Of a stretch of DNA of 64,000 nt, positions 1 through 64,000 are shown piece by piece. Position 1 is the first letter of the stretch. The number at the start of each line of letters is the position of its first letter. This DNA comes from Silvibacterium bohemicum. GTDB lineage: Bacteria > Acidobacteriota > Terriglobia > Terriglobales > Acidobacteriaceae. The stretch spans positions 620,001 through 684,000 of the forward strand of contig NZ_LBHJ01000020.1 in the NCBI RefSeq assembly GCF_001006305.1, in the 5' to 3' direction. The position numbers and the translations under genes were made by a program. The notes below the pieces were generated by a model that was given only the letters and a program-made list of their open reading frames with translations, was not told where the DNA came from and did not search any database.

Positions 1-1
1 T

Positions 2-661
2 CACGTTACGGCCAGCACGCCAACGCAAGGATCGTCGCAAGCCGCGCCAACTCAGGCTGCGGCAGCACCTGCGGCTTCCATCGCGCAGAACTGGCTTGAC
101 CTGCGCGGCGAACGCGCCCTCTCCACCTTCGACCAGCGCCATCTCCTCAACGCGCAGCTGCAATATACCAGCGGCGAGGGACTTGGTGGCGGCGATCTGA
201 TGAGCGGCTGGCGCGGACGCTTGCTCAAAGAGTGGACGATGCTAACGCAGATCGTGACGGGCACCGGCCTGCCGGAGACGCCGGTTTATCTCGCTGCTGT
301 TCCCGGCACTGGATTCACCGGCACAATTCGACCCGACGTCACCGGGGTACCGCTCTATAACGCACACGCGGGGTTGCATCTTAACGCCGCGGCCTATGCG
401 GCTCCAGCAACAGGCCAATGGGGAACGGCAGGCCGAAACTCGATCACCGGCCCGGATCAGTTCAGTCTCAACGCTTCCCTCGCCCGCACCTTTCGCCCGA
501 GCACTCGCTATTATCTCGACGCTCGCGTGGATGCTACCAACCTTCTCAATCGCGGCGTCTTCACTGCCTGGAACACGGCAGTGAACAGCACGCAATTCGG
601 GCTTCCGCTGGCCGCCAACCCTATGCGCAGCCTGCAGACCACGCTGCGGCTGAGGTTCTGA
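2..661 (+). CDS. TonB-dependent receptor, C-terminal fragment (cut by window start)
   Basis: The frame is open from the first complete codon and ends at TGA 659-661. The visible 219 residues hold the motif RALSTFDQRH near residue 40, followed by alternating amphipathic strands and a C-terminal LRLRF. That is how the beta-barrel ends in the large Acidobacteria carboxypeptidase-regulatory/TonB receptors: a terminal aromatic residue and a strand signature for outer-membrane insertion. The role would be outer-membrane uptake of an unidentified substrate. The N-terminal plug and regulatory domain lie outside the window. The VWFA-like gene starts one base after this stop, so the two are almost certainly co-transcribed. 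Confidence 0.8.
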   Translation, partial: HVTASTPTQGSSQAAPTQAAAAPAASIAQNWLDLRGERALSTFDQRHLLNAQLQYTSGEGLGGGDLMSGWRGRLLKEWTMLTQIVTGTGLPETPVYLAAVPGTGFTGTIRPDVTGVPLYNAHAGLHLNAAAYAAPATGQWGTAGRNSITGPDQFSLNASLARTFRPSTRYYLDARVDATNLLNRGVFTAWNTAVNSTQFGLPLAANPMRSLQTTLRLRF

Positions 662-662
662 G

Positions 663-2831
663 ATGAGATTGCTGGGCACTTCACTCACTCGTTTCGCCGC
701 CTGCGCTCTCTTAGCTGCTGCGAGCGCAGCCGCGCAGCAGGTGGGACAAAACACGTCGCCCAACGCTTCTGGAACCTATACTCTCTCGGTGAAATCGCAG
801 CTGGTGGTCGAGACGGTGGTGGTCAAGGACAAGCAGGGCAATTATATTCAGGGACTCACCGAGAAGGACTTCGCGCTTACCGAAGACGGAGTGACGCAAA
901 AGATCAGCTTCTGCGAACATCAGGACCTCGTCAAAAATGCGGAACCGATGCCGGTCGCGGCACCCGGCTCCGAAGAGATCAAACTGTACAATCGCCTCAC
1001 CCGCACGCAGGTTGTACCTGAATCGCCCGACAGCGAGCGCTATAAGAATCGCCGGCTGCTGGCTCTCTATTTCGATATGTCAGCCATGCGGCCGGCGGAC
1101 CAGCTTCGCGCCCTCTCGGCCGCGGAGCAATTCGTTCGCACCCAGATGACGACTGTCGATCTGATCTCTATCTTGCGCTACCAGGGCGGCTCGGTCGACA
1201 TCCTTCAGGACTTCTCTTCGGACCGCAATAAGCTGCTCAGTATTCTCGAAACGCTCGTTGTTGGAGAAGGCCAGGGTTCGGCCGAGACCATCGACGATGC
1301 CAGCAGCGCCGATACCGGAGCGGCGTTCGGCCAGGACGACAGCGAGTTCAACGTCTTCAACACCGACCGCCAACTCTCCGCCCTGCAAACCGCGGCACAG
1401 ATGCTTGGTCAGCTGAACGAGAAAAAGTCGCTCATCTATTTCGCGGGAGGACTGCGGCTCAACGGCATCGACAACCAGGCGCAGCTTCATGCGACCGTCG
1501 ACGCCGCGATCAAGGCCGGTGTCACGTTCTGGCCGGTCGATGCGCGAGGCCTCGTCGCCCAGGCGCCGCTGGGCGATGCCACCCAAGGCTCGCCGGGCAA
1601 CTCAGGTTTATACACCGGAGCAGCCGCGCTCGCCACCACTACCAACTTCCAGCAATCGCAGGACACGCTCTTCACACTCGCGGAAGACACAGGAGGCAAA
1701 GCCCTCTTCGATAACAACGACCTTACGCGCGGGATTGTGCAGGCCCAGCAATCGGTCTCGGACTACTACATCCTTGGCTACTACACGACGAACACTGCCC
1801 GGAATGGACACTTTCGCAAGATCAAGGTTGCACTCACGAACGATGTTGGCGCGAGCCTCAGCTATCGGCAGGGTTACTATGCAGACAAGGAGTTCAGCCG
1901 CTTTACCGCAGTGGACAAAGAGCGGCAGCTGGAAGACGCGCTGATGCTGAAGAATCCCATCACCGAGCTCTCCATCGCCATGGAGATCGATCACTTTCAG
2001 CTCAATCGCGCCGAGTATTTCGTTCCCATCATCGTGAAGATCCCCGGCCGCGAGCTGGCTCTGGCCAAGCGTGGAGGAGCCGAGCACACGCTGATCGATT
2101 TCGTTGGCGAGATCAAGGACATGGTCGACGGCTCGACTGTCTCCAATGTCCGCGACAACGTCAACATCAAGCTCTCCGATGCAACGGCTGCCGAGCTGGC
2201 GAAGCGGCCTATTGAATACGACACTGGTTTCACGCTGCTGCCCGGCAAATACATGATCAAGTTCCTGGCGCGCGACGATGAAACCGGCAGGATCGGCACC
2301 TATCAGACTGTCTTCGTGATCCCCAATCTGAATAAAGAAGAGAAGCATGTTCCCATCAGCTCGGTGGTGCTCAGCAGCCAACGCGTCGCTCTGCAAGATG
2401 CACTCTTCGACACGGAAAAGAGCAAGGATCGCGAGAAAGAGATAGCCGTCAATCCCCTGGTGCAGGATGGGAAGAAGCTGGTCCCCAGCGTGACTCGGGT
2501 CTTCAGCACCAGCCGTGAAATCTACGTTTATCTGCAGGCGTATAAGCAGAGCGCTGCCGGGAGTGCGGTCTCAACCGCGACGGCGAGCGCATCTGCGAAC
2601 CAGCCGCTCTTCGCTTTTGTCAGTCTCTATCTCGCGGACAAAAAGGTCTTCGAGACGCCGCCCACTGCGACTGTTCCCAGTACAGCCAGCCGGCTTGGAA
2701 CCATGCCGCTTACCTTCAGTCTCGGCGTGGCCGGTCTCGCTGCCGGAGAATACGACTGCCAGGTTACAGTTCTCGATCCTGCGACCCTGAAGACGACTTT
2801 CTGGCGCGCTCCGATCGTACTTGTTCCATAA
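663..2831 (+). CDS. Secreted VWFA-related domain protein (acidobacterial type)
   Basis: 722 residues with a Sec-type signal peptide (residues 1-24, cleavage expected near AAA-QQ). After it comes a short beta domain (about 40-85, containing LTEKDFALTEDG) and then a von Willebrand A-like fold (about 130-370). The MIDAS is degenerate: FDMSAM at 137-142 keeps D138 and S140 but has Met where the third DxSxS residue should be. The block YYILGYY near 365 is typical of the VWFA-related proteins abundant in Acidobacteria. The C-terminal half looks like beta-sandwich material. The start lies one base after the receptor stop, indicating an operon and probably translational coupling. The role is unknown; a periplasmic or surface interaction partner of the receptor is plausible. 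The family call is firm, the function is not. Confidence 0.85.
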   Translation: MRLLGTSLTRFAACALLAAASAAAQQVGQNTSPNASGTYTLSVKSQLVVETVVVKDKQGNYIQGLTEKDFALTEDGVTQKISFCEHQDLVKNAEPMPVAAPGSEEIKLYNRLTRTQVVPESPDSERYKNRRLLALYFDMSAMRPADQLRALSAAEQFVRTQMTTVDLISILRYQGGSVDILQDFSSDRNKLLSILETLVVGEGQGSAETIDDASSADTGAAFGQDDSEFNVFNTDRQLSALQTAAQMLGQLNEKKSLIYFAGGLRLNGIDNQAQLHATVDAAIKAGVTFWPVDARGLVAQAPLGDATQGSPGNSGLYTGAAALATTTNFQQSQDTLFTLAEDTGGKALFDNNDLTRGIVQAQQSVSDYYILGYYTTNTARNGHFRKIKVALTNDVGASLSYRQGYYADKEFSRFTAVDKERQLEDALMLKNPITELSIAMEIDHFQLNRAEYFVPIIVKIPGRELALAKRGGAEHTLIDFVGEIKDMVDGSTVSNVRDNVNIKLSDATAAELAKRPIEYDTGFTLLPGKYMIKFLARDDETGRIGTYQTVFVIPNLNKEEKHVPISSVVLSSQRVALQDALFDTEKSKDREKEIAVNPLVQDGKKLVPSVTRVFSTSREIYVYLQAYKQSAAGSAVSTATASASANQPLFAFVSLYLADKKVFETPPTATVPSTASRLGTMPLTFSLGVAGLAAGEYDCQVTVLDPATLKTTFWRAPIVLVP

Positions 2832-2941
2832 ACTCTCACGTTTGGAATTTGTTTGATCGCAGCGCCTTGCGCTTGGCCAGGATTTTGCTTCTCATACTAG
2901 AGATGAAATCCCTTATCCCCCGCGGGAATGAGAAGCGCTGA

Positions 2942-4222
2942 ATGATGGCTGCCGGCTTGGCTCATACCCTCCTGGTTTTTATCGTGGCCATCAGCATTTT
3001 GCTTATGCTGATTCGCCCGCGCGGCATTCCCGAAGTCTACTGGGTCGGCGGTGGCGTTCTGCTGCTCCTCTGCCTGCGATTGATCTCGCTGCGCGTGGCG
3101 GGAAAAGCTGTGGCGGAAGGAACGGATGTCTATCTCTTCCTCATCGGCATGATGCTGCTCTCGGAGCTGGCGAAGGAAAACGGTGTTTTCGATTGGCTTT
3201 CTTCCGTCGCCGTCGGAAGCGCTCGCGGCTCATGTTCACGGCTATTCGCGCTGACCTACGGAATCGGCATTGTGGTGACGGTATGCCTGTCGAACGATGC
3301 GACGGCGGTTGTTCTCACCCCCGCGGTTCTCACCGCGGTGCGCCGCGCGAAGGTCCAACCACTTCCTTATCTCTTCGCGTGCGCGATGATCGCAAATGCG
3401 GCATCCTTCGTTCTGCCTATATCGAATCCGGCGAACCTGGTCGTCTTCCACTCAGCCACGCCTCCTCTTGGACACTGGCTGCTGGCGTTCTTCGTTCCTT
3501 CGCTCGCGTCGATTGCCGTGACCTTCGCGGTGCTGCGATGGTACTTTCGCCGCGATCTGCGCGCGTCGATCGATTGCGAGGTCGAGAAGATCAGACTCAA
3601 TGGAAATGGCCGTCTGGTGCTGGCCGGGCTTGCTCTGGTAATTCTCGTTCTCCTGACCGCGTCGGCGCTTGGCAAGGACCTCGGCCTGCCTACCTGCCTT
3701 GCCGCCGTCGCGATTACCGCTGTGCTCGCTATCAAGAGCCGCCGCAGTCCCTTGAAGCTCGCCAGAGAAATCAGCTGGAGCACATTGGCGCTGGTGGCGG
3801 CGTTGTTTGTCATGGTTCACGCCGTCCAGAGCATCGGAGCGCTGCAACTCGCCCAGCAAGCGCTGGCCGCCGCGCAGAGATTGCCGGCTTCCGTTGCGGC
3901 CTGCTTGATCACATTCGCCGTGGGCATCGGCAACAACCTCGTGAACAATCTGCCGCTGGGGTTGATTGCCGGCGCTGCTCTCACCGCTTCTCATATTCAC
4001 GGCCTAACAACAAATGCGGTGATGATCGGCGTCGACCTGGGACCGAATCTTTCCATTACCGGCTCACTGGCGACAATCCTGTGGCTGATCGCGCTGCGCA
4101 AAGAAAATCTGAATGTAAGTTTTCTGGATTTCCTCAAGACCGGCATCCTCGCGATGCCGGCAGCGTTACTCGCCAGCATCGCCGCGGCAATCGCAATGCA
4201 TGCGATCCTGCCGAACAACTGA
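2942..4222 (+). CDS. ArsB/SLC13-type ion transporter, integral membrane
   Basis: 426 residues with about ten to eleven hydrophobic segments. Two conserved re-entrant motifs stand out: SNDATAVVLTPAVL (about 117-130) and NAASFVLPISNPANLVVF (about 152-169). These match the paired signature of the ArsB/NhaD/SLC13 ion-transporter superfamily. A second symmetric SN-type motif, GIGNNLVNNLPLG, appears near 325. Arsenite efflux would be the textbook role of ArsB, but no arsR, arsC or arsA gene is nearby, so the ion is undetermined and could be another oxyanion or a dicarboxylate. It lies 110 bp after the VWFA gene with its own weak ribosome site. ATG 2945 is an equally possible start. The fold is secure, the substrate is not. 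Confidence 0.82.
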   Translation: MMAAGLAHTLLVFIVAISILLMLIRPRGIPEVYWVGGGVLLLLCLRLISLRVAGKAVAEGTDVYLFLIGMMLLSELAKENGVFDWLSSVAVGSARGSCSRLFALTYGIGIVVTVCLSNDATAVVLTPAVLTAVRRAKVQPLPYLFACAMIANAASFVLPISNPANLVVFHSATPPLGHWLLAFFVPSLASIAVTFAVLRWYFRRDLRASIDCEVEKIRLNGNGRLVLAGLALVILVLLTASALGKDLGLPTCLAAVAITAVLAIKSRRSPLKLAREISWSTLALVAALFVMVHAVQSIGALQLAQQALAAAQRLPASVAACLITFAVGIGNNLVNNLPLGLIAGAALTASHIHGLTTNAVMIGVDLGPNLSITGSLATILWLIALRKENLNVSFLDFLKTGILAMPAALLASIAAAIAMHAILPNN

Positions 4223-4261
4223 GTTCAGCCAATTCAGATTGCGCGGTAAGCTTTGCGGGAA

Positions 4262-6604
4262 TTACAAGCTTCCGGCCACGGATGCGGCCTCGGGCTCCGT
4301 CTTTGCAGGCTTCGGAGCGTTCGGCGCGGGATTTAACGGCAGGAATACGCGAAAACAAGTTACATACTTCCCGCAGTTGCTCTGGCTGCGAAAGGTAATT
4401 CGGCCTTCATATTTCTGAACGATGCCCTTGCTGATCCACAAGCCGAGACCGGTCCCTTTGGTCGACTTCGTGCTGAAGAAGGGCTGAAAGAGCTTTCCGG
4501 CATCCTGCGGGCGAATGCCCGTGCCTGTATCAACGATCGAGATGGCAACACCACGGCGGCCGATGGTCTCATCCGTGACCTCTTCCACATGAACCCGCAG
4601 AACGCCGCCCTCGGGCATGGCCTGGATCGCGTTGCCGATCAGGTTGAGGAAGACCTGGCGAAGCTCCACGGGAAATCCATAGATGATGCCATTGGATCGA
4701 TATCGCTTTTGCAATTCGATCCCGCCCGCCTGCAGCGCTCTCAGTTGTAGTTCCAATACGTTGTCGAGGACTTCAGGCAGCGAAACGGGGATAGGCTGTT
4801 TCGACTCGCGATAGAAGCTCAGCGTCTGACGAGTGATGTGCGACGCGCGCTGCAGCTCCTGCTCGGCCAGCGAGGCGTAATATTGCGCTTCGCTATCCAG
4901 GGATGGATGCGTCCGCAACAGATAAAAGGCGTTGGTGATGGCTTCGAGCGGGTTATTGATTTCGTGGGCGATGATTCCAGCCATGCGGCCCATCGCCGCC
5001 AGCTTCTCGGCCTGACGCAGCGCCTCTTCCGCACGAAGCTCGCCGGTAATGTCGCGATTGATCTCCAGCACCACGTTGGTTTCGCGATCGAAGGCTTTGC
5101 GGCAAGCCACAACCACTTCGCGATCATCGCTGGTGCGCTGGATCAAGTTGCCGTGCCATGAGCCTTCCGTATGGAGAATGTGCTCGATCTCCTCGCGTGG
5201 AACCGGAAAGACCGTCTTCAGCAGCTGATGCAAGTCTTGTCCGAGAGCATCGTTCCGCTTCCAGCCATAAAAAGTCTCGGCCCCGGAACTCCAATAACGA
5301 ATCGCGCCTTGCAGATCGCGCACCATGATTGCTTCGGAGGCCAGTTCGAGCAATTCCGCCCGCTGCCGCAAAGTATCCTCGAGGCGCTTTCTGTGGGTCA
5401 CATCGAAAAAGACACCAACCGACCCGCGTACATTGCCGGACTCTTCGAGAAGAGGGCTGGCGCTGGCAAACACATGCTTGTTGGACCCATCGTCGCCGCG
5501 CAGCTGCATCTCTGCATTCATCACAGGCAAACCCGTATGGATGGCCTCGTCCATGAATGAGAAGGGTGATTGATTTTGCTTCAAAGCCTTTGCGGCGTTT
5601 CGAGCCGCAGGCAGAGAGACGTTTTCTTTGCCGAAGATATCCCCGAAGGCAGGATTGGTGGTGACGTTTGAGAACTTCGCATCGGTCGATATGGCCACAC
5701 CGACGGGCAGCACCTGCATGATGGTTTCGAGCTCCGTCACCCTCTGCTCCAACTGGCGATTGAGCGTACGGATTTTTTCCTCGGCAATAATCTGCGATGT
5801 CACATCGGTGGCCGTGCCGAACCAGCGCGCCACCTGGCCCTGAACATCCAGGATAGGCACTGCACGCGCCAGAAACCAGCGATACTCGTCCAGGTGATTG
5901 CGCAGAGGAAATGTATCCTCCCACAAATCTCCGGTGCCCATGGCGCTTTTTATCCCGGCTTGAATCCGATCGGCGTGCTCGGGGTGCCGCAGATGCACCC
6001 AGCCAGTTTCTTGCAACGACTCCGTCGTCGCTCCTGCGAAGTCGCACCACCGCTGGTTGTACCAGAAAGCATTGCCGTCGGCATCGGCCATCCATGCGAG
6101 CTGAGGGATGCTGTTCGCCAGGGTGCGGAACTGCGCCTCGCTCTGTCTAAGCTCTTCGGTTCGTTCTTCAACGCGCTGTTCGAGTTGATTGTTCAGCCGC
6201 TCCAACAGGCGCGTTTTGCGATGCAGTTCGACGAATACACCAATCTTGGCTCGCAAGACTTCAGGAACCACGGGAACCGAGATGTAGTCCACCGCTCCGC
6301 GCCGGTAGCCGTTGATGGTGTCCGATTCGGAGAGATGCACGCCGGAGATGAAGATAATCGCCGTCTTCTGGAAGCGCGGATGTTGCCGGATCATCTCCGC
6401 CAGCTCGAAGCCATCGAGCTCCGGCATGCTCACATCCATCAACACCACGCCGATGTCCGTCCGCAGCAGGATCTCAAGGGCTTCCCGCGCGGAGGCCGCC
6501 TGGATGAGGTTCTCCCCCAGCTCACCGAGAATTGCTTCATAGGTCAGCAGCTTCCCAGGCTGATCGTCGACCATCAGGATATTGACTTTTTCGTGCAACG
6601 TCAT
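4262..6604 (-). CDS. Hybrid sensor kinase: receiver - PAS x3 - HisKA - HATPase, cytoplasmic
   Basis: 780 residues from ATG 6604. This ATG follows AGAAGG at 8 nt and begins 15 nt after the stop of the upstream kinase. The reading frame is open to a GTG at 6634, but that would overlap the neighbour and lacks a ribosome site. Domains in order: a receiver (about 5-120, phospho-acceptor D57 in VLMDVSM); a short coiled coil; PAS domains near 160-280, 300-400 and 415-530; HisKA with His in IAHEINNP (about 560); and HATPase with N, G1 (DTGTG) and G2 (KGTGLGL) boxes near the end. The receiver lacks the usual switch Lys: DYISVPVVP stands where DYLxKP is expected. There is no membrane segment. Co-transcribed with the poly-HAMP kinase, it may receive phosphate from it or sense redox or small ligands through its PAS domains. 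Confidence 0.88.
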   Translation of the reverse strand: MTLHEKVNILMVDDQPGKLLTYEAILGELGENLIQAASAREALEILLRTDIGVVLMDVSMPELDGFELAEMIRQHPRFQKTAIIFISGVHLSESDTINGYRRGAVDYISVPVVPEVLRAKIGVFVELHRKTRLLERLNNQLEQRVEERTEELRQSEAQFRTLANSIPQLAWMADADGNAFWYNQRWCDFAGATTESLQETGWVHLRHPEHADRIQAGIKSAMGTGDLWEDTFPLRNHLDEYRWFLARAVPILDVQGQVARWFGTATDVTSQIIAEEKIRTLNRQLEQRVTELETIMQVLPVGVAISTDAKFSNVTTNPAFGDIFGKENVSLPAARNAAKALKQNQSPFSFMDEAIHTGLPVMNAEMQLRGDDGSNKHVFASASPLLEESGNVRGSVGVFFDVTHRKRLEDTLRQRAELLELASEAIMVRDLQGAIRYWSSGAETFYGWKRNDALGQDLHQLLKTVFPVPREEIEHILHTEGSWHGNLIQRTSDDREVVVACRKAFDRETNVVLEINRDITGELRAEEALRQAEKLAAMGRMAGIIAHEINNPLEAITNAFYLLRTHPSLDSEAQYYASLAEQELQRASHITRQTLSFYRESKQPIPVSLPEVLDNVLELQLRALQAGGIELQKRYRSNGIIYGFPVELRQVFLNLIGNAIQAMPEGGVLRVHVEEVTDETIGRRGVAISIVDTGTGIRPQDAGKLFQPFFSTKSTKGTGLGLWISKGIVQKYEGRITFRSQSNCGKYVTCFRVFLPLNPAPNAPKPAKTEPEAASVAGSL

Positions 6605-6618
6605 AGCCCAGACCTTCT

Positions 6619-9600
6619 CTAGCGGTGCAGCCACATGCGAAGTGCAGACAGCAATTGTTCAGTATTTACCGGCTTGGCAAGATACTCCGACGCACCGGCT
6701 TCAAGACATTTCTCGCGGTCGCCCTTCATGGCCTTGGCTGTCAAAGCAATGATGGGAAGCCGCCGCAAAGAAGCATTTTGACGGATCACCTGCATCGTCT
6801 CGTAACCATCCATCTCCGGCATCATGATATCCATCAGTACGATCGCCAAATCGGGTGTGGAATCTATTGTGGCAATAGCTTCGCGCCCGGTGCCCGCCGT
6901 GAGCACGGTCATGCCGCGCCGCTCAAGGACACTGCTCAGCGCGAAGATATTCCGGATGTCGTCGTCCACGACCAGCACCTTGCGGCCCACCAGCGCTTCG
7001 TCCGATTCATGCAGCTTGTCGAGCATCCGCTGCTTCTCGACGGGCAGATCGGCGACGACGCGATGGAGGAACAACGCGGTCTCGTCGAGCAGGCGCTCTG
7101 GCGATTCTACGTCCTTGACCACCACGCTGCGCGCCAGCGTGTGCAGCTGCGCATCCTCTTCGTGGGTCAGGTCTCTACCGGTAAATACTACGACGGGAAG
7201 ATCCCGCAGCTCTGCTTTCTTGCCTAACTCCTCAAGAACTTCGAAGCCGGTCATATCGGGGAGCCGCAGATCGAGAACCACGCAGTCGTACGTTTCCTTT
7301 TCCAAAATACGCAGCGCCTCGGCTCCTGAGCCGGCCGCCTCGACATCGATGTCTTCATGCCATAGCAATTCGCGGATTGCCATCTGTTCGGTGGCGTTGT
7401 CTTCGACCACCAGCAGTCGCTTGCGCAAACGCTGCGAGTATTTCTGAATGCGCATCAGAGCCGCGTCCAGCTCGTCCGCTGAAGTGGGCTTGGTGACGAA
7501 GGCAAATGCGCCTCTCGACAGACCGTGGTGCCGGTCGTCGTCGAGCGTCAGAATCTGCACCGGAATATGCCGGGTCTTCAAATCCTGTTTGAGATGATTC
7601 AACACCGTCCAGCCCAGCATATCGGGCAGGAAGACATCGAGCGATATGGCCGACGGATGATATTCCGCCGCCAGCGACAGAGCCTCTGCGCCGGTCATCG
7701 CAACCAGCACCTTGAAGCCTTTGTCGCGCGAAAGATCGCAAAGCATCCGCGCATAATGGGGATCGTCTTCGACGATCAACAGAACGGCATCGCCTTCCTG
7801 CAGCTGGTCGCGGTCATCTTCCACGCGTGTATCCTTCTCGACCGCGGCGGTGCTCGCCAGCAATGCGGGAACGACGGAGTAATTGCTTTTCTCAGGCCGC
7901 GGGACATTCGGCACAACCGGCCCGACATACGTCTGTGGCAGGAAGAGTGTAAACGCGCTGCCTTTGCCGGGCGTACTGACGAGTTGGATCTCGCCGCCCA
8001 GCAGGCTGGCGAGTTCGCGGCTGATGGCAAGTCCCAGACCGGTGCCGCCATATTTGCGGCTGGTGCCTGCGTCCGCCTGTTGAAAGGCCTCGAAGATGAT
8101 GCGCTGTTTCTCGGCGGGAATGCCGATGCCAGTGTCCGTGACTTCGAACGCGATGACGGAAGCAGCGCCGCTTAGAATCGGATGGTCGGGGCTCCAGCCA
8201 CCTTGCACTCGCGATAGCGAAAGCCGTACGGTGCCCTGATCGGTGAACTTGAAGGCGTTGGAGAGCAGGTTCTTGAGGACCTGCTGCAGACGCTTGGAGT
8301 CGGTGACCAGGCTGCGACCCAGACGGGCATCGCTCTTGACATCGAAGATAACCTTGCGATTCTCGGCTTCGTGACGGAAGGGACGCGAGACGGTATCGAG
8401 AAGGCTGGCGAAGAAGATCTCTTCAGCCTCGACCGAGACCGTGCCGGATTCGATCTTCGAAAGATCGAGAATGTCGCTGATGAGATTGAGAAGGTCGGTG
8501 CCGGCGCCGTGAATGGTGCGCGCAAACTCCACCTGCTTGGGAGTGAGATTGCCGTCGGGATTTTCCGCGAGCTGCTGGCCCAGCACCAGGATGCTGTTGA
8601 GCGGCGTGCGCAGCTCGTGAGACATGTTGGCCAGGAACTCCGACTTGTATTTCGAGGTGAGCGCCAGCTCCTTGGCTTTGGCCTCGAGCGCACGACGCGC
8701 CTGTTCGATCTCCTGATTCTTGCGTTCGACTTCGGAGTTCTGCTCGGCCAACTGCTGCGCCTTTTGCGCAAGCTGCTCGTTGGTCTGCTGCAATTCCTTC
8801 TGCTGCATCTGCAGCTCGATGGCGAGCTGCTGCGATTGCTTCAACAGGCCCTCGGTCTGCATCGTGGCCTCGATCGAATTCAGCACGATGCCGATGCTGG
8901 CCGTGAGCTGCTCAAGGAACGCGAGATGCGAGGCGGTAAACGCGCTCAGAGTCGCGAGCTCGATGACCGCCTTCACCCGGTCTTCGAAGAGCACGGGCAG
9001 CACGATCACGTTGCGCGGTATGGATTCGAACAACCCGGAGCGGATGGGCACGGCCTGCGCAGGAAGCTCGGTGATCAGCATGCGGTTCTTCTCGGTCGCG
9101 CATTGTCCTACAAGACCCTCGCCCGCTTTGATCTCCAGCGGATGCCCTTCCGTGGAATTGGCGAAGGTGGAGAGCAGCATCAGCTTTCCGGACTCTTCGC
9201 TTTCCATCTGGTAGATCACGCCCTGCTGCGCGTTGACCAGCGGAGCAAGCTCGGAGAGCAGCATGCGTCCCACGGTGCCCAGATCGCGCTGCCCCTGCAA
9301 CATGCCGGTAAAGCGGGCCAGGTTGGTCTTCAGCCAATCCTGTTCCGTGTTGCGATCGGTCGTGAGCCGGAGGTTATCAATCATCGTATTGATGTTGTCC
9401 TTCAGCTCCGCCACTTCGCCGCGCGCTTCCACCTGAATGGAGCGCGTGAGATCGCCCTTGGTCACGGCGGTCGCAACTTCGGCGATGGCGCGCACCTGGT
9501 TGGTGAGGTTATCGGCGAGCAGGTTCACATTGCCGGTCAGATCCTTCCAGGTTCCGGCAGCTCCGGGAACGTTGGCCTGACCGCCGAGGCGGCCTTCGAC

Positions 9601-12600
9601 ACCGACTTCACGCGCCACCGTCGTCACCTGATCGGCGAAGGTGGCCAGCGTGTCGGTCATATTGTTGATGGTCTCGGCGAGCGCCGCGACCTCGCCCTTT
9701 GCATTCACGGTGAGCTTCTGCGTGAGATCGCCGTTGGCGACGGCCGTCACCACCTTGACGATGCCGCGCACCTGCTCGGTAAGGTTGGCGGCCATGACGT
9801 TGACGTTGTCGGTAAGATCTTTCCAGGTTCCGGCTACTCCCGGCACCTGCGCCTGACCGCCGAGTTTTCCGTCGGTGCCGACTTCACGGGCCACGCGTGT
9901 CACTTCTGCAGCGAAGGCGTTGAGCTGATCCACCATGGTGTTGATGGTGTTCTTCAGCTCCAGAATTTCGCCCTTCACGTCCACCGTGATCTTGCGCGAG
10001 AGATCGCCGCGAGCGACGGCGGTCGTCACTTCGGCGATATTGCGCACCTGGCCGGTGAGATTGCCGGCCATCGCGTTGACGGAGTCGGTTAAATCCTTCC
10101 ACGTACCCGCGACACCAGGGACGTTGGCCTGTCCGCCGAGACGGCCTTCGGAGCCCACTTCGCGCGCCACGCGCGTTACTTCGGCGGCGAAGGAGCGCAG
10201 CTGCTCGACCATGGTGTTGAGCGTTTCTTTGAGCTGCAGAATTTCGCCGCGCACATCGACGGTGATTTTCTTCGAGAGATCGCCGTTGGCGATAGCGGTC
10301 GCCACCTCGGCAATGTTGCGCACCTGGCCCGTCAGGTTGCTGGCCATGAAGTTGACGTTGTCGGTCAGATCCTTCCAGGTTCCGGCCACTCCGGGCACCT
10401 GAGCCTGGCCGCCGAGCTTACCGTCAGTGCCTACTTCGCGGGCGACGCGCGTCACTTCACCGGCGAAGGCGTTGAGCTGATCCACCATGGTGTTGATGGT
10501 GTTTTTCAGCTCCAGAATTTCGCCCTTCACGTCCACCGTGATCTTGCGCGAGAGATCGCCGCGGGCCACAGCCGTGGTCACTTCGGCGATGTTGCGGACC
10601 TGCGCCGTAAGATTGCCGGCCATGGAGTTCACGGAATCGGTCAAATCTTTCCACGTACCGGCAACGCCCGGCACGTTCGCCTGTCCGCCCAGCTTGCCGT
10701 CCGTACCTACTTCGCGGGCCACGCGCGTTACTTCGCCGGCGAAGCGGTTCAGCTGATCCACCATCGTATTAATGGTGTCCTTCAGCAGCAGAATTTCGCC
10801 GCTGACATTCACCGTGATCTTCTTCGAGAGATCGCCTGTCGCAATGGCCGTCGAAACTTCCGCGATGTTGCGGACTTGTCCCGTGAGATTGCTGGCCATG
10901 GAGTTGACGGAGTCAGTCAGGTCCTTCCACGTACCCGCGACACCCGGCACCTGCGCCTGACCGCCGAGCTTGCCGTCCGTGCCCACTTCGCGAGCCACTC
11001 GCGTCACTTCGCCAGCGAAAGCGTTGAGCTGATCCACCATCGTATTGATGGTGTCCTTCAGCTCCAGGATTTCGCCTTTCACGTCCACCGTGATCTTGCG
11101 CGACAAGTCACCGCGAGCCACGGCTGTAGCCACTTCGGCGATGTTACGCACCTGGGCCGTGAGATTGCCGGCCATGAAGTTGACGTTGTCGGTCAGATCC
11201 TTCCAGGTTCCGGCGACGCCCGGCACCTGCGCCTGGCCGCCGAGCTTGCCGTCGGTGCCGACTTCGCGGGCCACGCGCGTCACTTCGCCCGCGAAGGCGT
11301 TGAGCTGATCCACCATCGTATTGATGGTGTTTTTCAGCTCCAGAATTTCGCCCTTCACATCCACCGTGATCTTGCGCGAGAGATCGCCGCGGGCTACGGC
11401 GGTCGTCACCTCGGCGATGTTACGGACCTGCGCCGTCAGATTGCCGGCCATCGAGTTGACGGAGTCGGTGAGATCTTTCCAGGTTCCGGCTACTCCCGGC
11501 ACGTTGGCCTGGCCACCTAACCGTCCTTCCGTGCCCACTTCGCGGGCCACGCGCGTCACTTCGCCGGCGAAGCGGTTCAGCTGATCCACCATCGTGTTCA
11601 GCGTTTCTTTGAGCTGGAGAATTTCGCCGCGAACGTCGACCGTGATTTTGCGTGAGAGGTCGCCGTTGGCGATAGCCGTTGCCACCTCGGCGATGTTGCG
11701 GACCTGGCCGGTCAGATTGCTGGCCATGAAGTTGACGTTATCGGTGAGATCCTTCCACGTTCCGGCCACGCCCGGCACGCTCGCCTGTCCGCCCAGCTTG
11801 CCTTCTGTGCCGACTTCGCGGGCTACGCGCGTCACTTCGCCGGCGAATGCGTTCAGCTGATCCACCATCGTATTAATGGTGTCCTTCAGCTCCAGAATTT
11901 CGCCCTTCACGTCTACCGTGATCTTGCGTGACAAGTCGCCGCGGGCGACGGCCGTGGTCACCTCGGCGATGTTGCGGACCTGCGCCGTCAGGTTTCCGGC
12001 CATGGCATTGACGGAATCAGTGAGATCTTTCCAGGTGCCGGCCACGCCGGGCACCACCGCCTGGCCGCCCAGCTTGCCATCGGTGCCGACCTCGCGAGCG
12101 ACGCGCGTCACTTCCGATGCAAACGACCGCAGCTGGTCGACCATGGTGTTGATGGCCTCCTTCAGCTGAAGAATTTCGCCGCGCACGTCGACCGTGATCT
12201 TGCGCGAGAGATCGCCGCTGGCCACGGCGGTCGCCACCTCGGCGATGTTGCGAACCTGGCCAGTAAGGTTGCTGGCCATCGAGTTGACGGAATCGGTGAG
12301 ATCTTTCCACGTTCCCGCAACGCCGGGAACGACGGCCTGACCGCCCAGCTTGCCGTCCGTGCCCACTTCGCGGGCCACGCGCGTCACCTCGGCGGTAAAG
12401 ACACCGAGCTGGTGAATCATGGTGTTGACGATGTTGGCGGCGCGAAGGAATTCGCCTTCGAGCGGACGGCCATCCACATCCAACCGCACGGTCTGGGTCA
12501 GATTGCCCTGGGCCACGGCAGCGATGGCTCGCGTGACCTCATTCGTCGGCCGCAGCAGGTCCTCGACCAGGGTGTTGACCGAGACTTCCATCTCGTCCCA

Positions 12601-12912
12601 GGCGCCACTGCGCTTCTGAATGCGCATCCGCTCGCGGGTTTTTCCCTCTTTGCCGACGGTCTGGCCAACCCTCTTGAGCTCGAAGGCCATCTGTTCGTTG
12701 GCAGAGATGATCTCGTTGAAATAATCGGCGATTTTGCCCGGCAGCCCGGTCCACGAAACCGGCAATCTGGCACTGAAATCGCCGTCCTTCATGGTCTGAA
12801 GCCCCTGAAGAATGACGGCCAGGGTCTCCGATTCCAGGCTCTCAACACCATTCCGAGAGCGGTTTTTACGCACCGGTCCCTCGCTAACCGAGGGTTGCGT
12901 GGTCGTCGCCAT
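6619..12912 (-). CDS. Giant soluble poly-HAMP hybrid histidine kinase with GAF and three receivers
   Basis: 2097 residues. ATG 12912 is preceded by AGGAG at 11 nt. Order: a helical N-terminus (1-115); a first HAMP (about 117-198); eleven 92-residue HAMP units (199-1210), each starting [11 protein letters not shown] (about 1225-1375); a Gln/Glu-rich coiled coil (about 1380-1460); HisKA with [10 protein letters not shown]; HATPase with DTGIGIP and GGTGLGLA; and three receivers ending at the C-terminus, with acceptors in [16 protein letters not shown] and VLMDIMMP. No transmembrane stretch is visible. The architecture resembles fungal group III (Nik1/Os-1) kinases, which sense osmotic or wall stress through HAMP chains, but is longer and adds GAF and two extra receivers. 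The stimulus is unknown. The second hybrid kinase follows 15 nt downstream and is probably its partner. Confidence 0.93.
9283..12318 (-). repeat. Eleven tandem 276-bp units encoding the 92-residue HAMP repeat
   Basis: Each unit runs from the codons for AGTWKDLT to just before the next copy. Nine units are nearly identical in protein; the last two (nearest the GAF domain) are divergent. Two flavours alternate: one reads [10 protein letters not shown] with a TAIANG or TAVASG turn, the other VKGEILELK with TAVARG. Unit order is A B A B B C B A B, then the two divergent units; C is VSGEILLLK. The close DNA similarity makes the stretch prone to recombination, copy-number change and mis-assembly. 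Confidence 0.95.
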
Positions 12913-13200
12913 ACAAGTTCAACTCCTGAGTTCGCCGATACGAGATTCTTGTCGCCAAGCAGAAAGCTGCAGTCATTTGACTGGAAAAGTTGCTTGCGGT
13001 GTGATGCAGGAAATTTGCTATCTGTTGTTTCAGGCGGCAAGATTTCTTCTCACCGCGCATTGGAACGCTGTAAGGATCGCCTCATCGGATCACGGAGCCG
13101 GAGGCGGCGTCAATGGGGAGAACTGGACTCGGACTCATACCGGCACAAGCGGGCTTTCTAAGGGAGCAGCCGCGACCGGTCAGATTTTTCGGAGTGGGCC

Positions 13201-13902
13201 CTACCGGCCGCCATCATCGTCGTCATCGCCGGGTGCGGCTTTCGAGTCGGACTTTTTCGGCTCCTGCGGCTTCAGCTTTCCGTCCAGAGCCTTCTCTACC
13301 GCGATCTCGAAATCGGGGTCGTCGGGAGCGACGTCCGGGGCGAAGCGAGCCAACACCTTGCCCTCGCGCCCAACGATGAACTTCGTGTAGCTCCAATGCA
13401 CTTCTTCCCCCGGCTTCCCGTCCGGGCTGCCGCCGGTGAGAAAGCCGAATACCGGCAGCGCTTCCTTGCCGCTGACAGCGCTCTTCGCGGTCACCAGAAA
13501 CGTGGCATGCAGATCGTCATGGTAGTGCTTTTGAATCTCGACGTCGGAACCGGGCTCGCCTTTGCCGAAATCATTCGACGGAACGGCGATCACCGCCAGA
13601 CCCTTATCCTTATATTGATCCTGCAGCTTATTTAGAGCTTCGATCTGGCCGCTGAACATGGAGTCGCTGGCCACATTCACGACCAGCACGACCTTGCCCT
13701 TATAAGTAGACAGCGGGATTTCCTTACCGCCGCCATCCACCAGGGAAAAGCTGCTCAGCGTCTGTTCGGGATGCTTGGCATGATCGGGATTTTCCGCAGG
13801 AAGCGCAGCAGCCGCGGACCACAACAAAGCGAGCGAGAGGAAGACTCTTGTTGCGTTTCCAAATCGACTCGCGAATGTTGTCCTGATGAGACGCACTGCC
13901 AA
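13201..13902 (-). CDS. Secreted glutathione-peroxidase-fold protein lacking all cysteines
   Basis: 233 residues from TTG 13902. GTG 13896 is a credible alternative, with GAAGAGG about 10 nt upstream. A hydrophobic stretch at about 20-36 followed by LPA suggests export. The fold matches the glutathione peroxidase family: VVLVVNVAS, VPSNDFGKGEPG, LPVFGFL and HWSYTKFIVGREGKV all align with family blocks. The catalytic tetrad is lost: the peroxidatic Cys/Sec position is S81, Gln becomes G115, Asn becomes S171, and only W170 remains. The usual PCNQF block reads PSNDF. No cysteine exists anywhere in the protein, so thiol peroxidase chemistry is ruled out. The tail is acidic (five Asp near the end). 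A binding, chaperone or structural role is possible. It stands alone between the kinase pair and a TonB receptor. Confidence 0.85.
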   Translation of the reverse strand: MAVRLIRTTFASRFGNATRVFLSLALLWSAAAALPAENPDHAKHPEQTLSSFSLVDGGGKEIPLSTYKGKVVLVVNVASDSMFSGQIEALNKLQDQYKDKGLAVIAVPSNDFGKGEPGSDVEIQKHYHDDLHATFLVTAKSAVSGKEALPVFGFLTGGSPDGKPGEEVHWSYTKFIVGREGKVLARFAPDVAPDDPDFEIAVEKALDGKLKPQEPKKSDSKAAPGDDDDDGGR

Positions 13903-14005
13903 CTTACCTCTTCGTCCTGGCCTGTCTGGCCTTGTGCGGGTGCGATTCGCGAGCGCCAGCGCTGCCGTCGCGACACTACAAGATTAAACGAACTATAAGG
14001 TCTGC

Positions 14006-14032
14006 GGCCGAATGCGGATATCGCATCCGGCC
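14006..14032 (-). terminator. Candidate terminator hairpin after the TonB receptor gene
   Basis: GGCCG at 14006-14010 pairs with CGGCC at 14028-14032, and ATGCG at 14012-14016 pairs with CGCAT at 14022-14026, separated by one A-C mismatch and a GATAT loop. It lies 14 bp past the receptor stop. On the minus strand it is followed by a moderately T-rich stretch, not a strong U-run, so termination strength is uncertain. Confidence 0.5.
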
Positions 14033-14045
14033 TCAATGGGAGGGA

Positions 14046-17000
14046 TCAGAAGCTATAGCGAAGGGAGAACTGCATGCGCCGCCCCTGCGTGAGCAAAGGA
14101 GAAGCGTAGTCTCCGAAGGAGCTCGGGCCGCCGAAGGGATCGCTCTGCACGGTATTCGGATCGAATTTCACCTGGTTGAAGGTGTTGAATACCTCGGCCG
14201 CAAACTTGACCTGGTGGTGCTCCGCGATGCGAAAGACCTTCGCCATGCCGGTGTCGACACTGGAGTAGCCGTCGCCGCGGAAGAAATTACGCTGACCGGT
14301 CTCTCCAGGATAAGGAGGACGGATGGACGCAATGGCCTGGGGCTGATTCTTGAACGCGTTCGGCTGACCATCCTGCGAGTTGGGCTGATGCCCTCCGACC
14401 GCAATTTTGGCGGTGGCCACGTCCCAGCTCTGATCACTCCAGTCGGTTCCCCAGCCAAGGCCATCGATGGCACTGAAGGGCAAACCGCCGGTCCAGTGAA
14501 CTAACCCGTTGAACGTCCAGTTATTGATGAAGGCGTTGATCCAGCCATTCACGCCGTTGCCCACCGCGCGTCCTCGTCCAAAGGGCAGCTCATAGTCGAT
14601 GTTGCCGGTAACCGAATGGCGCACATCGAAGTCCGATGGCCCGTAATTCCCCCGCGGATTATAGATATTGATGATCTGGCTGAAAGACTTCGAGCCTGAT
14701 GTCGCGGTGCGCTCCGCATCCGAACCCAGATCCAGTGATTTCGAAAATGTGTAATACGCATCGAACTCAAAGCCATGCTTCGCCGGATGATGAACCGAGA
14801 CCTGCAGTCCGTTGTAGCTGCTGGTGCCGCTCGAAGACCACGCGTAGAGCGAGGCATACTGCGGATCGAAGTAGCGGAAGAGCTGGCCATTCGGAGCACC
14901 GGGAGCGTAGCCGAGATCGAGATCGTAAAGACCCGCCGTCTCGTTGCCGCGGAATGGGAAAATCTGCGATTCGTAGATGCACTGTGTATTGCTGCTGCCG
15001 TCAGTGCATCCGGTGGCCGCCAGCGGGAACATGTCATCCCAGTACTGGACGTTCGGGACCGCCGAGACCGGCGTGTTTTGATCCACCAGCTTGGCCAGCT
15101 TGGTCGCGGCCGAGAAGTAATCGCCGCCGCCCTTGGGATCGACAAGATCGAGGGGCGTGGCCAGATCGCGCATCTGCAAAAGCCTGCGGCCCAGACGCCC
15201 AGTATAAGTAAGCTGCAGCGTATTGCCGCCGGCGAACTCGCGCTCGATGGAGAAATCGAAGACGTGCGAGTACGGCGTCTTCAGGGTTCCATCGATGCCC
15301 CACGCCAGGGAGAGGTTATTGCCCGGCGTTACAGGGAACTGCCCAGTGGAAGCGATGGGAGGAATGATCGATGTGGGAGGGTTGTTAAATGTGGTGAAGC
15401 GCGGCGCTGTATCTACACTCTGATCGACACCGTTCTCAGCATCGGTCGAGAGACCGAACGCGCCTTCCTGATCGAAGGCATCGATTACACCTTCGCCGAA
15501 GTGGTCAAAGTACAGGCCGTAGCCTCCGCGAATTGAAGTCTTGCCATCGCCGCCAAACAGCTTCTCCCAGATCCCTGTCCCGGACGTGTTCGGAGAGAAG
15601 GCAAACGACACGCGCGGCGCGAGGTCGAGCTTATCCATCGACCATAAGCCGGGCTGGTTGTTCGCCTTGCCCGCAGGAACAAACGAGAAATCAGGCTGGA
15701 CGGTTTCGCCTAGCTTCATTGCCGCCGCACGGGTAGCGAACCACTCCCCCAGATTTACATTGGGACGGACCTCTTGTCCGTCTCTTTCATACGGAACCTG
15801 GAGCAAGGTGTGACGAATTCCATAGGTGAGGGTAAGGTTCGATTTCGCCTTCCAGCTGTCCTGCAGATAGTACTCGACTTCGTTCGAGAAATAATGCCGG
15901 TTGGTCCACTGCCCTGGAGGAAGCGGATTAAGATTGTTTCCGGCTACCTGATAGTTTAGAAATTCCGTGGCATGCGTGATCAGGCCCGTGATGTCGGCAA
16001 TTGCGCGGTTATATGCGGTGTAGAAGCTCTGCGACACGGCTGGGAGATTAAACGCGCCAGGATCGAGGCTGGTTCCCTGCCCTGCAATGCTACCGATGGT
16101 CAAAAAGTCATAGGTGACGTTTGCAGAAGTAAACAGAGTGGCATCGCTTTGGCGGTTGTTGAAGATCGCGCGATAATTTCCGCCGAACTGGAAGGTGTGG
16201 TTGCCCCTGTTCCAGGTCAGGTCGTCGATAACATTGTGCACAGGCAGCGAGACGATCTGCGAAGTATCGGTCGTCGGCGTCAGCGAAGTGATGGAGCCAA
16301 ACGTTACATAGTTAGAGTTGGTCGCGCCGCGATCTGCAAAGCCCTCGCGAATGAATCCATAACGAACGTTGTTGACAAGCGAGCTAGAGATACTCCAGAC
16401 ATCTCCCGCTGCGATTCCCTTGTTATTCGAGTAAAGCTCCGATGTTGGCGAACCTCCGGGAAACTGCTCTGGCGACAGAACATTGTCGCCCTGAAGATTG
16501 CCGCGAACAAAGAGCCGGTGCTTGCTGTTGAGCGCATAGTCGAGCTTCACGATGAGGGTGTTCAACGACTGCGGTGCCGGCGAAGCAAAGCTGTATTGCT
16601 GCTCGTTGTAACCGTCGCCGAGGCCGCCGGCGTTGATATTCGGCTGCGGATACATGTTCAAATACTGGAGCACAGCAGAATTGACGCCGGCCCCGAGCGG
16701 GCAGGTGCCATTGCCGGCGCAGGAGGGGTCCATGCTGGCGATCTGCGCAGGGTTCAGAGTAGTAAGCGAGTTAGATGAATTGATATAGGAGAGCAGTCCC
16801 TGCCGAAATGCAGTACTCGGAACTGTATTCGTAATCTGCGAGTCCTCTGCAAGCTTTTGCCCCTCATAAGTAAAAAAGTAGAACAGCTTGTCCTTGAGGA
16901 TCGGGCCGCCAACTGAACCACCGAAAGTGTGGCGAAGAAACTTGGGTGGAATATTAGGCTGCCCAGCCGTAGTTTCCGCCTCTTTGTTGAACCAATCGTT

Positions 17001-17801
17001 GGCGACAGTATTTGTCGGACGGTAATACTCATAGAGGCTGCCGTGAATACTGTTGGTTCCGCTGCGTGTCACCAGCGACACCTGCGCTCCGGAAGATCGC
17101 CCCGAATCGGCATTCGCGTTGGTGGTCACAACACGAAATTCGTCCACGGAATCGCGCGTGGAACGCAGCACGCCGGTGAAGGCATATCCCTTGCTCTGCG
17201 TGTTGTCGTCCAGTCCATCAAGGGTGAAGTTCGTCTGGTCGGAACGAGCGCCGTCAACTGCGCCGCTGCGGCTGTCGGCATCCTGCTGCGTCGTCGATTG
17301 GTCTCCGAGAAAAAGGACTCCAGCCTGGAGACTGAGCAGATCGAGCACGTTGTTGCCTTCAAAGGGCAGGCTCTGAATCTGCGCGTTGTTGAAGGGCGTT
17401 CCGATGGTGGCATCGGTGGTGTTCAGCGCCGCTGCGTCCGCGCTTACCTCAACGATGGTGTTGGTGCTGGTGATGGCCATCTTCAGCTCGAGAGTGACTG
17501 GCTGGTTTACCAGCAGCTCCAGCCGTCGCTGTTGATCACCGAAGCCGGCGGCTGTGGCCGTTACTACATAAACGCCCGGAGGAATCTGTTCGAAGATATA
17601 GTCGCCATGCTCGTCAGTCAGCTTGACCGCAGTAAAGCCGGTGTCAGGCTTGGCGATCTTGATTTCGGCGCCCGCAATGACCGCACCGCTTGGATCATGA
17701 ACCGTGCCGCGCAACGAGGTTTGCGCAGTCTGGGAAAAACATAGATTCAGGGGAAGAATCGCGAACATCGCGGCATACAAAGCTGACTTCAGTGCTCTCA
17801 T
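14046..17801 (-). CDS. TonB-dependent receptor with carboxypeptidase-regulatory-like domain (Oar type)
   Basis: 1251 residues. ATG 17801 is preceded by GGAGG at 10 nt. Signal peptide at 1-24; a CarboxypepD-regulatory-like beta-sandwich at about 28-110 (TSLRGTVHDPSGAVIAGA, GDYIFEQIPPGVYVVTATA); a plug-like segment at about 120-270 (NVLDLLSLQAGV, NFTLDGLDDN, VSLVTRSGTN); then a long beta-barrel ending in the aromatic-terminated MQFSLRYSF. Such receptors are heavily expanded in Acidobacteria and import large or scarce substrates such as oligosaccharides using TonB energy. No substrate-specific partner is adjacent, so the ligand is unknown. It has its own hairpin-like end and a long upstream region of 540 bp, suggesting independent regulation. 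Confidence 0.93.
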   Translation of the reverse strand: MRALKSALYAAMFAILPLNLCFSQTAQTSLRGTVHDPSGAVIAGAEIKIAKPDTGFTAVKLTDEHGDYIFEQIPPGVYVVTATAAGFGDQQRRLELLVNQPVTLELKMAITSTNTIVEVSADAAALNTTDATIGTPFNNAQIQSLPFEGNNVLDLLSLQAGVLFLGDQSTTQQDADSRSGAVDGARSDQTNFTLDGLDDNTQSKGYAFTGVLRSTRDSVDEFRVVTTNANADSGRSSGAQVSLVTRSGTNSIHGSLYEYYRPTNTVANDWFNKEAETTAGQPNIPPKFLRHTFGGSVGGPILKDKLFYFFTYEGQKLAEDSQITNTVPSTAFRQGLLSYINSSNSLTTLNPAQIASMDPSCAGNGTCPLGAGVNSAVLQYLNMYPQPNINAGGLGDGYNEQQYSFASPAPQSLNTLIVKLDYALNSKHRLFVRGNLQGDNVLSPEQFPGGSPTSELYSNNKGIAAGDVWSISSSLVNNVRYGFIREGFADRGATNSNYVTFGSITSLTPTTDTSQIVSLPVHNVIDDLTWNRGNHTFQFGGNYRAIFNNRQSDATLFTSANVTYDFLTIGSIAGQGTSLDPGAFNLPAVSQSFYTAYNRAIADITGLITHATEFLNYQVAGNNLNPLPPGQWTNRHYFSNEVEYYLQDSWKAKSNLTLTYGIRHTLLQVPYERDGQEVRPNVNLGEWFATRAAAMKLGETVQPDFSFVPAGKANNQPGLWSMDKLDLAPRVSFAFSPNTSGTGIWEKLFGGDGKTSIRGGYGLYFDHFGEGVIDAFDQEGAFGLSTDAENGVDQSVDTAPRFTTFNNPPTSIIPPIASTGQFPVTPGNNLSLAWGIDGTLKTPYSHVFDFSIEREFAGGNTLQLTYTGRLGRRLLQMRDLATPLDLVDPKGGGDYFSAATKLAKLVDQNTPVSAVPNVQYWDDMFPLAATGCTDGSSNTQCIYESQIFPFRGNETAGLYDLDLGYAPGAPNGQLFRYFDPQYASLYAWSSSGTSSYNGLQVSVHHPAKHGFEFDAYYTFSKSLDLGSDAERTATSGSKSFSQIINIYNPRGNYGPSDFDVRHSVTGNIDYELPFGRGRAVGNGVNGWINAFINNWTFNGLVHWTGGLPFSAIDGLGWGTDWSDQSWDVATAKIAVGGHQPNSQDGQPNAFKNQPQAIASIRPPYPGETGQRNFFRGDGYSSVDTGMAKVFRIAEHHQVKFAAEVFNTFNQVKFDPNTVQSDPFGGPSSFGDYASPLLTQGRRMQFSLRYSF

Positions 17802-18343
17802 TCGGCAACAACCTCCTCACAAATGGCACAATCACTTGACACGTAGGTCGTAAGAAACAGACTTCAAGCCGGATAGCCAGTCACCCGCAGGTTTTTTGTT
17901 CTGCGTAACTACGAATAGAAGCGGGTATTGAGCACTCGCTGGCCTAATGGAATTTGATCTGGAAGTTTGTTCCGGAAAAAACTACGGCTAGAGTGCCACA
18001 AAGAGCGCGGCCTTCTGCGGAAGTAGAAAAGAATTATTCAGGGAACAAGTAATTCTTATGCTGATTCGCGTTTATTTCCGCTCTAATGACGAACGACCGC
18101 GGCAACAACCTTAATGAGCGAGATACTTTGCCACGGGAAAATCGACTTTCTTCTCCGAGTCATAGAGCCTGCTTATGCGCCGCATAATAAGTTTCCCCGG
18201 AGGCAACCAGATCGGCAAAAACTCTTTGTATCGCCTGTCGAAGGCTGGCAATTTCTTCGTCCGACTTTTGGTATACATAACTCAACCTTCCCACCGGCCA
18301 ATCAACGGCGCTTCCGCGCTACGACTTTTTTGAGGATCCTTCG
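17802..18343. other. 542-bp non-coding divergent promoter region
   Basis: This region separates the minus-strand receptor from the plus-strand MBL-fold gene. It is richer in A+T than its neighbours. No gene is convincing: a 78-codon open frame at 18114-18347 has no recognisable content and ends inside the start of the next gene. One inverted repeat is visible (AAGAATTA at 18029-18036 with TAATTCTT at 18050-18057, 13-nt spacer), which could be a regulator site or hairpin. No confident -35/-10 pair was identified. Confidence 0.6.
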
Positions 18344-19360
18344 ATGAATCAATGGACGCGATTTGCGCTGATGTCAGGCGCGGTGATCTTGGGTGTGAGC
18401 TGCTGCCTCGCGCAGTTACCGGAGTCCGATGGCGGCTCTATCCAGCGCGGCACTCTACCGAAACGCTGGGCAACGGGCGGTCCCAGATGCATGGAGATGC
18501 CGGAGTGGCAGATTCACGAGTACAACCCCGATCTCTACATCCTTCGCCAGTCGGGGTGCACCGATTTCGAGAAGCCCTTTGTCTATCTGTTTTTCGGAAA
18601 AGACAGGGCCCTGCTGCTCGATACCGGATCTCGCAACGGCAACCTGGCTCCCACGATTCAGCACACCATCCATCGTTGGCTGGAGCGGAATTCCCGAGCC
18701 AGCATTCCGCTGGCGGTGGTCCACACCCACGAGCACGGCGATCATGTGGCCGGCGACGCAGGACTGCAAGCGCTGAACGATCCAGCGATTCCGCTCACGC
18801 TCATACCTGCCAAAGTTGAGGCTGACCAGAGCTTCTACCGCATTGCACATTGGCCGGATGACATCGGAAGCATCGACCTGGGCGATCGCATCATCGACGC
18901 CATTCCAATCCCGGGCCACTCGAACGCGAGCATTGCTCTCTACGACCGCAAGACGGCAATTCTCTTTTCCGGCGACACACTTTATCCGGGGCGGCTCTAC
19001 GTCCGCAACTTCTCCGACTATGTCGCGAGCGTCACACGACTCGTGAACTTCACCGAAGGTAAGCCCATCGCGCAGGTTCTCGGAAACCACATCGAAGAGA
19101 CGAGAACACCCTACCTCGATTATCCGGTGGGTTCGCTCTACCAGCCCGACGAACATGATCTGCAGCTGTCACGCGGCTCCCTGCTTGAGCTGCAGGATGC
19201 GCTCACTTCCCTGCACGGGCATCCGGCCCGCGTTGCCCTGCGCGATTTCACTATCTGGCCGTCGCCAACCGATGCGGCAGAACGCGCGGCTGAAGACAAA
19301 GTGTTTGACGACACGCAGAAGAAGCAGCTAAGTCATAAGTGGGACCAGACCCAGCCTTAG
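18344..19360 (+). CDS. Secreted metallo-beta-lactamase-fold hydrolase
   Basis: 338 residues. ATG 18344 follows GAGGA at about 8 nt. A signal peptide ends near residue 23 (CCLAQLP). The metal-binding signature HTHEHGDH is at 127-134, followed by GHSNAS near 195, SGDTLYPG near 207 and GNHIEE near 243, giving the full set of zinc ligands expected of the MBL superfamily. The sequence is not close enough to a named class to give a substrate; it could be a lactonase, an esterase or a beta-lactamase-like protein. It converges with the cytochrome c gene, with only 3 bp between the stops. Active-site residues are intact, so it is probably an active hydrolase in the periplasm. Confidence 0.85.
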   Translation: MNQWTRFALMSGAVILGVSCCLAQLPESDGGSIQRGTLPKRWATGGPRCMEMPEWQIHEYNPDLYILRQSGCTDFEKPFVYLFFGKDRALLLDTGSRNGNLAPTIQHTIHRWLERNSRASIPLAVVHTHEHGDHVAGDAGLQALNDPAIPLTLIPAKVEADQSFYRIAHWPDDIGSIDLGDRIIDAIPIPGHSNASIALYDRKTAILFSGDTLYPGRLYVRNFSDYVASVTRLVNFTEGKPIAQVLGNHIEETRTPYLDYPVGSLYQPDEHDLQLSRGSLLELQDALTSLHGHPARVALRDFTIWPSPTDAAERAAEDKVFDDTQKKQLSHKWDQTQP

Positions 19361-19363
19361 AAG

Positions 19364-19849
19364 CTACTTCGCCGGGGAGCCACCGTAGACGGGCGGCTCC
19401 CCGAGACTGCCCGCCTGGGGTAGATGCCGGATATAGAGAACCATCTTCCACATGTCATCTTCGGCGAAGAGACCGTCGGACGGCGGCATGCCCGAAGGCG
19501 AAAGCCCATGCTGGATGATCCACTTCAACTGACCGTCGGTATAGCTTTGTACTTCCTTCGAAGCGAGCGAGGGGACGGGCGGATCGATGGTTGCAGCGAA
19601 GGGAACGCCGGTGTTCTGGCCGTCGAGCCCGTGGCACACCATGCAGTATTGCGTGAAGGCCTGCTTGCCCTCTTCAATGTTGGCCGCAGTCGCTGAGTGA
19701 GGATTCTTCGCGTCCTTATCACCCACCGTGACATGATGCTTCACCCAATCGATCGATTGGGTCTGAACGGCGCCCGGCTTGCCGGCTTTGCATCCAGACA
19801 GAAGTACAAGAGCAATGCCGGCCCAGCAGAGCGATGTTCGACGAACCAT
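19364..19849 (-). CDS. Class I cytochrome c lipoprotein
   Basis: 161 residues. The lipobox LLSGC puts the acylated Cys at residue 20, so the protein should be membrane-anchored on the periplasmic face. One haem c site, CMVCH, is at 69-73, and the distal Met ligand is probably in PSGMP near 124. The spacing and the C-terminal helix MWKMVLYIRHL fit a small monohaem class I cytochrome. The start lies 7 bp after the stop of the CuA cupredoxin, so the two form a transcription unit. It probably exchanges electrons with that CuA protein. No oxidase subunit I gene is nearby. Confidence 0.9.
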   Translation of the reverse strand: MVRRTSLCWAGIALVLLSGCKAGKPGAVQTQSIDWVKHHVTVGDKDAKNPHSATAANIEEGKQAFTQYCMVCHGLDGQNTGVPFAATIDPPVPSLASKEVQSYTDGQLKWIIQHGLSPSGMPPSDGLFAEDDMWKMVLYIRHLPQAGSLGEPPVYGGSPAK

Positions 19850-19856
19850 CTCCGAC

Positions 19857-20225
19857 TTACTTCCCGTCGACGACGTGCACGGTAAATTTCATCTTGCCGT
19901 GTCCGAGGCCGCAGAACACGCCGCATTTTCCGGCGAAGTCGCCAGTCTCCTGCGGTGTGATTACGGTGTCCGCCGTGGTGCCTGCGGGGACTTTGAGGTT
20001 CACCTTCAGCCCATCGATGCGCAGGCTGTGTGTGACGTCGTCCGAGATGACCTCAAGCTTCACGGGCTCACCCTTTTTCAGCGTGATCTCCGCGGGCTCG
20101 AAGGCATAACGTTTAACATGGATCTCGATCGTGGTGGGAGCTTGAGTCTGAGATACGACGATACCCGAAGACGCCACGAGGATCGCAGCAATGGATAGCA
20201 ATTTAGGAACTACTTTGAAATTCAT
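19857..20225 (-). CDS. Exported free-standing CuA-type cupredoxin (Cox2-like domain)
   Basis: 122 residues: an N-terminal hydrophobic export or anchor segment (about 5-25), then a single cupredoxin domain. All side-chain CuA ligands are present: H66 in VTHSLRI, and C101, C105, H109 and M112 in CGVFCGLGHGKM, matching the C-x3-C-x3-H-x2-M pattern of cytochrome oxidase subunit II and nitrous oxide reductase. The two-helix membrane hairpin of a true subunit II is missing, as is any catalytic subunit. It should therefore be an electron carrier with a binuclear copper centre, paired with the cytochrome c lipoprotein encoded 7 bp downstream. The segment at 5-25 could be either a cleaved signal or an anchor. 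Confidence 0.88.
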   Translation of the reverse strand: MNFKVVPKLLSIAAILVASSGIVVSQTQAPTTIEIHVKRYAFEPAEITLKKGEPVKLEVISDDVTHSLRIDGLKVNLKVPAGTTADTVITPQETGDFAGKCGVFCGLGHGKMKFTVHVVDGK

Positions 20226-20294
20226 GAGCCTCTGAACTTATGGTTTGATGGGATTGAAATGGGAAACGGAGCTACTTAAGTACAAAAGCAAGTG

Positions 20295-20327
20295 CTGCGC
20301 GGAAGCAGCCATGCTGCTTCCGCGCAG
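20295..20327 (-). terminator. Perfect 15-bp hairpin terminator after the DUF1501 gene
   Basis: CTGCGCGGAAGCAGC (20295-20309) and GCTGCTTCCGCGCAG (20313-20327) are exact reverse complements around a CAT loop. The hairpin lies 17 bp past the DUF1501 stop. On the minus strand it is followed by CACTTGCTTTTGTA, a modest T-run. It probably ends the DUF1553-DUF1501 transcript and separates it from the cupredoxin-cytochrome pair. Confidence 0.8.
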
Positions 20328-20344
20328 TGCGATTCAAGCAATAC

Positions 20345-21796
20345 TTACGCGATGATATCGTGAATCACGTTGCCCGATACATCCGTGAGCCGGTAATCCC
20401 GGCCGCTGTAGCGATAAGTAAGTTTCGTGTGCTCAATACCCAGCAGATAAAGAATCGTCGCGTGGATGTCATGAACATGCACCGGCTTATCGACGGCCTT
20501 CCAGCCGAAGTCGTCGGTCGCACCATAGCTCATCCCGCCTTTTACTCCGCCGCCGGCAAGCCACATCGTAAATCCATGCGGGTTATGATCGCGGCCGTTG
20601 TGTGTGCCGCCACCGAAGCCTCCGCCGGTCTCGACCACCGGAGTGCGTCCGAATTCCGATCCGCAGACGATGAGAGTTTCGTCGAAGAGGCCGCGTGACT
20701 TGAGATCCTTGATGAGCGCGGCGAAAGGCTGATCGGAATCCTTGGCCGTCTTACGATGCAGCTCAATGTCGTAGTGGTGATCCCAAGGGTCGCCCATGGA
20801 GTAGTAAACCTGCACCATGCGAACTCCGCGCTCGACCAGGCGGGCCGCAGTGAGGCAACCGCGCGCAGTGCTGCCATCGCCGTAAAGCTTCTGCACCGCT
20901 TCGCTCTCCTTGCGCACATCGAAGACATCTGGCGCTTCGGTCTGCATGCGATAGGCGGTCTCCATCGACGAGATGGTAGCCTCAAGCTGCGGATCGTGGT
21001 TGGCCGAAGAATCGCTTGCCAGATCCATCTTGTCCAGCTGCTCGACCAGATCCAGTTCCTTGCGCTGCTGCTTCAGGTCGAAGCGATCGTTGTAAGCATC
21101 GAAGATCAGCTTCTTCGGATCGAACTCCTGCTTGTCTACTTTGTCGGAGACGTAGGTGCCCTGATACATCGGCGAAAGAAAAGTAGAACTCCACAGCGGC
21201 GGGCCGACGGTAGTCGGCGTCTGCGGACAAAGCACAACGAAGCCGGGCAGGCTTTGGTTCGTTACACCGAGTCCGTAGGTGACCCACGAGCCCATCGAAG
21301 GGCGGCCGGGAATGTTTGCGCCGGTATTCATCATGCGCAGCGCCGGCTCGTGATTCGGGATCTCGGTGTACACCGACTTCACGAAGCAGATGTCGTCAAC
21401 ACACTCGGCAAGATGCGGCCAGATTTCGCTGACCTCCGCGCCGCTCTGCCCATACTTCTTGAAGGAGAACGGCGATTTCATCACACCGCCAACCTGGCGT
21501 TCATGCGATAAAATCCCGCCGGGCATGGGCTGGCCGTTGTACTTCTCGAGCGCAGGCTTGTAATCGAAGCTGTCGATGGGCGACATGCCGCCATTCATGA
21601 ACAGAAAGATGACCCGCTTGGCCTTGGGCTGGAAGTGCGGATCCGTGGCCATCCAAGGATTGCCCGCGGAATTCTCAGCAGCGCGAGCGAGCGATTCACC
21701 AAGGATGCCGGCCAGGCTCATCATGCCGAACCCAGCACCCATCTTGCAGAGCGCCTGGCGGCGATTCATCAAAGCTGGCTTAGGACGAAGTGTCAT
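20345..21796 (-). CDS. DUF1501 family exported protein
   Basis: 483 residues. ATG 21796 has GGAGAG upstream. The N-terminus carries a Tat-like signal (NRRQALCKMGAG at 11-22, then a hydrophobic stretch to about 40). The body has DUF1501 hallmarks: VIFLFMNGGMSPIDSFDYKP near 65-85, a sulfatase/phosphatase-like fold with GSEFGRTP near 380, and GTHNGRDHNPHGFTMWLAGGG near 400. Family members are secreted and occur next to DUF1549/DUF1553 cytochrome-like proteins in Planctomycetes and Acidobacteria; the biochemical role is unsettled. It follows the DUF1553 gene by 55 bp and is closed by a perfect hairpin. Confidence 0.9.
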   Translation of the reverse strand: MTLRPKPALMNRRQALCKMGAGFGMMSLAGILGESLARAAENSAGNPWMATDPHFQPKAKRVIFLFMNGGMSPIDSFDYKPALEKYNGQPMPGGILSHERQVGGVMKSPFSFKKYGQSGAEVSEIWPHLAECVDDICFVKSVYTEIPNHEPALRMMNTGANIPGRPSMGSWVTYGLGVTNQSLPGFVVLCPQTPTTVGPPLWSSTFLSPMYQGTYVSDKVDKQEFDPKKLIFDAYNDRFDLKQQRKELDLVEQLDKMDLASDSSANHDPQLEATISSMETAYRMQTEAPDVFDVRKESEAVQKLYGDGSTARGCLTAARLVERGVRMVQVYYSMGDPWDHHYDIELHRKTAKDSDQPFAALIKDLKSRGLFDETLIVCGSEFGRTPVVETGGGFGGGTHNGRDHNPHGFTMWLAGGGVKGGMSYGATDDFGWKAVDKPVHVHDIHATILYLLGIEHTKLTYRYSGRDYRLTDVSGNVIHDIIA

Positions 21797-21851
21797 TGCG
21801 ATTCTCTCCGTGCTGTTTTAAGTATGACGCCATCGGCCCCGGTATTCGTAC

Positions 21852-24800
21852 TTAATTAATGAATTCGAATTCATTGGAACTGAGCAAAACCCGCGCATAT
21901 TCCTTCCACGCCGTGACCGGCTCGCCTTGAATCGTGTAGCCGGGCTTCTCGGGAGTGGTTTTGACGAAGGCTTCGCCCAGCGTCAGTTCCTTCTCTGTAG
22001 GCTGCCTGCCGAAGAGGATCATGTACATCTGCTTGATCCTTGTTTCGTCCGTGGGCTGCGAGTAGACGCGATCCGAGAGCTTCCCAGCCTGGCTGTAAAC
22101 GAAGGCATCGTTCATGAAATAGAGGCGCTGCAGAGGCACATTGCTGCTGAAGCGCTGGTCCGCGGAGAATCCGGGATTCGGAAAATCGAAGACCTCCAGA
22201 TACTGGCTCAGACGGAAGCGGCTTACCTTGCAGAAGACCGTCCGGCGATCGTTCTCCGGGCCGAAGTCCGTCGATGGACCCGAGACATCCTTCAAATTTA
22301 AATCGCCGGATGCAAAGAGAACCGAGTCGCGCAGCGTTTCCGCATCCATGCGCTGGCGGTTGAAGTGCGAGTAGAAGCGGTTGGCCGCATCCTTCTCATG
22401 CGCCTCGGGCGATTCTTCATCGGACATCTGATAGACGGAGGAGAGCATGATCTCCCGCTGCAATTTCTTCAGCGACAAACCTTGCTTCTGGAATTCGGCG
22501 CTGAGATATTCGAGCATCTCGGGGTTCGATGGAGGATCGCCACGTACGCCGAAGTCGTCCGGAGTATTTACGATGCCGGAGCCGAAGTGCCACTTCCATA
22601 CGCGGTTCACGATGACCCGCGTGAAGATCGGGCTCTGAATAAGATCGTTGGCGAACTCCAGACGGCCGCTGCCTTCGTTGAAAGGCTTCGCGTCCGGAGT
22701 GCTCAGGACGGCGAGAAATTTACGTGGAACGGGATCGCCGAGTGAGTGAGGGTTGCCGCGCAGATTGAGCTTCACGTCTTCGGGCTTGGGCACATCGGCG
22801 ATGCCGTTGACGAAGGGATATTTGGGAATCGCCTTCTTGGCATCATCGATCTGGCGATCGAGCTCGGTCAGATAATCCTGCATGGACGTGCCCAACCTGC
22901 GCTTCAGCTCCCATCCGCGAAAGACAAACACAGCAGACTTCGGCATATCGCCATCGGCGCGGCGAGCGCGAAAGAGATCCTCAAAGAGCGCGCCATCATC
23001 CGAAGGGAGGGATTTGATCTCAAGCGCACAGCCTGGGCAGAATTGATCGAAGGTATCGAACTTATCCGGCGTCGTATCGATATAGCGGGATCGATCTTCC
23101 GATCCGGCCTTGATGCGAATCTCCTCATTCGCCTTCTCGATCTCCTTGTCCGCAAAATTCACGCGAAGAACGATCTTTTGAAAAACGTCGCCGAGAGCTT
23201 TGGCCTGATCCTCGGAACCGCCGGTGGCGATCATCGCCTTCCAGTCCTTGAGATAGGGATACTTCACATCGGACTTCAGATAGTCGACCCAGCGATCGAG
23301 AAGCTGCGGATCGAGATTCGACTTATCCGCCGCCTGCTCGACCGTCAACTTCGGCTTGCCTGCGACCTGCCACGCACCGACCATGTACTTCGAAGTCTGG
23401 AAAGCCAGCGAGTCGGCCAACGACCGGCCGGCGAATTTGTTGAACTCATCGCGCTCGGTAGCCAGATCGACATAGTGCTTCACCTTGAGGTGATAGGCAT
23501 CGACTTCAGGCGGCGAGACCACCGGGTACTCCGTGAAGTGAGAGTTGGCGAAGAGGCCAACCATGGAGTAATAGTCCTTCTGCGAGATGGGATCGTACTT
23601 ATGGTTATGGCAGCGGGCGCAGCCGACGGTCAGCCCCATCAGTCCGCGGGAGACGGCATCGACGCGTTCCGCGCGCTCATCGGCACGGCCCTGCACCGGT
23701 TCGGCCTGATCCCATATCCAGGGGCCATCGCCGATATAGGCCGTCGCAGCAATGTCATCATGCCATGCATCGCCCTTCGCGTTCTTTGCGAGGAAGTCGC
23801 CAGCGAGCTGCATGCGCACAAACTGATCGTATGGCACATCGGCATTGATGGCCTTGATGACCCAATCGCGATAAACGAAGGCGCCCTCGAACGGCATGTA
23901 GCCTCGGCCCTTGGGATCGAGGCCGCGCACATCGTCATCGGCGTAGCGGGCAATATCGAGCCAGTGGCGTCCCCAGCGTTCGCCGTAACGAGGCGAAGCG
24001 AGAAGACGATCGACGACCTTAGCAAAGGCATCGGGTGATTTGTCTTTCTCAAATGCCTCTACTTCTTCAGGAGTCGGAGGAAGACCGGTGAGATCGAAAG
24101 TTGCGCGACGGATGAGAGTACGGCGGTCAGCCTGCGGTGCGGGCTTCAAACCTTCAGCTTCCAATTTAGCCAGCACAAACTTATCGATTGGCGTCTTCGC
24201 CCAATGTGCATCCTTCAGCTTTGGTTCTTCAGGCGCGTGAATCGGCTGAAAAGACCAGAAGGCACGCTGCTGCGGAGTTATAGTTTCTTTCGCGGGAGTG
24301 ACCTTTGCCGTGACAGCCGGCCAGGGCGCGCCTATCTTGACCCAGTCGCTCAGAGTTTGCACTTCCGCGGAGGTAAGCTTGCCTCCCTGCGGCATCTTCA
24401 ACTTTCCGGTTTGGGAGACGGCCACAATCATCAGGCTCTTCGAAGGATCTCCCGGAACCACCGCCGTTCCGGACTTTCCACCCTTTAGCAAGCCTTCGCG
24501 AGAATCGATGTGCAGGCCGGCGGCTGCGCCGTCTGTGTGGCAGGAGTAGCAGTTGTTGGCCAGGATGGGCCGGACTCTATTTTCGAAGTAGTCGCTGCCG
24601 CCAGCCTCCGTTGCCGAAGCCAGACTTGGAGCAGCATGCTCAGGCTGTGCGGCAGTATCGGCTGGCCACACAGCGCCCGCCTTGATCCATGCCTTAATAT
24701 CGGCAATCTCTTCGTCGCTGAGCTTTGCGCTGCCTTTCGGCATCTTCAGATCGCCCGTCTGCTCGATAGCCTCAACCAGCAGGCTGGTCGAAGGATCTCC

Positions 24801-25067
24801 GGGCACAATGGCCGCGCCGGAGTTGCCACCATTCACCAACGCGTCGCGAGAATCGATGCGCAAACCTCCGGCCATCGCATCGGTGTGGCACTTGCCGCAG
24901 CGCGCAGTAAGAACCGATTGGACTCTGGTCTTGAAAAATTCCGGAGTAGACGGGGCAGGCGTCGCAGCAGGAGCCGCATCTTGCGCGGCAAAGACGCTCA
25001 CACCTACCGGCGCAGCGACCGCAGCAGTCAAGATCATCGAAGGAAGAAGTGCAGCAAGCAGTCTCAT
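21852..25067 (-). CDS. DUF1549/DUF1553 protein with two N-terminal cytochrome-c-like domains
   Basis: 1071 residues with a signal peptide (about 1-28). Two tandem Planctomycete-type cytochrome c domains come first, with haem sites CGKCH (57-61) and CYSCH (173-177), each followed by the repeated pattern LxIDSRxxLxxGGxSGxAxVPGDP. Next is DUF1549 (about 270-540), beginning near FWSFQPI and including DLTGLPPTPEEV and a third CxxCH in GCARCHNHKYDP, then DUF1553 at the C-terminus (NRVWKWHFGSGIV, GRQPTEKE). The role would be a periplasmic redox or degradative enzyme of unknown substrate; the DUF1501 partner is next downstream. It begins 22 bp after the guanidine-type ABC ATPase stop, so read-through from that operon is possible. 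Confidence 0.9.
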   Translation of the reverse strand: MRLLAALLPSMILTAAVAAPVGVSVFAAQDAAPAATPAPSTPEFFKTRVQSVLTARCGKCHTDAMAGGLRIDSRDALVNGGNSGAAIVPGDPSTSLLVEAIEQTGDLKMPKGSAKLSDEEIADIKAWIKAGAVWPADTAAQPEHAAPSLASATEAGGSDYFENRVRPILANNCYSCHTDGAAAGLHIDSREGLLKGGKSGTAVVPGDPSKSLMIVAVSQTGKLKMPQGGKLTSAEVQTLSDWVKIGAPWPAVTAKVTPAKETITPQQRAFWSFQPIHAPEEPKLKDAHWAKTPIDKFVLAKLEAEGLKPAPQADRRTLIRRATFDLTGLPPTPEEVEAFEKDKSPDAFAKVVDRLLASPRYGERWGRHWLDIARYADDDVRGLDPKGRGYMPFEGAFVYRDWVIKAINADVPYDQFVRMQLAGDFLAKNAKGDAWHDDIAATAYIGDGPWIWDQAEPVQGRADERAERVDAVSRGLMGLTVGCARCHNHKYDPISQKDYYSMVGLFANSHFTEYPVVSPPEVDAYHLKVKHYVDLATERDEFNKFAGRSLADSLAFQTSKYMVGAWQVAGKPKLTVEQAADKSNLDPQLLDRWVDYLKSDVKYPYLKDWKAMIATGGSEDQAKALGDVFQKIVLRVNFADKEIEKANEEIRIKAGSEDRSRYIDTTPDKFDTFDQFCPGCALEIKSLPSDDGALFEDLFRARRADGDMPKSAVFVFRGWELKRRLGTSMQDYLTELDRQIDDAKKAIPKYPFVNGIADVPKPEDVKLNLRGNPHSLGDPVPRKFLAVLSTPDAKPFNEGSGRLEFANDLIQSPIFTRVIVNRVWKWHFGSGIVNTPDDFGVRGDPPSNPEMLEYLSAEFQKQGLSLKKLQREIMLSSVYQMSDEESPEAHEKDAANRFYSHFNRQRMDAETLRDSVLFASGDLNLKDVSGPSTDFGPENDRRTVFCKVSRFRLSQYLEVFDFPNPGFSADQRFSSNVPLQRLYFMNDAFVYSQAGKLSDRVYSQPTDETRIKQMYMILFGRQPTEKELTLGEAFVKTTPEKPGYTIQGEPVTAWKEYARVLLSSNEFEFIN

Positions 25068-25089
25068 TGCATTCAGCTCTAAAAGTGGC

Positions 25090-25971
25090 TTATGGTTGAC
25101 AACTTATGCCGTACGAAAGCTCTTCAACGTAGCTCTGCAGCTCAATAAACTCTTTGGTGTGACGCCGCTCCAGATAGGGCAGGTCGGAGCGCTGCAGATG
25201 CATATCGGCAATCACGTTCGTCTTTCCACCCATCATTTCCGAATAAGCTCCGAGCACAATCAGGCGCGTACCTAGAAACAGTGCTTCGGCGACATTGTGC
25301 GTTACAAAAACCATCGTCGGCCGCTGCTCTCGCCAAATATCGAGCACCAGCTCCTGCAAACTGATGCGCGTTGAGGGATCGAGCGCACTGAATGCCTCGT
25401 CCATCAGCATCACCGAAGGCTTCATGATCAGCGCCTGCGCAATCGCGACGCGCTGTTGCATGCCACCGGACATCTTATGGGGATATTTGTTTGCATCTGC
25501 AGCGCGCAGCCCCATGCGCAATAGTTGTTGCGTGGCCTCAGTCTTTAGTTCTTTGCGATAGGCATGGAAACCGGGATGAAGCCACGGCATCAGCGGATAC
25601 TTCGCCGTGCGCGGCCCGAACATCACGTTCTGCAGCGCAGTGCGATTTGGGAAGAGCGAATACTTCTGCGGAACATAGCCGCAGCGTGCGTCGATCTGCT
25701 TCACCGGCTTGCCTGAAACCTGGATGCTGCCGAAAGACGGCGGCTCTTCGCCGAGAATCAACCGCAGCAGCGTGCTCTTGCCGCATCCCGTTTCACCCAG
25801 CACGACGACAAACTCGCCCGCTTCAATCTCCAGGTTAACTGCCGAGAGGACCGTTCGCGTCTCACCCTTCTCGCTCCGATAGGTCTTCGAGACGCCCTTG
25901 AGGCCGATCTCGCACCGTCGCTTCCGGGCAATCGGCAATTCCTCCTGCATGAGAGCTGCGGCTAGAGCCAC
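25090..25971 (-). CDS. ABC importer ATP-binding protein, guanidine/urea-carboxylase type
   Basis: 293 residues from GTG 25971, chosen because GGAGG lies 8 nt upstream. The GTG overlaps the end of the permease gene by 10 bp. ATG 25950 is the alternative but has no ribosome site. Walker A is GETGCGKST, the signature MSGGMQQRVAIAQA, and Walker B VMLMDEAFSALD, so it should be an active ATPase. It resembles the taurine/nitrate-type importer ATPases found next to urea carboxylase genes. It is third in the order binding protein, permease, ATPase, on the opposite strand from the carboxylase operon, and probably powers guanidine uptake. Confidence 0.88.
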   Translation of the reverse strand: MALAAALMQEELPIARKRRCEIGLKGVSKTYRSEKGETRTVLSAVNLEIEAGEFVVVLGETGCGKSTLLRLILGEEPPSFGSIQVSGKPVKQIDARCGYVPQKYSLFPNRTALQNVMFGPRTAKYPLMPWLHPGFHAYRKELKTEATQQLLRMGLRAADANKYPHKMSGGMQQRVAIAQALIMKPSVMLMDEAFSALDPSTRISLQELVLDIWREQRPTMVFVTHNVAEALFLGTRLIVLGAYSEMMGGKTNVIADMHLQRSDLPYLERRHTKEFIELQSYVEELSYGISCQP

Positions 25972-26828
25972 GGGTGCAGCCTCCGATTCAGGAATCGTAA
26001 CAGCGTATCGAGACCGAAAAGCAGCAGAGCCACCCAGAGCAGGTAGGGGATGATAATGTCCATGCCCATGTGGCGGCGCATGATCGCGATTCGGTAAGCC
26101 AGTCCATCGGTCGATGCGATCATCTCGCCCGCGAAGAGAAACAGCGCGAGCGGCTTCAGGCTCAAGCGCACGCTGTTGATCACGTTGGGAAGGATCTGGG
26201 GGAAGACCACGCGATACGCAACATCGAGATTGCTGCACTTGAGCGTGAAGGCTTTCACAATCTGCTCGCGAGGCACGGCGCGCGTGATCTGACAGGTATC
26301 GAGGATCAGCGTAGGCGCCACGCCGATGACCATCAGCATGATCTTCGACCACTCATCGATCCCAAAGACAATAAATAGAATTGGCAGCAGCGAAAGCGCA
26401 ACGATTTTGTCGAAGAACAGCACATAGCGCAGAAAGAAGGCGCCGAAGTAGGGGAAGATCCCCATGTGCAAGCCCAGCAGAATAGCCGGAACCAGCAAAG
26501 CCATCGCGATGAAGAAGCGCGAGCCGCTGGCCACGGTGTCTTTCCAGATCATGCTGTGGCGAATCTGCTGCCAGCGCGTCGCGCCGGGATCGAGATCGTC
26601 ATCTTCCTCGGCAGGATGAAAGACCGACGACTGTATTCCCTGCACCAGTTGCTTCGCCGAAGGAACGATCCGGTCTTCGCTGTTCTCCCGATGACGAACC
26701 GAGGAGAAGTGAGCATAAAGAGCGATGCTGGCCAGGAAAAGCACCCAGGAAAGTATCTGCGTCGCGCTGCGCTTGGGGCGCGCCTGAATGTCGACCAGGT
26801 TCCTGGGATCGAGGACCGAGGTCGCCAT
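25962..26828 (-). CDS. ABC importer permease, guanidine/urea-carboxylase type
   Basis: 288 residues with about six membrane segments. The first is near residues 25-42, followed by a charged periplasmic stretch to about 100, then five more. The cytoplasmic EAA-like loop that contacts the ATPase is around LKCSNLDVAYRVVFPQILPNVINSVR (only its start and end are conserved in type). ATG 26828 begins 2 bp after the binding-protein stop, and its own end overlaps the ATPase start by 10 bp, so the three genes are tightly coupled. The family is the binding-protein-dependent permease of the nitrate/taurine/urea-associated group. Confidence 0.88.
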   Translation of the reverse strand: MATSVLDPRNLVDIQARPKRSATQILSWVLFLASIALYAHFSSVRHRENSEDRIVPSAKQLVQGIQSSVFHPAEEDDDLDPGATRWQQIRHSMIWKDTVASGSRFFIAMALLVPAILLGLHMGIFPYFGAFFLRYVLFFDKIVALSLLPILFIVFGIDEWSKIMLMVIGVAPTLILDTCQITRAVPREQIVKAFTLKCSNLDVAYRVVFPQILPNVINSVRLSLKPLALFLFAGEMIASTDGLAYRIAIMRRHMGMDIIIPYLLWVALLLFGLDTLLRFLNRRLHPWL

Positions 26829-26830
26829 GG

Positions 26831-27949
26831 CTATAGCTTTCCCTGCCCCGCGAGATGCATGTAGCTCGAATCGAAGCGGAAGCGGACACGATCTTTCTTG
26901 CCTTGAATTGAGCCATCGGGATAGAGGATGGCTACATCATCCACCGATTGCGTGCCCTCGCCGAGAAGATTGTGATGGAAGCAGAACTGCCGCACCAGAT
27001 CCATCTTCTGCTTGAACGCTGCGCTGTCGTTGAAGTCTGTAGCAGCCTTGGGCGTATAGAAGAGATGCGTAGTTTTGAGCTGCTCGCTATAGGAGGCAGG
27101 CGTGTCCCCTGAGGCCGCCGCGCTTTCGTTCAATGCCCGCTCATGCCCGGGTCCCGTGCCCGACATCTGCGCCATAGCCTCGTACCAGGCGCCGGTAACA
27201 GCCTTGGCGAACTTCACCCCGGAGCCATCCTGCCGGTGCAGCACCTCGGTGCGCACCATCAGCAGGTCCATGATCTCGCCCGGAATTTTCGAGGAATCGA
27301 AGATGTTGGCCACACCTTTGTCCTGATCCAGAATTTGTGAAACGAGAGGCTTCCAGGTGACAACAACTTGATTGGAATGATTGCCCAGGAAAGCGCCGGC
27401 AATATCCGAATCCGACGTGTTCACCAGCTTAAGCCGTGAAGCCTCGTCCTGCAATCCATTTAGTACCAGCGCCCGCTCCAGCAGGTACTCCGAAACTGTT
27501 TTCTGCACCAGCATCACGTGCTTGCCGGAGAGCTGATTCAGCTTCAGCCCGCTCCGGGTCAGGACGGCATCGTTGCCATCCGAATAGTCGCCCAGGATGA
27601 TGGCCGTGGAGTCGACGCCCGACGCTGCAGGCATATCCAGCGCCTCCATATTGGTCATGGTGCAGGCGTCTATATTTTTCGCGACGAAGGCGTCGAGCGA
27701 GGCAGCGTAGTCGAACCGCTGCACTTCAATCTGAATGCCGTACTTGTCCGCCCAGCGCCTGAGGATGCCGGACTTGGCCATGTAGAAGAACGGATTCCAG
27801 CCGGCATACACCGACCAGCCGATCACGAACTTCGGCGCACTCGCTGCAAATGAATTTTGAGTCAACGAACAGAATAAGATGGAGCAAATTACGGCAAGAC
27901 GCAGCCAGCACGCAGCCGCACTCTTTTGAGGCAATCTCCAGGGTGTCAT
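26831..27949 (-). CDS. Periplasmic substrate-binding protein of the guanidine-type ABC importer
   Basis: 372 residues from ATG 27949, chosen because GGAGG ends 5 nt upstream. The longer frame to 28063 would place extra residues ahead of an otherwise ordinary signal peptide. The signal lies at about 14-35 and ends FAASAPK. The mature protein starts FVIGWSVYAGWNPFFYMAKSG in type, as in the binding proteins encoded beside urea carboxylase, with TMTNMEALDMPA and ILGDYSDGNDAV as further family blocks. The predicted ligand is guanidine, or possibly urea, in view of the divergent degradation genes. A stem-forming repeat lies just ahead of its ribosome site. Confidence 0.88.
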   Translation of the reverse strand: MTPWRLPQKSAAACWLRLAVICSILFCSLTQNSFAASAPKFVIGWSVYAGWNPFFYMAKSGILRRWADKYGIQIEVQRFDYAASLDAFVAKNIDACTMTNMEALDMPAASGVDSTAIILGDYSDGNDAVLTRSGLKLNQLSGKHVMLVQKTVSEYLLERALVLNGLQDEASRLKLVNTSDSDIAGAFLGNHSNQVVVTWKPLVSQILDQDKGVANIFDSSKIPGEIMDLLMVRTEVLHRQDGSGVKFAKAVTGAWYEAMAQMSGTGPGHERALNESAAASGDTPASYSEQLKTTHLFYTPKAATDFNDSAAFKQKMDLVRQFCFHHNLLGEGTQSVDDVAILYPDGSIQGKKDRVRFRFDSSYMHLAGQGKL

Positions 27950-27964
27950 GAATTCCTCCACGAT

Positions 27965-27995
27965 AGGTCGAAAGGCGCGTTCGTCAAAACGACCT
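27965..27995 (-). promoter_or_regulatory. Inverted repeat in the leader of the importer operon
   Basis: AGGTCG and CGACCT form 6-bp arms around a 19-nt spacer. On the minus strand the structure ends 5 nt before the GGAGG ribosome site (27955-27959) of the binding-protein gene, so it could modulate translation or be an operator. It does not match the guanidine-I, -II or -III riboswitch consensus as far as I can tell by eye. The rest of 27950-28234 is AT-rich with no other evident element. Confidence 0.3.
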
Positions 27996-28234
27996 CCTGA
28001 TTTTCTTATGTGGGGTATAAAACACGACGCAGAACGCGATTGCCCGAGATCTACAGAAACCACTCTGGGATCGGGCGAAATGGTTCTTGTTTATTTGCGC
28101 GATAAATGTTTCTAATTATCGAAAGTTAGAAGCAATGGATTTACGTCGCCGCCGGTAGAAGTCAAACCTGCCCGATAGTTTGGGGCTCATGTTAAATATT
28201 GAGTTGCGTTTGACTCCTTTACGGCAAGGCTTCC

Positions 28235-29251
28235 ATGCACATCCCGATATCCCGCGGACTCCTAACGCGTTCTCTTGTGCTCGCTTCTCTGCTCGTGCCT
28301 CTTTCCAATTCGCAATTGTCCGCCGTCGCTCAAACATCTGACGCGGCACCGAAGGCGACTGGCGTTGCTACGCCTAGCGTCCGCCGCGAGATGGCCAATT
28401 TACACATTGACGCAACGCTGCACCTCCCTTTGAATCCAGACTGGTTTACAACCACCGACGACGCCATCTGGGTCACCAGCTCGCGATCGAATGTGGTCAC
28501 CCAGATTGTGGCCGCGACCAATCAGACTGGGCTCAGCATTTCGGTTCAGCGGCCATGCTCGGGCCTCGCCGTGGGCTTCGACAGTCTCTGGATTCCAAGT
28601 TGCGGCTCGCATAATCTGGTGCGCGCCGATCCTAAAACCGGCAAGGTCCTCGCTGAGATCGCCGCGGTTCCAGCCCAATCCGAGGGCGGCATCACTACCG
28701 GAGCCGGCAGCGTATGGCTCGTCACCGACAAAGCAGGAATACTCTCGCGCATCGATCCGTCGACAAACAAAGTTGCCGCCACAATCACCATCCCTTCCGG
28801 TTCTTACAATCCGCTCTTTGCCGATGGCTACGTTTGGGTCACCTCGAACGAACATAGCGAGCTAATTCAAGTGGACCCGGTGACAAACAGCGTGGTCACA
28901 TCCATCCCCACTGGTAAGAATCCACGCTTCCTCACCTTTGGAGAAGGATCGATCTGGACCCTCAACCAGGGCGACGGTACGATCTCGCGAATCGATACGC
29001 GGACCGCAAAGAACATCGCGAATATCGAAGCCGGAATTCCAGGCGAGGGCGGCGAAATCACTTTCGGATTTCACTCCGCATGGGCTACGCTCTTCGGCTT
29101 CCCCATCACGCGCGTCGATGCGGCAACAAATAAAGTCATCGAGCAATGGGTAGGCGACGGCGGAGATAGCATTCGCGCGGCTCACGGCTCCGTCTGGCTC
29201 ACCAACTACAAGACCGGTGCAGTGGTGCGATTCGCTCCGGAGCAAAAGTAG
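28235..29251 (+). CDS. Secreted YncE/Vgb-like beta-propeller protein
   Basis: 338 residues, with a signal peptide (about 1-35, ending VAQTSD). The body is built of about six to seven repeats of the form GSVWLVTDKAG..LSRIDPSTNKVAATI, spaced 40-45 residues apart, which is the repeat of YncE/virginiamycin-B-lyase-like beta-propellers. No lyase catalytic pair could be assigned by eye. It lies between the divergent importer operon and the guanidine-degradation operon, on the same strand as the latter and 228 bp upstream of it. A periplasmic binding or scaffolding role tied to that locus is possible, but its link to guanidine use rests on position only. Confidence 0.82.
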   Translation: MHIPISRGLLTRSLVLASLLVPLSNSQLSAVAQTSDAAPKATGVATPSVRREMANLHIDATLHLPLNPDWFTTTDDAIWVTSSRSNVVTQIVAATNQTGLSISVQRPCSGLAVGFDSLWIPSCGSHNLVRADPKTGKVLAEIAAVPAQSEGGITTGAGSVWLVTDKAGILSRIDPSTNKVAATITIPSGSYNPLFADGYVWVTSNEHSELIQVDPVTNSVVTSIPTGKNPRFLTFGEGSIWTLNQGDGTISRIDTRTAKNIANIEAGIPGEGGEITFGFHSAWATLFGFPITRVDAATNKVIEQWVGDGGDSIRAAHGSVWLTNYKTGAVVRFAPEQK

Positions 29252-29329
29252 CGGCGTGGCCTCCGGAAATCCGCGTGGTAAGCTAATCGACAATGCGCAA
29301 CAAGACCGTCCAACAGCAGGTGGCGCGAA

Positions 29330-29350
29330 GAGTCATACTCCGTATGACTC
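29330..29350. promoter_or_regulatory. Perfect palindromic operator-like site upstream of the guanidine operon
   Basis: GAGTCATAC (29330-29338) and GTATGACTC (29342-29350) are exact reverse complements separated by TCC. The site lies 130 bp before the first degradation gene and 79 bp after the propeller gene. A 9-bp dyad with a 3-bp centre suits a dimeric repressor (GntR- or TetR-like spacing), or less likely a tight hairpin. No regulator gene is adjacent. Confidence 0.55.
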
Positions 29351-29479
29351 ACATGGACGTGTGCTGCGGCCCGCCGCGCTAGACTTCGCCCCTTATCTCT
29401 TCCTGTTCATCTTTTTCGTCACCTCGTGGTGTCGGCGATTTGTGTTTCTCACGCGCCAAACCGCAGAGTAGGAGCACTT

Positions 29480-30193
29480 ATGGATACCTCCATTCTTTGG
29501 AGCGAAGTTATTCCAGGCGCAGGCACGTGGTCGCATGTTTTGAAGCGCGGAACGGCGCTGCGGCTCACCGATCTTGAAGGTGGCGCGAATGCCGGCGCTT
29601 ACTTCCTGAACGCCGATCTCTTTGCCGAGCGCTTCAATCTACCCGACACGCTTAAAGCGCAGCACACCGCCAAACTTACCGCCGGGCATGTCCTCATGTC
29701 CGACATGGGCCGCATTCTCTGCTCCATTCCCGAGGATTCACTTGGCTGGCATGATCCGCTCTCCGGCTGCTCCAATGCCGCATCTGTCGAGAACAAGTAT
29801 GGCAGGGCAGATTATCAGGAGTGCCGGAACGGCTGGCATCAGAATGCATTCGATGGATTTCTCATTGAGTTAGCAAAATATGGCTTAGGGCCGCGCGACT
29901 TCCAGGCTATCGTCAATTTCTTCAGCAAGGTTGCTGTTGCGGATGATGGATCGATGCAATACCAGGCGCAGCACTCGACGCCCGGAAGCTATGTTGAGCT
30001 CCGCGCAGAAATGAACACGCTGGTCATTCTCAACACCTGCCAGCATCCACTCGATCCGAGCACGACTTACAGTCCCAAGCCGGTAGAAATAACCATCAAA
30101 CACGTTCCGGCGCCCTCACCGGATGACGTGTGTTTTATCTCCTGCCCTGAAAACATGCGCGCTTACACCCTCACCCGGCGTTACTTTCTCTAG
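29480..30193 (+). CDS. Urea-carboxylase-associated protein 1 (DUF1989), likely carboxyguanidine deiminase subunit
   Basis: 237 residues from ATG 29480, chosen for AGGAG 5 nt upstream. An open frame to 29426 has no ribosome site. The sequence matches the UAAP1 branch of DUF1989: [47 protein letters not shown] and the histidine/cysteine-rich block [10 protein letters not shown] are its landmarks (pieces quoted, not contiguous). UAAP1/UAAP2 pairs have been shown in other bacteria to be the two subunits of a carboxyguanidine deiminase (CgdAB) that yields allophanate. Which subunit this is cannot be fixed here. It is the first gene of a four-gene operon, with 19 bp to the next start. Confidence 0.88.
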
Positions 30194-30212
30194 AGAGAGA
30201 GAGGCATTGAAC

Positions 30213-30860
30213 ATGACAAACATCAATCTGGTTCTCAGCTCACTCGATCCCAGAGATGCAGCACACAACTTCATCGTCAAGGCCGGCGATCCGTTCGTCC
30301 AGGAGATTAAGCAGGGGCAGTATGTCCGCATTGTCGACCTGATGGGAAATCAGGCCGTCGATACGCTTTTCTACAACGCACAGGATTACTCCGACCGATA
30401 CAGCGCGCAGGATACGATTCGCAATCAGCGCAATATCTATCTGACCACCGGCACGCAGCTCATTTCCAATCATGGCCACGCGTTGCTCACCATCGTCGCC
30501 GATACCTGCGGCCGCCATGACACGCTCGGCGGAGCATGTGCGACCGAAAGCAACATGGTGCGCTACGACATTGGCAAACGTTACATGCACGCGTGCCGCA
30601 ATTCTTTCCTCAAAGGCGCATTGGCTTGGGGGCACGGACTCGATAAACGCGATCTCACGAGCAACATCAACTTCTTCATGAATGTGCCCGTAACTCCCGA
30701 CGGTAAGTTGACCTTCGAAGACGGCATCTCCGATGCGAAAAAGTATGTCGAGATGCGCAGCGAGATGGATACGCTCATGGTGATCAGTAACTGCCCACAG
30801 CTGAATAATCCCTGCAATGGATACAATCCGACACCTGTACAAATTCTCATCTGGAATTAA
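30213..30860 (+). CDS. Urea-carboxylase-associated protein 2 (DUF1989), likely carboxyguanidine deiminase subunit
   Basis: 215 residues from ATG 30213, which follows GAGAGG at 8 nt. Landmarks of the UAAP2 branch: [53 protein letters not shown] (near 95-115, probable metal-binding His/Cys cluster) and [16 protein letters not shown] near the end. It pairs with the preceding UAAP1 to form the predicted carboxyguanidine deiminase, which removes ammonia from the carboxylase product. The two paralogues differ clearly, so this is an old duplication and not a recent one. 50 bp separate it from the carboxylase gene. Confidence 0.9.
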
Positions 30861-30910
30861 ACGCTCGCGACAAACTACCGCAGCTCGACCACGAACCACC
30901 AAGGACACAG

Positions 30911-33900
30911 ATGTTTTCGAAATTACTGATCGCCAATCGCGGCGCGATTGCCTGCCGCATCATTCGCACTTTGCGGAAGATGAATATTCCGTCGGTCGCT
31001 GTTTATTCGGAAGCAGACGCACATTCATTGCATGTCCTGCAAGCCGATGAAGCGGTGCTTCTCGGCGAAGCTCCCGCCGCGCAAAGCTATCTTGCAATCG
31101 ATAAGGTTCTCGCCGCGGCCAAGCAAACAGGTGCGGACGCCATTCATCCCGGCTACGGCTTTCTCAGCGAAAATGTAGGCTTCGCGCGGGCATGCGAACG
31201 CAATGGTATTACGTTCATCGGGCCCAGGCCCGAGCATATCGAAGCGTTCGCGCTAAAACATACCGCCCGCGCACTCGCTGAGCGCGCCGAGGTCCCGATC
31301 CTGCCCGGCAGCGGTGTGCTCTCCAGCCTGCAAGAAGCGCTGGATAGGGCAGAAGCGCTCGGATTTCCTGTCATGCTGAAGAGTTCGGGCGGAGGAGGCG
31401 GCATTGGCATGCGCGTTTGTCATAGCGCCGGCGAATTACGCGAGGCCTGGGAACCGGCACTGCGGCTAAGCCAAAATAACTTCGGAGACAGCGGCCTCTA
31501 TATCGAAAAATTTGTCGCGCGCGCTCGTCATCTTGAAGTTCAGATCTTTGGCGATGGCAAAGGTGGGGTCATCGCGTTGGGTGAGCGGGATTGCTCGGCG
31601 CAAAGACGTCACCAGAAAGTTTTAGAGGAGACGCCCGCGCCTGAACTCGCCTCGGATATTCGCCAGGCTATGCTGGATGCAGCGATTTTGCTGGGCAAAA
31701 CAGTAAGCTACGCGAACGCCGGAACCGTCGAATTTATCTATGACGAGGACACAAAACATTTCTACTTTCTCGAAGTGAATACTCGCCTCCAGGTCGAACA
31801 CGGAGTCACCGAACAAGTCACCGGCATCGACTTAGTCGAGTGGATGGTAAGACAGGCTGCAGGAGATTTGGAGAGCATCACCACACATCCGGTCACGCCG
31901 CAAGGCGCATCTATCGAAGCGCGCTTATATGCCGAAGATCCATTCAAAAACTTTCAGCCTACGCCCGGCTTGCTCTCGCATGTCGCGTTTCCGGAAAATT
32001 CCGCGCGCATTGAAACATGGGTCTCTTCCGGATCACTAGTAACCCCGTTTTACGATCCTATGGTTGCAAAAATCATCGTTACCGGGGGCGACCGTGCAGA
32101 CGCCGTAAGAAAGATGCAGGAGGCTTTGGCTTCAACCATTCTCTCTGGAACTGAGACGAACCTTGCCTACCTCCGAGAGGTCACTAAGTCACAGGAATTT
32201 ATAGAGGGCACGATCACCACAAGCTTTCTCGGTGACTATCAGTTCCATCGACATGCGTTCGAGATTCTTGAAAGCGGCCCGCAGATGACGATCCAGGATT
32301 ATCCCGGACGCCTCGGCTATTGGCACGTCGGCGTCCCCCCGTCGGGTCCGATGGATGCACTTGCCTTCCGCATCGGCAATCGCCTGGTCTGCAATTCTGA
32401 TGATGCCGCTGCGATTGAGATGACCACGATCGGCGGCCGCATCCGCTTTAACACCGATGCTGTCATCGCCATCACCGGCGCGGATATGAATGCAAAACTC
32501 GACGGCGCCCCGATTCCGTCATGGCAGGCGATTGAGACCGGCGCAAACAGTATTCTTCACTTAGGAGCGGTCCGCGGTCCGGGGGCGCGCAGCTATCTCT
32601 CCATTCGCGGTGGAGTTGATGTGCCGCAGTACATGGGAAGCCGCGGCACCTTCATGCTTGGACGATTTGGTGGACATGCCGGGCGCGCGCTTTCCCCGGG
32701 CGATGTGATTTACGTCGGTAAATCTCGGAGTGAAGGCCTGCCAGTCGCATTGCCTGAAGAATCGATGCCTCGCTACGACAAACACTGGACACTAGGCGTA
32801 CTCTTCGGTCCGCACACCTCGCCCGATTTCTTTACGGAAGAAGACATTGAGATGCTTTTCTCCACCGACTGGAGAGTGCATTATCAGAGCGACCGCACGG
32901 GAGTTCGCCTGATCGGGCCAAAACCCGTGTGGGCACGTTTGGATGGCGGCGAAGCCGGCTTGCATCCATCCAATATTCACGACAATGCCTATGCTGTCGG
33001 CACAATCGATTTCACCGGGGACATGCCCATCTTGCTTGGCCCCGATGGACCAAGCCTCGGCGGATTCGTCTGTCCCGCCACCGTAGTGCAAGCAGAGTTA
33101 TGGAAGTTAGGCCAGTTGAAAGCAGGCGATCTTGTCCGGTTCCAACGGCTCTCGCTCGCCGATGCCGAACGCCTGGAGGCGGAGCAGGAGCAATTTCTTA
33201 CCTCGCTTACCGGGACGCTTCCGCAGCTTCCACGGGAGTCGAAACCCGAGCCTTCCGTCCTGAGACGTGCAGAGCGAAAACCTTCATTCACCTGTCGCGC
33301 TGACGGGGACAAATACTTACTAGTGGAGTTAGGTGAGAACCACCTCGATCTTACCCTTCGTTTTCGCGTCCACTTACTTGAACAATCGTTGCGAAAGGCG
33401 AATCTTCCGGGAATTATCGACATAACTCCCGGCGTGCGCTCCCTGCACATTCACTATGACAATCGCAAGTTGCCTCGCGAGGAATTGCTGGAGGCGCTGG
33501 ACTCCTTCGATCGCAGCACGCCGGCAATCGCTGATATTACGGTCCCTTCGCGCATCGTACATTTGCCGCTCTCATGGGACGATCCAGCCGCGCGGCTGGC
33601 GCAGACGAAGTACATGCAGGCGGTCCGCCCGGATGCACCATGGTGTCCGAGCAATATCGAATTTATCCGCCGCATTAACGGACTCAACTCCATCGAAGAT
33701 GTCTATAAGACGGTGTTCGATGCAAGCTATCTCGTCCTCGGACTAGGCGATGTCTATCTTGGTGCTCCTCTGGCTACTCCGATTGATCCGCGCCACCGGC
33801 TGGTGACAACCAAATACAATCCCGCTCGCACATGGACTCCCGAAAATGCGGTCGGTATCGGTGGCGCATATCTCTGCATCTATGGCATGGAAGGTCCCGG

Positions 33901-34498
33901 AGGCTATCAGCTGGTCGGACGAACGATCCAGGTCTGGAACACCTATCAGACAACGCCCGTCTTTCTCCCGGGATCGCCATGGTCGCTGCGCTTCTTCGAT
34001 CAGATTCGTTTTTATCCCGTTTCAGGCGAAGAGTTGCTCGACGCTCGCAGTAACTTTCCCTACGGGAAGTTCGACATCAAGATACAAGACACCGACTTTA
34101 ACCTGCTCCGCTACCAGTCATTCCTCGATTCGATTCAAACGGAGACCGAAGCCTTTCGCAAGATTCAGAAGCAGGCGTTCAACGAAGAGCGCGAGCGCTG
34201 GAAGTTGCTCAAGCCCGTAGTTGTCGAAGAATTCGAAGAGATGCCGGAAAGCGACCAAACCACTCTCGTGCCAGAGGGATGCGAAGCCGTGTATGCGCCA
34301 ACCACCGCGAGTGTATTTCAGGTTGCGGTGGAGGTCGGCCAACCGGTTCGAGCGGGCGATAAGGTGATCGTGCTCGATGCCATGAAGACCGAACTCGTGG
34401 TAACTGCAACGGTGGCAGGCACGATTGAGCAGATCCTCTGCAAACCCGGAAGCCTGGTCAATGCCGGCCAGCAGCTTCTGTTGATTCGAACCAACTAA
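30911..34498 (+). CDS. Biotin-dependent guanidine/urea carboxylase
   Basis: 1195 residues. Order: biotin carboxylase (about 1-445, starting KLLIANRGAIACRIIR, with the Gly-rich ATP loop SSGGGGGIGMRV near 158-169 and EVNTRLQVEH near 296); carboxyltransferase half AHS2/KipA-like (about 460-760, MTIQDYPGRLGYWHVGVPPSG in type); AHS1/KipI-like (about 785-1000); and a biotinyl domain at the end with the biotinylated K1159 in LDAMKTEL. Standalone bacterial enzymes of this layout, next to UAAP1/2, were re-assigned from urea to guanidine carboxylation, so guanidine is the preferred substrate here. It would produce carboxyguanidine using ATP and bicarbonate. No separate allophanate hydrolase domain is fused; that gene follows after 11 bp. 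Confidence 0.92.
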   Translation: MFSKLLIANRGAIACRIIRTLRKMNIPSVAVYSEADAHSLHVLQADEAVLLGEAPAAQSYLAIDKVLAAAKQTGADAIHPGYGFLSENVGFARACERNGITFIGPRPEHIEAFALKHTARALAERAEVPILPGSGVLSSLQEALDRAEALGFPVMLKSSGGGGGIGMRVCHSAGELREAWEPALRLSQNNFGDSGLYIEKFVARARHLEVQIFGDGKGGVIALGERDCSAQRRHQKVLEETPAPELASDIRQAMLDAAILLGKTVSYANAGTVEFIYDEDTKHFYFLEVNTRLQVEHGVTEQVTGIDLVEWMVRQAAGDLESITTHPVTPQGASIEARLYAEDPFKNFQPTPGLLSHVAFPENSARIETWVSSGSLVTPFYDPMVAKIIVTGGDRADAVRKMQEALASTILSGTETNLAYLREVTKSQEFIEGTITTSFLGDYQFHRHAFEILESGPQMTIQDYPGRLGYWHVGVPPSGPMDALAFRIGNRLVCNSDDAAAIEMTTIGGRIRFNTDAVIAITGADMNAKLDGAPIPSWQAIETGANSILHLGAVRGPGARSYLSIRGGVDVPQYMGSRGTFMLGRFGGHAGRALSPGDVIYVGKSRSEGLPVALPEESMPRYDKHWTLGVLFGPHTSPDFFTEEDIEMLFSTDWRVHYQSDRTGVRLIGPKPVWARLDGGEAGLHPSNIHDNAYAVGTIDFTGDMPILLGPDGPSLGGFVCPATVVQAELWKLGQLKAGDLVRFQRLSLADAERLEAEQEQFLTSLTGTLPQLPRESKPEPSVLRRAERKPSFTCRADGDKYLLVELGENHLDLTLRFRVHLLEQSLRKANLPGIIDITPGVRSLHIHYDNRKLPREELLEALDSFDRSTPAIADITVPSRIVHLPLSWDDPAARLAQTKYMQAVRPDAPWCPSNIEFIRRINGLNSIEDVYKTVFDASYLVLGLGDVYLGAPLATPIDPRHRLVTTKYNPARTWTPENAVGIGGAYLCIYGMEGPGGYQLVGRTIQVWNTYQTTPVFLPGSPWSLRFFDQIRFYPVSGEELLDARSNFPYGKFDIKIQDTDFNLLRYQSFLDSIQTETEAFRKIQKQAFNEERERWKLLKPVVVEEFEEMPESDQTTLVPEGCEAVYAPTTASVFQVAVEVGQPVRAGDKVIVLDAMKTELVVTATVAGTIEQILCKPGSLVNAGQQLLLIRTN

Positions 34499-34509
34499 GA
34501 AAGGCCCGC

Positions 34510-36303
34510 ATGGATATCTCGACGCTGCAATCTCTTTATCGCGATTCAAAGCTGCATCCTGTCGCACTCGTGGAAGAGATATACGACCGCATCGAAGCTG
34601 ACGGCTTGCATCCGGTCTGGATATCGCTGGTTCCGAAGACTGAGAATCTTGCACGCGCGCAGGAGCTCGCGTCCGCGGGAAGCGTAGACACTCTTCCGCT
34701 CTTCGGTATGCCCTTCGCGGTCAAGGACAACATCGACGTTGCAGGTCTGCCTACTACCGCCGGGTGCCCTGCCTATGCTTACCAGCCCGTAACGACGGCT
34801 ACAGCAGTTCAACGGCTGCTCGATGCCGGCGCAATCCTCATTGGCAAAACAAATCTTGATCAGTTCGCAACCGGGCTTGTCGGTACACGCTCTCCGCACG
34901 GTGCATGCTCGAGCGTCTTCAACCCTCTATATATTTCCGGCGGATCAAGTTCGGGATCCGCTGTCGCTGTCGCCAAGGGATTAGTTTCATTCTCCCTGGG
35001 CACGGACACAGCAGGGTCAGGCCGGGTGCCTGCCGCGTTCAATCAGATCGTCGGCCTTAAACCCACGCGAGGTGCGCTCAGCACTACGGGCGTTGTTCCC
35101 GCGTGCCGCACGCTCGATTGCGTTTCTATCTTTGCGGAAACCTGTGCTGATGCGGCGAAGGTATTTTCGACCGCACAGGCCTTCGATGCGGTTGATTCCT
35201 ATTCCCGCGATTCGAAGACGATGTCGCCGCGCGCCTGGGATATAACTTCATTCCGCTTCGGAGTGCCGCGGCCTGAGCAGCTTGAGTTCTTCGGCGATTC
35301 GGATTCCGCGATATCGTTTGCAAAGTCTATTCAATCGCTCGAGACGCTGGGAGGCACGAAAGTTGAAATCGACTTCGCGCCTTTCCGCGCTGCAGCCAAC
35401 CTACTATATTCCGGAGCCTGGGTTGCGGAACGCCTGGCCGCGATTGGAAGCTTTCTTTCTGATCATGCGTCAGAGATAGACCCAACCGTTTACAAGATCA
35501 TTGCGGGGGCAGAGCGCTTCACTGCCGTCGATGCGTTTCAGGCCACATACAAGCTTGAAGAGCTGCGCCGCGTCACAGCGAAAGTCTGGGATGTCATCGA
35601 TCTGCTCTTGTTACCCACAGTCCCGCGCACTTATACGATCGCGGAAGTGCAGGCTGCGCCCATCGAGACGAACACCAATCTCGGCTATTACACTAACTTC
35701 GTCAATCTGCTCGATCTTGCGGCTGTCGCTGCTCCCGCTGGATTGAAATCAAGTGGACTTCCCTTCGGTGTATCCCTCATCGCACCTGCATTCAGTGAGG
35801 CTTCGCTTCTTCTAACGGCCGACAGCCTGCATCGCAAACTAACCGCCACGATCTCGGCGTCAGCCCGTAAGCTTTCCGAGACGCCGGCGCTCGAAGCGCA
35901 GAAACGTCCTCCAGAAACAATGCCCATCGCCGTTGTGGGAGCCCACCTTACCGGGCAGCCACTCAACTGGCAGCTGACAGAACGGCACGGCAAGCTGCTC
36001 GCGACGACTAAAACATCGCGGGAATATCGATTGTATGCGCTGCCGAACAGCACTCCGGCCAAGCCGGGCCTGCTATACGAACCCGGATTCGAAGGTCCCG
36101 GCATCGAGGTCGAAGTATGGGCGCTTCCGATAGAGACAGTAGGCAGCTTTCTTGCCATGATTCCACCACCCCTCGCGATTGGAAGCCTACGTCTCGAAAG
36201 TGGAGAGATTGTAAAAGGATTTCTATGCGAGCCAGCTGGATTGGCCGGCGCCAAAGAGATCACGCATCTGCGAGGGTGGCGGAATTACATCAGCCAGTTA
36301 TAA
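34510..36303 (+). CDS. atzF: Allophanate hydrolase
   Basis: 597 residues. The N-terminal amidase-signature domain (about 1-450) has an intact Ser-cisSer-Lys triad: K72 in FAVKDN, S146 in GGSSSGSA and nucleophile S170 in GTDTAGSGR. The 98-residue K-to-S and 24-residue S-to-S spacings equal those I recall for AtzF. The C-terminal domain (about 465-597, HLTGQPLNWQLTERHG, YRLYALPNSTPAKPGL) is the small domain typical of bacterial AtzF/DUR1-type hydrolases. It converts allophanate to ammonia and CO2, the final step of the guanidine route. Start ATG 34510 follows AAAGG at 6 nt and lies 11 bp after the carboxylase stop. Confidence 0.92.
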   Translation: MDISTLQSLYRDSKLHPVALVEEIYDRIEADGLHPVWISLVPKTENLARAQELASAGSVDTLPLFGMPFAVKDNIDVAGLPTTAGCPAYAYQPVTTATAVQRLLDAGAILIGKTNLDQFATGLVGTRSPHGACSSVFNPLYISGGSSSGSAVAVAKGLVSFSLGTDTAGSGRVPAAFNQIVGLKPTRGALSTTGVVPACRTLDCVSIFAETCADAAKVFSTAQAFDAVDSYSRDSKTMSPRAWDITSFRFGVPRPEQLEFFGDSDSAISFAKSIQSLETLGGTKVEIDFAPFRAAANLLYSGAWVAERLAAIGSFLSDHASEIDPTVYKIIAGAERFTAVDAFQATYKLEELRRVTAKVWDVIDLLLLPTVPRTYTIAEVQAAPIETNTNLGYYTNFVNLLDLAAVAAPAGLKSSGLPFGVSLIAPAFSEASLLLTADSLHRKLTATISASARKLSETPALEAQKRPPETMPIAVVGAHLTGQPLNWQLTERHGKLLATTKTSREYRLYALPNSTPAKPGLLYEPGFEGPGIEVEVWALPIETVGSFLAMIPPPLAIGSLRLESGEIVKGFLCEPAGLAGAKEITHLRGWRNYISQL

Positions 36304-36372
36304 AAGCATGTATTTCTAAATGCGCGAGTGGAAGCGGCTGATGGCGCCCCGGGCTCGTCTATAAATGCTTTT
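36302..36372. terminator. Weak inverted repeat between convergent genes
   Basis: AAAAGCAT (36302-36309) and ATGCTTTT (36365-36372) are reverse complements that touch both stop codons and are separated by 55 nt. Because each arm carries an A or T tract it could serve as a loose bidirectional terminator, but the large loop makes this doubtful. Confidence 0.25.
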
Positions 36373-38585
36373 CAGCTTCCCGGGTGATACTCACGCTCGA
36401 CGTGGCCTTTCAGATCGGCTGGGTAGAAGTAGACGTCGCGCAGATTGCCGGTGCTGTAGCGCTGCGCTTCGTCATCGAAATGGGTAGATGAGGGACGCCC
36501 GCTCTCGCCTCCTGCCGTAACTGCTCTCGCGCGCACTTTGGGTCCGAACTCGACGACAGCAACAAAGCTGTTACCGCTGGTTCCATACCACTTTTTTGTT
36601 CCGGGATAAGGACGCGCGCCGAAGGATGCCAGCGAGCCCCAGAGTGACGATGTAAATCCGACGGGAATACTCGGAACCGCATCGTTAAAGGGTTGAACGA
36701 TGTCTCCGTTGATGCGTTGGAATCGATTGATCTCGCCCCACGGCGTCTTCCATCTGCCAAAGTCGGAATCGAGCCTATCGATGGCCTTAGAGAGTGACAA
36801 GAGCAACTGGTTTGCCGGCATGCGCGTTGCGATGTATTCCTCTGCCGACATGCCCGCCTTCTTTGCGTCGCCGGCGGCAAAGCCGCGAATGTCCTCACCC
36901 CAGAAGACAGCAAGAGATGTAGGAACCGAGTCGACGCCCCAGCGGAAGTTCCACGCCCGCAACACTTCAATTGGAGCGGCGAGCTTCGCCTTCAGCGGAT
37001 CGGATGCCGGAGCTTCATCCCATGCCTTGAGGAGCGCCGGAATCGGCTTCTCGAACCATGGCAGGTAGCTGTCATAAGCGGCAGCGATCAGCGAGTCCAG
37101 AGTGAAATCTTTCTTGTCTTGCAGCACTCGAACGGCGTGCAGACCACGCGCCGTTTCCGTGCCGGTTTCTACATACGCTGGATAGTCTTCTTTGCGCAGG
37201 CTGCTCGTGCCCGACCCGGACCACGGCCAGTTATTGCTGTTGTAGAGCCAGCCGCTCTTAGGATTCAGCAGATGCGGCGATTCTTCAACCGTTAGCAATC
37301 CCTTCCAGTCCGTTTCGGGATTGCTGCCGTCGACGGGCTTTGTGAAATCGAAGCGCGTGTCCCGGCGTGGAATGAAGTTGCCGTGAAAGTAGGCGATATC
37401 GCCGTCGGAATCCGCGAATACCGTGTTGTTCGACGAGTTAGCCTGAATCTCCATCGTCTTCCGGTAAGACTTATAGTCGGTTGCTTTGGTGCGCAGAGAG
37501 GACTGGGTCAGCGCTTTGATAGGCAGATTCATGAGCTCGATGCTGACCCATTTGCCATTCTCTTCGCGAATGACCGGACCATGATGCGTTCGATAGACCG
37601 TGAACTTCTTCTCCGCCATGCCATGGTCTGTCTTATAGGGAACCGTAATCTCCGTCGCGATAACCGGACGCTCTTCACTGCCGTACTTATAAGAGAATCC
37701 ATCGCCTTTTTTCACGACGGATTCGAGATATTCATCGACGGCATCGACGCCGCTCGACGTGTGCATCCATCCGATACGATCATTGAATCCCTGATAGACG
37801 AAGAACTGGCCCCAGGTGACCGCGCCATAGGCGTGCAAGCCTTCTTCGCTGGTCATCTCGAGCTCCGAACGAAAGAAGAAAGAGGTGTGAGGATTGATGA
37901 GTAGCAGCGCGTGGTGCCTTAAAGTATTCGAAGGTGCGATGGCCATGCCGTTCGAGCCGGTGGGCTCGTCGGGTTCGCTGTCGTGAACGAAGGCTAATTG
38001 TTCCGTCTGCGCCGCGCTTGCATAAGCTTCGATAATTGGCGGCTTGCTGTAGAACGCCTCTAATTGTTTTAGATTGACGCGCTCGATGTCGCCGCCGATG
38101 CTGCCTTCAGTGAAAGATAGGGCCATCCACGGCTCAAAATGCTGGATAACTTTCGGCTTTACTTCGGGATGTTTATAGAGATAGAAATTCAATCCATCGG
38201 CAAAGGAGTTCATCAATGCTTTGAGCCACTCTGGGCTGGCCGCGTAATCCTTTTTGAGCACCACCGGATCGATGAACAGCTTCATGCGTAGATCCTGGTA
38301 GATTGCCGCTTCGCCTTCGGCCTCCGCGATCCGCCCCATCGCATTGAGATAATTCGTCTCGATGCGATTGAAATCGTCCTCGGCTTGCGCGTATTCCATG
38401 CCGAAGACCGCATCGGCATCTGACCTGCCGGAGATATGCGCGATGCCCCAATCGTCGCGGACAATGGTCACCCGTGCCGCCTCCTGCTCCCAACGCGTAA
38501 TTTCTGCATTCGTGCTTGCATGCAGCAGCGGAATCGAGAGCGTGAAGAAGAGAGCGAGTCTTGCTGCGGTCCGGCCCTTAGGCAT
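36372..38585 (-). CDS. Penicillin acylase family hydrolase (N-terminal nucleophile), exported
   Basis: 737 residues with a signal peptide (about 1-23). After a short alpha-chain region (VRDDWGIAHISGRSDADAVFG in type, about 42-62) the chain reaches TGSNGMAIAPS, where S211 follows a Gly. This fits the autocatalytic Gly-Ser cleavage site that exposes the Ser nucleophile in Ntn hydrolases of the penicillin/acyl-homoserine-lactone acylase family. The catalytic Asn and Arg of the beta chain should lie in SSNNTVFADSDGDIAYFHG (near 385) and further on. The substrate could be a beta-lactam, an acyl-homoserine lactone or another amide. It converges with the allophanate hydrolase gene and stands alone. 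Confidence 0.88.
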   Translation of the reverse strand: MPKGRTAARLALFFTLSIPLLHASTNAEITRWEQEAARVTIVRDDWGIAHISGRSDADAVFGMEYAQAEDDFNRIETNYLNAMGRIAEAEGEAAIYQDLRMKLFIDPVVLKKDYAASPEWLKALMNSFADGLNFYLYKHPEVKPKVIQHFEPWMALSFTEGSIGGDIERVNLKQLEAFYSKPPIIEAYASAAQTEQLAFVHDSEPDEPTGSNGMAIAPSNTLRHHALLLINPHTSFFFRSELEMTSEEGLHAYGAVTWGQFFVYQGFNDRIGWMHTSSGVDAVDEYLESVVKKGDGFSYKYGSEERPVIATEITVPYKTDHGMAEKKFTVYRTHHGPVIREENGKWVSIELMNLPIKALTQSSLRTKATDYKSYRKTMEIQANSSNNTVFADSDGDIAYFHGNFIPRRDTRFDFTKPVDGSNPETDWKGLLTVEESPHLLNPKSGWLYNSNNWPWSGSGTSSLRKEDYPAYVETGTETARGLHAVRVLQDKKDFTLDSLIAAAYDSYLPWFEKPIPALLKAWDEAPASDPLKAKLAAPIEVLRAWNFRWGVDSVPTSLAVFWGEDIRGFAAGDAKKAGMSAEEYIATRMPANQLLLSLSKAIDRLDSDFGRWKTPWGEINRFQRINGDIVQPFNDAVPSIPVGFTSSLWGSLASFGARPYPGTKKWYGTSGNSFVAVVEFGPKVRARAVTAGGESGRPSSTHFDDEAQRYSTGNLRDVYFYPADLKGHVEREYHPGS

Positions 38586-38714
38586 GATCAGGTTGTCTCC
38601 AGAAAAAATATGAGGGTGGTTCGATGAGGATCGGATTCAGTCCGATCAGTTTACCGTCATGACAGAAAAAGCTCGCTCCGGATTTCGCTTAGTTGCGGAG
38701 CGATGGCGTACCTC

Positions 38715-39875
38715 TTACATCTGCGGCAGCGGATATAAGCTGACCCTGCCCTCATCCAGGATCGCCATCCAGCGGCCGTCCGGAGAGAGTTCGCCTGCGC
38801 TCATGTAAGGCGTTCCCCGCTGTTCGAAAAGAAATTTCCGCGCATCCGGCTCAGCCACCACGAAGAAATTCGCGATGATGCAATCGGTGCAGCCGCCCAA
38901 CGCATACATCTCCATTCCAAACCGGCTCCCGTGCTCTGCAATGCCCGCAATCTTCCGGGGATAAAGTTCGCCGATGGAGGGAAGCTGAATACGCGATCCA
39001 TTGGGAGTAACGATCAGCATCTGCGCGTTGTGAAAAAAATTCTTGTCCTCGCGGGTAATGATCAGGTGCGTTGCGTCGAGAAAGCCGATGGGCTGCAGCG
39101 ATACCGGCTTCCCGGTCTCGCGATACGACCAGGGCGCGCCATCGGGCTCCAGAAACTTCGCATCCGGTGTCTGCACATCGATCTTCGTGCAGGAGTAAGG
39201 AGACTTGTCGGCGCAGCTGCTCCCCGCAATCCGCTCGTCGCCTGCCACCCAATCCGGAATCGCCCTGACTTCATCCGACGAATCGAGCGAGATGGTGTCG
39301 AGCAGACGCAGAGGGCCGGCCGTGTAGAACTCATATTTTCTGCCGTCGCTGGTGAGCAGAGGAATGGTGCGCCGGCGTGGAGTTGACCACAGACCTTTCG
39401 GAGTGGAGTCCAATTCGCCGGAGTCCGCCATCTGCAGCTTCTCATTCAGCAGCTCGAGCTTGTTGCCATCGCGCATGACAACGGTATGATCGGGGCCGGG
39501 AAATATGGCCAGGTCTTCGGTCAACGGCCAATCGTGGCTCGCGACCTTGATACCGGTGGTGGTATCGAAGACCAGGCCGCGCAGCATCGGCATTTCTTCC
39601 GCCGCGTGAAAAGTGCAGGGGGCGATGGTGGTGAACGCAACGAACAGGTGAGTCGCATCGAGCCAGAACAAGCGCGTGCCTGCCGTGTGCTGATGAAGGC
39701 ACAGTGCGGGACCGCCTCCACCGAATAGGCTTTTCGGAATTCCGAATCTATCAAGATAGATGACCAGCGGCTTGCCGGTTTTCTCCGCATGGAGCGCCGA
39801 TGAAGCGAATACGAACCCCGAGAGCAGCGTCAGCACTGCACACAGGCGAATCCAGCGGTGATTTCGGAGCATCAT
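38715..39875 (-). CDS. Secreted protein of unknown function
   Basis: 386 residues from ATG 39875 (ATG 39872 is also possible). A GTG at 39917 would add 14 residues in front of an ordinary signal peptide (LCAVLTLLSGFVFASSALHA). No catalytic motif is recognised. Repeated short blocks (HTVVMRDGNKLELLNEK, GTPYMSAGELSPDGRWMAILDEG in type) suggest a WD40/TolB-like beta-propeller, as in many acidobacterial secreted proteins. It contains several Cys (GCTDC, SCADKSPYSC) that could form disulphides. It is divergent from the ABC-2 exporter genes, with 191 bp between the starts; no functional link is evident. Confidence 0.7.
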   Translation of the reverse strand: MMLRNHRWIRLCAVLTLLSGFVFASSALHAEKTGKPLVIYLDRFGIPKSLFGGGGPALCLHQHTAGTRLFWLDATHLFVAFTTIAPCTFHAAEEMPMLRGLVFDTTTGIKVASHDWPLTEDLAIFPGPDHTVVMRDGNKLELLNEKLQMADSGELDSTPKGLWSTPRRRTIPLLTSDGRKYEFYTAGPLRLLDTISLDSSDEVRAIPDWVAGDERIAGSSCADKSPYSCTKIDVQTPDAKFLEPDGAPWSYRETGKPVSLQPIGFLDATHLIITREDKNFFHNAQMLIVTPNGSRIQLPSIGELYPRKIAGIAEHGSRFGMEMYALGGCTDCIIANFFVVAEPDARKFLFEQRGTPYMSAGELSPDGRWMAILDEGRVSLYPLPQM

Positions 39876-40066
39876 CGAAACCAGTATAGGAGGTCGGCGC
39901 CGAGCGCTGAACAACACTCAGCTTCATAGCCCTGGAGTGACATCTGTCACCTCCGATTGGTGACACACCCCACTGGGTTGGGCGGCTGATTGCGACGATT
40001 CTGTAATTGCCCGATCGGCTTCGCAGCGCGCCCTCTCCCGCGAAGAGCATCGGCAGGAGACCCACC

Positions 40067-41029
40067 ATGTCCGCAACCGCATTTGCTTCCGGCCTTCAGC
40101 AGGAGCCGCTCACACCGCCCTTCAAAGCTCGTCGAGGCGAGGTCATCGCCCGGCTGCACTCCGTCACCAAACGCTACGGCCAGACTACGGCGCTCGAAGA
40201 CCTGAACCTCAGCCTCCATCCCGGCGAAGTGGTTGCGCTGCTAGGGCCGAACGGCGCGGGCAAAACCACGGCGGTCCGTCTTCTGCTGGGGCTCACCGCG
40301 CCGACCAGCGGCAGCGTGCGCGTGATGGGACGCGATCCCCGCGATGCGGAAGCGCGCACCAGCATCGGCGCCATGCTGCAGGTCACGCGCATTCCGGAGA
40401 CGCTGAAGGTCCGCGAGCATATCGATCTCTTCCGCAGCTACTACCCGGCTCCGCTCTCCGCGGCAGAGATTGTTCACATCGCTCGCATCGAAGGCCTCGA
40501 GGACCGCTTGTTCGGCAAGCTCTCCGGCGGGCAAAAGCAGCGCGTACTCTTCGGACTGGCGCTGGCCGGCAATCCCGATCTCGTCTTTCTCGATGAGCCG
40601 ACTGTGGGTATGGACATCGAATCGCGCCGCGCATTGTGGGACCAGATACGCCTGCTCTCCGCGCAGGGCAAGACAGTTTTGCTCACCACGCACTATCTCG
40701 AAGAGGCCGACATGCTGGCCAGCCGCATCGTCGTCATCAACAAAGGCAGCATCATCGCGGAGGGCACACCCGCCGAGATCAAGCACCGCGTCGCCGGTCG
40801 GCGCATCCGCTGCATCACGCAGCTCGATGCGGCATTGCTGCTCCGCCTGCCTTCCGTCGTCAGCGTCGAGCGCGACCGCGAGGCCGTGTTGATCACCGCC
40901 GCTGAAGCCGAGCGCGTGGTGCGCGAGATGCTGCGCCTTGATGAGACGCTGCATGGGCTTGAAATCTCGGCGCCGGGACTCGAAGACGCCTTCTTAGCTC
41001 TCACTGGCTCGGACGCGGAAAAGAATTGA
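40067..41029 (+). CDS. ABC-2 type exporter ATP-binding protein
   Basis: 320 residues from ATG 40067, which follows AGGAGA at about 6 nt. A TTG at 40007 would extend the frame but has no ribosome site. Walker A is GPNGAGKTT, the signature LSGGQKQRV, Walker B LVFLDEPTVGMD, and the H-loop TTHYLEE. It is followed by a C-terminal regulatory extension typical of drug/antibiotic-exporter (DrrA-like) ATPases. The permease follows after 79 bp that contain a perfect hairpin, and a DesK/DesR-like two-component system follows that, making a four-gene unit of the kind that senses and exports membrane-active compounds. Confidence 0.9.
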   Translation: MSATAFASGLQQEPLTPPFKARRGEVIARLHSVTKRYGQTTALEDLNLSLHPGEVVALLGPNGAGKTTAVRLLLGLTAPTSGSVRVMGRDPRDAEARTSIGAMLQVTRIPETLKVREHIDLFRSYYPAPLSAAEIVHIARIEGLEDRLFGKLSGGQKQRVLFGLALAGNPDLVFLDEPTVGMDIESRRALWDQIRLLSAQGKTVLLTTHYLEEADMLASRIVVINKGSIIAEGTPAEIKHRVAGRRIRCITQLDAALLLRLPSVVSVERDREAVLITAAEAERVVREMLRLDETLHGLEISAPGLEDAFLALTGSDAEKN

Positions 41030-41036
41030 CGGGTGC

Positions 41037-41062
41037 CCCACATCTCGCGTTTGAGATGTGGG
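41037..41062. repeat. Perfect 10-bp hairpin between exporter ATPase and permease genes
   Basis: CCCACATCTC (41037-41046) pairs exactly with GAGATGTGGG (41053-41062) around GCGTTT. It starts 7 bp after the ATPase stop and ends 46 bp before the permease start. It has no following T-run, so it is not a normal terminator. It may be a processing or stability element in the mRNA, or one copy of a dispersed REP-like sequence; the lead GTGCCCCA resembles repeats I have seen in acidobacterial intergenic DNA (recollection only). Confidence 0.6.
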
Positions 41063-41108
41063 ATCGAGAACACCGCAACCAAACGAATTTGTAACTGAGG
41101 AGGATCTT

Positions 41109-41900
41109 ATGGCCACCGCCGCCGTCATCGCTGCACCCGCCCCGAAGCTGGGCTTTGCCTACTACGCCAATGTGCTTGGCAAAGAAACGCGCTACGAATT
41201 TCTTCGCATGCTGCGCCTGCGCGTCTTCTCGCTTTCCGTCGTTGGCTTCCCGGTGATGTTCTATATGCTCTTTGGAACCATCAACAGCCATACCGAATAT
41301 GCGCGTTATCTGCTGGCCAGCTACAGCTGCTTCGGCATGGTCGGCGCATCGCTCTTCGGACTCGGCGCGGGCATTGCGATGGAGCGCATGCAAGGCTGGC
41401 TGGAGTTGAAGCAGGCCAGCCCCATGCCGCGCTTCGCCTATCTGGCGGCCAAGACCATCTCCTGCGCCGCCTTCGCCATGGTCATCGTCTGCCTGCTCAC
41501 CGTCATCGGCCTCACCCTGGGCGGGGTACACATGACGGCCGTCGAGTTTCTCAAGCTTGCCGGCATCACGCTGGCTGGAGCCATTCCCTTCGCCAGCATG
41601 GGACTGCTGCTCTCCTTCCTCATGCCGCCGACCGCAGGCCCCGGCATCATCAACCTCATCTATCTGCCCATGTCCTTCGCTTCCGGTCTGTGGATGCCCA
41701 TCAACATCCTTCCCCGCTGGATGCAGCACGCCGCTCCGGCGCTGCCCACCTACCATTATGGTCAACTGGCTCTCAACATCTTCGGATATGCTCAGCCAGG
41801 TACTTCGATGTCCACTCATTGGGAGGCTCTGGTAGGCTTTACATGCCTGATGCTGGGCGCGGCGTGGCTTCTCTTCACTCGCAGCGAGGCCAAGGCGTAA
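41109..41900 (+). CDS. ABC-2 type exporter permease
   Basis: 263 residues from ATG 41109, with GAGGAGG 5 nt upstream (an upstream frame to 41058 has none). About six hydrophobic segments: near 35-55, 70-95, 115-140, 150-170, 180-200 and 230-255. The layout fits an ABC-2 permease, including SFLMPPTAGPGIINLIYLPMSFASGLWMPINILP in type, a conserved region ahead of the last helix. It pairs with the preceding ATPase to form a complete exporter. The substrate is unknown; linkage to a DesK/DesR-like system suggests a lipid-perturbing compound or antibiotic. Confidence 0.88.
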   Translation: MATAAVIAAPAPKLGFAYYANVLGKETRYEFLRMLRLRVFSLSVVGFPVMFYMLFGTINSHTEYARYLLASYSCFGMVGASLFGLGAGIAMERMQGWLELKQASPMPRFAYLAAKTISCAAFAMVIVCLLTVIGLTLGGVHMTAVEFLKLAGITLAGAIPFASMGLLLSFLMPPTAGPGIINLIYLPMSFASGLWMPINILPRWMQHAAPALPTYHYGQLALNIFGYAQPGTSMSTHWEALVGFTCLMLGAAWLLFTRSEAKA

Positions 41901-41986
41901 AGCGCTTCTGTGCCAGGCTCAACACGGCCACCCCTCGAAAGATGGCCGTTCGTTCCAGCCGCACGATAGCTAGAGATGCTTCGATC

Positions 41987-43123
41987 ATGAGAGCTAAGAC
42001 ACAAGCCGCAGGCCTCGGACTACCCAGGAAATGCCGTTCGTTTGACTGGTGGGATTTCGTCTGGCTCTTCTACTCCGTTTTTTTCTTTATCGAGCCGGTC
42101 TACCGCCACGACACGCGCTACTGGCTGCAGTTCGGCGGCGTCTATACCCTTTTTCTAGCAATTTACACGGGCGTCATCGTCCTCCACTCGCGCCGCATTC
42201 AATACCTCCTACTCGCCGCGCTGGAACTGCTTTCGATCTACTACTACCCGCATAACCAGGGCGCCAGCGGGATGTTCATTTACGTCTGCGCCTTTGTCCC
42301 CTTCGTCACGGAATCTCTCGCCATCTCGGTTTCGACCATCGTGTTCACCTGCGCCACGGTCCTGATTGAGTCCTTTATCCTGCACGTTTCGACTCTGACC
42401 TGGGCTTTCCCCGTCGGATTCAGCATCGTTGTTGGCTGCACCAACATCTTCATGGCGCAGCGAGTCAGGGCCAACGCCCGTCTGCAGATGGCGCAGGAAG
42501 AGATCGAGCAGTTGGCCAAGCTCGCCGAGCGCGAACGCATCGCACGCGACCTGCATGATGTGCTGGGACACACGCTCTCCGTCATCGTGCTCAAGTCTGA
42601 GCTGGCGGGACGGCTTTTCTCGCGCAATCCCGAGCGCGCCGCAGCCGAGATCGCCGATGTGGAGCACATCGCGCGTACGGCTCTGACAGAAGTACGTGAA
42701 GCCATCCGCGGCTATCGCACCGAAGGGTTGGCGGCGGAGATTCAGCGCGCTCACGGTGTGCTCGATGCCGCTGGCGTAACGTTGGTCTGCGAAGAAACTC
42801 CGCTCGCGCTCACACCCGCAGAAGAAAGCGTGCTCTCACTGGTGTTGCGCGAGGCGGTGACCAACATCGTGCGCCATGCGCAGGCCAGCCATTGCAACGT
42901 GCGCTTCGAAGAAAAGGATGGCCAGACGCTCTTAGTCGTCGAAGACGACGGACGCGGCGGGGTGAGGGAAGACGGCAACGGCATCCGCGGGATGCGTGAG
43001 CGCATCGAGGCGCTGGGCGGCCATTTTGCCGTGGATGCGCCGAATAAAGCCGGCACACGCCTCACCATTCAGATCCCTGCCACGCAAGTTCCCATTGGAG
43101 CCACGCAGCTGCACTCCGCATAA
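41987..43123 (+). CDS. DesK/LiaS-like sensor histidine kinase
   Basis: 378 residues from ATG 41987. An open frame extends upstream into the permease gene, but those residues are not membrane-like. Four to six membrane segments (about 20-170) carry no large extracytoplasmic domain, suggesting that the sensor reads the membrane itself. A HisKA_3 motif follows: ERERIARDLHDVLGHTLSV in type, with the phospho-accepting His in LHD (near 195), and an HATPase with REAVTNIVRHAQAS and GNGIRGMRER. The response regulator starts 3 bp after its stop. Together they probably control the exporter encoded just upstream. Confidence 0.9.
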   Translation: MRAKTQAAGLGLPRKCRSFDWWDFVWLFYSVFFFIEPVYRHDTRYWLQFGGVYTLFLAIYTGVIVLHSRRIQYLLLAALELLSIYYYPHNQGASGMFIYVCAFVPFVTESLAISVSTIVFTCATVLIESFILHVSTLTWAFPVGFSIVVGCTNIFMAQRVRANARLQMAQEEIEQLAKLAERERIARDLHDVLGHTLSVIVLKSELAGRLFSRNPERAAAEIADVEHIARTALTEVREAIRGYRTEGLAAEIQRAHGVLDAAGVTLVCEETPLALTPAEESVLSLVLREAVTNIVRHAQASHCNVRFEEKDGQTLLVVEDDGRGGVREDGNGIRGMRERIEALGGHFAVDAPNKAGTRLTIQIPATQVPIGATQLHSA

Positions 43124-43126
43124 CCT

Positions 43127-43741
43127 ATGCCTCAATCGATTCGCGTCATCGTTGCTGAAGATCAGGCCATGGTGCTGGGCGCACTTGCAGCCTTGCTCGA
43201 AACCGAGCCTGACATCTCCGTGTGCGACAGGGCCGCCAACGGCCGCCAAGCGCTCACCTCTGTCGCCAAGCACAAGCCGGATGTGCTGGTCACCGATATC
43301 GAGATGCCGGAAATGACCGGGCTCACTCTGGCCGCCGAAGTACGCGACCGCTATCCTCAGACCCGCGTGGTGATCCTTACCACCTTCGCGCGACCCGGAT
43401 ACCTGCGCCGCGCGCTCGATGCCGGAGCCAAGGGCTATCTTCTGAAGGACCGTCCGGCTGCGGAGCTTGCCGACGCCGTGCGGCGCGTCCATCAAGGCCT
43501 GCGCGTCGTCGATCCCGACCTCGCCGCCGAAGCCTGGGACAGCGGCCCCGATCCGCTCACCGAGCGCGAGCGACAAATTCTGTGGCGGGCGGGAGAGGGC
43601 AAATCCAGCCTCGACATCGCAGGCGAGCTGCACCTCTCCGAAGGGACGGTGCGCAACTATCTATCGGAAGCCATCAGCAAGCTGAGAGCGGCGAATCGCG
43701 TCGACGCGGCGCGGATCGCACGCTCCAAAGGCTGGCTGTAA
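43127..43741 (+). CDS. NarL/DesR-family response regulator
   Basis: 204 residues. Receiver domain at about 1-120 with the phospho-acceptor D57 in VLVTDIEMP and the switch residue in GYLLKDRP (K near 108). A LuxR-type HTH is at about 140-200 (LTERERQILWRAGEGKSS, LHLSEGTVRNYLSEAISKL in type). ATG 43127 comes 3 bp after the kinase stop, so translation is coupled. It is the cognate partner of the DesK-like kinase, and its target is probably the promoter of the exporter operon. Confidence 0.93.
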   Translation: MPQSIRVIVAEDQAMVLGALAALLETEPDISVCDRAANGRQALTSVAKHKPDVLVTDIEMPEMTGLTLAAEVRDRYPQTRVVILTTFARPGYLRRALDAGAKGYLLKDRPAAELADAVRRVHQGLRVVDPDLAAEAWDSGPDPLTERERQILWRAGEGKSSLDIAGELHLSEGTVRNYLSEAISKLRAANRVDAARIARSKGWL

Positions 43742-43904
43742 GATCCTGGCCACCGGAATTGGTACGCCGCATCGATTTGAGAAGTGGTGAGGCATTCGCT
43801 CCAGGAAACGTCGTCAATCGTTCCGAAGGATATCGATGGACGGATGGCAATACATCATTTATTCATAAATCCTGCATAGAGTTTCCACTCGGGGGAAAGA
43901 ACGA

Positions 43905-44138
43905 ATGGCCATCGAACTAGCTCAACTTGACGCATTGCAGCAAGCTTACAAAGCCGCGGTCGACGAATGGGTCGCCGCCATCCGCCAGGAAGAAGCTTTG
44001 GCTTCGGTCAACCATACTGTCGCGGAAGTCGACGAGTGGGAGAACGCAGGTTTTCGCGAAGAAGAGGCGAGAAAGAAAGCCAAGGCCGCCAAGCAGGCCT
44101 ACGAAGACATCCTGCGCGAAGAGTTCTTCAACTTCTAA
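43905..44138 (+). CDS. Small charged helical protein of unknown function
   Basis: 77 residues. The ATG follows GGGGGAAAG at 4 nt, a clear ribosome site. The sequence is almost entirely helical and strongly charged (VDEWVAAIRQEEAL, EEEARKKAKAAKQAYEDILREEFF in type), with heptad-like spacing suggesting a coiled coil. No known domain was recognised. It lies alone, 163 bp after the response regulator, before a small hairpin and a convergent MscS gene. The strong ribosome site and clean codon structure make it likely real. Confidence 0.65.
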   Translation: MAIELAQLDALQQAYKAAVDEWVAAIRQEEALASVNHTVAEVDEWENAGFREEEARKKAKAAKQAYEDILREEFFNF

Positions 44139-44172
44139 GCCACACCGGCCACTGATAACGGCGACTGATAAC

Positions 44173-44193
44173 GGCAGGCAGCCCCAACCTGCC
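44173..44193. terminator. Possible bidirectional terminator hairpin
   Basis: GGCAGG (44173-44178) pairs with CCTGCC (44188-44193) around a 9-nt loop, between the convergent small protein gene and the MscS gene. Just before it ACTGATAACGGC is repeated twice in tandem. No clear T-run follows on either strand, so the call is weak. Confidence 0.35.
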
Positions 44194-44260
44194 CGGATGT
44201 TCTCGCTAAGCTATCGCGAAAAGGCAACTCGTACCCGTACGTAGCCGTTGGCTTTACTTC

Positions 44261-45280
44261 TCACATTCCCTCGCCAGTGAAGGGATTCACCTCGTTGGCC
44301 TTGGCCGCTGTGGGATCGGCTTGTTTGATCGCCGTCTCGGCGACCTCGCGTGACGCGGCTCCTGCCGACTCGCCCATTCCTGCGGAGAAGACACGCAGCG
44401 GATCGCCGGGAAGCATGCCGTGTTCCGCCAGAGCGATGCGGATGCGCCGCTGCGTCTCACGCATGGCCGCCCATTGCTGATTGGCCTTGGTGCGCAGCTG
44501 CACTGGATAAATCACCTGCGATCCTTTGATCGCGTCCACACCCAGCAGTGTGGGATCGGCGAGAAACACATCCTTATAGGCGGGGTCGTTGCGGACCCCC
44601 ATCGCCACCTTCGTCAACAGCGCCATCACCTCATCGGGATTGGCCGAGAAGTCGACCGACACGTTGATTGTCGCCACCGAGTAGTCGCGAGTCAGGTTGG
44701 CCACGGTCGTGATCTGCGAATTGGGAATCACGTAGAGCGTGCCGTCGCCGTCGCGGACCTGAGTTTTGCGCAGCGACATGGCCTCGACCGTCCCGGAAAG
44801 CCCCGCCAGACGGACCACGTCGCCGATGTTGTACTGGTCTTCCATCAGAATCAGCATGCCGTTCAGGCAATCCTTCACGATGGTCTGCGCGGCCAGGCCC
44901 AGCGCCACGCCGGCAACGCCAGCCGAGGCCAGCAGCGGCTCCAGTTTGAAGCCGAGAAGTGGAAGGATTTCGAGCGCGGCCAGGAAGAAGATGACGCCGA
45001 TGCCGGTCGCCCGGATCACCGAAGTCAGGGTCCGCACCTGCGACAGGTGCCCGGCGCTGCCCGAATGGCGCTCGGCCACGCGGACCACGCGGTTAGTGAT
45101 CAGCTTCAGCACTCTCGCCAGCAGCCATGCCCCCACAGCCGTCACCACGATCTTCGGCAGCACGCTGCGGACGAACTCCCGCAGGTCGGTAATCCACTCC
45201 GTATTCAGGGAATCGAAAAAACCATGAGGGGAGAGCCAAAGCAGCACTTGCGTAACCTGATTCATCACGGCATTATCCAT
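44261..45280 (-). CDS. mscS: Small-conductance mechanosensitive channel (MscS family)
   Basis: 339 residues from ATG 45280 (AGGA 5 nt upstream). A longer frame to 45367 would overlap the divergent gene. Three hydrophobic helices lie at about 30-130, the last being the pore helix EPLLASAGVAGVALGLAAQTIVKD in type, rich in Gly/Ala packing residues. The cytoplasmic beta and alpha/beta vestibule follows (FLILMEDQYNIGDVV-like block, GTVEAMSLRKTQVRDGDG in type). It should open under membrane tension and protect against hypo-osmotic shock. The C-terminal tail is longer and less conserved. The divergent small secreted gene is 86 bp away. Confidence 0.92.
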   Translation of the reverse strand: MDNAVMNQVTQVLLWLSPHGFFDSLNTEWITDLREFVRSVLPKIVVTAVGAWLLARVLKLITNRVVRVAERHSGSAGHLSQVRTLTSVIRATGIGVIFFLAALEILPLLGFKLEPLLASAGVAGVALGLAAQTIVKDCLNGMLILMEDQYNIGDVVRLAGLSGTVEAMSLRKTQVRDGDGTLYVIPNSQITTVANLTRDYSVATINVSVDFSANPDEVMALLTKVAMGVRNDPAYKDVFLADPTLLGVDAIKGSQVIYPVQLRTKANQQWAAMRETQRRIRIALAEHGMLPGDPLRVFSAGMGESAGAASREVAETAIKQADPTAAKANEVNPFTGEGM

Positions 45281-45366
45281 CCTGTTCCTATAATCATCGC
45301 AGGCAATTCCGATCAATTGCTCAGCAGGAAAATTCCGATTGACGGGGCAGCCCAATTGGAGACCCA

Positions 45367-45780
45367 ATGCAAATCAAAGTAGCCGATCCGACTCTCGTTC
45401 TTGCCATCCTCCTGGCCGCTTTTGCCGCTGCATTCGTCTCCCCTCCGGCGGAAGCGCAATATCTCCAGCAGCTCCCCAACCAGCCGGCCCCGCAAGTGCA
45501 CCCCGTCGTGCCCGGTGGCGCGTCGCAATCGGGCACGACGGGGATCGATGACGATCCTATGGCTCACCACATGGCGACGCAGCTCGCCAAGAGCCGGAAC
45601 GCCCAGCGTCAGCAACAACTGGTCAGCGATACGGCAAAGTTACTGGAGCTGGCCAACGAGCTGAAAACCGAGGTCGATAAAAGCGGAAAAGATACCCTCT
45701 CCCTGGCCGTCGTGAAAAAGGCCGAGGAGATCGAAAAACTCGCCAAGTCGGTCCGAGATAAGATGCGCGACGCGCAATAG
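45367..45780 (+). CDS. Small secreted helical protein of unknown function
   Basis: 137 residues. ATG 45367 follows TTGGAGA at 5 nt. A signal peptide (about 1-30, ending PPAEAQ) precedes a Pro/Gln-rich linker and a strongly helical C-terminal half (about 68-137, AQRQQQLVSDTAKLLELANELKTE in type), probably a coiled coil. There are no cysteines and no recognised domain. It is followed by a hairpin with an 8-bp core and then, 181 bp on, by the DUF1501 gene. An exported structural or adaptor protein is one possibility. Confidence 0.75.
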   Translation: MQIKVADPTLVLAILLAAFAAAFVSPPAEAQYLQQLPNQPAPQVHPVVPGGASQSGTTGIDDDPMAHHMATQLAKSRNAQRQQQLVSDTAKLLELANELKTEVDKSGKDTLSLAVVKKAEEIEKLAKSVRDKMRDAQ

Positions 45781-45785
45781 GCTAT

Positions 45786-45823
45786 ACCCCCGCGGTCTAT
45801 GGAATAAGACCGCGCGATGGGGT
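45786..45823. terminator. Compound hairpin after the small secreted protein gene
   Basis: CGCGGTCT (45791-45798) pairs with AGACCGCG (45807-45814). An outer stem ACCCC (45786-45790) with GGGGT (45819-45823) adds five pairs, with a 4-nt bulge on the right arm. It begins 5 bp past the stop. A U-run is lacking, so it may act as a terminator, as an mRNA stability element, or be a dispersed repeat. Confidence 0.5.
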
Positions 45824-45961
45824 GTCCCTCCGGCAGCCATCGTCGCCTAACTGAAGTTTCCGGGAACCGCCGTGAATTATGCGCTTCTCCGCGACTTTGG
45901 GCCTAGGGTGGCGTTTTAGAATGTAAGACAGCAAGTCAACGCTGCCGCAGGAGCCCTCCCC

Positions 45962-47233
45962 ATGCCGCAACTGCCGTCTGTTACTCGCCGGGCCTTTATG
46001 AAGGGAGGCGCGATGGCCGTGGTCGGCGCATCGGCCATTCCTTCGTTCCTTACCCGCAGTGTCCTCGCTCAGGCGACCACCGCCCAGGCTCAGGGCAAGA
46101 AGCTGGTCGTCATCTTCCAGCGCGGAGCCGCCGACGGTCTCAGCATTGTGGTGCCTTACCGCGAGAAGTCCTATTACGATCTGCGGCCCAGCATTAACAT
46201 TCCGCAGAATCAGGTCATCGATCTGGACGGGTTTTTCGGCCTGCACCCGGCCATGCAGCCGCTCAAGCCGCTGTGGGATCAGGGTCATCTGGCCATGGTT
46301 CACGCCTGCGGCTCTCCCGACCCCAGCCGGTCGCACTTCGATGCCCAGGACTTCATGGAGTCCGGCACGCCCGGCTCGAAGATCACTCCCGATGGCTGGC
46401 TCAATCGCGCCCTGGCCGCCGAAGATGCCGCCAGGCGCACGCATAAGGATTCGGCCTTTCGCGCCGTCGCTCTCGGACCGCAGATTCCCCGCACCCTCCA
46501 GGGCAAGATTCCGGCGGTCGCCGTCGGCAACGTGCGGGATTTCTCCGTGGGCGGTCAAAATCCCGCAGCCACGCCCATCGCCTCCAGCTTCGAATCGATG
46601 TACGGCGACTCGGTCAACTCCGTTCTGCATGGGACCGGCGCCGAGACATTCGAGGCGGTGAAGATGCTGAAGGCAACCGATCCGGCCAAGTATGTGCCGG
46701 CGGCGGGAGCCAGCTATCCCGGCGGAGCCTTCGGCAACAGCATGAAGCAAATCGCCCAGCTGCTGAAGGCGAACCTGGGAGTCGAAGCCGCCTTCGCGGA
46801 TATCGGCGGGTGGGATACGCACCAGAATCAGGGCAACGTCAACGGCCAGCTCGCCGGCCGGCTCAAGGAATTCAGCCAGTCGATCTCCGCCTTCTGGACC
46901 GACATGGGCGATCAGGCGGAAAGCATCACCCTGGTGACCATGTCCGAGTTCGGCCGCACCATTCAGCAGAATGGAACCGGCGGAACCGATCACGGCCATG
47001 CCAACGTGATGTTCGTCCTCGGCGGCTCAGTGCAGGGCGGGAAAGTCTACGGAAAATGGCCGGGGATGGAGAAGAGCCAGCTCTTCGAGGAGCGTGATTT
47101 GGCCATCACCACCGATTTCCGGCAGGTTCTTGGTGAAGCATCCTACAAAACGCTTGGGGCACAGAATCTGGAAGTTGTCTTCCCCGGAGCAGGCTTGCAA
47201 AACAGCCGCTTCCTGAATCTTCTTAAAGCATGA
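45962..47233 (+). CDS. DUF1501 family exported protein (second copy)
   Basis: 423 residues. The start ATG follows AGGAG at 9 nt. The N-terminal Tat signal is clear: TRRAFMKGGAM (8-18), then hydrophobic residues to about 38. The body has DUF1501 features: VVIFQRGAADGLSIVVPY in type, an aspartate-rich GGWDTHQNQGN near 282, and a C-terminal LGGSVQGGKVYGKW. It is only distantly related to the first DUF1501 protein in this window and lacks a neighbouring DUF1553 or DUF1800 gene, so it is a stand-alone member. A hairpin follows directly at its stop. Confidence 0.9.
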   Translation: MPQLPSVTRRAFMKGGAMAVVGASAIPSFLTRSVLAQATTAQAQGKKLVVIFQRGAADGLSIVVPYREKSYYDLRPSINIPQNQVIDLDGFFGLHPAMQPLKPLWDQGHLAMVHACGSPDPSRSHFDAQDFMESGTPGSKITPDGWLNRALAAEDAARRTHKDSAFRAVALGPQIPRTLQGKIPAVAVGNVRDFSVGGQNPAATPIASSFESMYGDSVNSVLHGTGAETFEAVKMLKATDPAKYVPAAGASYPGGAFGNSMKQIAQLLKANLGVEAAFADIGGWDTHQNQGNVNGQLAGRLKEFSQSISAFWTDMGDQAESITLVTMSEFGRTIQQNGTGGTDHGHANVMFVLGGSVQGGKVYGKWPGMEKSQLFEERDLAITTDFRQVLGEASYKTLGAQNLEVVFPGAGLQNSRFLNLLKA

Positions 47234-47279
47234 CTTGAAGGCATCAAGGTAGTAACGGAATCTCTGCATTCCTTCAAGT
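47233..47279 (+). terminator. Hairpin abutting the DUF1501 stop
   Basis: ACTTGAAGG (47233-47241) pairs with CCTTCAAGT (47271-47279), and inside it GGAAT (47257-47261) pairs with ATTCC (47268-47272, sharing two bases with the outer arm). The 9-bp outer arms begin at the last base of the stop codon. It can act as a terminator or an mRNA 3-prime end; no U-run follows. Confidence 0.5.
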
Positions 47280-47350
47280 GATGGATCAGGAAACGACATC
47301 TATCCTGCAGGGCAGGTGGAGCATTCGCCAGGAAGCTCTCTTCCACACAG

Positions 47351-47436
47351 GTCATTCTGAGCGTAGCGAAGAATCTCAGCGTCGCTAGTGCACAAGCCGA
47401 GCTGAGATCCTTCCTCCTTTTCGTCGTCAGGATGAC
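47351..47436. repeat. Dispersed imperfect-hairpin repeat, copy 1
   Basis: Outer arms GTCATTCTGA and TCAGGATGAC match at 9 of 10 positions. Inner arms GAAGAATCTCAGC (47368-47380) and GCTGAGATCCTTC (47401-47413) match at 12 of 13. The core CTGAGCGTAGCGAAGAAT (47357-47374) recurs at 54616 with one change. It lies between convergent genes and could end transcription from both sides. This kind of sequence is common in acidobacterial intergenic DNA as far as I recall. Confidence 0.75.
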
Positions 47437-47465
47437 GTCATATGGCGGCCAAAGCGGCCTGTGAA

Positions 47466-48749
47466 TCAGCCGGCGGTCTCTTCCGGTTCCAGTATTTGCA
47501 GGTGGAAGGGTTTTTCCAGCAGGCACTTCATGGCACCTATTCTGGCCAGCGCTCGTTTGAGCGCGGAGTTGGCGCAGGGCTCGACCGTCACCACAAACGG
47601 GAGGTTGCCCTTTCCGAATCCCGGCTTTTGGAAGATGGCGTGGATATTAATCCCCTGCTCGGCCAGGGCCAGGGCAATTTCTGCGATGATCCCCGGCTGA
47701 TCGTTCACCACGAAGCGAATCGAGTGGCGAAGGAGGAATTCTCCGCCGATGGTGGTCTTACGGCTGGGCAGATCGACTGCCCGGGAGCCGTGGGCGATGC
47801 TGATCACGTCGGAGACGACCGCAACTGCGGTCGGGTGACCGCCTGCTCCGTGCCCGGAGAAGACCACGTCGCCGCCGTACTTGCCGCCCACCAGGACCGT
47901 ATTTTCGGTCCCGCGCGACCAGGCCAGGGGCGACGCCTTCGGCACCAGCATGGGGCCGACGCTGGCCAGCACATCGCCGGTTGCCAGGTTTGCGCCGCGG
48001 ATCTCGGCGCGGGAGATCTGGCGGATGGTGCAGCTCAGTTCGCGGGCGTAAGCAAAATCTATCGCCGATACATCGCGGATCGAGCGGCAGGGGATCTGGT
48101 TGGGGTCAAGATCGGCCCGCAGCGCGAGGCGGGAGAGGATGACCAGCTTGGCGCGGGCATCATAGCCGTCCACATCTTCCGTAGGATCGACTTCCGCGTA
48201 TCCCAGGGCCTGCGCCTCTTGCAGAACATCGCCGAACTCGGCCCCGTCTTCCATCTTGGAGAGGATGAAGTTGCAGGTTCCGTTCAGGATGCCCTCGATA
48301 CGCATGACCTGATCGCCGGCCAGGCCCTGCTGCAGTCCCGGAATGACCGGGATGCCGCCGGCTACCGCGGCTCCGTACAGCAAATGGCCGCCCTTGGAGC
48401 GCGCCAGCTTCTCCAGCTCGATGCCATGAAAGGCGATCAGCTTTTTATTGGCGGTGACGGCCGACTTGCCGGCTTCGAGAGCGCGCCGAACCCACGAACC
48501 GGCGGGATCGAGTCCGCCGACCAGCTCGATGATCACATCGACATTCGATGCCAGAATGTCTTCGACCTCTTCGGTCCACTGCACCTCGCACGGAACCCAG
48601 TCCGCGAGCTTGCGGCTGATGTTCCGGTTATAGATATGCGTAAGCTCGATGCCCTGCGGCTTGAGGTCGCAAAGAATACGCGCAACAGAGCTGCCAACGG
48701 TGCCAAAACCAAGAATGGCGACTTTCAAATTCGATCCGGATGCCGACAC
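47466..48749 (-). CDS. hom: Homoserine dehydrogenase with C-terminal ACT domain
   Basis: 427 residues from GTG 48749, which is preceded by GGAG at about 6 nt. NAD(P)-binding Rossmann motif GFGTVG (14-19); catalytic region with ILNGTCNFILSKM near 153 and EDVDGYDARAKLVILSRLAL in type near 195. The C-terminal ACT domain (about 350-425, HSIRFVVNDQPGIIAEIAL in type) is the expected site of threonine feedback. It reduces aspartate semialdehyde to homoserine for threonine and methionine synthesis. It is convergent with the second DUF1501 gene across the dispersed hairpin repeat, and separated from the upstream NtrY-like gene by a short tandem repeat. Confidence 0.95.
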   Translation of the reverse strand: MSASGSNLKVAILGFGTVGSSVARILCDLKPQGIELTHIYNRNISRKLADWVPCEVQWTEEVEDILASNVDVIIELVGGLDPAGSWVRRALEAGKSAVTANKKLIAFHGIELEKLARSKGGHLLYGAAVAGGIPVIPGLQQGLAGDQVMRIEGILNGTCNFILSKMEDGAEFGDVLQEAQALGYAEVDPTEDVDGYDARAKLVILSRLALRADLDPNQIPCRSIRDVSAIDFAYARELSCTIRQISRAEIRGANLATGDVLASVGPMLVPKASPLAWSRGTENTVLVGGKYGGDVVFSGHGAGGHPTAVAVVSDVISIAHGSRAVDLPSRKTTIGGEFLLRHSIRFVVNDQPGIIAEIALALAEQGINIHAIFQKPGFGKGNLPFVVTVEPCANSALKRALARIGAMKCLLEKPFHLQILEPEETAG

Positions 48750-48779
48750 TTTCTACTCCATAGTGGGAAGGGTTCAAAG

Positions 48780-48812
48780 TTCAGGGTATAGGGTTCAGGG
48801 TATAGGGTATAG
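48780..48812. repeat. Short tandem repeat upstream of hom
   Basis: The 14-mer TTCAGGGTATAGGG occurs twice head to tail (48780-48793 and 48794-48807), followed by a partial third unit TATAG. It sits in the 102 bp between the NtrY-like stop and the hom start. Repeats of this general look are frequent in acidobacterial non-coding DNA. No function is evident. Confidence 0.7.
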
Positions 48813-48851
48813 CGATCCATGTTCGCGGTATAGCCTTCGCCCCGGTTCCGA

Positions 48852-50360
48852 TTAAGCCCGCGAGGCTGGCTGGTTCTCGGGCAGCGGGTTGACCTGGTCG
48901 GCAGGCTCCGGTGCGAGCGCCAGCCGCAGCTCGGCCTGGCAGCCGTGCGCGTCGACGCGATTGTGCAGCTCAAGCGTGCCACCGTGGGCCTCCGCGATCT
49001 GCCGCGCCAGCGCCAATCCGACTCCGCTGCCGCTCTTCTTCGTTGTATAGAACGGCACGAAGAGATTCGACGGGTTGGTGATGCCGGGACCGTTATCTTC
49101 GATCACGATGGCCAGAATTTCGCCCTGTTGTTCGACCCGTATCGTGACCTGCGGCGATTCGATGTTCTGTCCGGTCGCGATCAATTCGTCGATCACGCTG
49201 AAGGCCGCCTCCGCACCGTTGCGCACCAGGTTGATGAGCAGCTGCTCCATCTGGTCGGGATCGACTGCGATGTGGAGACCAGCCAGTTGGACAGTGTCGG
49301 CCTCCAAAGCTACTTCCAGCCGGGTTTCGAGGCTGACAACTCGCTCCAGCAGAGGCGTGACCGCAACGCGCCGCACTTGCGGAGCAGGCAGCTGCGCCAG
49401 CTGGCGATAGGCCTGAACGAAACGGTTGAGCGATTCGGCGCGGCTCTCGATAACCCCGAGACCGCGATCGAAATCTGCCAGCGGCCGAGGCGAGTCTCCA
49501 TTCGTCGTTGCAGCCATTTGCGGCAGGCGGCTGCGAAGGCTGCCGGCAATCGATTTGATGGGCGCAAGCGAGTTGCTGATCTCGTGGCCGAGTACACGGA
49601 TCAGCCTGCGCCACGCGATGCGCTCTTCCTCGCGTAGCGCGCTGCTCACGTCGGAGAGCAGCAGCAGCGTGTGCGGCTCGCCATGCTGGCGAAAGGTGCT
49701 GCGGCGTACCATCCACCGGGTCGGACTTCGCGCCGGCTGTCCCTGCGAATCCGGCTGCCCGTCGAGCTGCAGAATCCCCTCATCGGGCTGCTGCAGCAGA
49801 GTGTCGAGTCTGAGGTGGGAGGCAAACCGCCCAAGGTCGCGCGGGGAGTTGAGCTGAAAGAGACGCTCGGCTGCCGGGTTCATCAGACGCAGAGCCCTGT
49901 GCTGATCGAAGGCCAGAACCGGCGCGTCGAGCTCGGTGATCACGCGGCGAAAGAGCGCGGCTGCTTCAAGCGCGCCCAGCCGCTGCGCCTGATGCATATC
50001 GGCCAGGGCGTTGATCTCGATGGCCAGGTCGCCGAAAGGGTCATTTTGCTTCGCGCCTCGCGCGCGAAAGGAGTAGTCCTCCTCGCGAAGTGCTGCGACG
50101 ACGTTGGCCAGCGTCTGCAGCGGTCGAACCACCTGATCCATGAATGCGGCGATGGCCAACAGCATGGCCAGGCCCGCGATGGTAAGCACGCTGAGGATGG
50201 CCGCCAGCGAGAGCCGCTCAACAATCATCAGCCACAGCATCAACCCCAGTGTGGGGAGCGAAAGCAGCGCCGCGAAGAGCTGCAGTTTCAGCTCAAAGGA
50301 GAGACGTCCGCTATTATGCCTGGCGTGCTTTTTGTTCTGGGCGCGCGCCCTAGATGCCAT
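48852..50360 (-). CDS. NtrY-like membrane sensor histidine kinase
   Basis: 502 residues. Two membrane segments near 25-70, with almost no periplasmic loop between them; HAMP at about 72-125 (VVRPLQTLANVVAALREEDYSFRAR in type); PAS-like at about 130-245; HisKA with His in RVLGHEISNSLAPIKS near 262; HATPase with DNGPGI and GSGVGLALA. This matches NtrY-type kinases, which control sigma-54 regulators. Its start overlaps the end of the response regulator gene by 11 bp, so the two are translationally coupled. It probably phosphorylates that regulator, and both form the last part of the efflux operon. Confidence 0.92.
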   Translation of the reverse strand: MASRARAQNKKHARHNSGRLSFELKLQLFAALLSLPTLGLMLWLMIVERLSLAAILSVLTIAGLAMLLAIAAFMDQVVRPLQTLANVVAALREEDYSFRARGAKQNDPFGDLAIEINALADMHQAQRLGALEAAALFRRVITELDAPVLAFDQHRALRLMNPAAERLFQLNSPRDLGRFASHLRLDTLLQQPDEGILQLDGQPDSQGQPARSPTRWMVRRSTFRQHGEPHTLLLLSDVSSALREEERIAWRRLIRVLGHEISNSLAPIKSIAGSLRSRLPQMAATTNGDSPRPLADFDRGLGVIESRAESLNRFVQAYRQLAQLPAPQVRRVAVTPLLERVVSLETRLEVALEADTVQLAGLHIAVDPDQMEQLLINLVRNGAEAAFSVIDELIATGQNIESPQVTIRVEQQGEILAIVIEDNGPGITNPSNLFVPFYTTKKSGSGVGLALARQIAEAHGGTLELHNRVDAHGCQAELRLALAPEPADQVNPLPENQPASRA

Positions 50361-51765
50361 ATTTTTCCATCCGCCGGTAGAGCGCCCCGCGGCTCAGGCC
50401 GAGGGCGTCTGCAGCCTGGCTCACATTCCCATTGGAACGCGACAAGGCTTTGCGGATGAGGATACTCTCAACGGCCTCCAGGCTCATCTCTTCGAGCCCT
50501 TGCGCTGAACCGCCTCCGCCGGGGCGCGACTGGCTCAGGCCGAGGTCGACGGTTTCGATCTGGGTGCTTCTTGCCATCAGCACGGCGCGCTCGATGGTGT
50601 GGTCGAGCTCGCGGACATTGCCCGGCCATGAATACTGCAGCATGGCCTGAATGGCTCCTGGATCGAGGCCGGCGATCTGTTTGCGATAGCGCTGGCCGTA
50701 GCGGTTGAGGAAGTGGGCGGCGAGTGGCGGGATATCCTCGCGGCGCTCGCGCAGTGGCGGAATGTGGATCTCGACGGTATTCAGGCGGAAGAGCAGGTCG
50801 CCGCGAAAACGGCCGGCATCGACTTCGACGCGAAGGTCGGCGTTGGTCGCGGAGAGCACGCGCGCGTCGACACGGCGGGTTTTCGACGATCCCACACGCT
50901 CCATCTCCCCGGTTTCGAGAACGCGCAGCAGCTTGGCCTGCTGGCGCAAGGGAACGTTGGCGATCTCATCGAGAAAGAGCGTGCCGCCATCGGCCAGCTC
51001 GAAGCGTCCGATGCGCTCGGTGCGTGCATCGGTGAAGGCTCCCTTCACATGGCCGAAGAGCTCGCTTTCAAAGGTGCCTTCAGGCAATGCGCCGGTGTTC
51101 ACGGCTACCAGCGAACGCGAGGCGCGCGCAGAGAGCGCGTGCAGCGATTGGGCAACGACTTCCTTGCCCGTCCCATGCTCACCGGTGATGAGCACGTTAG
51201 CGTCGGAGGGGCCGATGCGGGCCATGGTCGCGAGCACATTCTGCATGGATGGCGCGGTGGCGATCATCTCCGGCAGTCCCTGGGCGCGGAGAAGACGATT
51301 TTCGGCCTCCAGCCGTTGCGCGCGCCGGACGGCGTCGTGCAGATCCATTTGCGTTCGAAGGATGGTGAGGAGACGGGCGTTGTCCCAGGGCTTCTGGATG
51401 AAGTCCTGAGCGCCGCGGCGCATGGCCTCGACCGCGACTTCGACGTTGGCCCAGGCGGTCATCACAATCACCGGCATCTGGCTGTCGTAGGCCTTGACCT
51501 GGCTGAGCAGGTCCAGACCTTCCTTGCCGGAGGTGGTGTCGCGGGTGTAGTTGAGGTCAATGAGCAGCGCGTCGTAGCTGCCCGATTTTAAGGCCTCGAT
51601 CACCATGTAGGGCGAGTGCGCCCGCTCCATGCGGAAGCCCTCGGGCTCCAGCAACAGTTCGAGCGCATCGAGGATATGAGCCTGATCGTCGGCGACCAGC
51701 AGGCATGGCTTGCGGCGCGCTGCCGGACTGGCGGCAGCGCCTTCGAGTTGGATGGGAATTGCCAT
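50350..51765 (-). CDS. NtrC-family sigma-54-dependent response regulator
   Basis: 471 residues. Receiver at about 20-140 with phospho-acceptor D70 in LLIDLNYTRD; AAA+ domain at about 165-390 with Walker A GEHGTGKE and Walker B GGTLFLDEI; Fis-type HTH at the C-terminus (NVSQAADALGLSRGALYRRM in type). The sigma-54 contact loop reads GAFTDA instead of GAFTGA. This variant occurs in some family members, and its effect on sigma-54 activation here is untested. The start lies 26 bp after the TolC stop. With the overlapping NtrY-like kinase it probably controls the efflux operon that encodes it. Confidence 0.92.
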   Translation of the reverse strand: MAIPIQLEGAAASPAARRKPCLLVADDQAHILDALELLLEPEGFRMERAHSPYMVIEALKSGSYDALLIDLNYTRDTTSGKEGLDLLSQVKAYDSQMPVIVMTAWANVEVAVEAMRRGAQDFIQKPWDNARLLTILRTQMDLHDAVRRAQRLEAENRLLRAQGLPEMIATAPSMQNVLATMARIGPSDANVLITGEHGTGKEVVAQSLHALSARASRSLVAVNTGALPEGTFESELFGHVKGAFTDARTERIGRFELADGGTLFLDEIANVPLRQQAKLLRVLETGEMERVGSSKTRRVDARVLSATNADLRVEVDAGRFRGDLLFRLNTVEIHIPPLRERREDIPPLAAHFLNRYGQRYRKQIAGLDPGAIQAMLQYSWPGNVRELDHTIERAVLMARSTQIETVDLGLSQSRPGGGGSAQGLEEMSLEAVESILIRKALSRSNGNVSQAADALGLSRGALYRRMEKYGI

Positions 51766-51791
51766 GGGCAGCTTTCAGACTACAGCGATAT

Positions 51792-53789
51792 TTACATGTG
51801 AGTGACTACGCCGGACTTGGCGTCGTCGAGCGAGACCCCGGTGCGGTCGAGCGTGGAACCGGTGGCGCGATCGATATCGACCTTGGCTTTTTCAAAGGCA
51901 TTCTGCGCCACGACCACGGCGGATTCGGAGAGGGCCAGCGCCTGTTCCATGGCCAGCGTGTCGTAACTCGACATGGCGCCAAGCTTTTGTTCCTGCTTGG
52001 CGATGTCAAAGGTTCTCTGCGCCAGGTCGCGAGCCTTCTGCGCCGCGTCGACGCGGGCCTGCGCCTGCTGCAGCGCGTACTGCGAGTTGCGCACATCGAG
52101 CAGAATGCTCTTCTTCTGCTGCTCGAATGACAGCTCTTTCTGGCGATAGTCCAGCACGGCGCGGAACTGGTCGGCCTTGGCGACGCGGTTGCGCAAGGTG
52201 ACGCTGAGTTGAAAGCCGACCTGATACTCCGGCGAGGAATAGTTGAAGGTGTTCTGGAATGCGCCGGAAAAGCCGCTGGGAAGAGTGGTGGCGCATTCCG
52301 TATTCAGTGCACAAACCGGATTGACCTGACCGCCGAAACCGGCGCCGATCAATTGCCCGTAAAGCGATAACCTGGGCAGCAGCTCGTTTTTGATGGTTTT
52401 GAGATTGTTCTGCGCGATCTGCATTGCGATCTGGTCTTCCGAGACATCCGGCCGGTTCTTCTCGGCTTCAGCAATTAGCTGATCGACAGGTTCCGCAGCG
52501 TGCGGGTCTGGTGGCCCGAGAAGATCGAGCGGAATCACCGGCATTTCGGCCAGCGCAGGGTCGTCAATGGTCTTGGTGATCGCATTCTTGATGAGCAGCT
52601 CATTCAGCTTGAGAGTCGCCCGGGCGACGGTCAGATCGCCTTCGCTCGAGGCCACGGCGGATTGATCCTTCATGACCTGCATGGCGGGGACGTTCTGCAG
52701 CTGCAACTGCTTCTGATCGTCGGAGAGAGTTTCGTTGGCGTAGGCCAGCGAGCGCTCCTTGATCTGAGCATCCTGATAAGCATTCACAAGATCCCAGTAG
52801 ATGTTTTCAACCTGCGAAATGGTAGCGATCACCTGCGCCCGGAAGCCGAGGTCGGTGAGTTGAATGTTCTTTTTCGCGATGTGGATGAAGCGCTGATTGG
52901 TGGCTAGTCCGAAGCCCTGCAGCAGAGGCTGATTGACGGTGAGGTTGAAATTCGTGGTGAGCTCGGGGCTGAGAATGTTGTAGATGCTGTTCGTGGTCTG
53001 GCGAATCCCGTAGTCGGTGACGTTGAAGCTTGTGCCCAGCGAGAATGCCTGTGAATAGCTGGATGCCAGCTCAATGGTGTTTTGTTTCAAGATCGGAACA
53101 CCGTAGTTAATAGTGTTGACCTGAGTCAGCGTGGTGTGATCGACAAAGCCCTGCACGCCGAGTTGAGGATCGAAGGAACTGATTGCGGCGCCGTTGCCGA
53201 GTGTCGAGGTGACCAGACCGCCAGCACCGGCGGCGGTCGCTCCGCTGCTGGAACCGCCTCCGCTGCCCACTCCGGAGGAGTTGAAGCCGCCCTGCGTTCC
53301 CTGCGCGATGCTGGTGTTCACGCCGTTGGCCGCGCCTCCAGCCTTGGTACGCAGAAGATCGGCCTGGGCGATGGGCAGGTTATAGCGGAAGTAGGCTAGG
53401 TCAAGATTATTCTCGAGCGCCAGCGCAATCGCATCTTTGAGCGATAGATAAAGCTTGCCGTCACGTTCCAGGTTTTGCAGTCGCGGCGAGTTGATCAGGT
53501 TGATCGCGGGCACCGTGCTCGGCATGTAGGGAGCGAATGGGTTGCGCGAATGCGGCAGATCGATATGAAACGGCATCTGCGGCGCGGAGACCGGCTGCGA
53601 TTGCTGCTGCTGGGCCTGTTGCGCCTGTTGCGCGATGCTGTTGGTCTGCGACGCAGCTGGAGCGGGAGGCGCGTCGGGAGCCGGCGCGGTCGATTGCACC
53701 TGTCCGAAACCGAGAGGCGCGACGGAGAGGCACAACACGGCAGCGCAGGCGCGCTCCCATAGCCGAAAATGGAAACCAGAACCGCTCAA
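51792..53789 (-). CDS. TolC-family outer-membrane efflux protein
   Basis: 665 residues from TTG 53789. The TTG is supported by a TTGA overlap with the preceding ATPase stop and by GGAG close upstream. A signal peptide (about 12-29) is followed by a Pro/Gln-rich stretch, then two outer-membrane efflux repeats (about 115-330 and 365-640) with long coiled coils. An unusual Gly/Ser-rich insertion lies near 167-195, where GGSSSGATAAGAGG in type replaces a loop. It should form the outer-membrane exit duct with the HlyD-family adaptor encoded in the same operon. It is longer than E. coli TolC owing to the N-terminal linker and the insertion. Confidence 0.9.
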   Translation of the reverse strand: MSGSGFHFRLWERACAAVLCLSVAPLGFGQVQSTAPAPDAPPAPAASQTNSIAQQAQQAQQQQSQPVSAPQMPFHIDLPHSRNPFAPYMPSTVPAINLINSPRLQNLERDGKLYLSLKDAIALALENNLDLAYFRYNLPIAQADLLRTKAGGAANGVNTSIAQGTQGGFNSSGVGSGGGSSSGATAAGAGGLVTSTLGNGAAISSFDPQLGVQGFVDHTTLTQVNTINYGVPILKQNTIELASSYSQAFSLGTSFNVTDYGIRQTTNSIYNILSPELTTNFNLTVNQPLLQGFGLATNQRFIHIAKKNIQLTDLGFRAQVIATISQVENIYWDLVNAYQDAQIKERSLAYANETLSDDQKQLQLQNVPAMQVMKDQSAVASSEGDLTVARATLKLNELLIKNAITKTIDDPALAEMPVIPLDLLGPPDPHAAEPVDQLIAEAEKNRPDVSEDQIAMQIAQNNLKTIKNELLPRLSLYGQLIGAGFGGQVNPVCALNTECATTLPSGFSGAFQNTFNYSSPEYQVGFQLSVTLRNRVAKADQFRAVLDYRQKELSFEQQKKSILLDVRNSQYALQQAQARVDAAQKARDLAQRTFDIAKQEQKLGAMSSYDTLAMEQALALSESAVVVAQNAFEKAKVDIDRATGSTLDRTGVSLDDAKSGVVTHM

Positions 53790-54523
53790 GATGCTCCTAC
53801 CTCCGGTACAACATTCGATCCAGCAACTAATCCCGGATTTGCCAAGTCAGGATTTGCCGAGTCCATGGTCATCCAGCCATCGCGAACTTCGATCACGCGA
53901 TTGCCGAAGCCCGCGTTGACCTCAGAGTGCGTGACCTGCACGATGGTCGTGCCCTGATCGTTGAGCTGCTTGAAGAGCTCCATGATCTCCTTGGCCTGGC
54001 TGGAGTGCAGATTGCCCGTGGGCTCGTCGGCCAGCAGCAGAACCGGCTTGTGAATGACCGCGCGCGCGATGCCCACCAGCTGCTGTTGTCCGCCGGAGAG
54101 CTGCGACGGATACAGATCCTTCTTGCCGACAATCTGGAAGCGGTCGAGGGTATCGGCAACCAGCCCCTGGCGCTCGTTGCGCGGCATGTTCTTGTAGGAG
54201 AGCGGCAGGTCGATGTTTTCCTGCACGGTAAGGTCGTCAAGCAGGTGGTAGCTCTGGAAGACCATGCCGATGTTGCGCTTGGCAACCTCGGCGCGCTGCT
54301 TGCGATTCATGGCATGCACCGGCTCGTCTTTGAGCCAATACTCGCCGAGCCACTGGTCGTCGAGCAGAGCCAGCACATTGAGCAGCGACGACTTCCCCGC
54401 TCCCGACGGCCCCATGATGGTGAGGAACTCCCCCTCGCGGATATCCAGGTTGATGCGCCGCAGAACCCAGGTCTGTCCCGCCCCGGTCTTATAGCTGCGC
54501 TCGATATTTCTTAGCTGAATCAT
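53786..54523 (-). CDS. MacB/LolD-type ABC ATPase with degenerate D-loop
   Basis: 245 residues. Walker A GPSGAGKSS, signature LSGGQQQLVGIARA and Walker B LLLADEPTGNL are readable, but the residue after QQQ is Leu instead of Arg, and the D-loop reads NLHSS in place of NLDS. The H-loop (VTHSE) is intact. The C-terminus has a non-conserved tail of about 25 residues. It lies second of two ATPases in an operon that has no permease gene. The partner ATPase is canonical, so the two may form an asymmetric pair with one weakened site. The stop overlaps the TolC TTG by 4 bp. Confidence 0.87.
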   Translation of the reverse strand: MIQLRNIERSYKTGAGQTWVLRRINLDIREGEFLTIMGPSGAGKSSLLNVLALLDDQWLGEYWLKDEPVHAMNRKQRAEVAKRNIGMVFQSYHLLDDLTVQENIDLPLSYKNMPRNERQGLVADTLDRFQIVGKKDLYPSQLSGGQQQLVGIARAVIHKPVLLLADEPTGNLHSSQAKEIMELFKQLNDQGTTIVQVTHSEVNAGFGNRVIEVRDGWMTMDSANPDLANPGLVAGSNVVPEVGAS

Positions 54524-54615
54524 GTTGATCCTTCAATCTGCCAGTCTGCAATCCGGCATGGCGGGCTGGGAAACACCATGCAGCGAAACTGCCGTCTTTC
54601 CAAACAAACGCCCAC

Positions 54616-54672
54616 CTGAGCGCAGCGAAGAATCCCAGCCATACTGACGCGGAGTGTCCGCTGGGATTCTTC
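54616..54672. repeat. Dispersed hairpin repeat, copy 2
   Basis: GAAGAATCCCAGC (54627-54639) and GCTGGGATTCTTC (54660-54672) form a perfect 13-bp dyad. The leading core CTGAGCGCAGCGAAGAATC (54616-54634) matches copy 1 near 47357 except for one base. Relative to copy 1, the CTCAG/CTGAG stem has become CCCAG/CTGGG, a paired change that keeps the stem. It sits in the 201-bp gap between the two ATPase genes of the efflux operon and might affect message stability or expression of the downstream ATPase and TolC. Confidence 0.75.
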
Positions 54673-54724
54673 CTCCCATCCGATCGTCACAAGAACAACT
54701 TTGCGTAATGCCCCTCGGCGCGGC

Positions 54725-55447
54725 TTACCGGGCTTCGAGCACCGGCTCGAGCGCATCGCCTTCCGCGACCACCTTGCCGTCGAAGAGGTGAACATTGCGC
54801 TCGGCATGGCGTGCGAAGCGGGGATCGTGGGTCACCATGCAGATGGTTGCGCCTTCCCGGTGCAGGTTCTGCAGCAGCTCCATGACCGCTTCGCCGTTGC
54901 GCGAATCGAGGTTACCGGTCGGTTCGTCAGCCAGCAGGATGGAAGGCGATCCAGCCAGGGCGCGAGCCACGGCGACACGCTGCTGTTGACCGCCGGAGAG
55001 CTGCGAAGGATAGTGCTTCATGCGGTGCGCCATGCTTACGCGCTCCAGCGATTCCTGGACACGTCTTTTCCGTTCGGGCGCCGACATGCCGGTGCGATAG
55101 GTCAACGGCAGCTCGACGTTCTCGTAGACGGTGAGGTCGCCAATCAGGTTGAAGCTCTGGAAGATGAAGCCGATCTCCTGGTTGCGAATGCGTGAGCGCT
55201 GCGCGAAGTTGAGGTTCTCGACTGCATGATTGTTGAGCAGATACTTGCCGCCGGTGGGCGTGTCCAACAAGCCGATGATGGAGAGCAGCGTCGACTTGCC
55301 GCAGCCCGATGGTCCAGACATGGCGACATATTCACCCTTGTGAATGGTGAGGTGGATGCCCGAGAGCGCATGGGTTTCGATCTCGTCCGTATAGAAGACC
55401 TTGGTCAGGCCTTCGATCTCAATCAACGACTGCCGTGTGTCCATCAT
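54725..55447 (-). CDS. MacB/LolD-type ABC ATPase (canonical)
   Basis: 240 residues from ATG 55447, which follows AAGGAG at 9 nt. An in-frame TTG at 55453 is too close to that ribosome site. Walker A GPSGCGKST, signature LSGGQQQRVAVARAL, Walker B ILLADEPTGNLDS and H-loop VTHDPR are all intact, so it should hydrolyse ATP. MacB/LolD ATPases normally work with an FtsX-like permease; none is encoded between the adaptor gene upstream and the second ATPase downstream. It probably pairs with the degenerate ATPase that follows. Confidence 0.9.
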   Translation of the reverse strand: MMDTRQSLIEIEGLTKVFYTDEIETHALSGIHLTIHKGEYVAMSGPSGCGKSTLLSIIGLLDTPTGGKYLLNNHAVENLNFAQRSRIRNQEIGFIFQSFNLIGDLTVYENVELPLTYRTGMSAPERKRRVQESLERVSMAHRMKHYPSQLSGGQQQRVAVARALAGSPSILLADEPTGNLDSRNGEAVMELLQNLHREGATICMVTHDPRFARHAERNVHLFDGKVVAEGDALEPVLEAR

Positions 55448-55558
55448 GCTCAAACGCTCCTTAGATTTTTGTTCTGCTCCAACTTGCTACGGCCTTACTG
55501 CCGAGCAACGCGAGGCCAAAGTAAGCTATTACCAGAAATGGCGCCGAAGGCGCGGCTA

Positions 55559-55577
55559 CCTTGACGGTCAGTCAAGG
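55559..55577 (-). other. Inverted repeat spanning the adaptor-gene stop
   Basis: CCTTGAC (55559-55565) and GTCAAGG (55571-55577) are exact reverse complements around GGTCA and include the stop codon of the HlyD-family gene at 55568. It could slow or attenuate transcription into the ATPase genes, or protect mRNA ends. No T-run follows. Confidence 0.35.
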
Positions 55578-56833
55578 CGAACCTTGTCCGTGTTGTCGTA
55601 CCTCGACATGTCCGAAAGAATGACGCGATCGCCGTCCTTGAGACCGTCGAGGATCTGAATCTGCGTAACCGATGCCCTGCCAACCTTGACCTGTACCCTG
55701 GTTGCTGTCTTGCCGTCCGGATCGATCCGGAAGAGGCTGATGGTGCTGTTCTCGTTGCCGAAGGCCGGGCGTCCGACATAGAGAACATCCTGCAGCCGCT
55801 GTAAATCGATCGTTCCGTCGACGCTCAACTGCGGAACGGCGCCCGGTGGCAGCGCTCCATCCAGTGTTACGTCAACGACGCGCGTTCCGTTCAATACCCC
55901 GGGATCGATTCTGGTAACGTGCCCGGGAACGATGCCGTTGTGAGTATCGATCTCCGCCGGCTGATCGAGCTGGATGTCATGGGCCTGGGTCTCGGCGATG
56001 TTCAGAGCGGCCTTGAGCTTATCCGGTTGAACCACCTCGGCGACCGAGGTGCCTACGGTCACGTGCTGACCAACCTGGAGCGGTGTCGAGAGGGTCGTAA
56101 GAACACCAGAGATGCCGGCGCGGACCTGCAGCGCGGCTTCTTGTTTTTCATAAAGGTTGAGGAGAGCCTTGGCCTGATCGATCTTTGTCTGCTGCGAGGC
56201 CAGCTGTATCTGAATGGCCCTGGTGTTGACGTCGATCTGCTCCTGACTGATCTGGTGCTGCGCGGTCAGCTGCTCGGCCTTGTTCTTGGAGGCGTTCATG
56301 GACACGCCGGAGATCACTCCGAGGTCGAAGAGCTTTTTGTCGGTATCCGCCTGGAGCTGATCCTGCGTGTAGTCGGAGTTCACCGCCGCGGCCGCTGCCT
56401 TCTTATCCATCAAGGTCGACTGCAGCGTCGCACGGAGATTTTGATAGTCGGCCTCTGCACCCTTGAGCGCCAGCTGTGCGTCGAGCAGCTTCTGCTGGAG
56501 TTCGGGGTCGGCCAGGTCCATCAGGATGGTGTCGGGCGTCACTTTTGTGCCGGGAAGAACACGGATGCGAACGACGGTCGCATCGGTCTGCGCGGGGATG
56601 AGCTGGATGCTCTCTTCGCGGGGAACCAGGGTGCCGAGTCCACGCACCTGGCGGATCATGGGCCCGCGTTTGACCGTGTCCGGCCAGATGGTGCTGGCGT
56701 CGACGGTGGGTGCGGCAGGCTTGAGGCGGTAGACGCCGGCGGCCGCAGCCGCCAGGACAACAACTCCAGCCGCGATCCATGAAGCGTTGCGGCGGAACTT
56801 CTTCTTCTTAATATCAGGCCGGGCGATATCCAT
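55568..56833 (-). CDS. HlyD/RND-type periplasmic efflux adaptor
   Basis: 421 residues from ATG 56833 (GGAG 4 nt upstream). The frame is open to 56956, but that stretch contains the half-site array described separately. An N-terminal membrane anchor (about 18-40) is followed by a lipoyl-like half-motif (AQTDATVVRIRVLPGTKV in type), a long coiled coil (about 115-250), the second lipoyl half (AALQVRAGISGVLTTLS in type), and beta-barrel and membrane-proximal domains (to about 410). It should bridge an inner-membrane pump and the TolC-family duct. It is the first gene of the operon. Confidence 0.9.
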   Translation of the reverse strand: MDIARPDIKKKKFRRNASWIAAGVVVLAAAAAGVYRLKPAAPTVDASTIWPDTVKRGPMIRQVRGLGTLVPREESIQLIPAQTDATVVRIRVLPGTKVTPDTILMDLADPELQQKLLDAQLALKGAEADYQNLRATLQSTLMDKKAAAAAVNSDYTQDQLQADTDKKLFDLGVISGVSMNASKNKAEQLTAQHQISQEQIDVNTRAIQIQLASQQTKIDQAKALLNLYEKQEAALQVRAGISGVLTTLSTPLQVGQHVTVGTSVAEVVQPDKLKAALNIAETQAHDIQLDQPAEIDTHNGIVPGHVTRIDPGVLNGTRVVDVTLDGALPPGAVPQLSVDGTIDLQRLQDVLYVGRPAFGNENSTISLFRIDPDGKTATRVQVKVGRASVTQIQILDGLKDGDRVILSDMSRYDNTDKVRLD

Positions 56834-56853
56834 CACGCTCCGGGAAGTGCACG

Positions 56854-56974
56854 CTGTCCGCCAATCCAACGGCGCGGCCAATCGTTTGAAACTGAACCAC
56901 TTGGCGGACACCACCGGCGGACAGAATGGCTTCCTCCTGATCATTTCCGGAACCAACTGTCCGTTTCCGGACAG
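56854..56974. promoter_or_regulatory. Array of five TGTCCG half-sites upstream of the efflux operon
   Basis: CTGTCCGCCAA at 56854-56864, its inverse TTGGCGGACA at 56901-56910, CGGCGGACAG at 56915-56924, and the dyad CTGTCCG (56957-56963) with CGGACAG (56968-56974). TGTCCGCCAA and TTGGCGGACA form an exact 10-bp inverted repeat 36 bp apart, and the last two half-sites are separated by only 4 bp. The array covers 21-141 bp ahead of the adaptor gene start and also lies between it and fucD. It suggests binding of a dimeric regulator at several sites, possibly a repressor not encoded nearby. Confidence 0.6.
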
Positions 56975-56997
56975 CTGTCGCAGTTTGCGGGTTCAGG

Positions 56998-58296
56998 CTA
57001 CGTCTTCCAGATTTTTCCGTTGGGATAGCTGTAGTTCCGCAGGGTTTCGGGATAGATTTCCGCGCTGTATCCGGGCTGCGTGGACAGCAGATAGTGGCCG
57101 TTCTCCACGTGCACCGGATCGACGAAGTGCTCGTGGAGATGATCGACAAACTCGGTCACGCGATTCTCCAGTGTTGCGGAGACGCGGAGGTAGTCGAAGA
57201 CCGAAAGATGCTGCACATACTCGCACAAGCCCACTCCGCCGGCGTGCGGGCAGACCGGGATATTGAATTTCGCAGCCATGAGCATGACAGCCAGGTTTTC
57301 GTTCACGCCGGCCAGGCGGCAGCTATCGATCTGGCATACGTCGATGGCCTTGGCCTGCATGAGCTGCTTGAAGATGACGCGGTTCTGGCAGTGCTCGCCG
57401 GTGGCGATGCGCACCTGCGGCACTTCGCGGCGGATGCGCGCATGGCCGAGGATATCGTCGGGGCTGGTCGGCTCTTCCATCCACCAGGGATGCAGCACAG
57501 CCAGCTCGCGGGTGCGCTTGATCGCCTCTTCGACATCCCACATCTGGTTGGCGTCGAACATCAGCTTGTTGTGGCTGCCGATCTTCTCGCGCACCAGGCG
57601 CGCGCGGCGCATGTCGTCCGCGGGATCGCCTCCGACCTTCAGCTTGAAGTGAGTCCAGCCCTCGGCCAGAGCCTGATCGCAGAGATGGGCGATCTTCTCA
57701 TCGCTGAAGCCCATCCAGCCAACGGAGGTGGTGTAAGCGGGGTAGCCGCGCTGGCGCAGATATTCGAGGCGCAGGTCCATCCCCGCTTTGTTCTTGCGCA
57801 GGATCGCGCGCGCTTCGTCCGGAGTGAGCGCATCCGTGATGTAGCGGAAATCGATGGCGCGAAGGATCTGCTCGTCTTCCATGTCCGCGAGGAGTTGCCA
57901 TAGAGGCTTATCTTTTTTGCGGGCGTAGAGATCCCAGACCGCATTGAGCAGCGCGGCCGTAGCCAGATGGATGACACCCTTTTCCGGACCCAACCAGCGG
58001 AACTGCGGATCGCCGGTCAGCTCGCGGGAGAACGCCGCGAAGTTATCGGTGATCGAAGACAAACTGCGGCCGATGACGAACTTCGAGAGATAGCGCAGCG
58101 CTTCGACGCACAGCTCGGTGCCGCGGCCCAAGGTGAAAGTGAGTCCGTATCCCTTCAGCTCCTGATCCGTCTCGAGGATGCAGTACGCGGCGGAGTAATC
58201 CGGCGATGTATTGACGGCGTCAGAGCCAATTGCGTCTCGCGAAGTGGGAAAGCGGAGGTCGATGACCTCGACGCCGGTGATTTTCAGATCGCTCAA
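56998..58296 (-). CDS. fucD: L-fuconate dehydratase (enolase superfamily)
   Basis: 432 residues from TTG 58296. The start is supported by GGAG at 7 nt and by numbering: with it the catalytic residues fall at K218/K220 (FKLKVGG), D248 (FDANQ), E274 (EEPTS), E301 (GEHC) and H351 (PHAGG), the positions I recall for Xanthomonas FucD. It is an enolase-superfamily acid-sugar dehydratase; the N-terminal capping domain shows DLRFPTSRDAIGSDAVN and DPDYSAAY-like blocks. It converts L-fuconate to 2-keto-3-deoxy-L-fuconate. It is third in the operon after a Gfo/Idh/MocA oxidoreductase and an SDR. An upstream frame to 58434 is not needed. Confidence 0.93.
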   Translation of the reverse strand: MSDLKITGVEVIDLRFPTSRDAIGSDAVNTSPDYSAAYCILETDQELKGYGLTFTLGRGTELCVEALRYLSKFVIGRSLSSITDNFAAFSRELTGDPQFRWLGPEKGVIHLATAALLNAVWDLYARKKDKPLWQLLADMEDEQILRAIDFRYITDALTPDEARAILRKNKAGMDLRLEYLRQRGYPAYTTSVGWMGFSDEKIAHLCDQALAEGWTHFKLKVGGDPADDMRRARLVREKIGSHNKLMFDANQMWDVEEAIKRTRELAVLHPWWMEEPTSPDDILGHARIRREVPQVRIATGEHCQNRVIFKQLMQAKAIDVCQIDSCRLAGVNENLAVMLMAAKFNIPVCPHAGGVGLCEYVQHLSVFDYLRVSATLENRVTEFVDHLHEHFVDPVHVENGHYLLSTQPGYSAEIYPETLRNYSYPNGKIWKT

Positions 58297-58472
58297 ATGA
58301 GTTCTCCAGTCCTTGTCTGCGGCAGCAAAAGATCCTGCACGCTCAATCCTTCCATTGCCTGTCTCCACTTCGGCAGGATGGCGTTCAGCTTCCAGTGCCT
58401 TCTGTGCGATAACCGCAAAATTGGATATCAACACCGCGAAATCGATGACCGAGCGTGAAGGGCGGTGAAAAA

Positions 58473-59246
58473 CTAGGCGGCGGTCCAGCCGCCGTCGATG
58501 GGCAGCAAGGCTCCGGTCATGAAAGCCGCTTCATCCGAGCAGACATATCGCACCAGCGAGGCTATCTCCTCCGGCTGGCCTACGCGGCCGATGGGCTGGC
58601 GTGCATTGAGCTCGGCGCGCACCTTGTCTTTCTCATGCGCGTGATACTTCTCCAGATAACCCTCGACAAAGGGCGTCTGCACGGTGCCGGGGCAGATGCA
58701 GTTGACGCGCAGCTCCTTGGGATACTCGACGGCGAGCTGCCGGGTCATGGCGATGACCGCGCCCTTGCTGGTGCAGTAGGCAAAGCGCTGCTTGATGCCC
58801 ACCAGCCCGGCCACCGATCCGATATTGACGATGCAGCCGTGGGCAGCCAATAAAAGCGGCAGAAAAGCGCGCGTGACCAGATAGACCGACTTCACGTTGA
58901 CTTCCATCACGCGGTCGAATTCGTCAGGCTCGATCTTGGTGATGTCTCCCACGCTGGCGATGCCCGCATTATTCACCAGGATGTCGAGCTTGCCGATAGC
59001 GGCGACTGCGGCCTGAAGCGACTCTGGCTTGGTGACGTCGAGATGCAGCGCGGTGGCGTTGCCCAGGGTTGATGCCAGCGATTTCGCCTGCTCATGATGG
59101 ATGTCGGCGACGATCACCGATGCGCCGGCGCGAGCCAGCTCCTTGCAGGTTGCCTCGCCAATGCCGCTGGCGCCGCCGGTTACCAGCGCGTGCCGGCCGT
59201 CGAGACGAAACGATTCGTGGGTTGCATTCATAGATTCTTGGGACAT
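58473..59246 (-). CDS. SDR oxidoreductase, likely 2-keto-3-deoxy-L-fuconate dehydrogenase
   Basis: 257 residues from ATG 59246, with GAGGAAGG close upstream. The longer frame to 59483 overlaps the preceding gene and contains no domain. Rossmann motif TGGASGIGEA; LVNNAGIAS; active-site Ser in NIGSVAG; YCTSKGA with Tyr-x-x-x-Lys; C-terminal GGWTAA. The classical SDR fold is complete. Its position in a fucose-type operon directly before fucD suggests the NAD-dependent oxidation of 2-keto-3-deoxy-L-fuconate, though another sugar-alcohol or aldose step cannot be excluded. It lies 38 bp after the Gfo/Idh gene. Confidence 0.85.
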   Translation of the reverse strand: MSQESMNATHESFRLDGRHALVTGGASGIGEATCKELARAGASVIVADIHHEQAKSLASTLGNATALHLDVTKPESLQAAVAAIGKLDILVNNAGIASVGDITKIEPDEFDRVMEVNVKSVYLVTRAFLPLLLAAHGCIVNIGSVAGLVGIKQRFAYCTSKGAVIAMTRQLAVEYPKELRVNCICPGTVQTPFVEGYLEKYHAHEKDKVRAELNARQPIGRVGQPEEIASLVRYVCSDEAAFMTGALLPIDGGWTAA

Positions 59247-59284
59247 GCCTTCCTCTTCTGTGCCGTGACGATGCGGAGGCTTGC

Positions 59285-60376
59285 TTACTCCAGAGTCTCG
59301 GGATCGATGCCATCTTCCTCGCTCGATCGGTAGGCCGCCTCGACCACTTTCATGGTATCGAGTGCATCTTCGACGCGGGTGGGAAGAACCGGGCTCGCGC
59401 CGGTGACGTAAGCCTGCAGCGATCCCATGGAACCGATGAAGGCGTGCGGAAACCAGTTCCCTTTCGTGGGCAGGGTGGTCCAAGGTTCGCCGGGCGATGC
59501 GAAGTCCAGCGAGTCAGGCTTGCCGCGGGGATAGTCGAGGTTCACACCCATCACCGCGTGCAGCGCGCCTTTGGTTCCTTCCCATTGAACAAAGCTGTGC
59601 TGCCGTCCTACGAAGGTGTGGTTGTGGTTGGCAGTGATGAAGACGCGCTTCCACTCGCCGTAGTCCATGATGATGACGCTCTTGGCCGGCGCAAGCTTGG
59701 GAGTGCCCGGATTGCGCACGGTTCTCGCCAAAACCCGCGATGGATTTCCGAACCACGAGCGCACGAGATCGACATAGTGAATGCTGTGATAGAGAATCTC
59801 CAGGCGGGGACTGGACAGGATGAAGGTCCACAAATCCCAGGGCATGAAGTCCGAGACGCGGACCTCCATGTCATGGACTTCGCCCAGCAGATTGGCGTCG
59901 GTGATCTTCCTCGCCGCCAGCATCACCGGCGCATAGCGAAGTTGAAAATTCACCGCGGCGGTGAGCTGCTTCTCACGGCAGATGGAGACGATCTCCTGGG
60001 CCTCGGCGAGATTGTTGCCCATCGGCTTTTGAATGAGCACCGCCGACCCGTTCGGCAGCTGACGAAGCACCCCGGCAATCGCGCCCGCAGGCAGGGCGAG
60101 ATCGAAGATCCTCCTCGCGGGCGTCTGGCGGATGGCTTCGTCGACGGAACCTAGAGCCAGAGGCACATCGAAATCCGCTGCCAGCTTCAGAGCTTTTTCC
60201 GGCTCAACGTCGACCACCGCGGCGACCGGAAACGAGGCCAGCCGGTACGCCGGCAAATGGGCGTCGCGAACGATGCCCCCCGAACCGATGCAGACGATCG
60301 GCAGCGGCTCTTTCGGCATCGGAGGTGCGGCAGCACGCGATGCCTCCTGCACTTCGTCGAGTGAGGATGAAATCAT
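59285..60376 (-). CDS. Gfo/Idh/MocA family sugar oxidoreductase
   Basis: 363 residues. N-terminal Rossmann motif IGSGGIVRDAHLPAYR (about 30-45); the EKP-like motif reads QKPMGNN near 117 (Lys conserved); the C-terminal alpha/beta domain begins near 150 with HSIHYVDLVRSWFG in type near 195. This family oxidises or isomerises sugars and inositols with NAD(P). As the first gene of an operon with an SDR and fucD it could oxidise L-fucose or a related sugar, but substrate assignment is by context only. It is divergent from the GH2 glycosidase across 157 bp holding a LacI-type site. Confidence 0.85.
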   Translation of the reverse strand: MISSSLDEVQEASRAAAPPMPKEPLPIVCIGSGGIVRDAHLPAYRLASFPVAAVVDVEPEKALKLAADFDVPLALGSVDEAIRQTPARRIFDLALPAGAIAGVLRQLPNGSAVLIQKPMGNNLAEAQEIVSICREKQLTAAVNFQLRYAPVMLAARKITDANLLGEVHDMEVRVSDFMPWDLWTFILSSPRLEILYHSIHYVDLVRSWFGNPSRVLARTVRNPGTPKLAPAKSVIIMDYGEWKRVFITANHNHTFVGRQHSFVQWEGTKGALHAVMGVNLDYPRGKPDSLDFASPGEPWTTLPTKGNWFPHAFIGSMGSLQAYVTGASPVLPTRVEDALDTMKVVEAAYRSSEEDGIDPETLE

Positions 60377-60454
60377 ATCCAGCTAACTTTAGAAGACTCG
60401 TGTTCGCGCGTCCAGTTCGGCCCGGGCGTTCAGAAATGTTGAGAATTCCGGTAA

Positions 60455-60468
60455 TGAAAACGTATACA
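60455..60468. promoter_or_regulatory. LacI/GalR-family operator-like site
   Basis: TGAAAACGTATACA matches the general LacI-family pattern with a central CG (TGnnAnCGnTnnCA). Five of the seven symmetrical base pairs are self-complementary. It lies in the shared 157-bp region between the fucose operon and the GH2 gene, 66 bp before the GH2 start and 79 bp before the Gfo/Idh start. A single regulator could control both directions. No lacI-type gene is in this window. Confidence 0.55.
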
Positions 60469-60533
60469 CTGGACGCGCCGATTTTCTGTCTTCAAGGCTT
60501 AAAGCGAATTGCATTCCATTTAAAGGTCTTCTG

Positions 60534-63035
60534 ATGCCTATTCTCACTCGCCGCGATCTCGTGCTCTCCGGACTTGCTCTCTCTGCTTCTTCCGCCATCT
60601 CGGCCAGCGCCTGGGCGCAAACGAATGCGCTCCTTTCGACCGTTTCCGAGGCGGCGGCGTTTTCTCCGGGGCCGAGAGAAAAACTGCTCTTCGATTTCGG
60701 ATGGAAGTTCCAGCTCGGCAATGGATGCGACCCGGGGCACGATCTGGATTTCGGCAAGGGCCAGGGCGATTTCGCCAAGACCGGCGAGTTCGACTTCGCC
60801 ACCGCCAAGCTTGACGACTCGAAGTGGCGGTCTCTGAATCTGCCGCACGACTGGGCGGTCGAGCTGCCCTTTGTCTGGGATAACGAGCAGCAATCGCATG
60901 GGTACAAGCCACTGGGGCGGCGCTATCCGGAGACCAGCGTGGGCTGGTACCGTCGCACCTTCGAGATTGCCGCAGCAGACCAGGGCAAGCGCATCTCGAT
61001 TGAATTCGACGGAGCCTTCCGCAGTGCGCTGATCTTCGTAAACGGATGCTTCATCGGCCGCAACGACAATGGATATGCACCTTTCAGCTTCGACCTTTCG
61101 GACTTTCTGCACTACGGAGAGAAGAACTATCTTGTGGTGCGCATGGATGCGAGCTTCGGCGATGGATGGTTCTACGAGGGCGCGGGAATTTACCGGCACG
61201 TCTGGCTGGTGAAGCAGGACAAGCTGCACCTGGGGCAATGGGAGAGCTACGTTCGCGCGAAGATGGAAGGTGACGCGGCTGTCCTGAGCCTGGGCACCGT
61301 GGTGCAGAACGCCGGCGACAACCAGGAGTATGCGCGCGTCCGCTGGCAGATTCTGGATCGCGAAGGCAAGCAGGTGGCTTCGGCAGAAGCTGCGGCACAG
61401 CAGGTGAACTCTGATGGCTCGGCCACATACACCGCGACCGCGCGGCTGGCACATCCCGAGCGGTGGTCGCCTGAGACGCCGATCCTTTACTCCGCCATCG
61501 TGTCGGTCGAGGCTGCGGGAAAGGTTCGCGACGCCGAACGCGTGAGCTTCGGCGTGCGCTCGCTGCGCTTCGACAAGGACAAGGGCTTCTTCCTGAATGA
61601 CGTGCCGGTCAAGATCAAGGGCACCTGCAACCACCAGGATCACGCTGGAATCGGCGCGGCACTGCCCGACCGGATGCAGTATTTCCGCGTAAGCGTGCTC
61701 AAGGAGATGGGCTCGAACGGGATGCGCACTTCGCACAACATGCCAACTCCGGAGCTGGTCGAGGCATGCGACCGCATGGGCATGATGATGCTCTGCGAGA
61801 CGCGACAGATGAGCTCCAATCCTGAGGGCATGGCGCAACTTGAAGCGATGATCAAGCGCTACCGCAACTCTCCCGCGATCATTCTCTGGTCGATGGGCAA
61901 CGAAGAGGGCTATCTCAACAAGGATGTGGTGGGCGAGCGCGTGATTGCGGAGATGCAGCAGCGCAGCCACGAGCTCGATCCGACGCGGGTGTGCACCGCC
62001 GCGGTAAACAACAACTTCGGGACCGGCGTTTCCAAGGTGCTGGATGTGATGGGCTTCAACTACAACCTGAAGGTGCCGGACGATTATCACAAGGCGCATC
62101 CGAATCAACCTTCTATCGGAACAGAGACGGCGAGCGCAATCTCCACGCGAGGCGAATACTTCACCGACAAGCTGCGCAACGTGATGAGCGCTTACGACAC
62201 CAACCAGCCGGGATGGGGCGAGACGGGGGAGGAATGGTGGAAGTTCTACATGGCCCGCGAGTGGCTGGCCGGAGGCTTCGCATGGACCGGCTTCGACTAT
62301 CGCGGCGAGCCCACGCCCTACGGCTGGCCCTCGGTCAGCTCACAGTTCGGCATCATCGATACCTGCGGCTATCCCAAGGACACCTACTTTTACTACAAGG
62401 CCTGGTGGGGCAAGGAGCCGGTACTGCACCTCTTCCCGCACTGGAACTTCGCAGGCAAAGAGGGCATCGAGATCCCGGTGTGGGTTCACTCCAATCTCGA
62501 CTCCGTTGAGCTGTTCGTCAACGGCACGAGCGTAGGCAGCCAGAAGGTCGAACCGCTGACGCATCTGCAGTGGAAGGTGAAATATGCGCCCGGCGTGATC
62601 GAGGCGCGCGGCACCAAGGACGGCAAGGTGGTGCTCACCGAGAAGCGCGAGACCACCGGAGCCGCCAGGAGCATCAAGCTGACCGCAGACCGGACGACCC
62701 TCCACGCTGACGGAGAAGATGTCGCTGTACTGCGGGTCGAAGCCCTGGACGCGGACGGACGGCACGTTCCAATCGCAGATGATCTGATCGAGTTCAAGAT
62801 TACGGGCGCCGGAGGGTTCCTCGGAGTGGGCAACGGCGATCCGAATTGCCATGAATCCGACAAGGAGCCGAAGCGGAGTCTGTTCAACGGGCTGGCGCAG
62901 GTGATTATTCAATCGACGAAGAAGCCGGGAGAGATCATCATCGAGGCCAAGGCCGGTGGTTGGAACGGCAAGCTGACCGCGACCAGGCTGACGATCACAA
63001 CGGAGAAAGCCGAACTACGGCTCTCCGTGGGATAA
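60534..63035 (+). CDS. GH2 family beta-galactosidase-type glycosidase, exported
   Basis: 833 residues; ATG 60534 follows AAAGG at 7 nt. A Tat-like signal TRRDLVLSG (5-13) and hydrophobic stretch end near WAQT (27-30). Domains: N-terminal sugar-binding (about 45-225); immunoglobulin-like (about 226-340); TIM barrel (about 345-640) with acid/base E457 in GNEEGY and nucleophile E531 in GTETAS; then DUF4982-like (about 640-720) and an invasin/Big-like domain to the end. Both catalytic residues are intact, so it should be active on a beta-galactoside or related glycoside. The neighbouring fucose operon suggests fucosylated galactosides, such as xyloglucan side chains. Confidence 0.93.
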   Translation: MPILTRRDLVLSGLALSASSAISASAWAQTNALLSTVSEAAAFSPGPREKLLFDFGWKFQLGNGCDPGHDLDFGKGQGDFAKTGEFDFATAKLDDSKWRSLNLPHDWAVELPFVWDNEQQSHGYKPLGRRYPETSVGWYRRTFEIAAADQGKRISIEFDGAFRSALIFVNGCFIGRNDNGYAPFSFDLSDFLHYGEKNYLVVRMDASFGDGWFYEGAGIYRHVWLVKQDKLHLGQWESYVRAKMEGDAAVLSLGTVVQNAGDNQEYARVRWQILDREGKQVASAEAAAQQVNSDGSATYTATARLAHPERWSPETPILYSAIVSVEAAGKVRDAERVSFGVRSLRFDKDKGFFLNDVPVKIKGTCNHQDHAGIGAALPDRMQYFRVSVLKEMGSNGMRTSHNMPTPELVEACDRMGMMMLCETRQMSSNPEGMAQLEAMIKRYRNSPAIILWSMGNEEGYLNKDVVGERVIAEMQQRSHELDPTRVCTAAVNNNFGTGVSKVLDVMGFNYNLKVPDDYHKAHPNQPSIGTETASAISTRGEYFTDKLRNVMSAYDTNQPGWGETGEEWWKFYMAREWLAGGFAWTGFDYRGEPTPYGWPSVSSQFGIIDTCGYPKDTYFYYKAWWGKEPVLHLFPHWNFAGKEGIEIPVWVHSNLDSVELFVNGTSVGSQKVEPLTHLQWKVKYAPGVIEARGTKDGKVVLTEKRETTGAARSIKLTADRTTLHADGEDVAVLRVEALDADGRHVPIADDLIEFKITGAGGFLGVGNGDPNCHESDKEPKRSLFNGLAQVIIQSTKKPGEIIIEAKAGGWNGKLTATRLTITTEKAELRLSVG

Positions 63036-63092
63036 ATGGGGCAGTAAATGGGCGTTTGCCAGACCGGGCATCGTCTTGCATGATGAGAAGGA

Positions 63093-63749
63093 ATGACTAC
63101 GCTCCCACCTCCTGCCCGGCTGGAACCACGTTGGCCGGCGATGCTGGCTCTGCTTGCCGTGGGAGGCTTGCGGCTGGCTCTGCCCGAGTCGCTCTCCGTC
63201 GGTCCGGCGTGGATGCTGATTACCGTAGTTGTCGTCCTTATGGTCCCCACCGCATGGGCGCGCCAGAAAGGCCTGAATACCCTCAACAGAGTGTTGGGGT
63301 ATCTGGTGACCTCCATCGTCACGGCCGACATGGTCTGGTCGCTGTGGCTGCTGGTGGCGGCGCTGCCCTCGCACAAAGAATCTCCGAAGGATCTGCTGCG
63401 CTCGGCAGCCGCGCTGTGGATAGCAAACATCCTGGTCTTTGCATCATGGTATTGGCGGCTTGACGCAGGCGGCCCGCATGCCCGCGAGCTGCGTGGCGTG
63501 CATACCGACGGCGCTTTCCTGTTCCCGCAGATGACGCTCGATCAGCAGGCAAAACGGGCGATGGGCGAAGAAACGTGGAGTCCGGGCTTCGTCGATTATC
63601 TATTTCTGGCCTTCAACACCAGCACCGCCTTTTCGCCGACCGACAGCCCGGTGCTCTCGCGATGGGCCAAGATGATGATGATGGTGCAGGCGCTGATCTC
63701 GTTCGCTACAGTGGCGCTGCTCGCGGCTCGCGCGGTGAATATACTTTGA
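63093..63749 (+). CDS. Membrane protein, DUF1345-like
   Basis: 218 residues with about four to five hydrophobic helices (about 16-30, 38-54, 67-93, 104-118 and 195-216). The C-terminal block FNTSTAFSPTDSPVLSRWAKMMM in type resembles the conserved FxxxTxFxxSD motif region of DUF1345 proteins, but the N-terminal match is weak, so the family call is tentative. AGAAGG ends one base before the ATG, which is closer than usual. It begins 57 bp after the GH2 stop. The function is unknown. Confidence 0.7.
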   Translation: MTTLPPPARLEPRWPAMLALLAVGGLRLALPESLSVGPAWMLITVVVVLMVPTAWARQKGLNTLNRVLGYLVTSIVTADMVWSLWLLVAALPSHKESPKDLLRSAAALWIANILVFASWYWRLDAGGPHARELRGVHTDGAFLFPQMTLDQQAKRAMGEETWSPGFVDYLFLAFNTSTAFSPTDSPVLSRWAKMMMMVQALISFATVALLAARAVNIL

Positions 63750-63955
63750 CGCTTCGGCCGGAGAGAAGCTTCTCTGACATTCTCCGGCAGGTCTCCCTCA
63801 CCCAGCACAAAAAACAACCTTCTGCAATATCTTTCGATCCCGCCGCGCAAATTTACAGCGGTTTTCGACAAGCCAAGGACGGAATTCTCGCCGTAAGATT
63901 GAGACCTGTTGCGCGGAGCGGCCTTTAAGCGGTTTGCGCCTGGAGAGAATCGACG

Positions 63956-64000
63956 ATGGTAATCGCATTTGCATTTTTGATCGGAGTCATTACCGGCCTG
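63956..64000 (+). CDS. Start of a membrane protein gene (cut by window end)
   Basis: Only 15 codons are visible: ATG 63956 after GGAGA at 9 nt, encoding MVIAFAFLIGVITGL. The hydrophobic start followed by Gly-rich residues resembles DUF4126-like membrane proteins, which often begin this way, but 15 residues cannot establish the family. The 206 bp before it (63750-63955) show no gene or clear element. Confidence 0.5.
   Translation, partial: MVIAFAFLIGVITGL

Follow-up and report, generated by a model that had tools for sequence, protein, structure and literature searches.

Why should a histidine kinase that lacks a membrane segment carry a long chain of similar HAMP-containing units ahead of its catalytic core, and what keeps those units alike? 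The question is raised by a gene on the minus strand (6619-12912) of a 64,000-nucleotide stretch of Silvibacterium bohemicum DNA (NZ_LBHJ01000020.1, positions 620,001-684,000), to which we refer as the window. The gene is a single open reading frame encoding 2097 amino acids, and its translation and Pfam matches identify it as a poly-HAMP hybrid histidine kinase, which we would assign to the AskB type. What is chiefly new is the extreme degree to which the array of units is constrained, polar residues included. In the following sections we describe the architecture of the protein, its partner gene and the distribution of its relatives, and weigh the explanations that might account for the likeness of the units.

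Domain layout and spacing of the array

Pfam matches on the kinase comprise 11 HAMP stretches, 12 HAMP_2 stretches, GAF_2, HisKA, HATPase_c and three Response_reg domains. In protein order (all features on the minus strand), a leading HAMP at about residues 29-76 (12685-12828) is followed by a diverged first unit of 97 residues, probably di-HAMP (residues 77-173; 12394-12684), eleven units of 92 residues (residues 174-1185; 9358-12393), a GAF domain (residues 1209-1344; 8881-9288), the HisKA dimerisation and phosphoacceptor domain with the motif SHELRTPLN (residues 1423-1490; 8443-8646), HATPase_c (residues 1538-1660; 7933-8301) and three receivers. The bounds of receiver 1 (residues 1703-1825; 7438-7806) and receiver 2 (residues 1826-1945; 7078-7437) are approximate, those of receiver 1 having been set by eye, and its Asp and Lys motifs were also recognised by eye in the translation; receiver 3 (residues 1979-2091; 6640-6978) is the best conserved of the three. 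A hydropathy scan found no membrane segment in the kinase, the highest 19-residue mean being 1.52. Open reading frame, Pfam and hydropathy thus agree with an earlier description made from the sequence alone (the sequence-only reading) of a soluble 2097-residue kinase with a GAF domain and three receivers.

No N-terminal sensor domain was found by Pfam before the first HAMP. The residues ahead of this HAMP number 28 here, with a median of 34 and a range of -7 to 238 over 78 arrays, as counted from the earliest start codon and with an assumed N-terminal block of 150 residues. Within its own genome, the kinase itself is the sole match that covers the array; all other matches stay within the portion of the query that holds the kinase and the receivers (residues 1339-2097), and array paralogues in this genome were therefore rejected. 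Its neighbours in the window are a glutathione peroxidase-like gene (13201-13902, minus strand), a gene whose large product is an outer-membrane beta-barrel protein bearing a carboxypeptidase-regulatory-like domain (14046-17801, minus strand) and an ArsB/CitM-like transporter gene (2942-4222, plus strand).

The units start at residue 174 and are spaced by exactly 92 residues in all ten steps. Units 1-9 share 79-98% protein identity and 75-88% DNA identity among themselves; protein identity to units 1-9 falls to 70-74% for unit 10, and unit 11 shares 61-66% with every other unit. Thus, where a first HAMP and eleven near-identical units had been proposed, the number and the spacing of the units hold, but near-identity does not extend to units 10 and 11. 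The start of the chain was also drawn differently: hhalign matches the unit profile to residues 77-173 (probability 99.4, with a 5-residue insertion), by which these residues are a diverged twelfth unit, preceded by a further HAMP-like segment. This leading HAMP matches the unit profile weakly (hhalign probability 6.7); it is modelled as helix-connector-helix in the confident part of the structure prediction (block mean pLDDT 81-93). Assembly collapse or expansion is an unlikely source of the count of 11, as eight orthologues, on contigs of other assemblies, also have 11 units.

The spacing is shared by relatives of the kinase. Among the arrays of the first 107 loci, overlapping loci included, 837 of 839 unit steps measure 92 residues and the other two 93. 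A link of 97 residues joins the diverged unit to unit 1 in 75 of 79 arrays. The unit length may be locked at 92 because an insertion or deletion would break the helical phase along the rod. The family illustrates how far a HAMP relay can stretch, with at least eleven units in register and almost no insertions or deletions. No paper on 92-residue HAMP repeats or on HAMP repeats of Acidobacteria was found in a limited literature collection.

In divergent poly-HAMP chains, a class after Dunin-Horkawicz and Lupas, AS1-connector-AS2 domains follow each other in tandem. An AlphaFold model of the N-terminal part of the kinase fits this pattern in that, along its whole length, every 92 residues hold a pair of long helices and a pair of connectors; however, it is a monomer model with a mean pLDDT of 54 overall, poor over the repeats and confident only for about the first 140 residues, and the two halves of the unit showed no clear likeness when compared as profiles (hhalign probability 5.7 over 13 columns). 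The finding that the best Pfam HAMP and HAMP_2 stretches occupy the same half of the unit also argues against two HAMPs per unit. Judged by the helix pattern and by published poly-HAMP chains, each 92-residue unit nevertheless probably holds two HAMPs, from which we infer a total of about 25 HAMPs per chain. Glycines are conserved in the unit columns of 22 representative arrays.

A Foldseek search with the predicted model gave no significant match. The best probabilities, 0.93 and 0.84, were those of the Aer2 poly-HAMP structures (PDB 4i44 and 4i3m), at E values of 0.74 and 0.64 that are not significant. Aer2 resembles the kinase in having stacked HAMPs with no membrane link, but differs from it in combining 3 + 2 HAMPs with a PAS domain and a chemoreceptor output, as described in the excerpts consulted (PMC3570549). 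The closest solved structures by sequence are PDB 9trk and 9trj ('histidine kinase,Gcn4p'; E = 7.6e-113 and 3.3e-64, respectively), which are N-terminal arrays of a close homologue fused to GCN4. Compared here by sequence alone, 9trk matches residues 22-309 and 9trj residues 22-217, the leading HAMP and the diverged unit included.

Partner gene and described kinases of similar plan

Directly downstream of the kinase gene, at 4262-6604 on the minus strand, lies a partner gene which, by junction sequence and Pfam, encodes a receiver, at least two PAS stretches and a histidine kinase. Its likely start is an ATG at 6604, 14 nt past the kinase stop and with AGAAGG upstream; a GTG at 6634 is also possible. 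Among 82 loci with at least 1500 bases of downstream sequence, a homologue of this partner adjoins the kinase in 56, the window's included, and is absent from the other 26 by our criterion, which required a start between -200 and +600 bases of the kinase end and frames of at least 300 codons, and which scored frame breaks as absence. The Pfam scan of partners covered 26, namely the window's own and 25 of 50; each of them has a receiver, and the kinase part is HisKA in 19, HWE_HK in five and HisKA_3 in two. No Hpt was found at the locus, and the four in the genome lie on other contigs.

The closest described relatives of the kinase are bacterial group III-like kinases, namely AskA and AskB (MXAN_6735) of Myxococcus xanthus and Amb07 of Sorangium cellulosum, as presented in excerpts of the published account (PMC7643160), and this bears out the Nik1-like (group III) plan that had been suggested from the sequence. 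According to the same excerpts, these are poly-HAMP hybrid kinases without membrane regions, with several receivers and with an array longer than that of NIK1; AskB, in addition, has a further hybrid kinase gene, askC (MXAN_6734), directly downstream, as the partner is here, and its 11 reported repeated pairs of partial HTHs may correspond to array units (PMC7643160). They differ from the kinase in belonging to another phylum, and no biosynthetic cluster or developmental programme is known at the locus studied here. The features of the AskB type found in the window are the long N-terminal poly-HAMP array, the absence of a membrane segment, the order HisKA-HATPase_c-three receivers and the downstream partner. 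By architecture and gene layout, with AskB and AskC known by their published description, we would place the kinase as a new member of this type.

In fungi, the group III switch acts on Ypd1 and the HOG pathway. Fungal group III kinases (Nik1/Bos1/TcsC) share the cytoplasmic plan of poly-HAMP, HisKA, HATPase and receiver; compared by description, however, class III kinases are reported in the excerpts available to have five to six HAMP repeats (PMC3418262), against some 25 estimated here, and the kinase in the window further carries a GAF domain and three receivers and has a partner gene linked to it.

AskC binds both AskA and AskB in vitro, and receiver 3 of AskA interacts with the receiver of AskC in a two-hybrid assay, according to excerpts of the published account (PMC7643160). 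By analogy, receiver 3 of the kinase may dock on the partner receiver; its rank as the best conserved receiver fits such docking and is no proof of it. On balance, we favour the reading that the kinase is an AskB-type soluble hybrid histidine kinase with an AskC-type partner, in which a HAMP rod steers the kinase core. Two chains would come together as a parallel rod in which some 25 HAMP bundles are stacked, a dimeric switching rod being suggested by HAMP biology. With no sensor at its free end, the rod itself would be the signalling body and would switch the GAF-HisKA-ATPase core from the kinase to the phosphatase state and back; phosphate would pass on to receivers 1-3, and receiver 3 would dock with the receiver of the neighbouring partner kinase. 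The conserved partner gene suggests a possible destination for the signal, and the family offers a testable system for asking whether long HAMP chains switch cooperatively.

At residue 120 of the partner receiver (numbering starts with the GTG at 6634), the window's partner has Val in place of the usual Lys. Val is found in 45 of 73 aligned partners, the window's included, and Lys in 22; the phospho-Asp is kept in 72 of the 73, some of these rows coming from overlapping loci.

Distribution and unit counts

Relatives of the kinase were ranked by similarity and the best 80 kept from at least 585 confirmed, a choice that is biased towards counts close to 11 and towards high identity of the array. 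By a closed 5' end and an exact kinase motif, 74 arrays were taken as complete; three without the N-terminal link, which look truncated (L049, L071 and L088), were removed to leave 71, of which two run off their locus at the 3' end. Loci that miss the exact kinase motif, for example two from Pseudomonas with six units each, were left out. Some loci overlap (L019 with L024, L020 with L026, and L009, L010, L011 and L013 again inside L155-L158; the contigs of L090 and L148 have the same length), so that array steps and partner-receiver rows are partly non-independent.

In this similarity-ranked sample (the best 80 of at least 585, with further relatives), 40 of the 71 complete arrays have 11 units. 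Arrays of 10, 12, 13 and 14 units number four each, and the remainder have 9 units (six arrays), 6 (five), 8 (three) or 4 (one). An even sample across the phylum gave a match at E 1e-200 in 18 of 199 genomes, the window's genome included, and the 14 arrays that were fully read have 11 units in seven cases, 9 in four, 13 in two and 12 in one. The seven include L152, in which the frame is broken between array and kinase; the other four genomes comprise two with the array cut by contig ends (G194 and G231), one with it broken within the array (G068) and one that was unread (G092). At E 1e-150, a match is present in only 15 of 61 genomes, the window's own included, and the distribution of the gene is therefore patchy.

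The sequence-only reading had named a commonplace, well-studied family of eleven-unit kinases as one finding that would tell against it. Such kinases proved largely commonplace (40 of 71 and seven of 14 arrays in the two samples) but not well studied: AskB-type soluble sensor kinases are widespread but little-studied, and the kinase in the window is no exceptional eleven-unit oddity. Broken frames were seen in two Acidobacteriota loci, within the array in L151 and in the gap between array and kinase in L152, and reflect either a pseudogene or a sequencing error.

Constraint on the array and likeness of its units

We compared eight Acidobacteriota orthologues (L009-L013, L028, L037 and L041) with the window. 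Mean identity is 96.6% for units 1-9 and 97.0% for units 10-11, compared with 84.8% for the kinase domain, 78% for the GAF domain and 78% for the N-terminal HAMPs; receivers 1, 2 and 3 have means of 77%, 67% and 91%, respectively, that of receiver 3 being taken over residues 1976-2097. As the N-terminal HAMPs are no better conserved than the GAF domain, the constraint lies on units 1-11 and not on the whole rod. In every one of the 117 pairs within the five clades compared, identity is higher for the array than for the kinase domain; no pair was dropped, and a lone Pseudomonas pair, in which the kinase motif is absent, gave no row. In the window's clade, median dN is 0.031 for the array and 0.107 for the kinase domain, with dS of 1.36 and 1.70 (dS being usable in 30 of 36 pairs), and in the four clades with usable dS the median dN of the array is 0.18-0.29 of that of the kinase domain, dS being similar in size. 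The relay thus evolves more slowly than the enzyme that it would control.

Among 22 chosen representatives from several phyla, with the last two units of each array dropped beforehand, 63 of the 92 unit columns are at least 90% conserved, 26 of these being polar or Trp/Tyr, and four columns are below 50%. This conservation would seem to exceed what a helix-packing core alone would need. Because the array surpasses the catalytic domain in every clade compared and so many columns are conserved, the rod could be more than a relay, its outer surface being the working part, and rods could bind along their length something common to many phyla, whether other rods, a partner chain or a ubiquitous ligand. 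We offer this only as a tentative and rather doubtful suggestion, and the drawing of the representatives from a similarity-ranked search counts against it.

It is improbable, in our estimate, that the array is a scaffold that binds DNA or the nucleoid. According to excerpts of the published account (PMC7643160), EMSA and pull-down experiments showed binding of AskB to a promoter, the nucleoid serves the di-HAMP receptor FrzCD as a scaffold, and SpoIIID-like matches fall on the repeats here too. However, FrzCD is described, in the excerpts consulted, as having a separate DNA-binding domain beside its HAMPs (PMC12077210), the units of the array are acidic (net charge -1 to -3), and no single stretch matches SpoIIID at E 0.001, the whole-protein score being a sum over the repeats. 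HTH or SpoIIID domains in the repeats were accordingly rejected as a summed-repeat artefact. SpoIIID and other, unrelated Pfam models score on 9358-12393 only through such summing; a similar kind of match was taken as HTH domains in AskA and AskB, in the excerpts available (PMC7643160).

A different account of the likeness of the units, which the sequence-only reading had drawn from their high DNA identity, is that recombination and gene conversion keep homogenising them and leave their copy number variable. Synonymous codons in the same column agree in 61% of cases between units, compared with 48.5% for different columns with the same residue, and this raw likeness within the gene (0.61) is above that of same-position orthologue units (0.46-0.57). 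The best of ten within-gene paralogues also beats the orthologue in DNA in 395 of 792 comparisons, which goes against a reading by selection. These values need to be set against the observation that synonymous sites are mostly scrambled: the excess over the control is 0.12 within the gene and 0.05-0.13 between same-position orthologue units, and the longest identical in-register run between units of the gene is 59 bp. Moreover, the best cross-genome DNA match lies at the same unit position in 589 of 792 comparisons, and the eight orthologues all have 11 units, with the flavour order (see below) nearly kept. As the excess within the gene is about that between orthologues, the units seem to date from the split of these species or from before it, perhaps with some conversion.

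Over the whole family, changes in unit number are seen, with counts of 4-14. In Aerophototrophica crusticola (L075), units 8-9 recur as units 10-11 with one mismatch in 552 bp, which is a recent two-unit gain or an assembly effect, and in a member of the window's own family (L142) there is one extra A-B pair, with 88-89% DNA identity to the neighbours two steps away. Copy number is thus variable over long times, as had been claimed, but fixed at 11 in the eight orthologues, and the companion claim of ongoing recombination finds no support in this gene, given the scrambled synonymous codons and the count and near-order kept among these orthologues. Recent unit duplication or gene conversion as the cause of unit likeness was rejected for this gene on its scrambled synonymous sites and same-position best matches, and we regard continuing homogenisation as quite unlikely. 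Purifying selection on the protein, which would keep the units near-identical, appears from the sequence comparisons to explain their likeness better than recent recombination does.

By the motif at the second connector, the units of this gene have the flavour order A B A B B C B A B D E. Two alternating flavours with one variant had been read from the sequence; of this, a partial alternation stands, with likeness at lag 2 exceeding that at lag 1 (P = 0.044, by permutation test), but the strict order does not, and strict A/B alternation was rejected on the B-B-C in the middle of the array. Uncorrected, the lag test gave P < 0.05 for 24 of 66 arrays; these are related to each other, and 21 of them are 11-unit arrays of Acidobacteriota and Alphaproteobacteria. 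The lag value is positive in 50 of the 66 and negative in Polyangium and several Bacteroidota arrays, Flavobacterium among them; the Nostoc array is nearly all of one flavour by motif (lag test P = 0.076).

The further proposal that the A/B flavours impose packing states which alternate from unit to unit draws on these same lag results, but it is very unlikely to be correct, given the order broken mid-array, the little or no A/B alternation in several phyla, the two-unit block duplication (as in L075) that is a simpler and sufficient source of the alternation, and the scale of the conformer alternation described for Aer2, which in the excerpts consulted is between neighbouring single HAMPs (PMC3570549), two of which each unit probably holds already.

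Towards the kinase end, the penultimate unit is of the D type in 72 of 83 arrays, and the order A-B-D-E closes 53 of 83, as counted by loose motif rules with partial arrays included.
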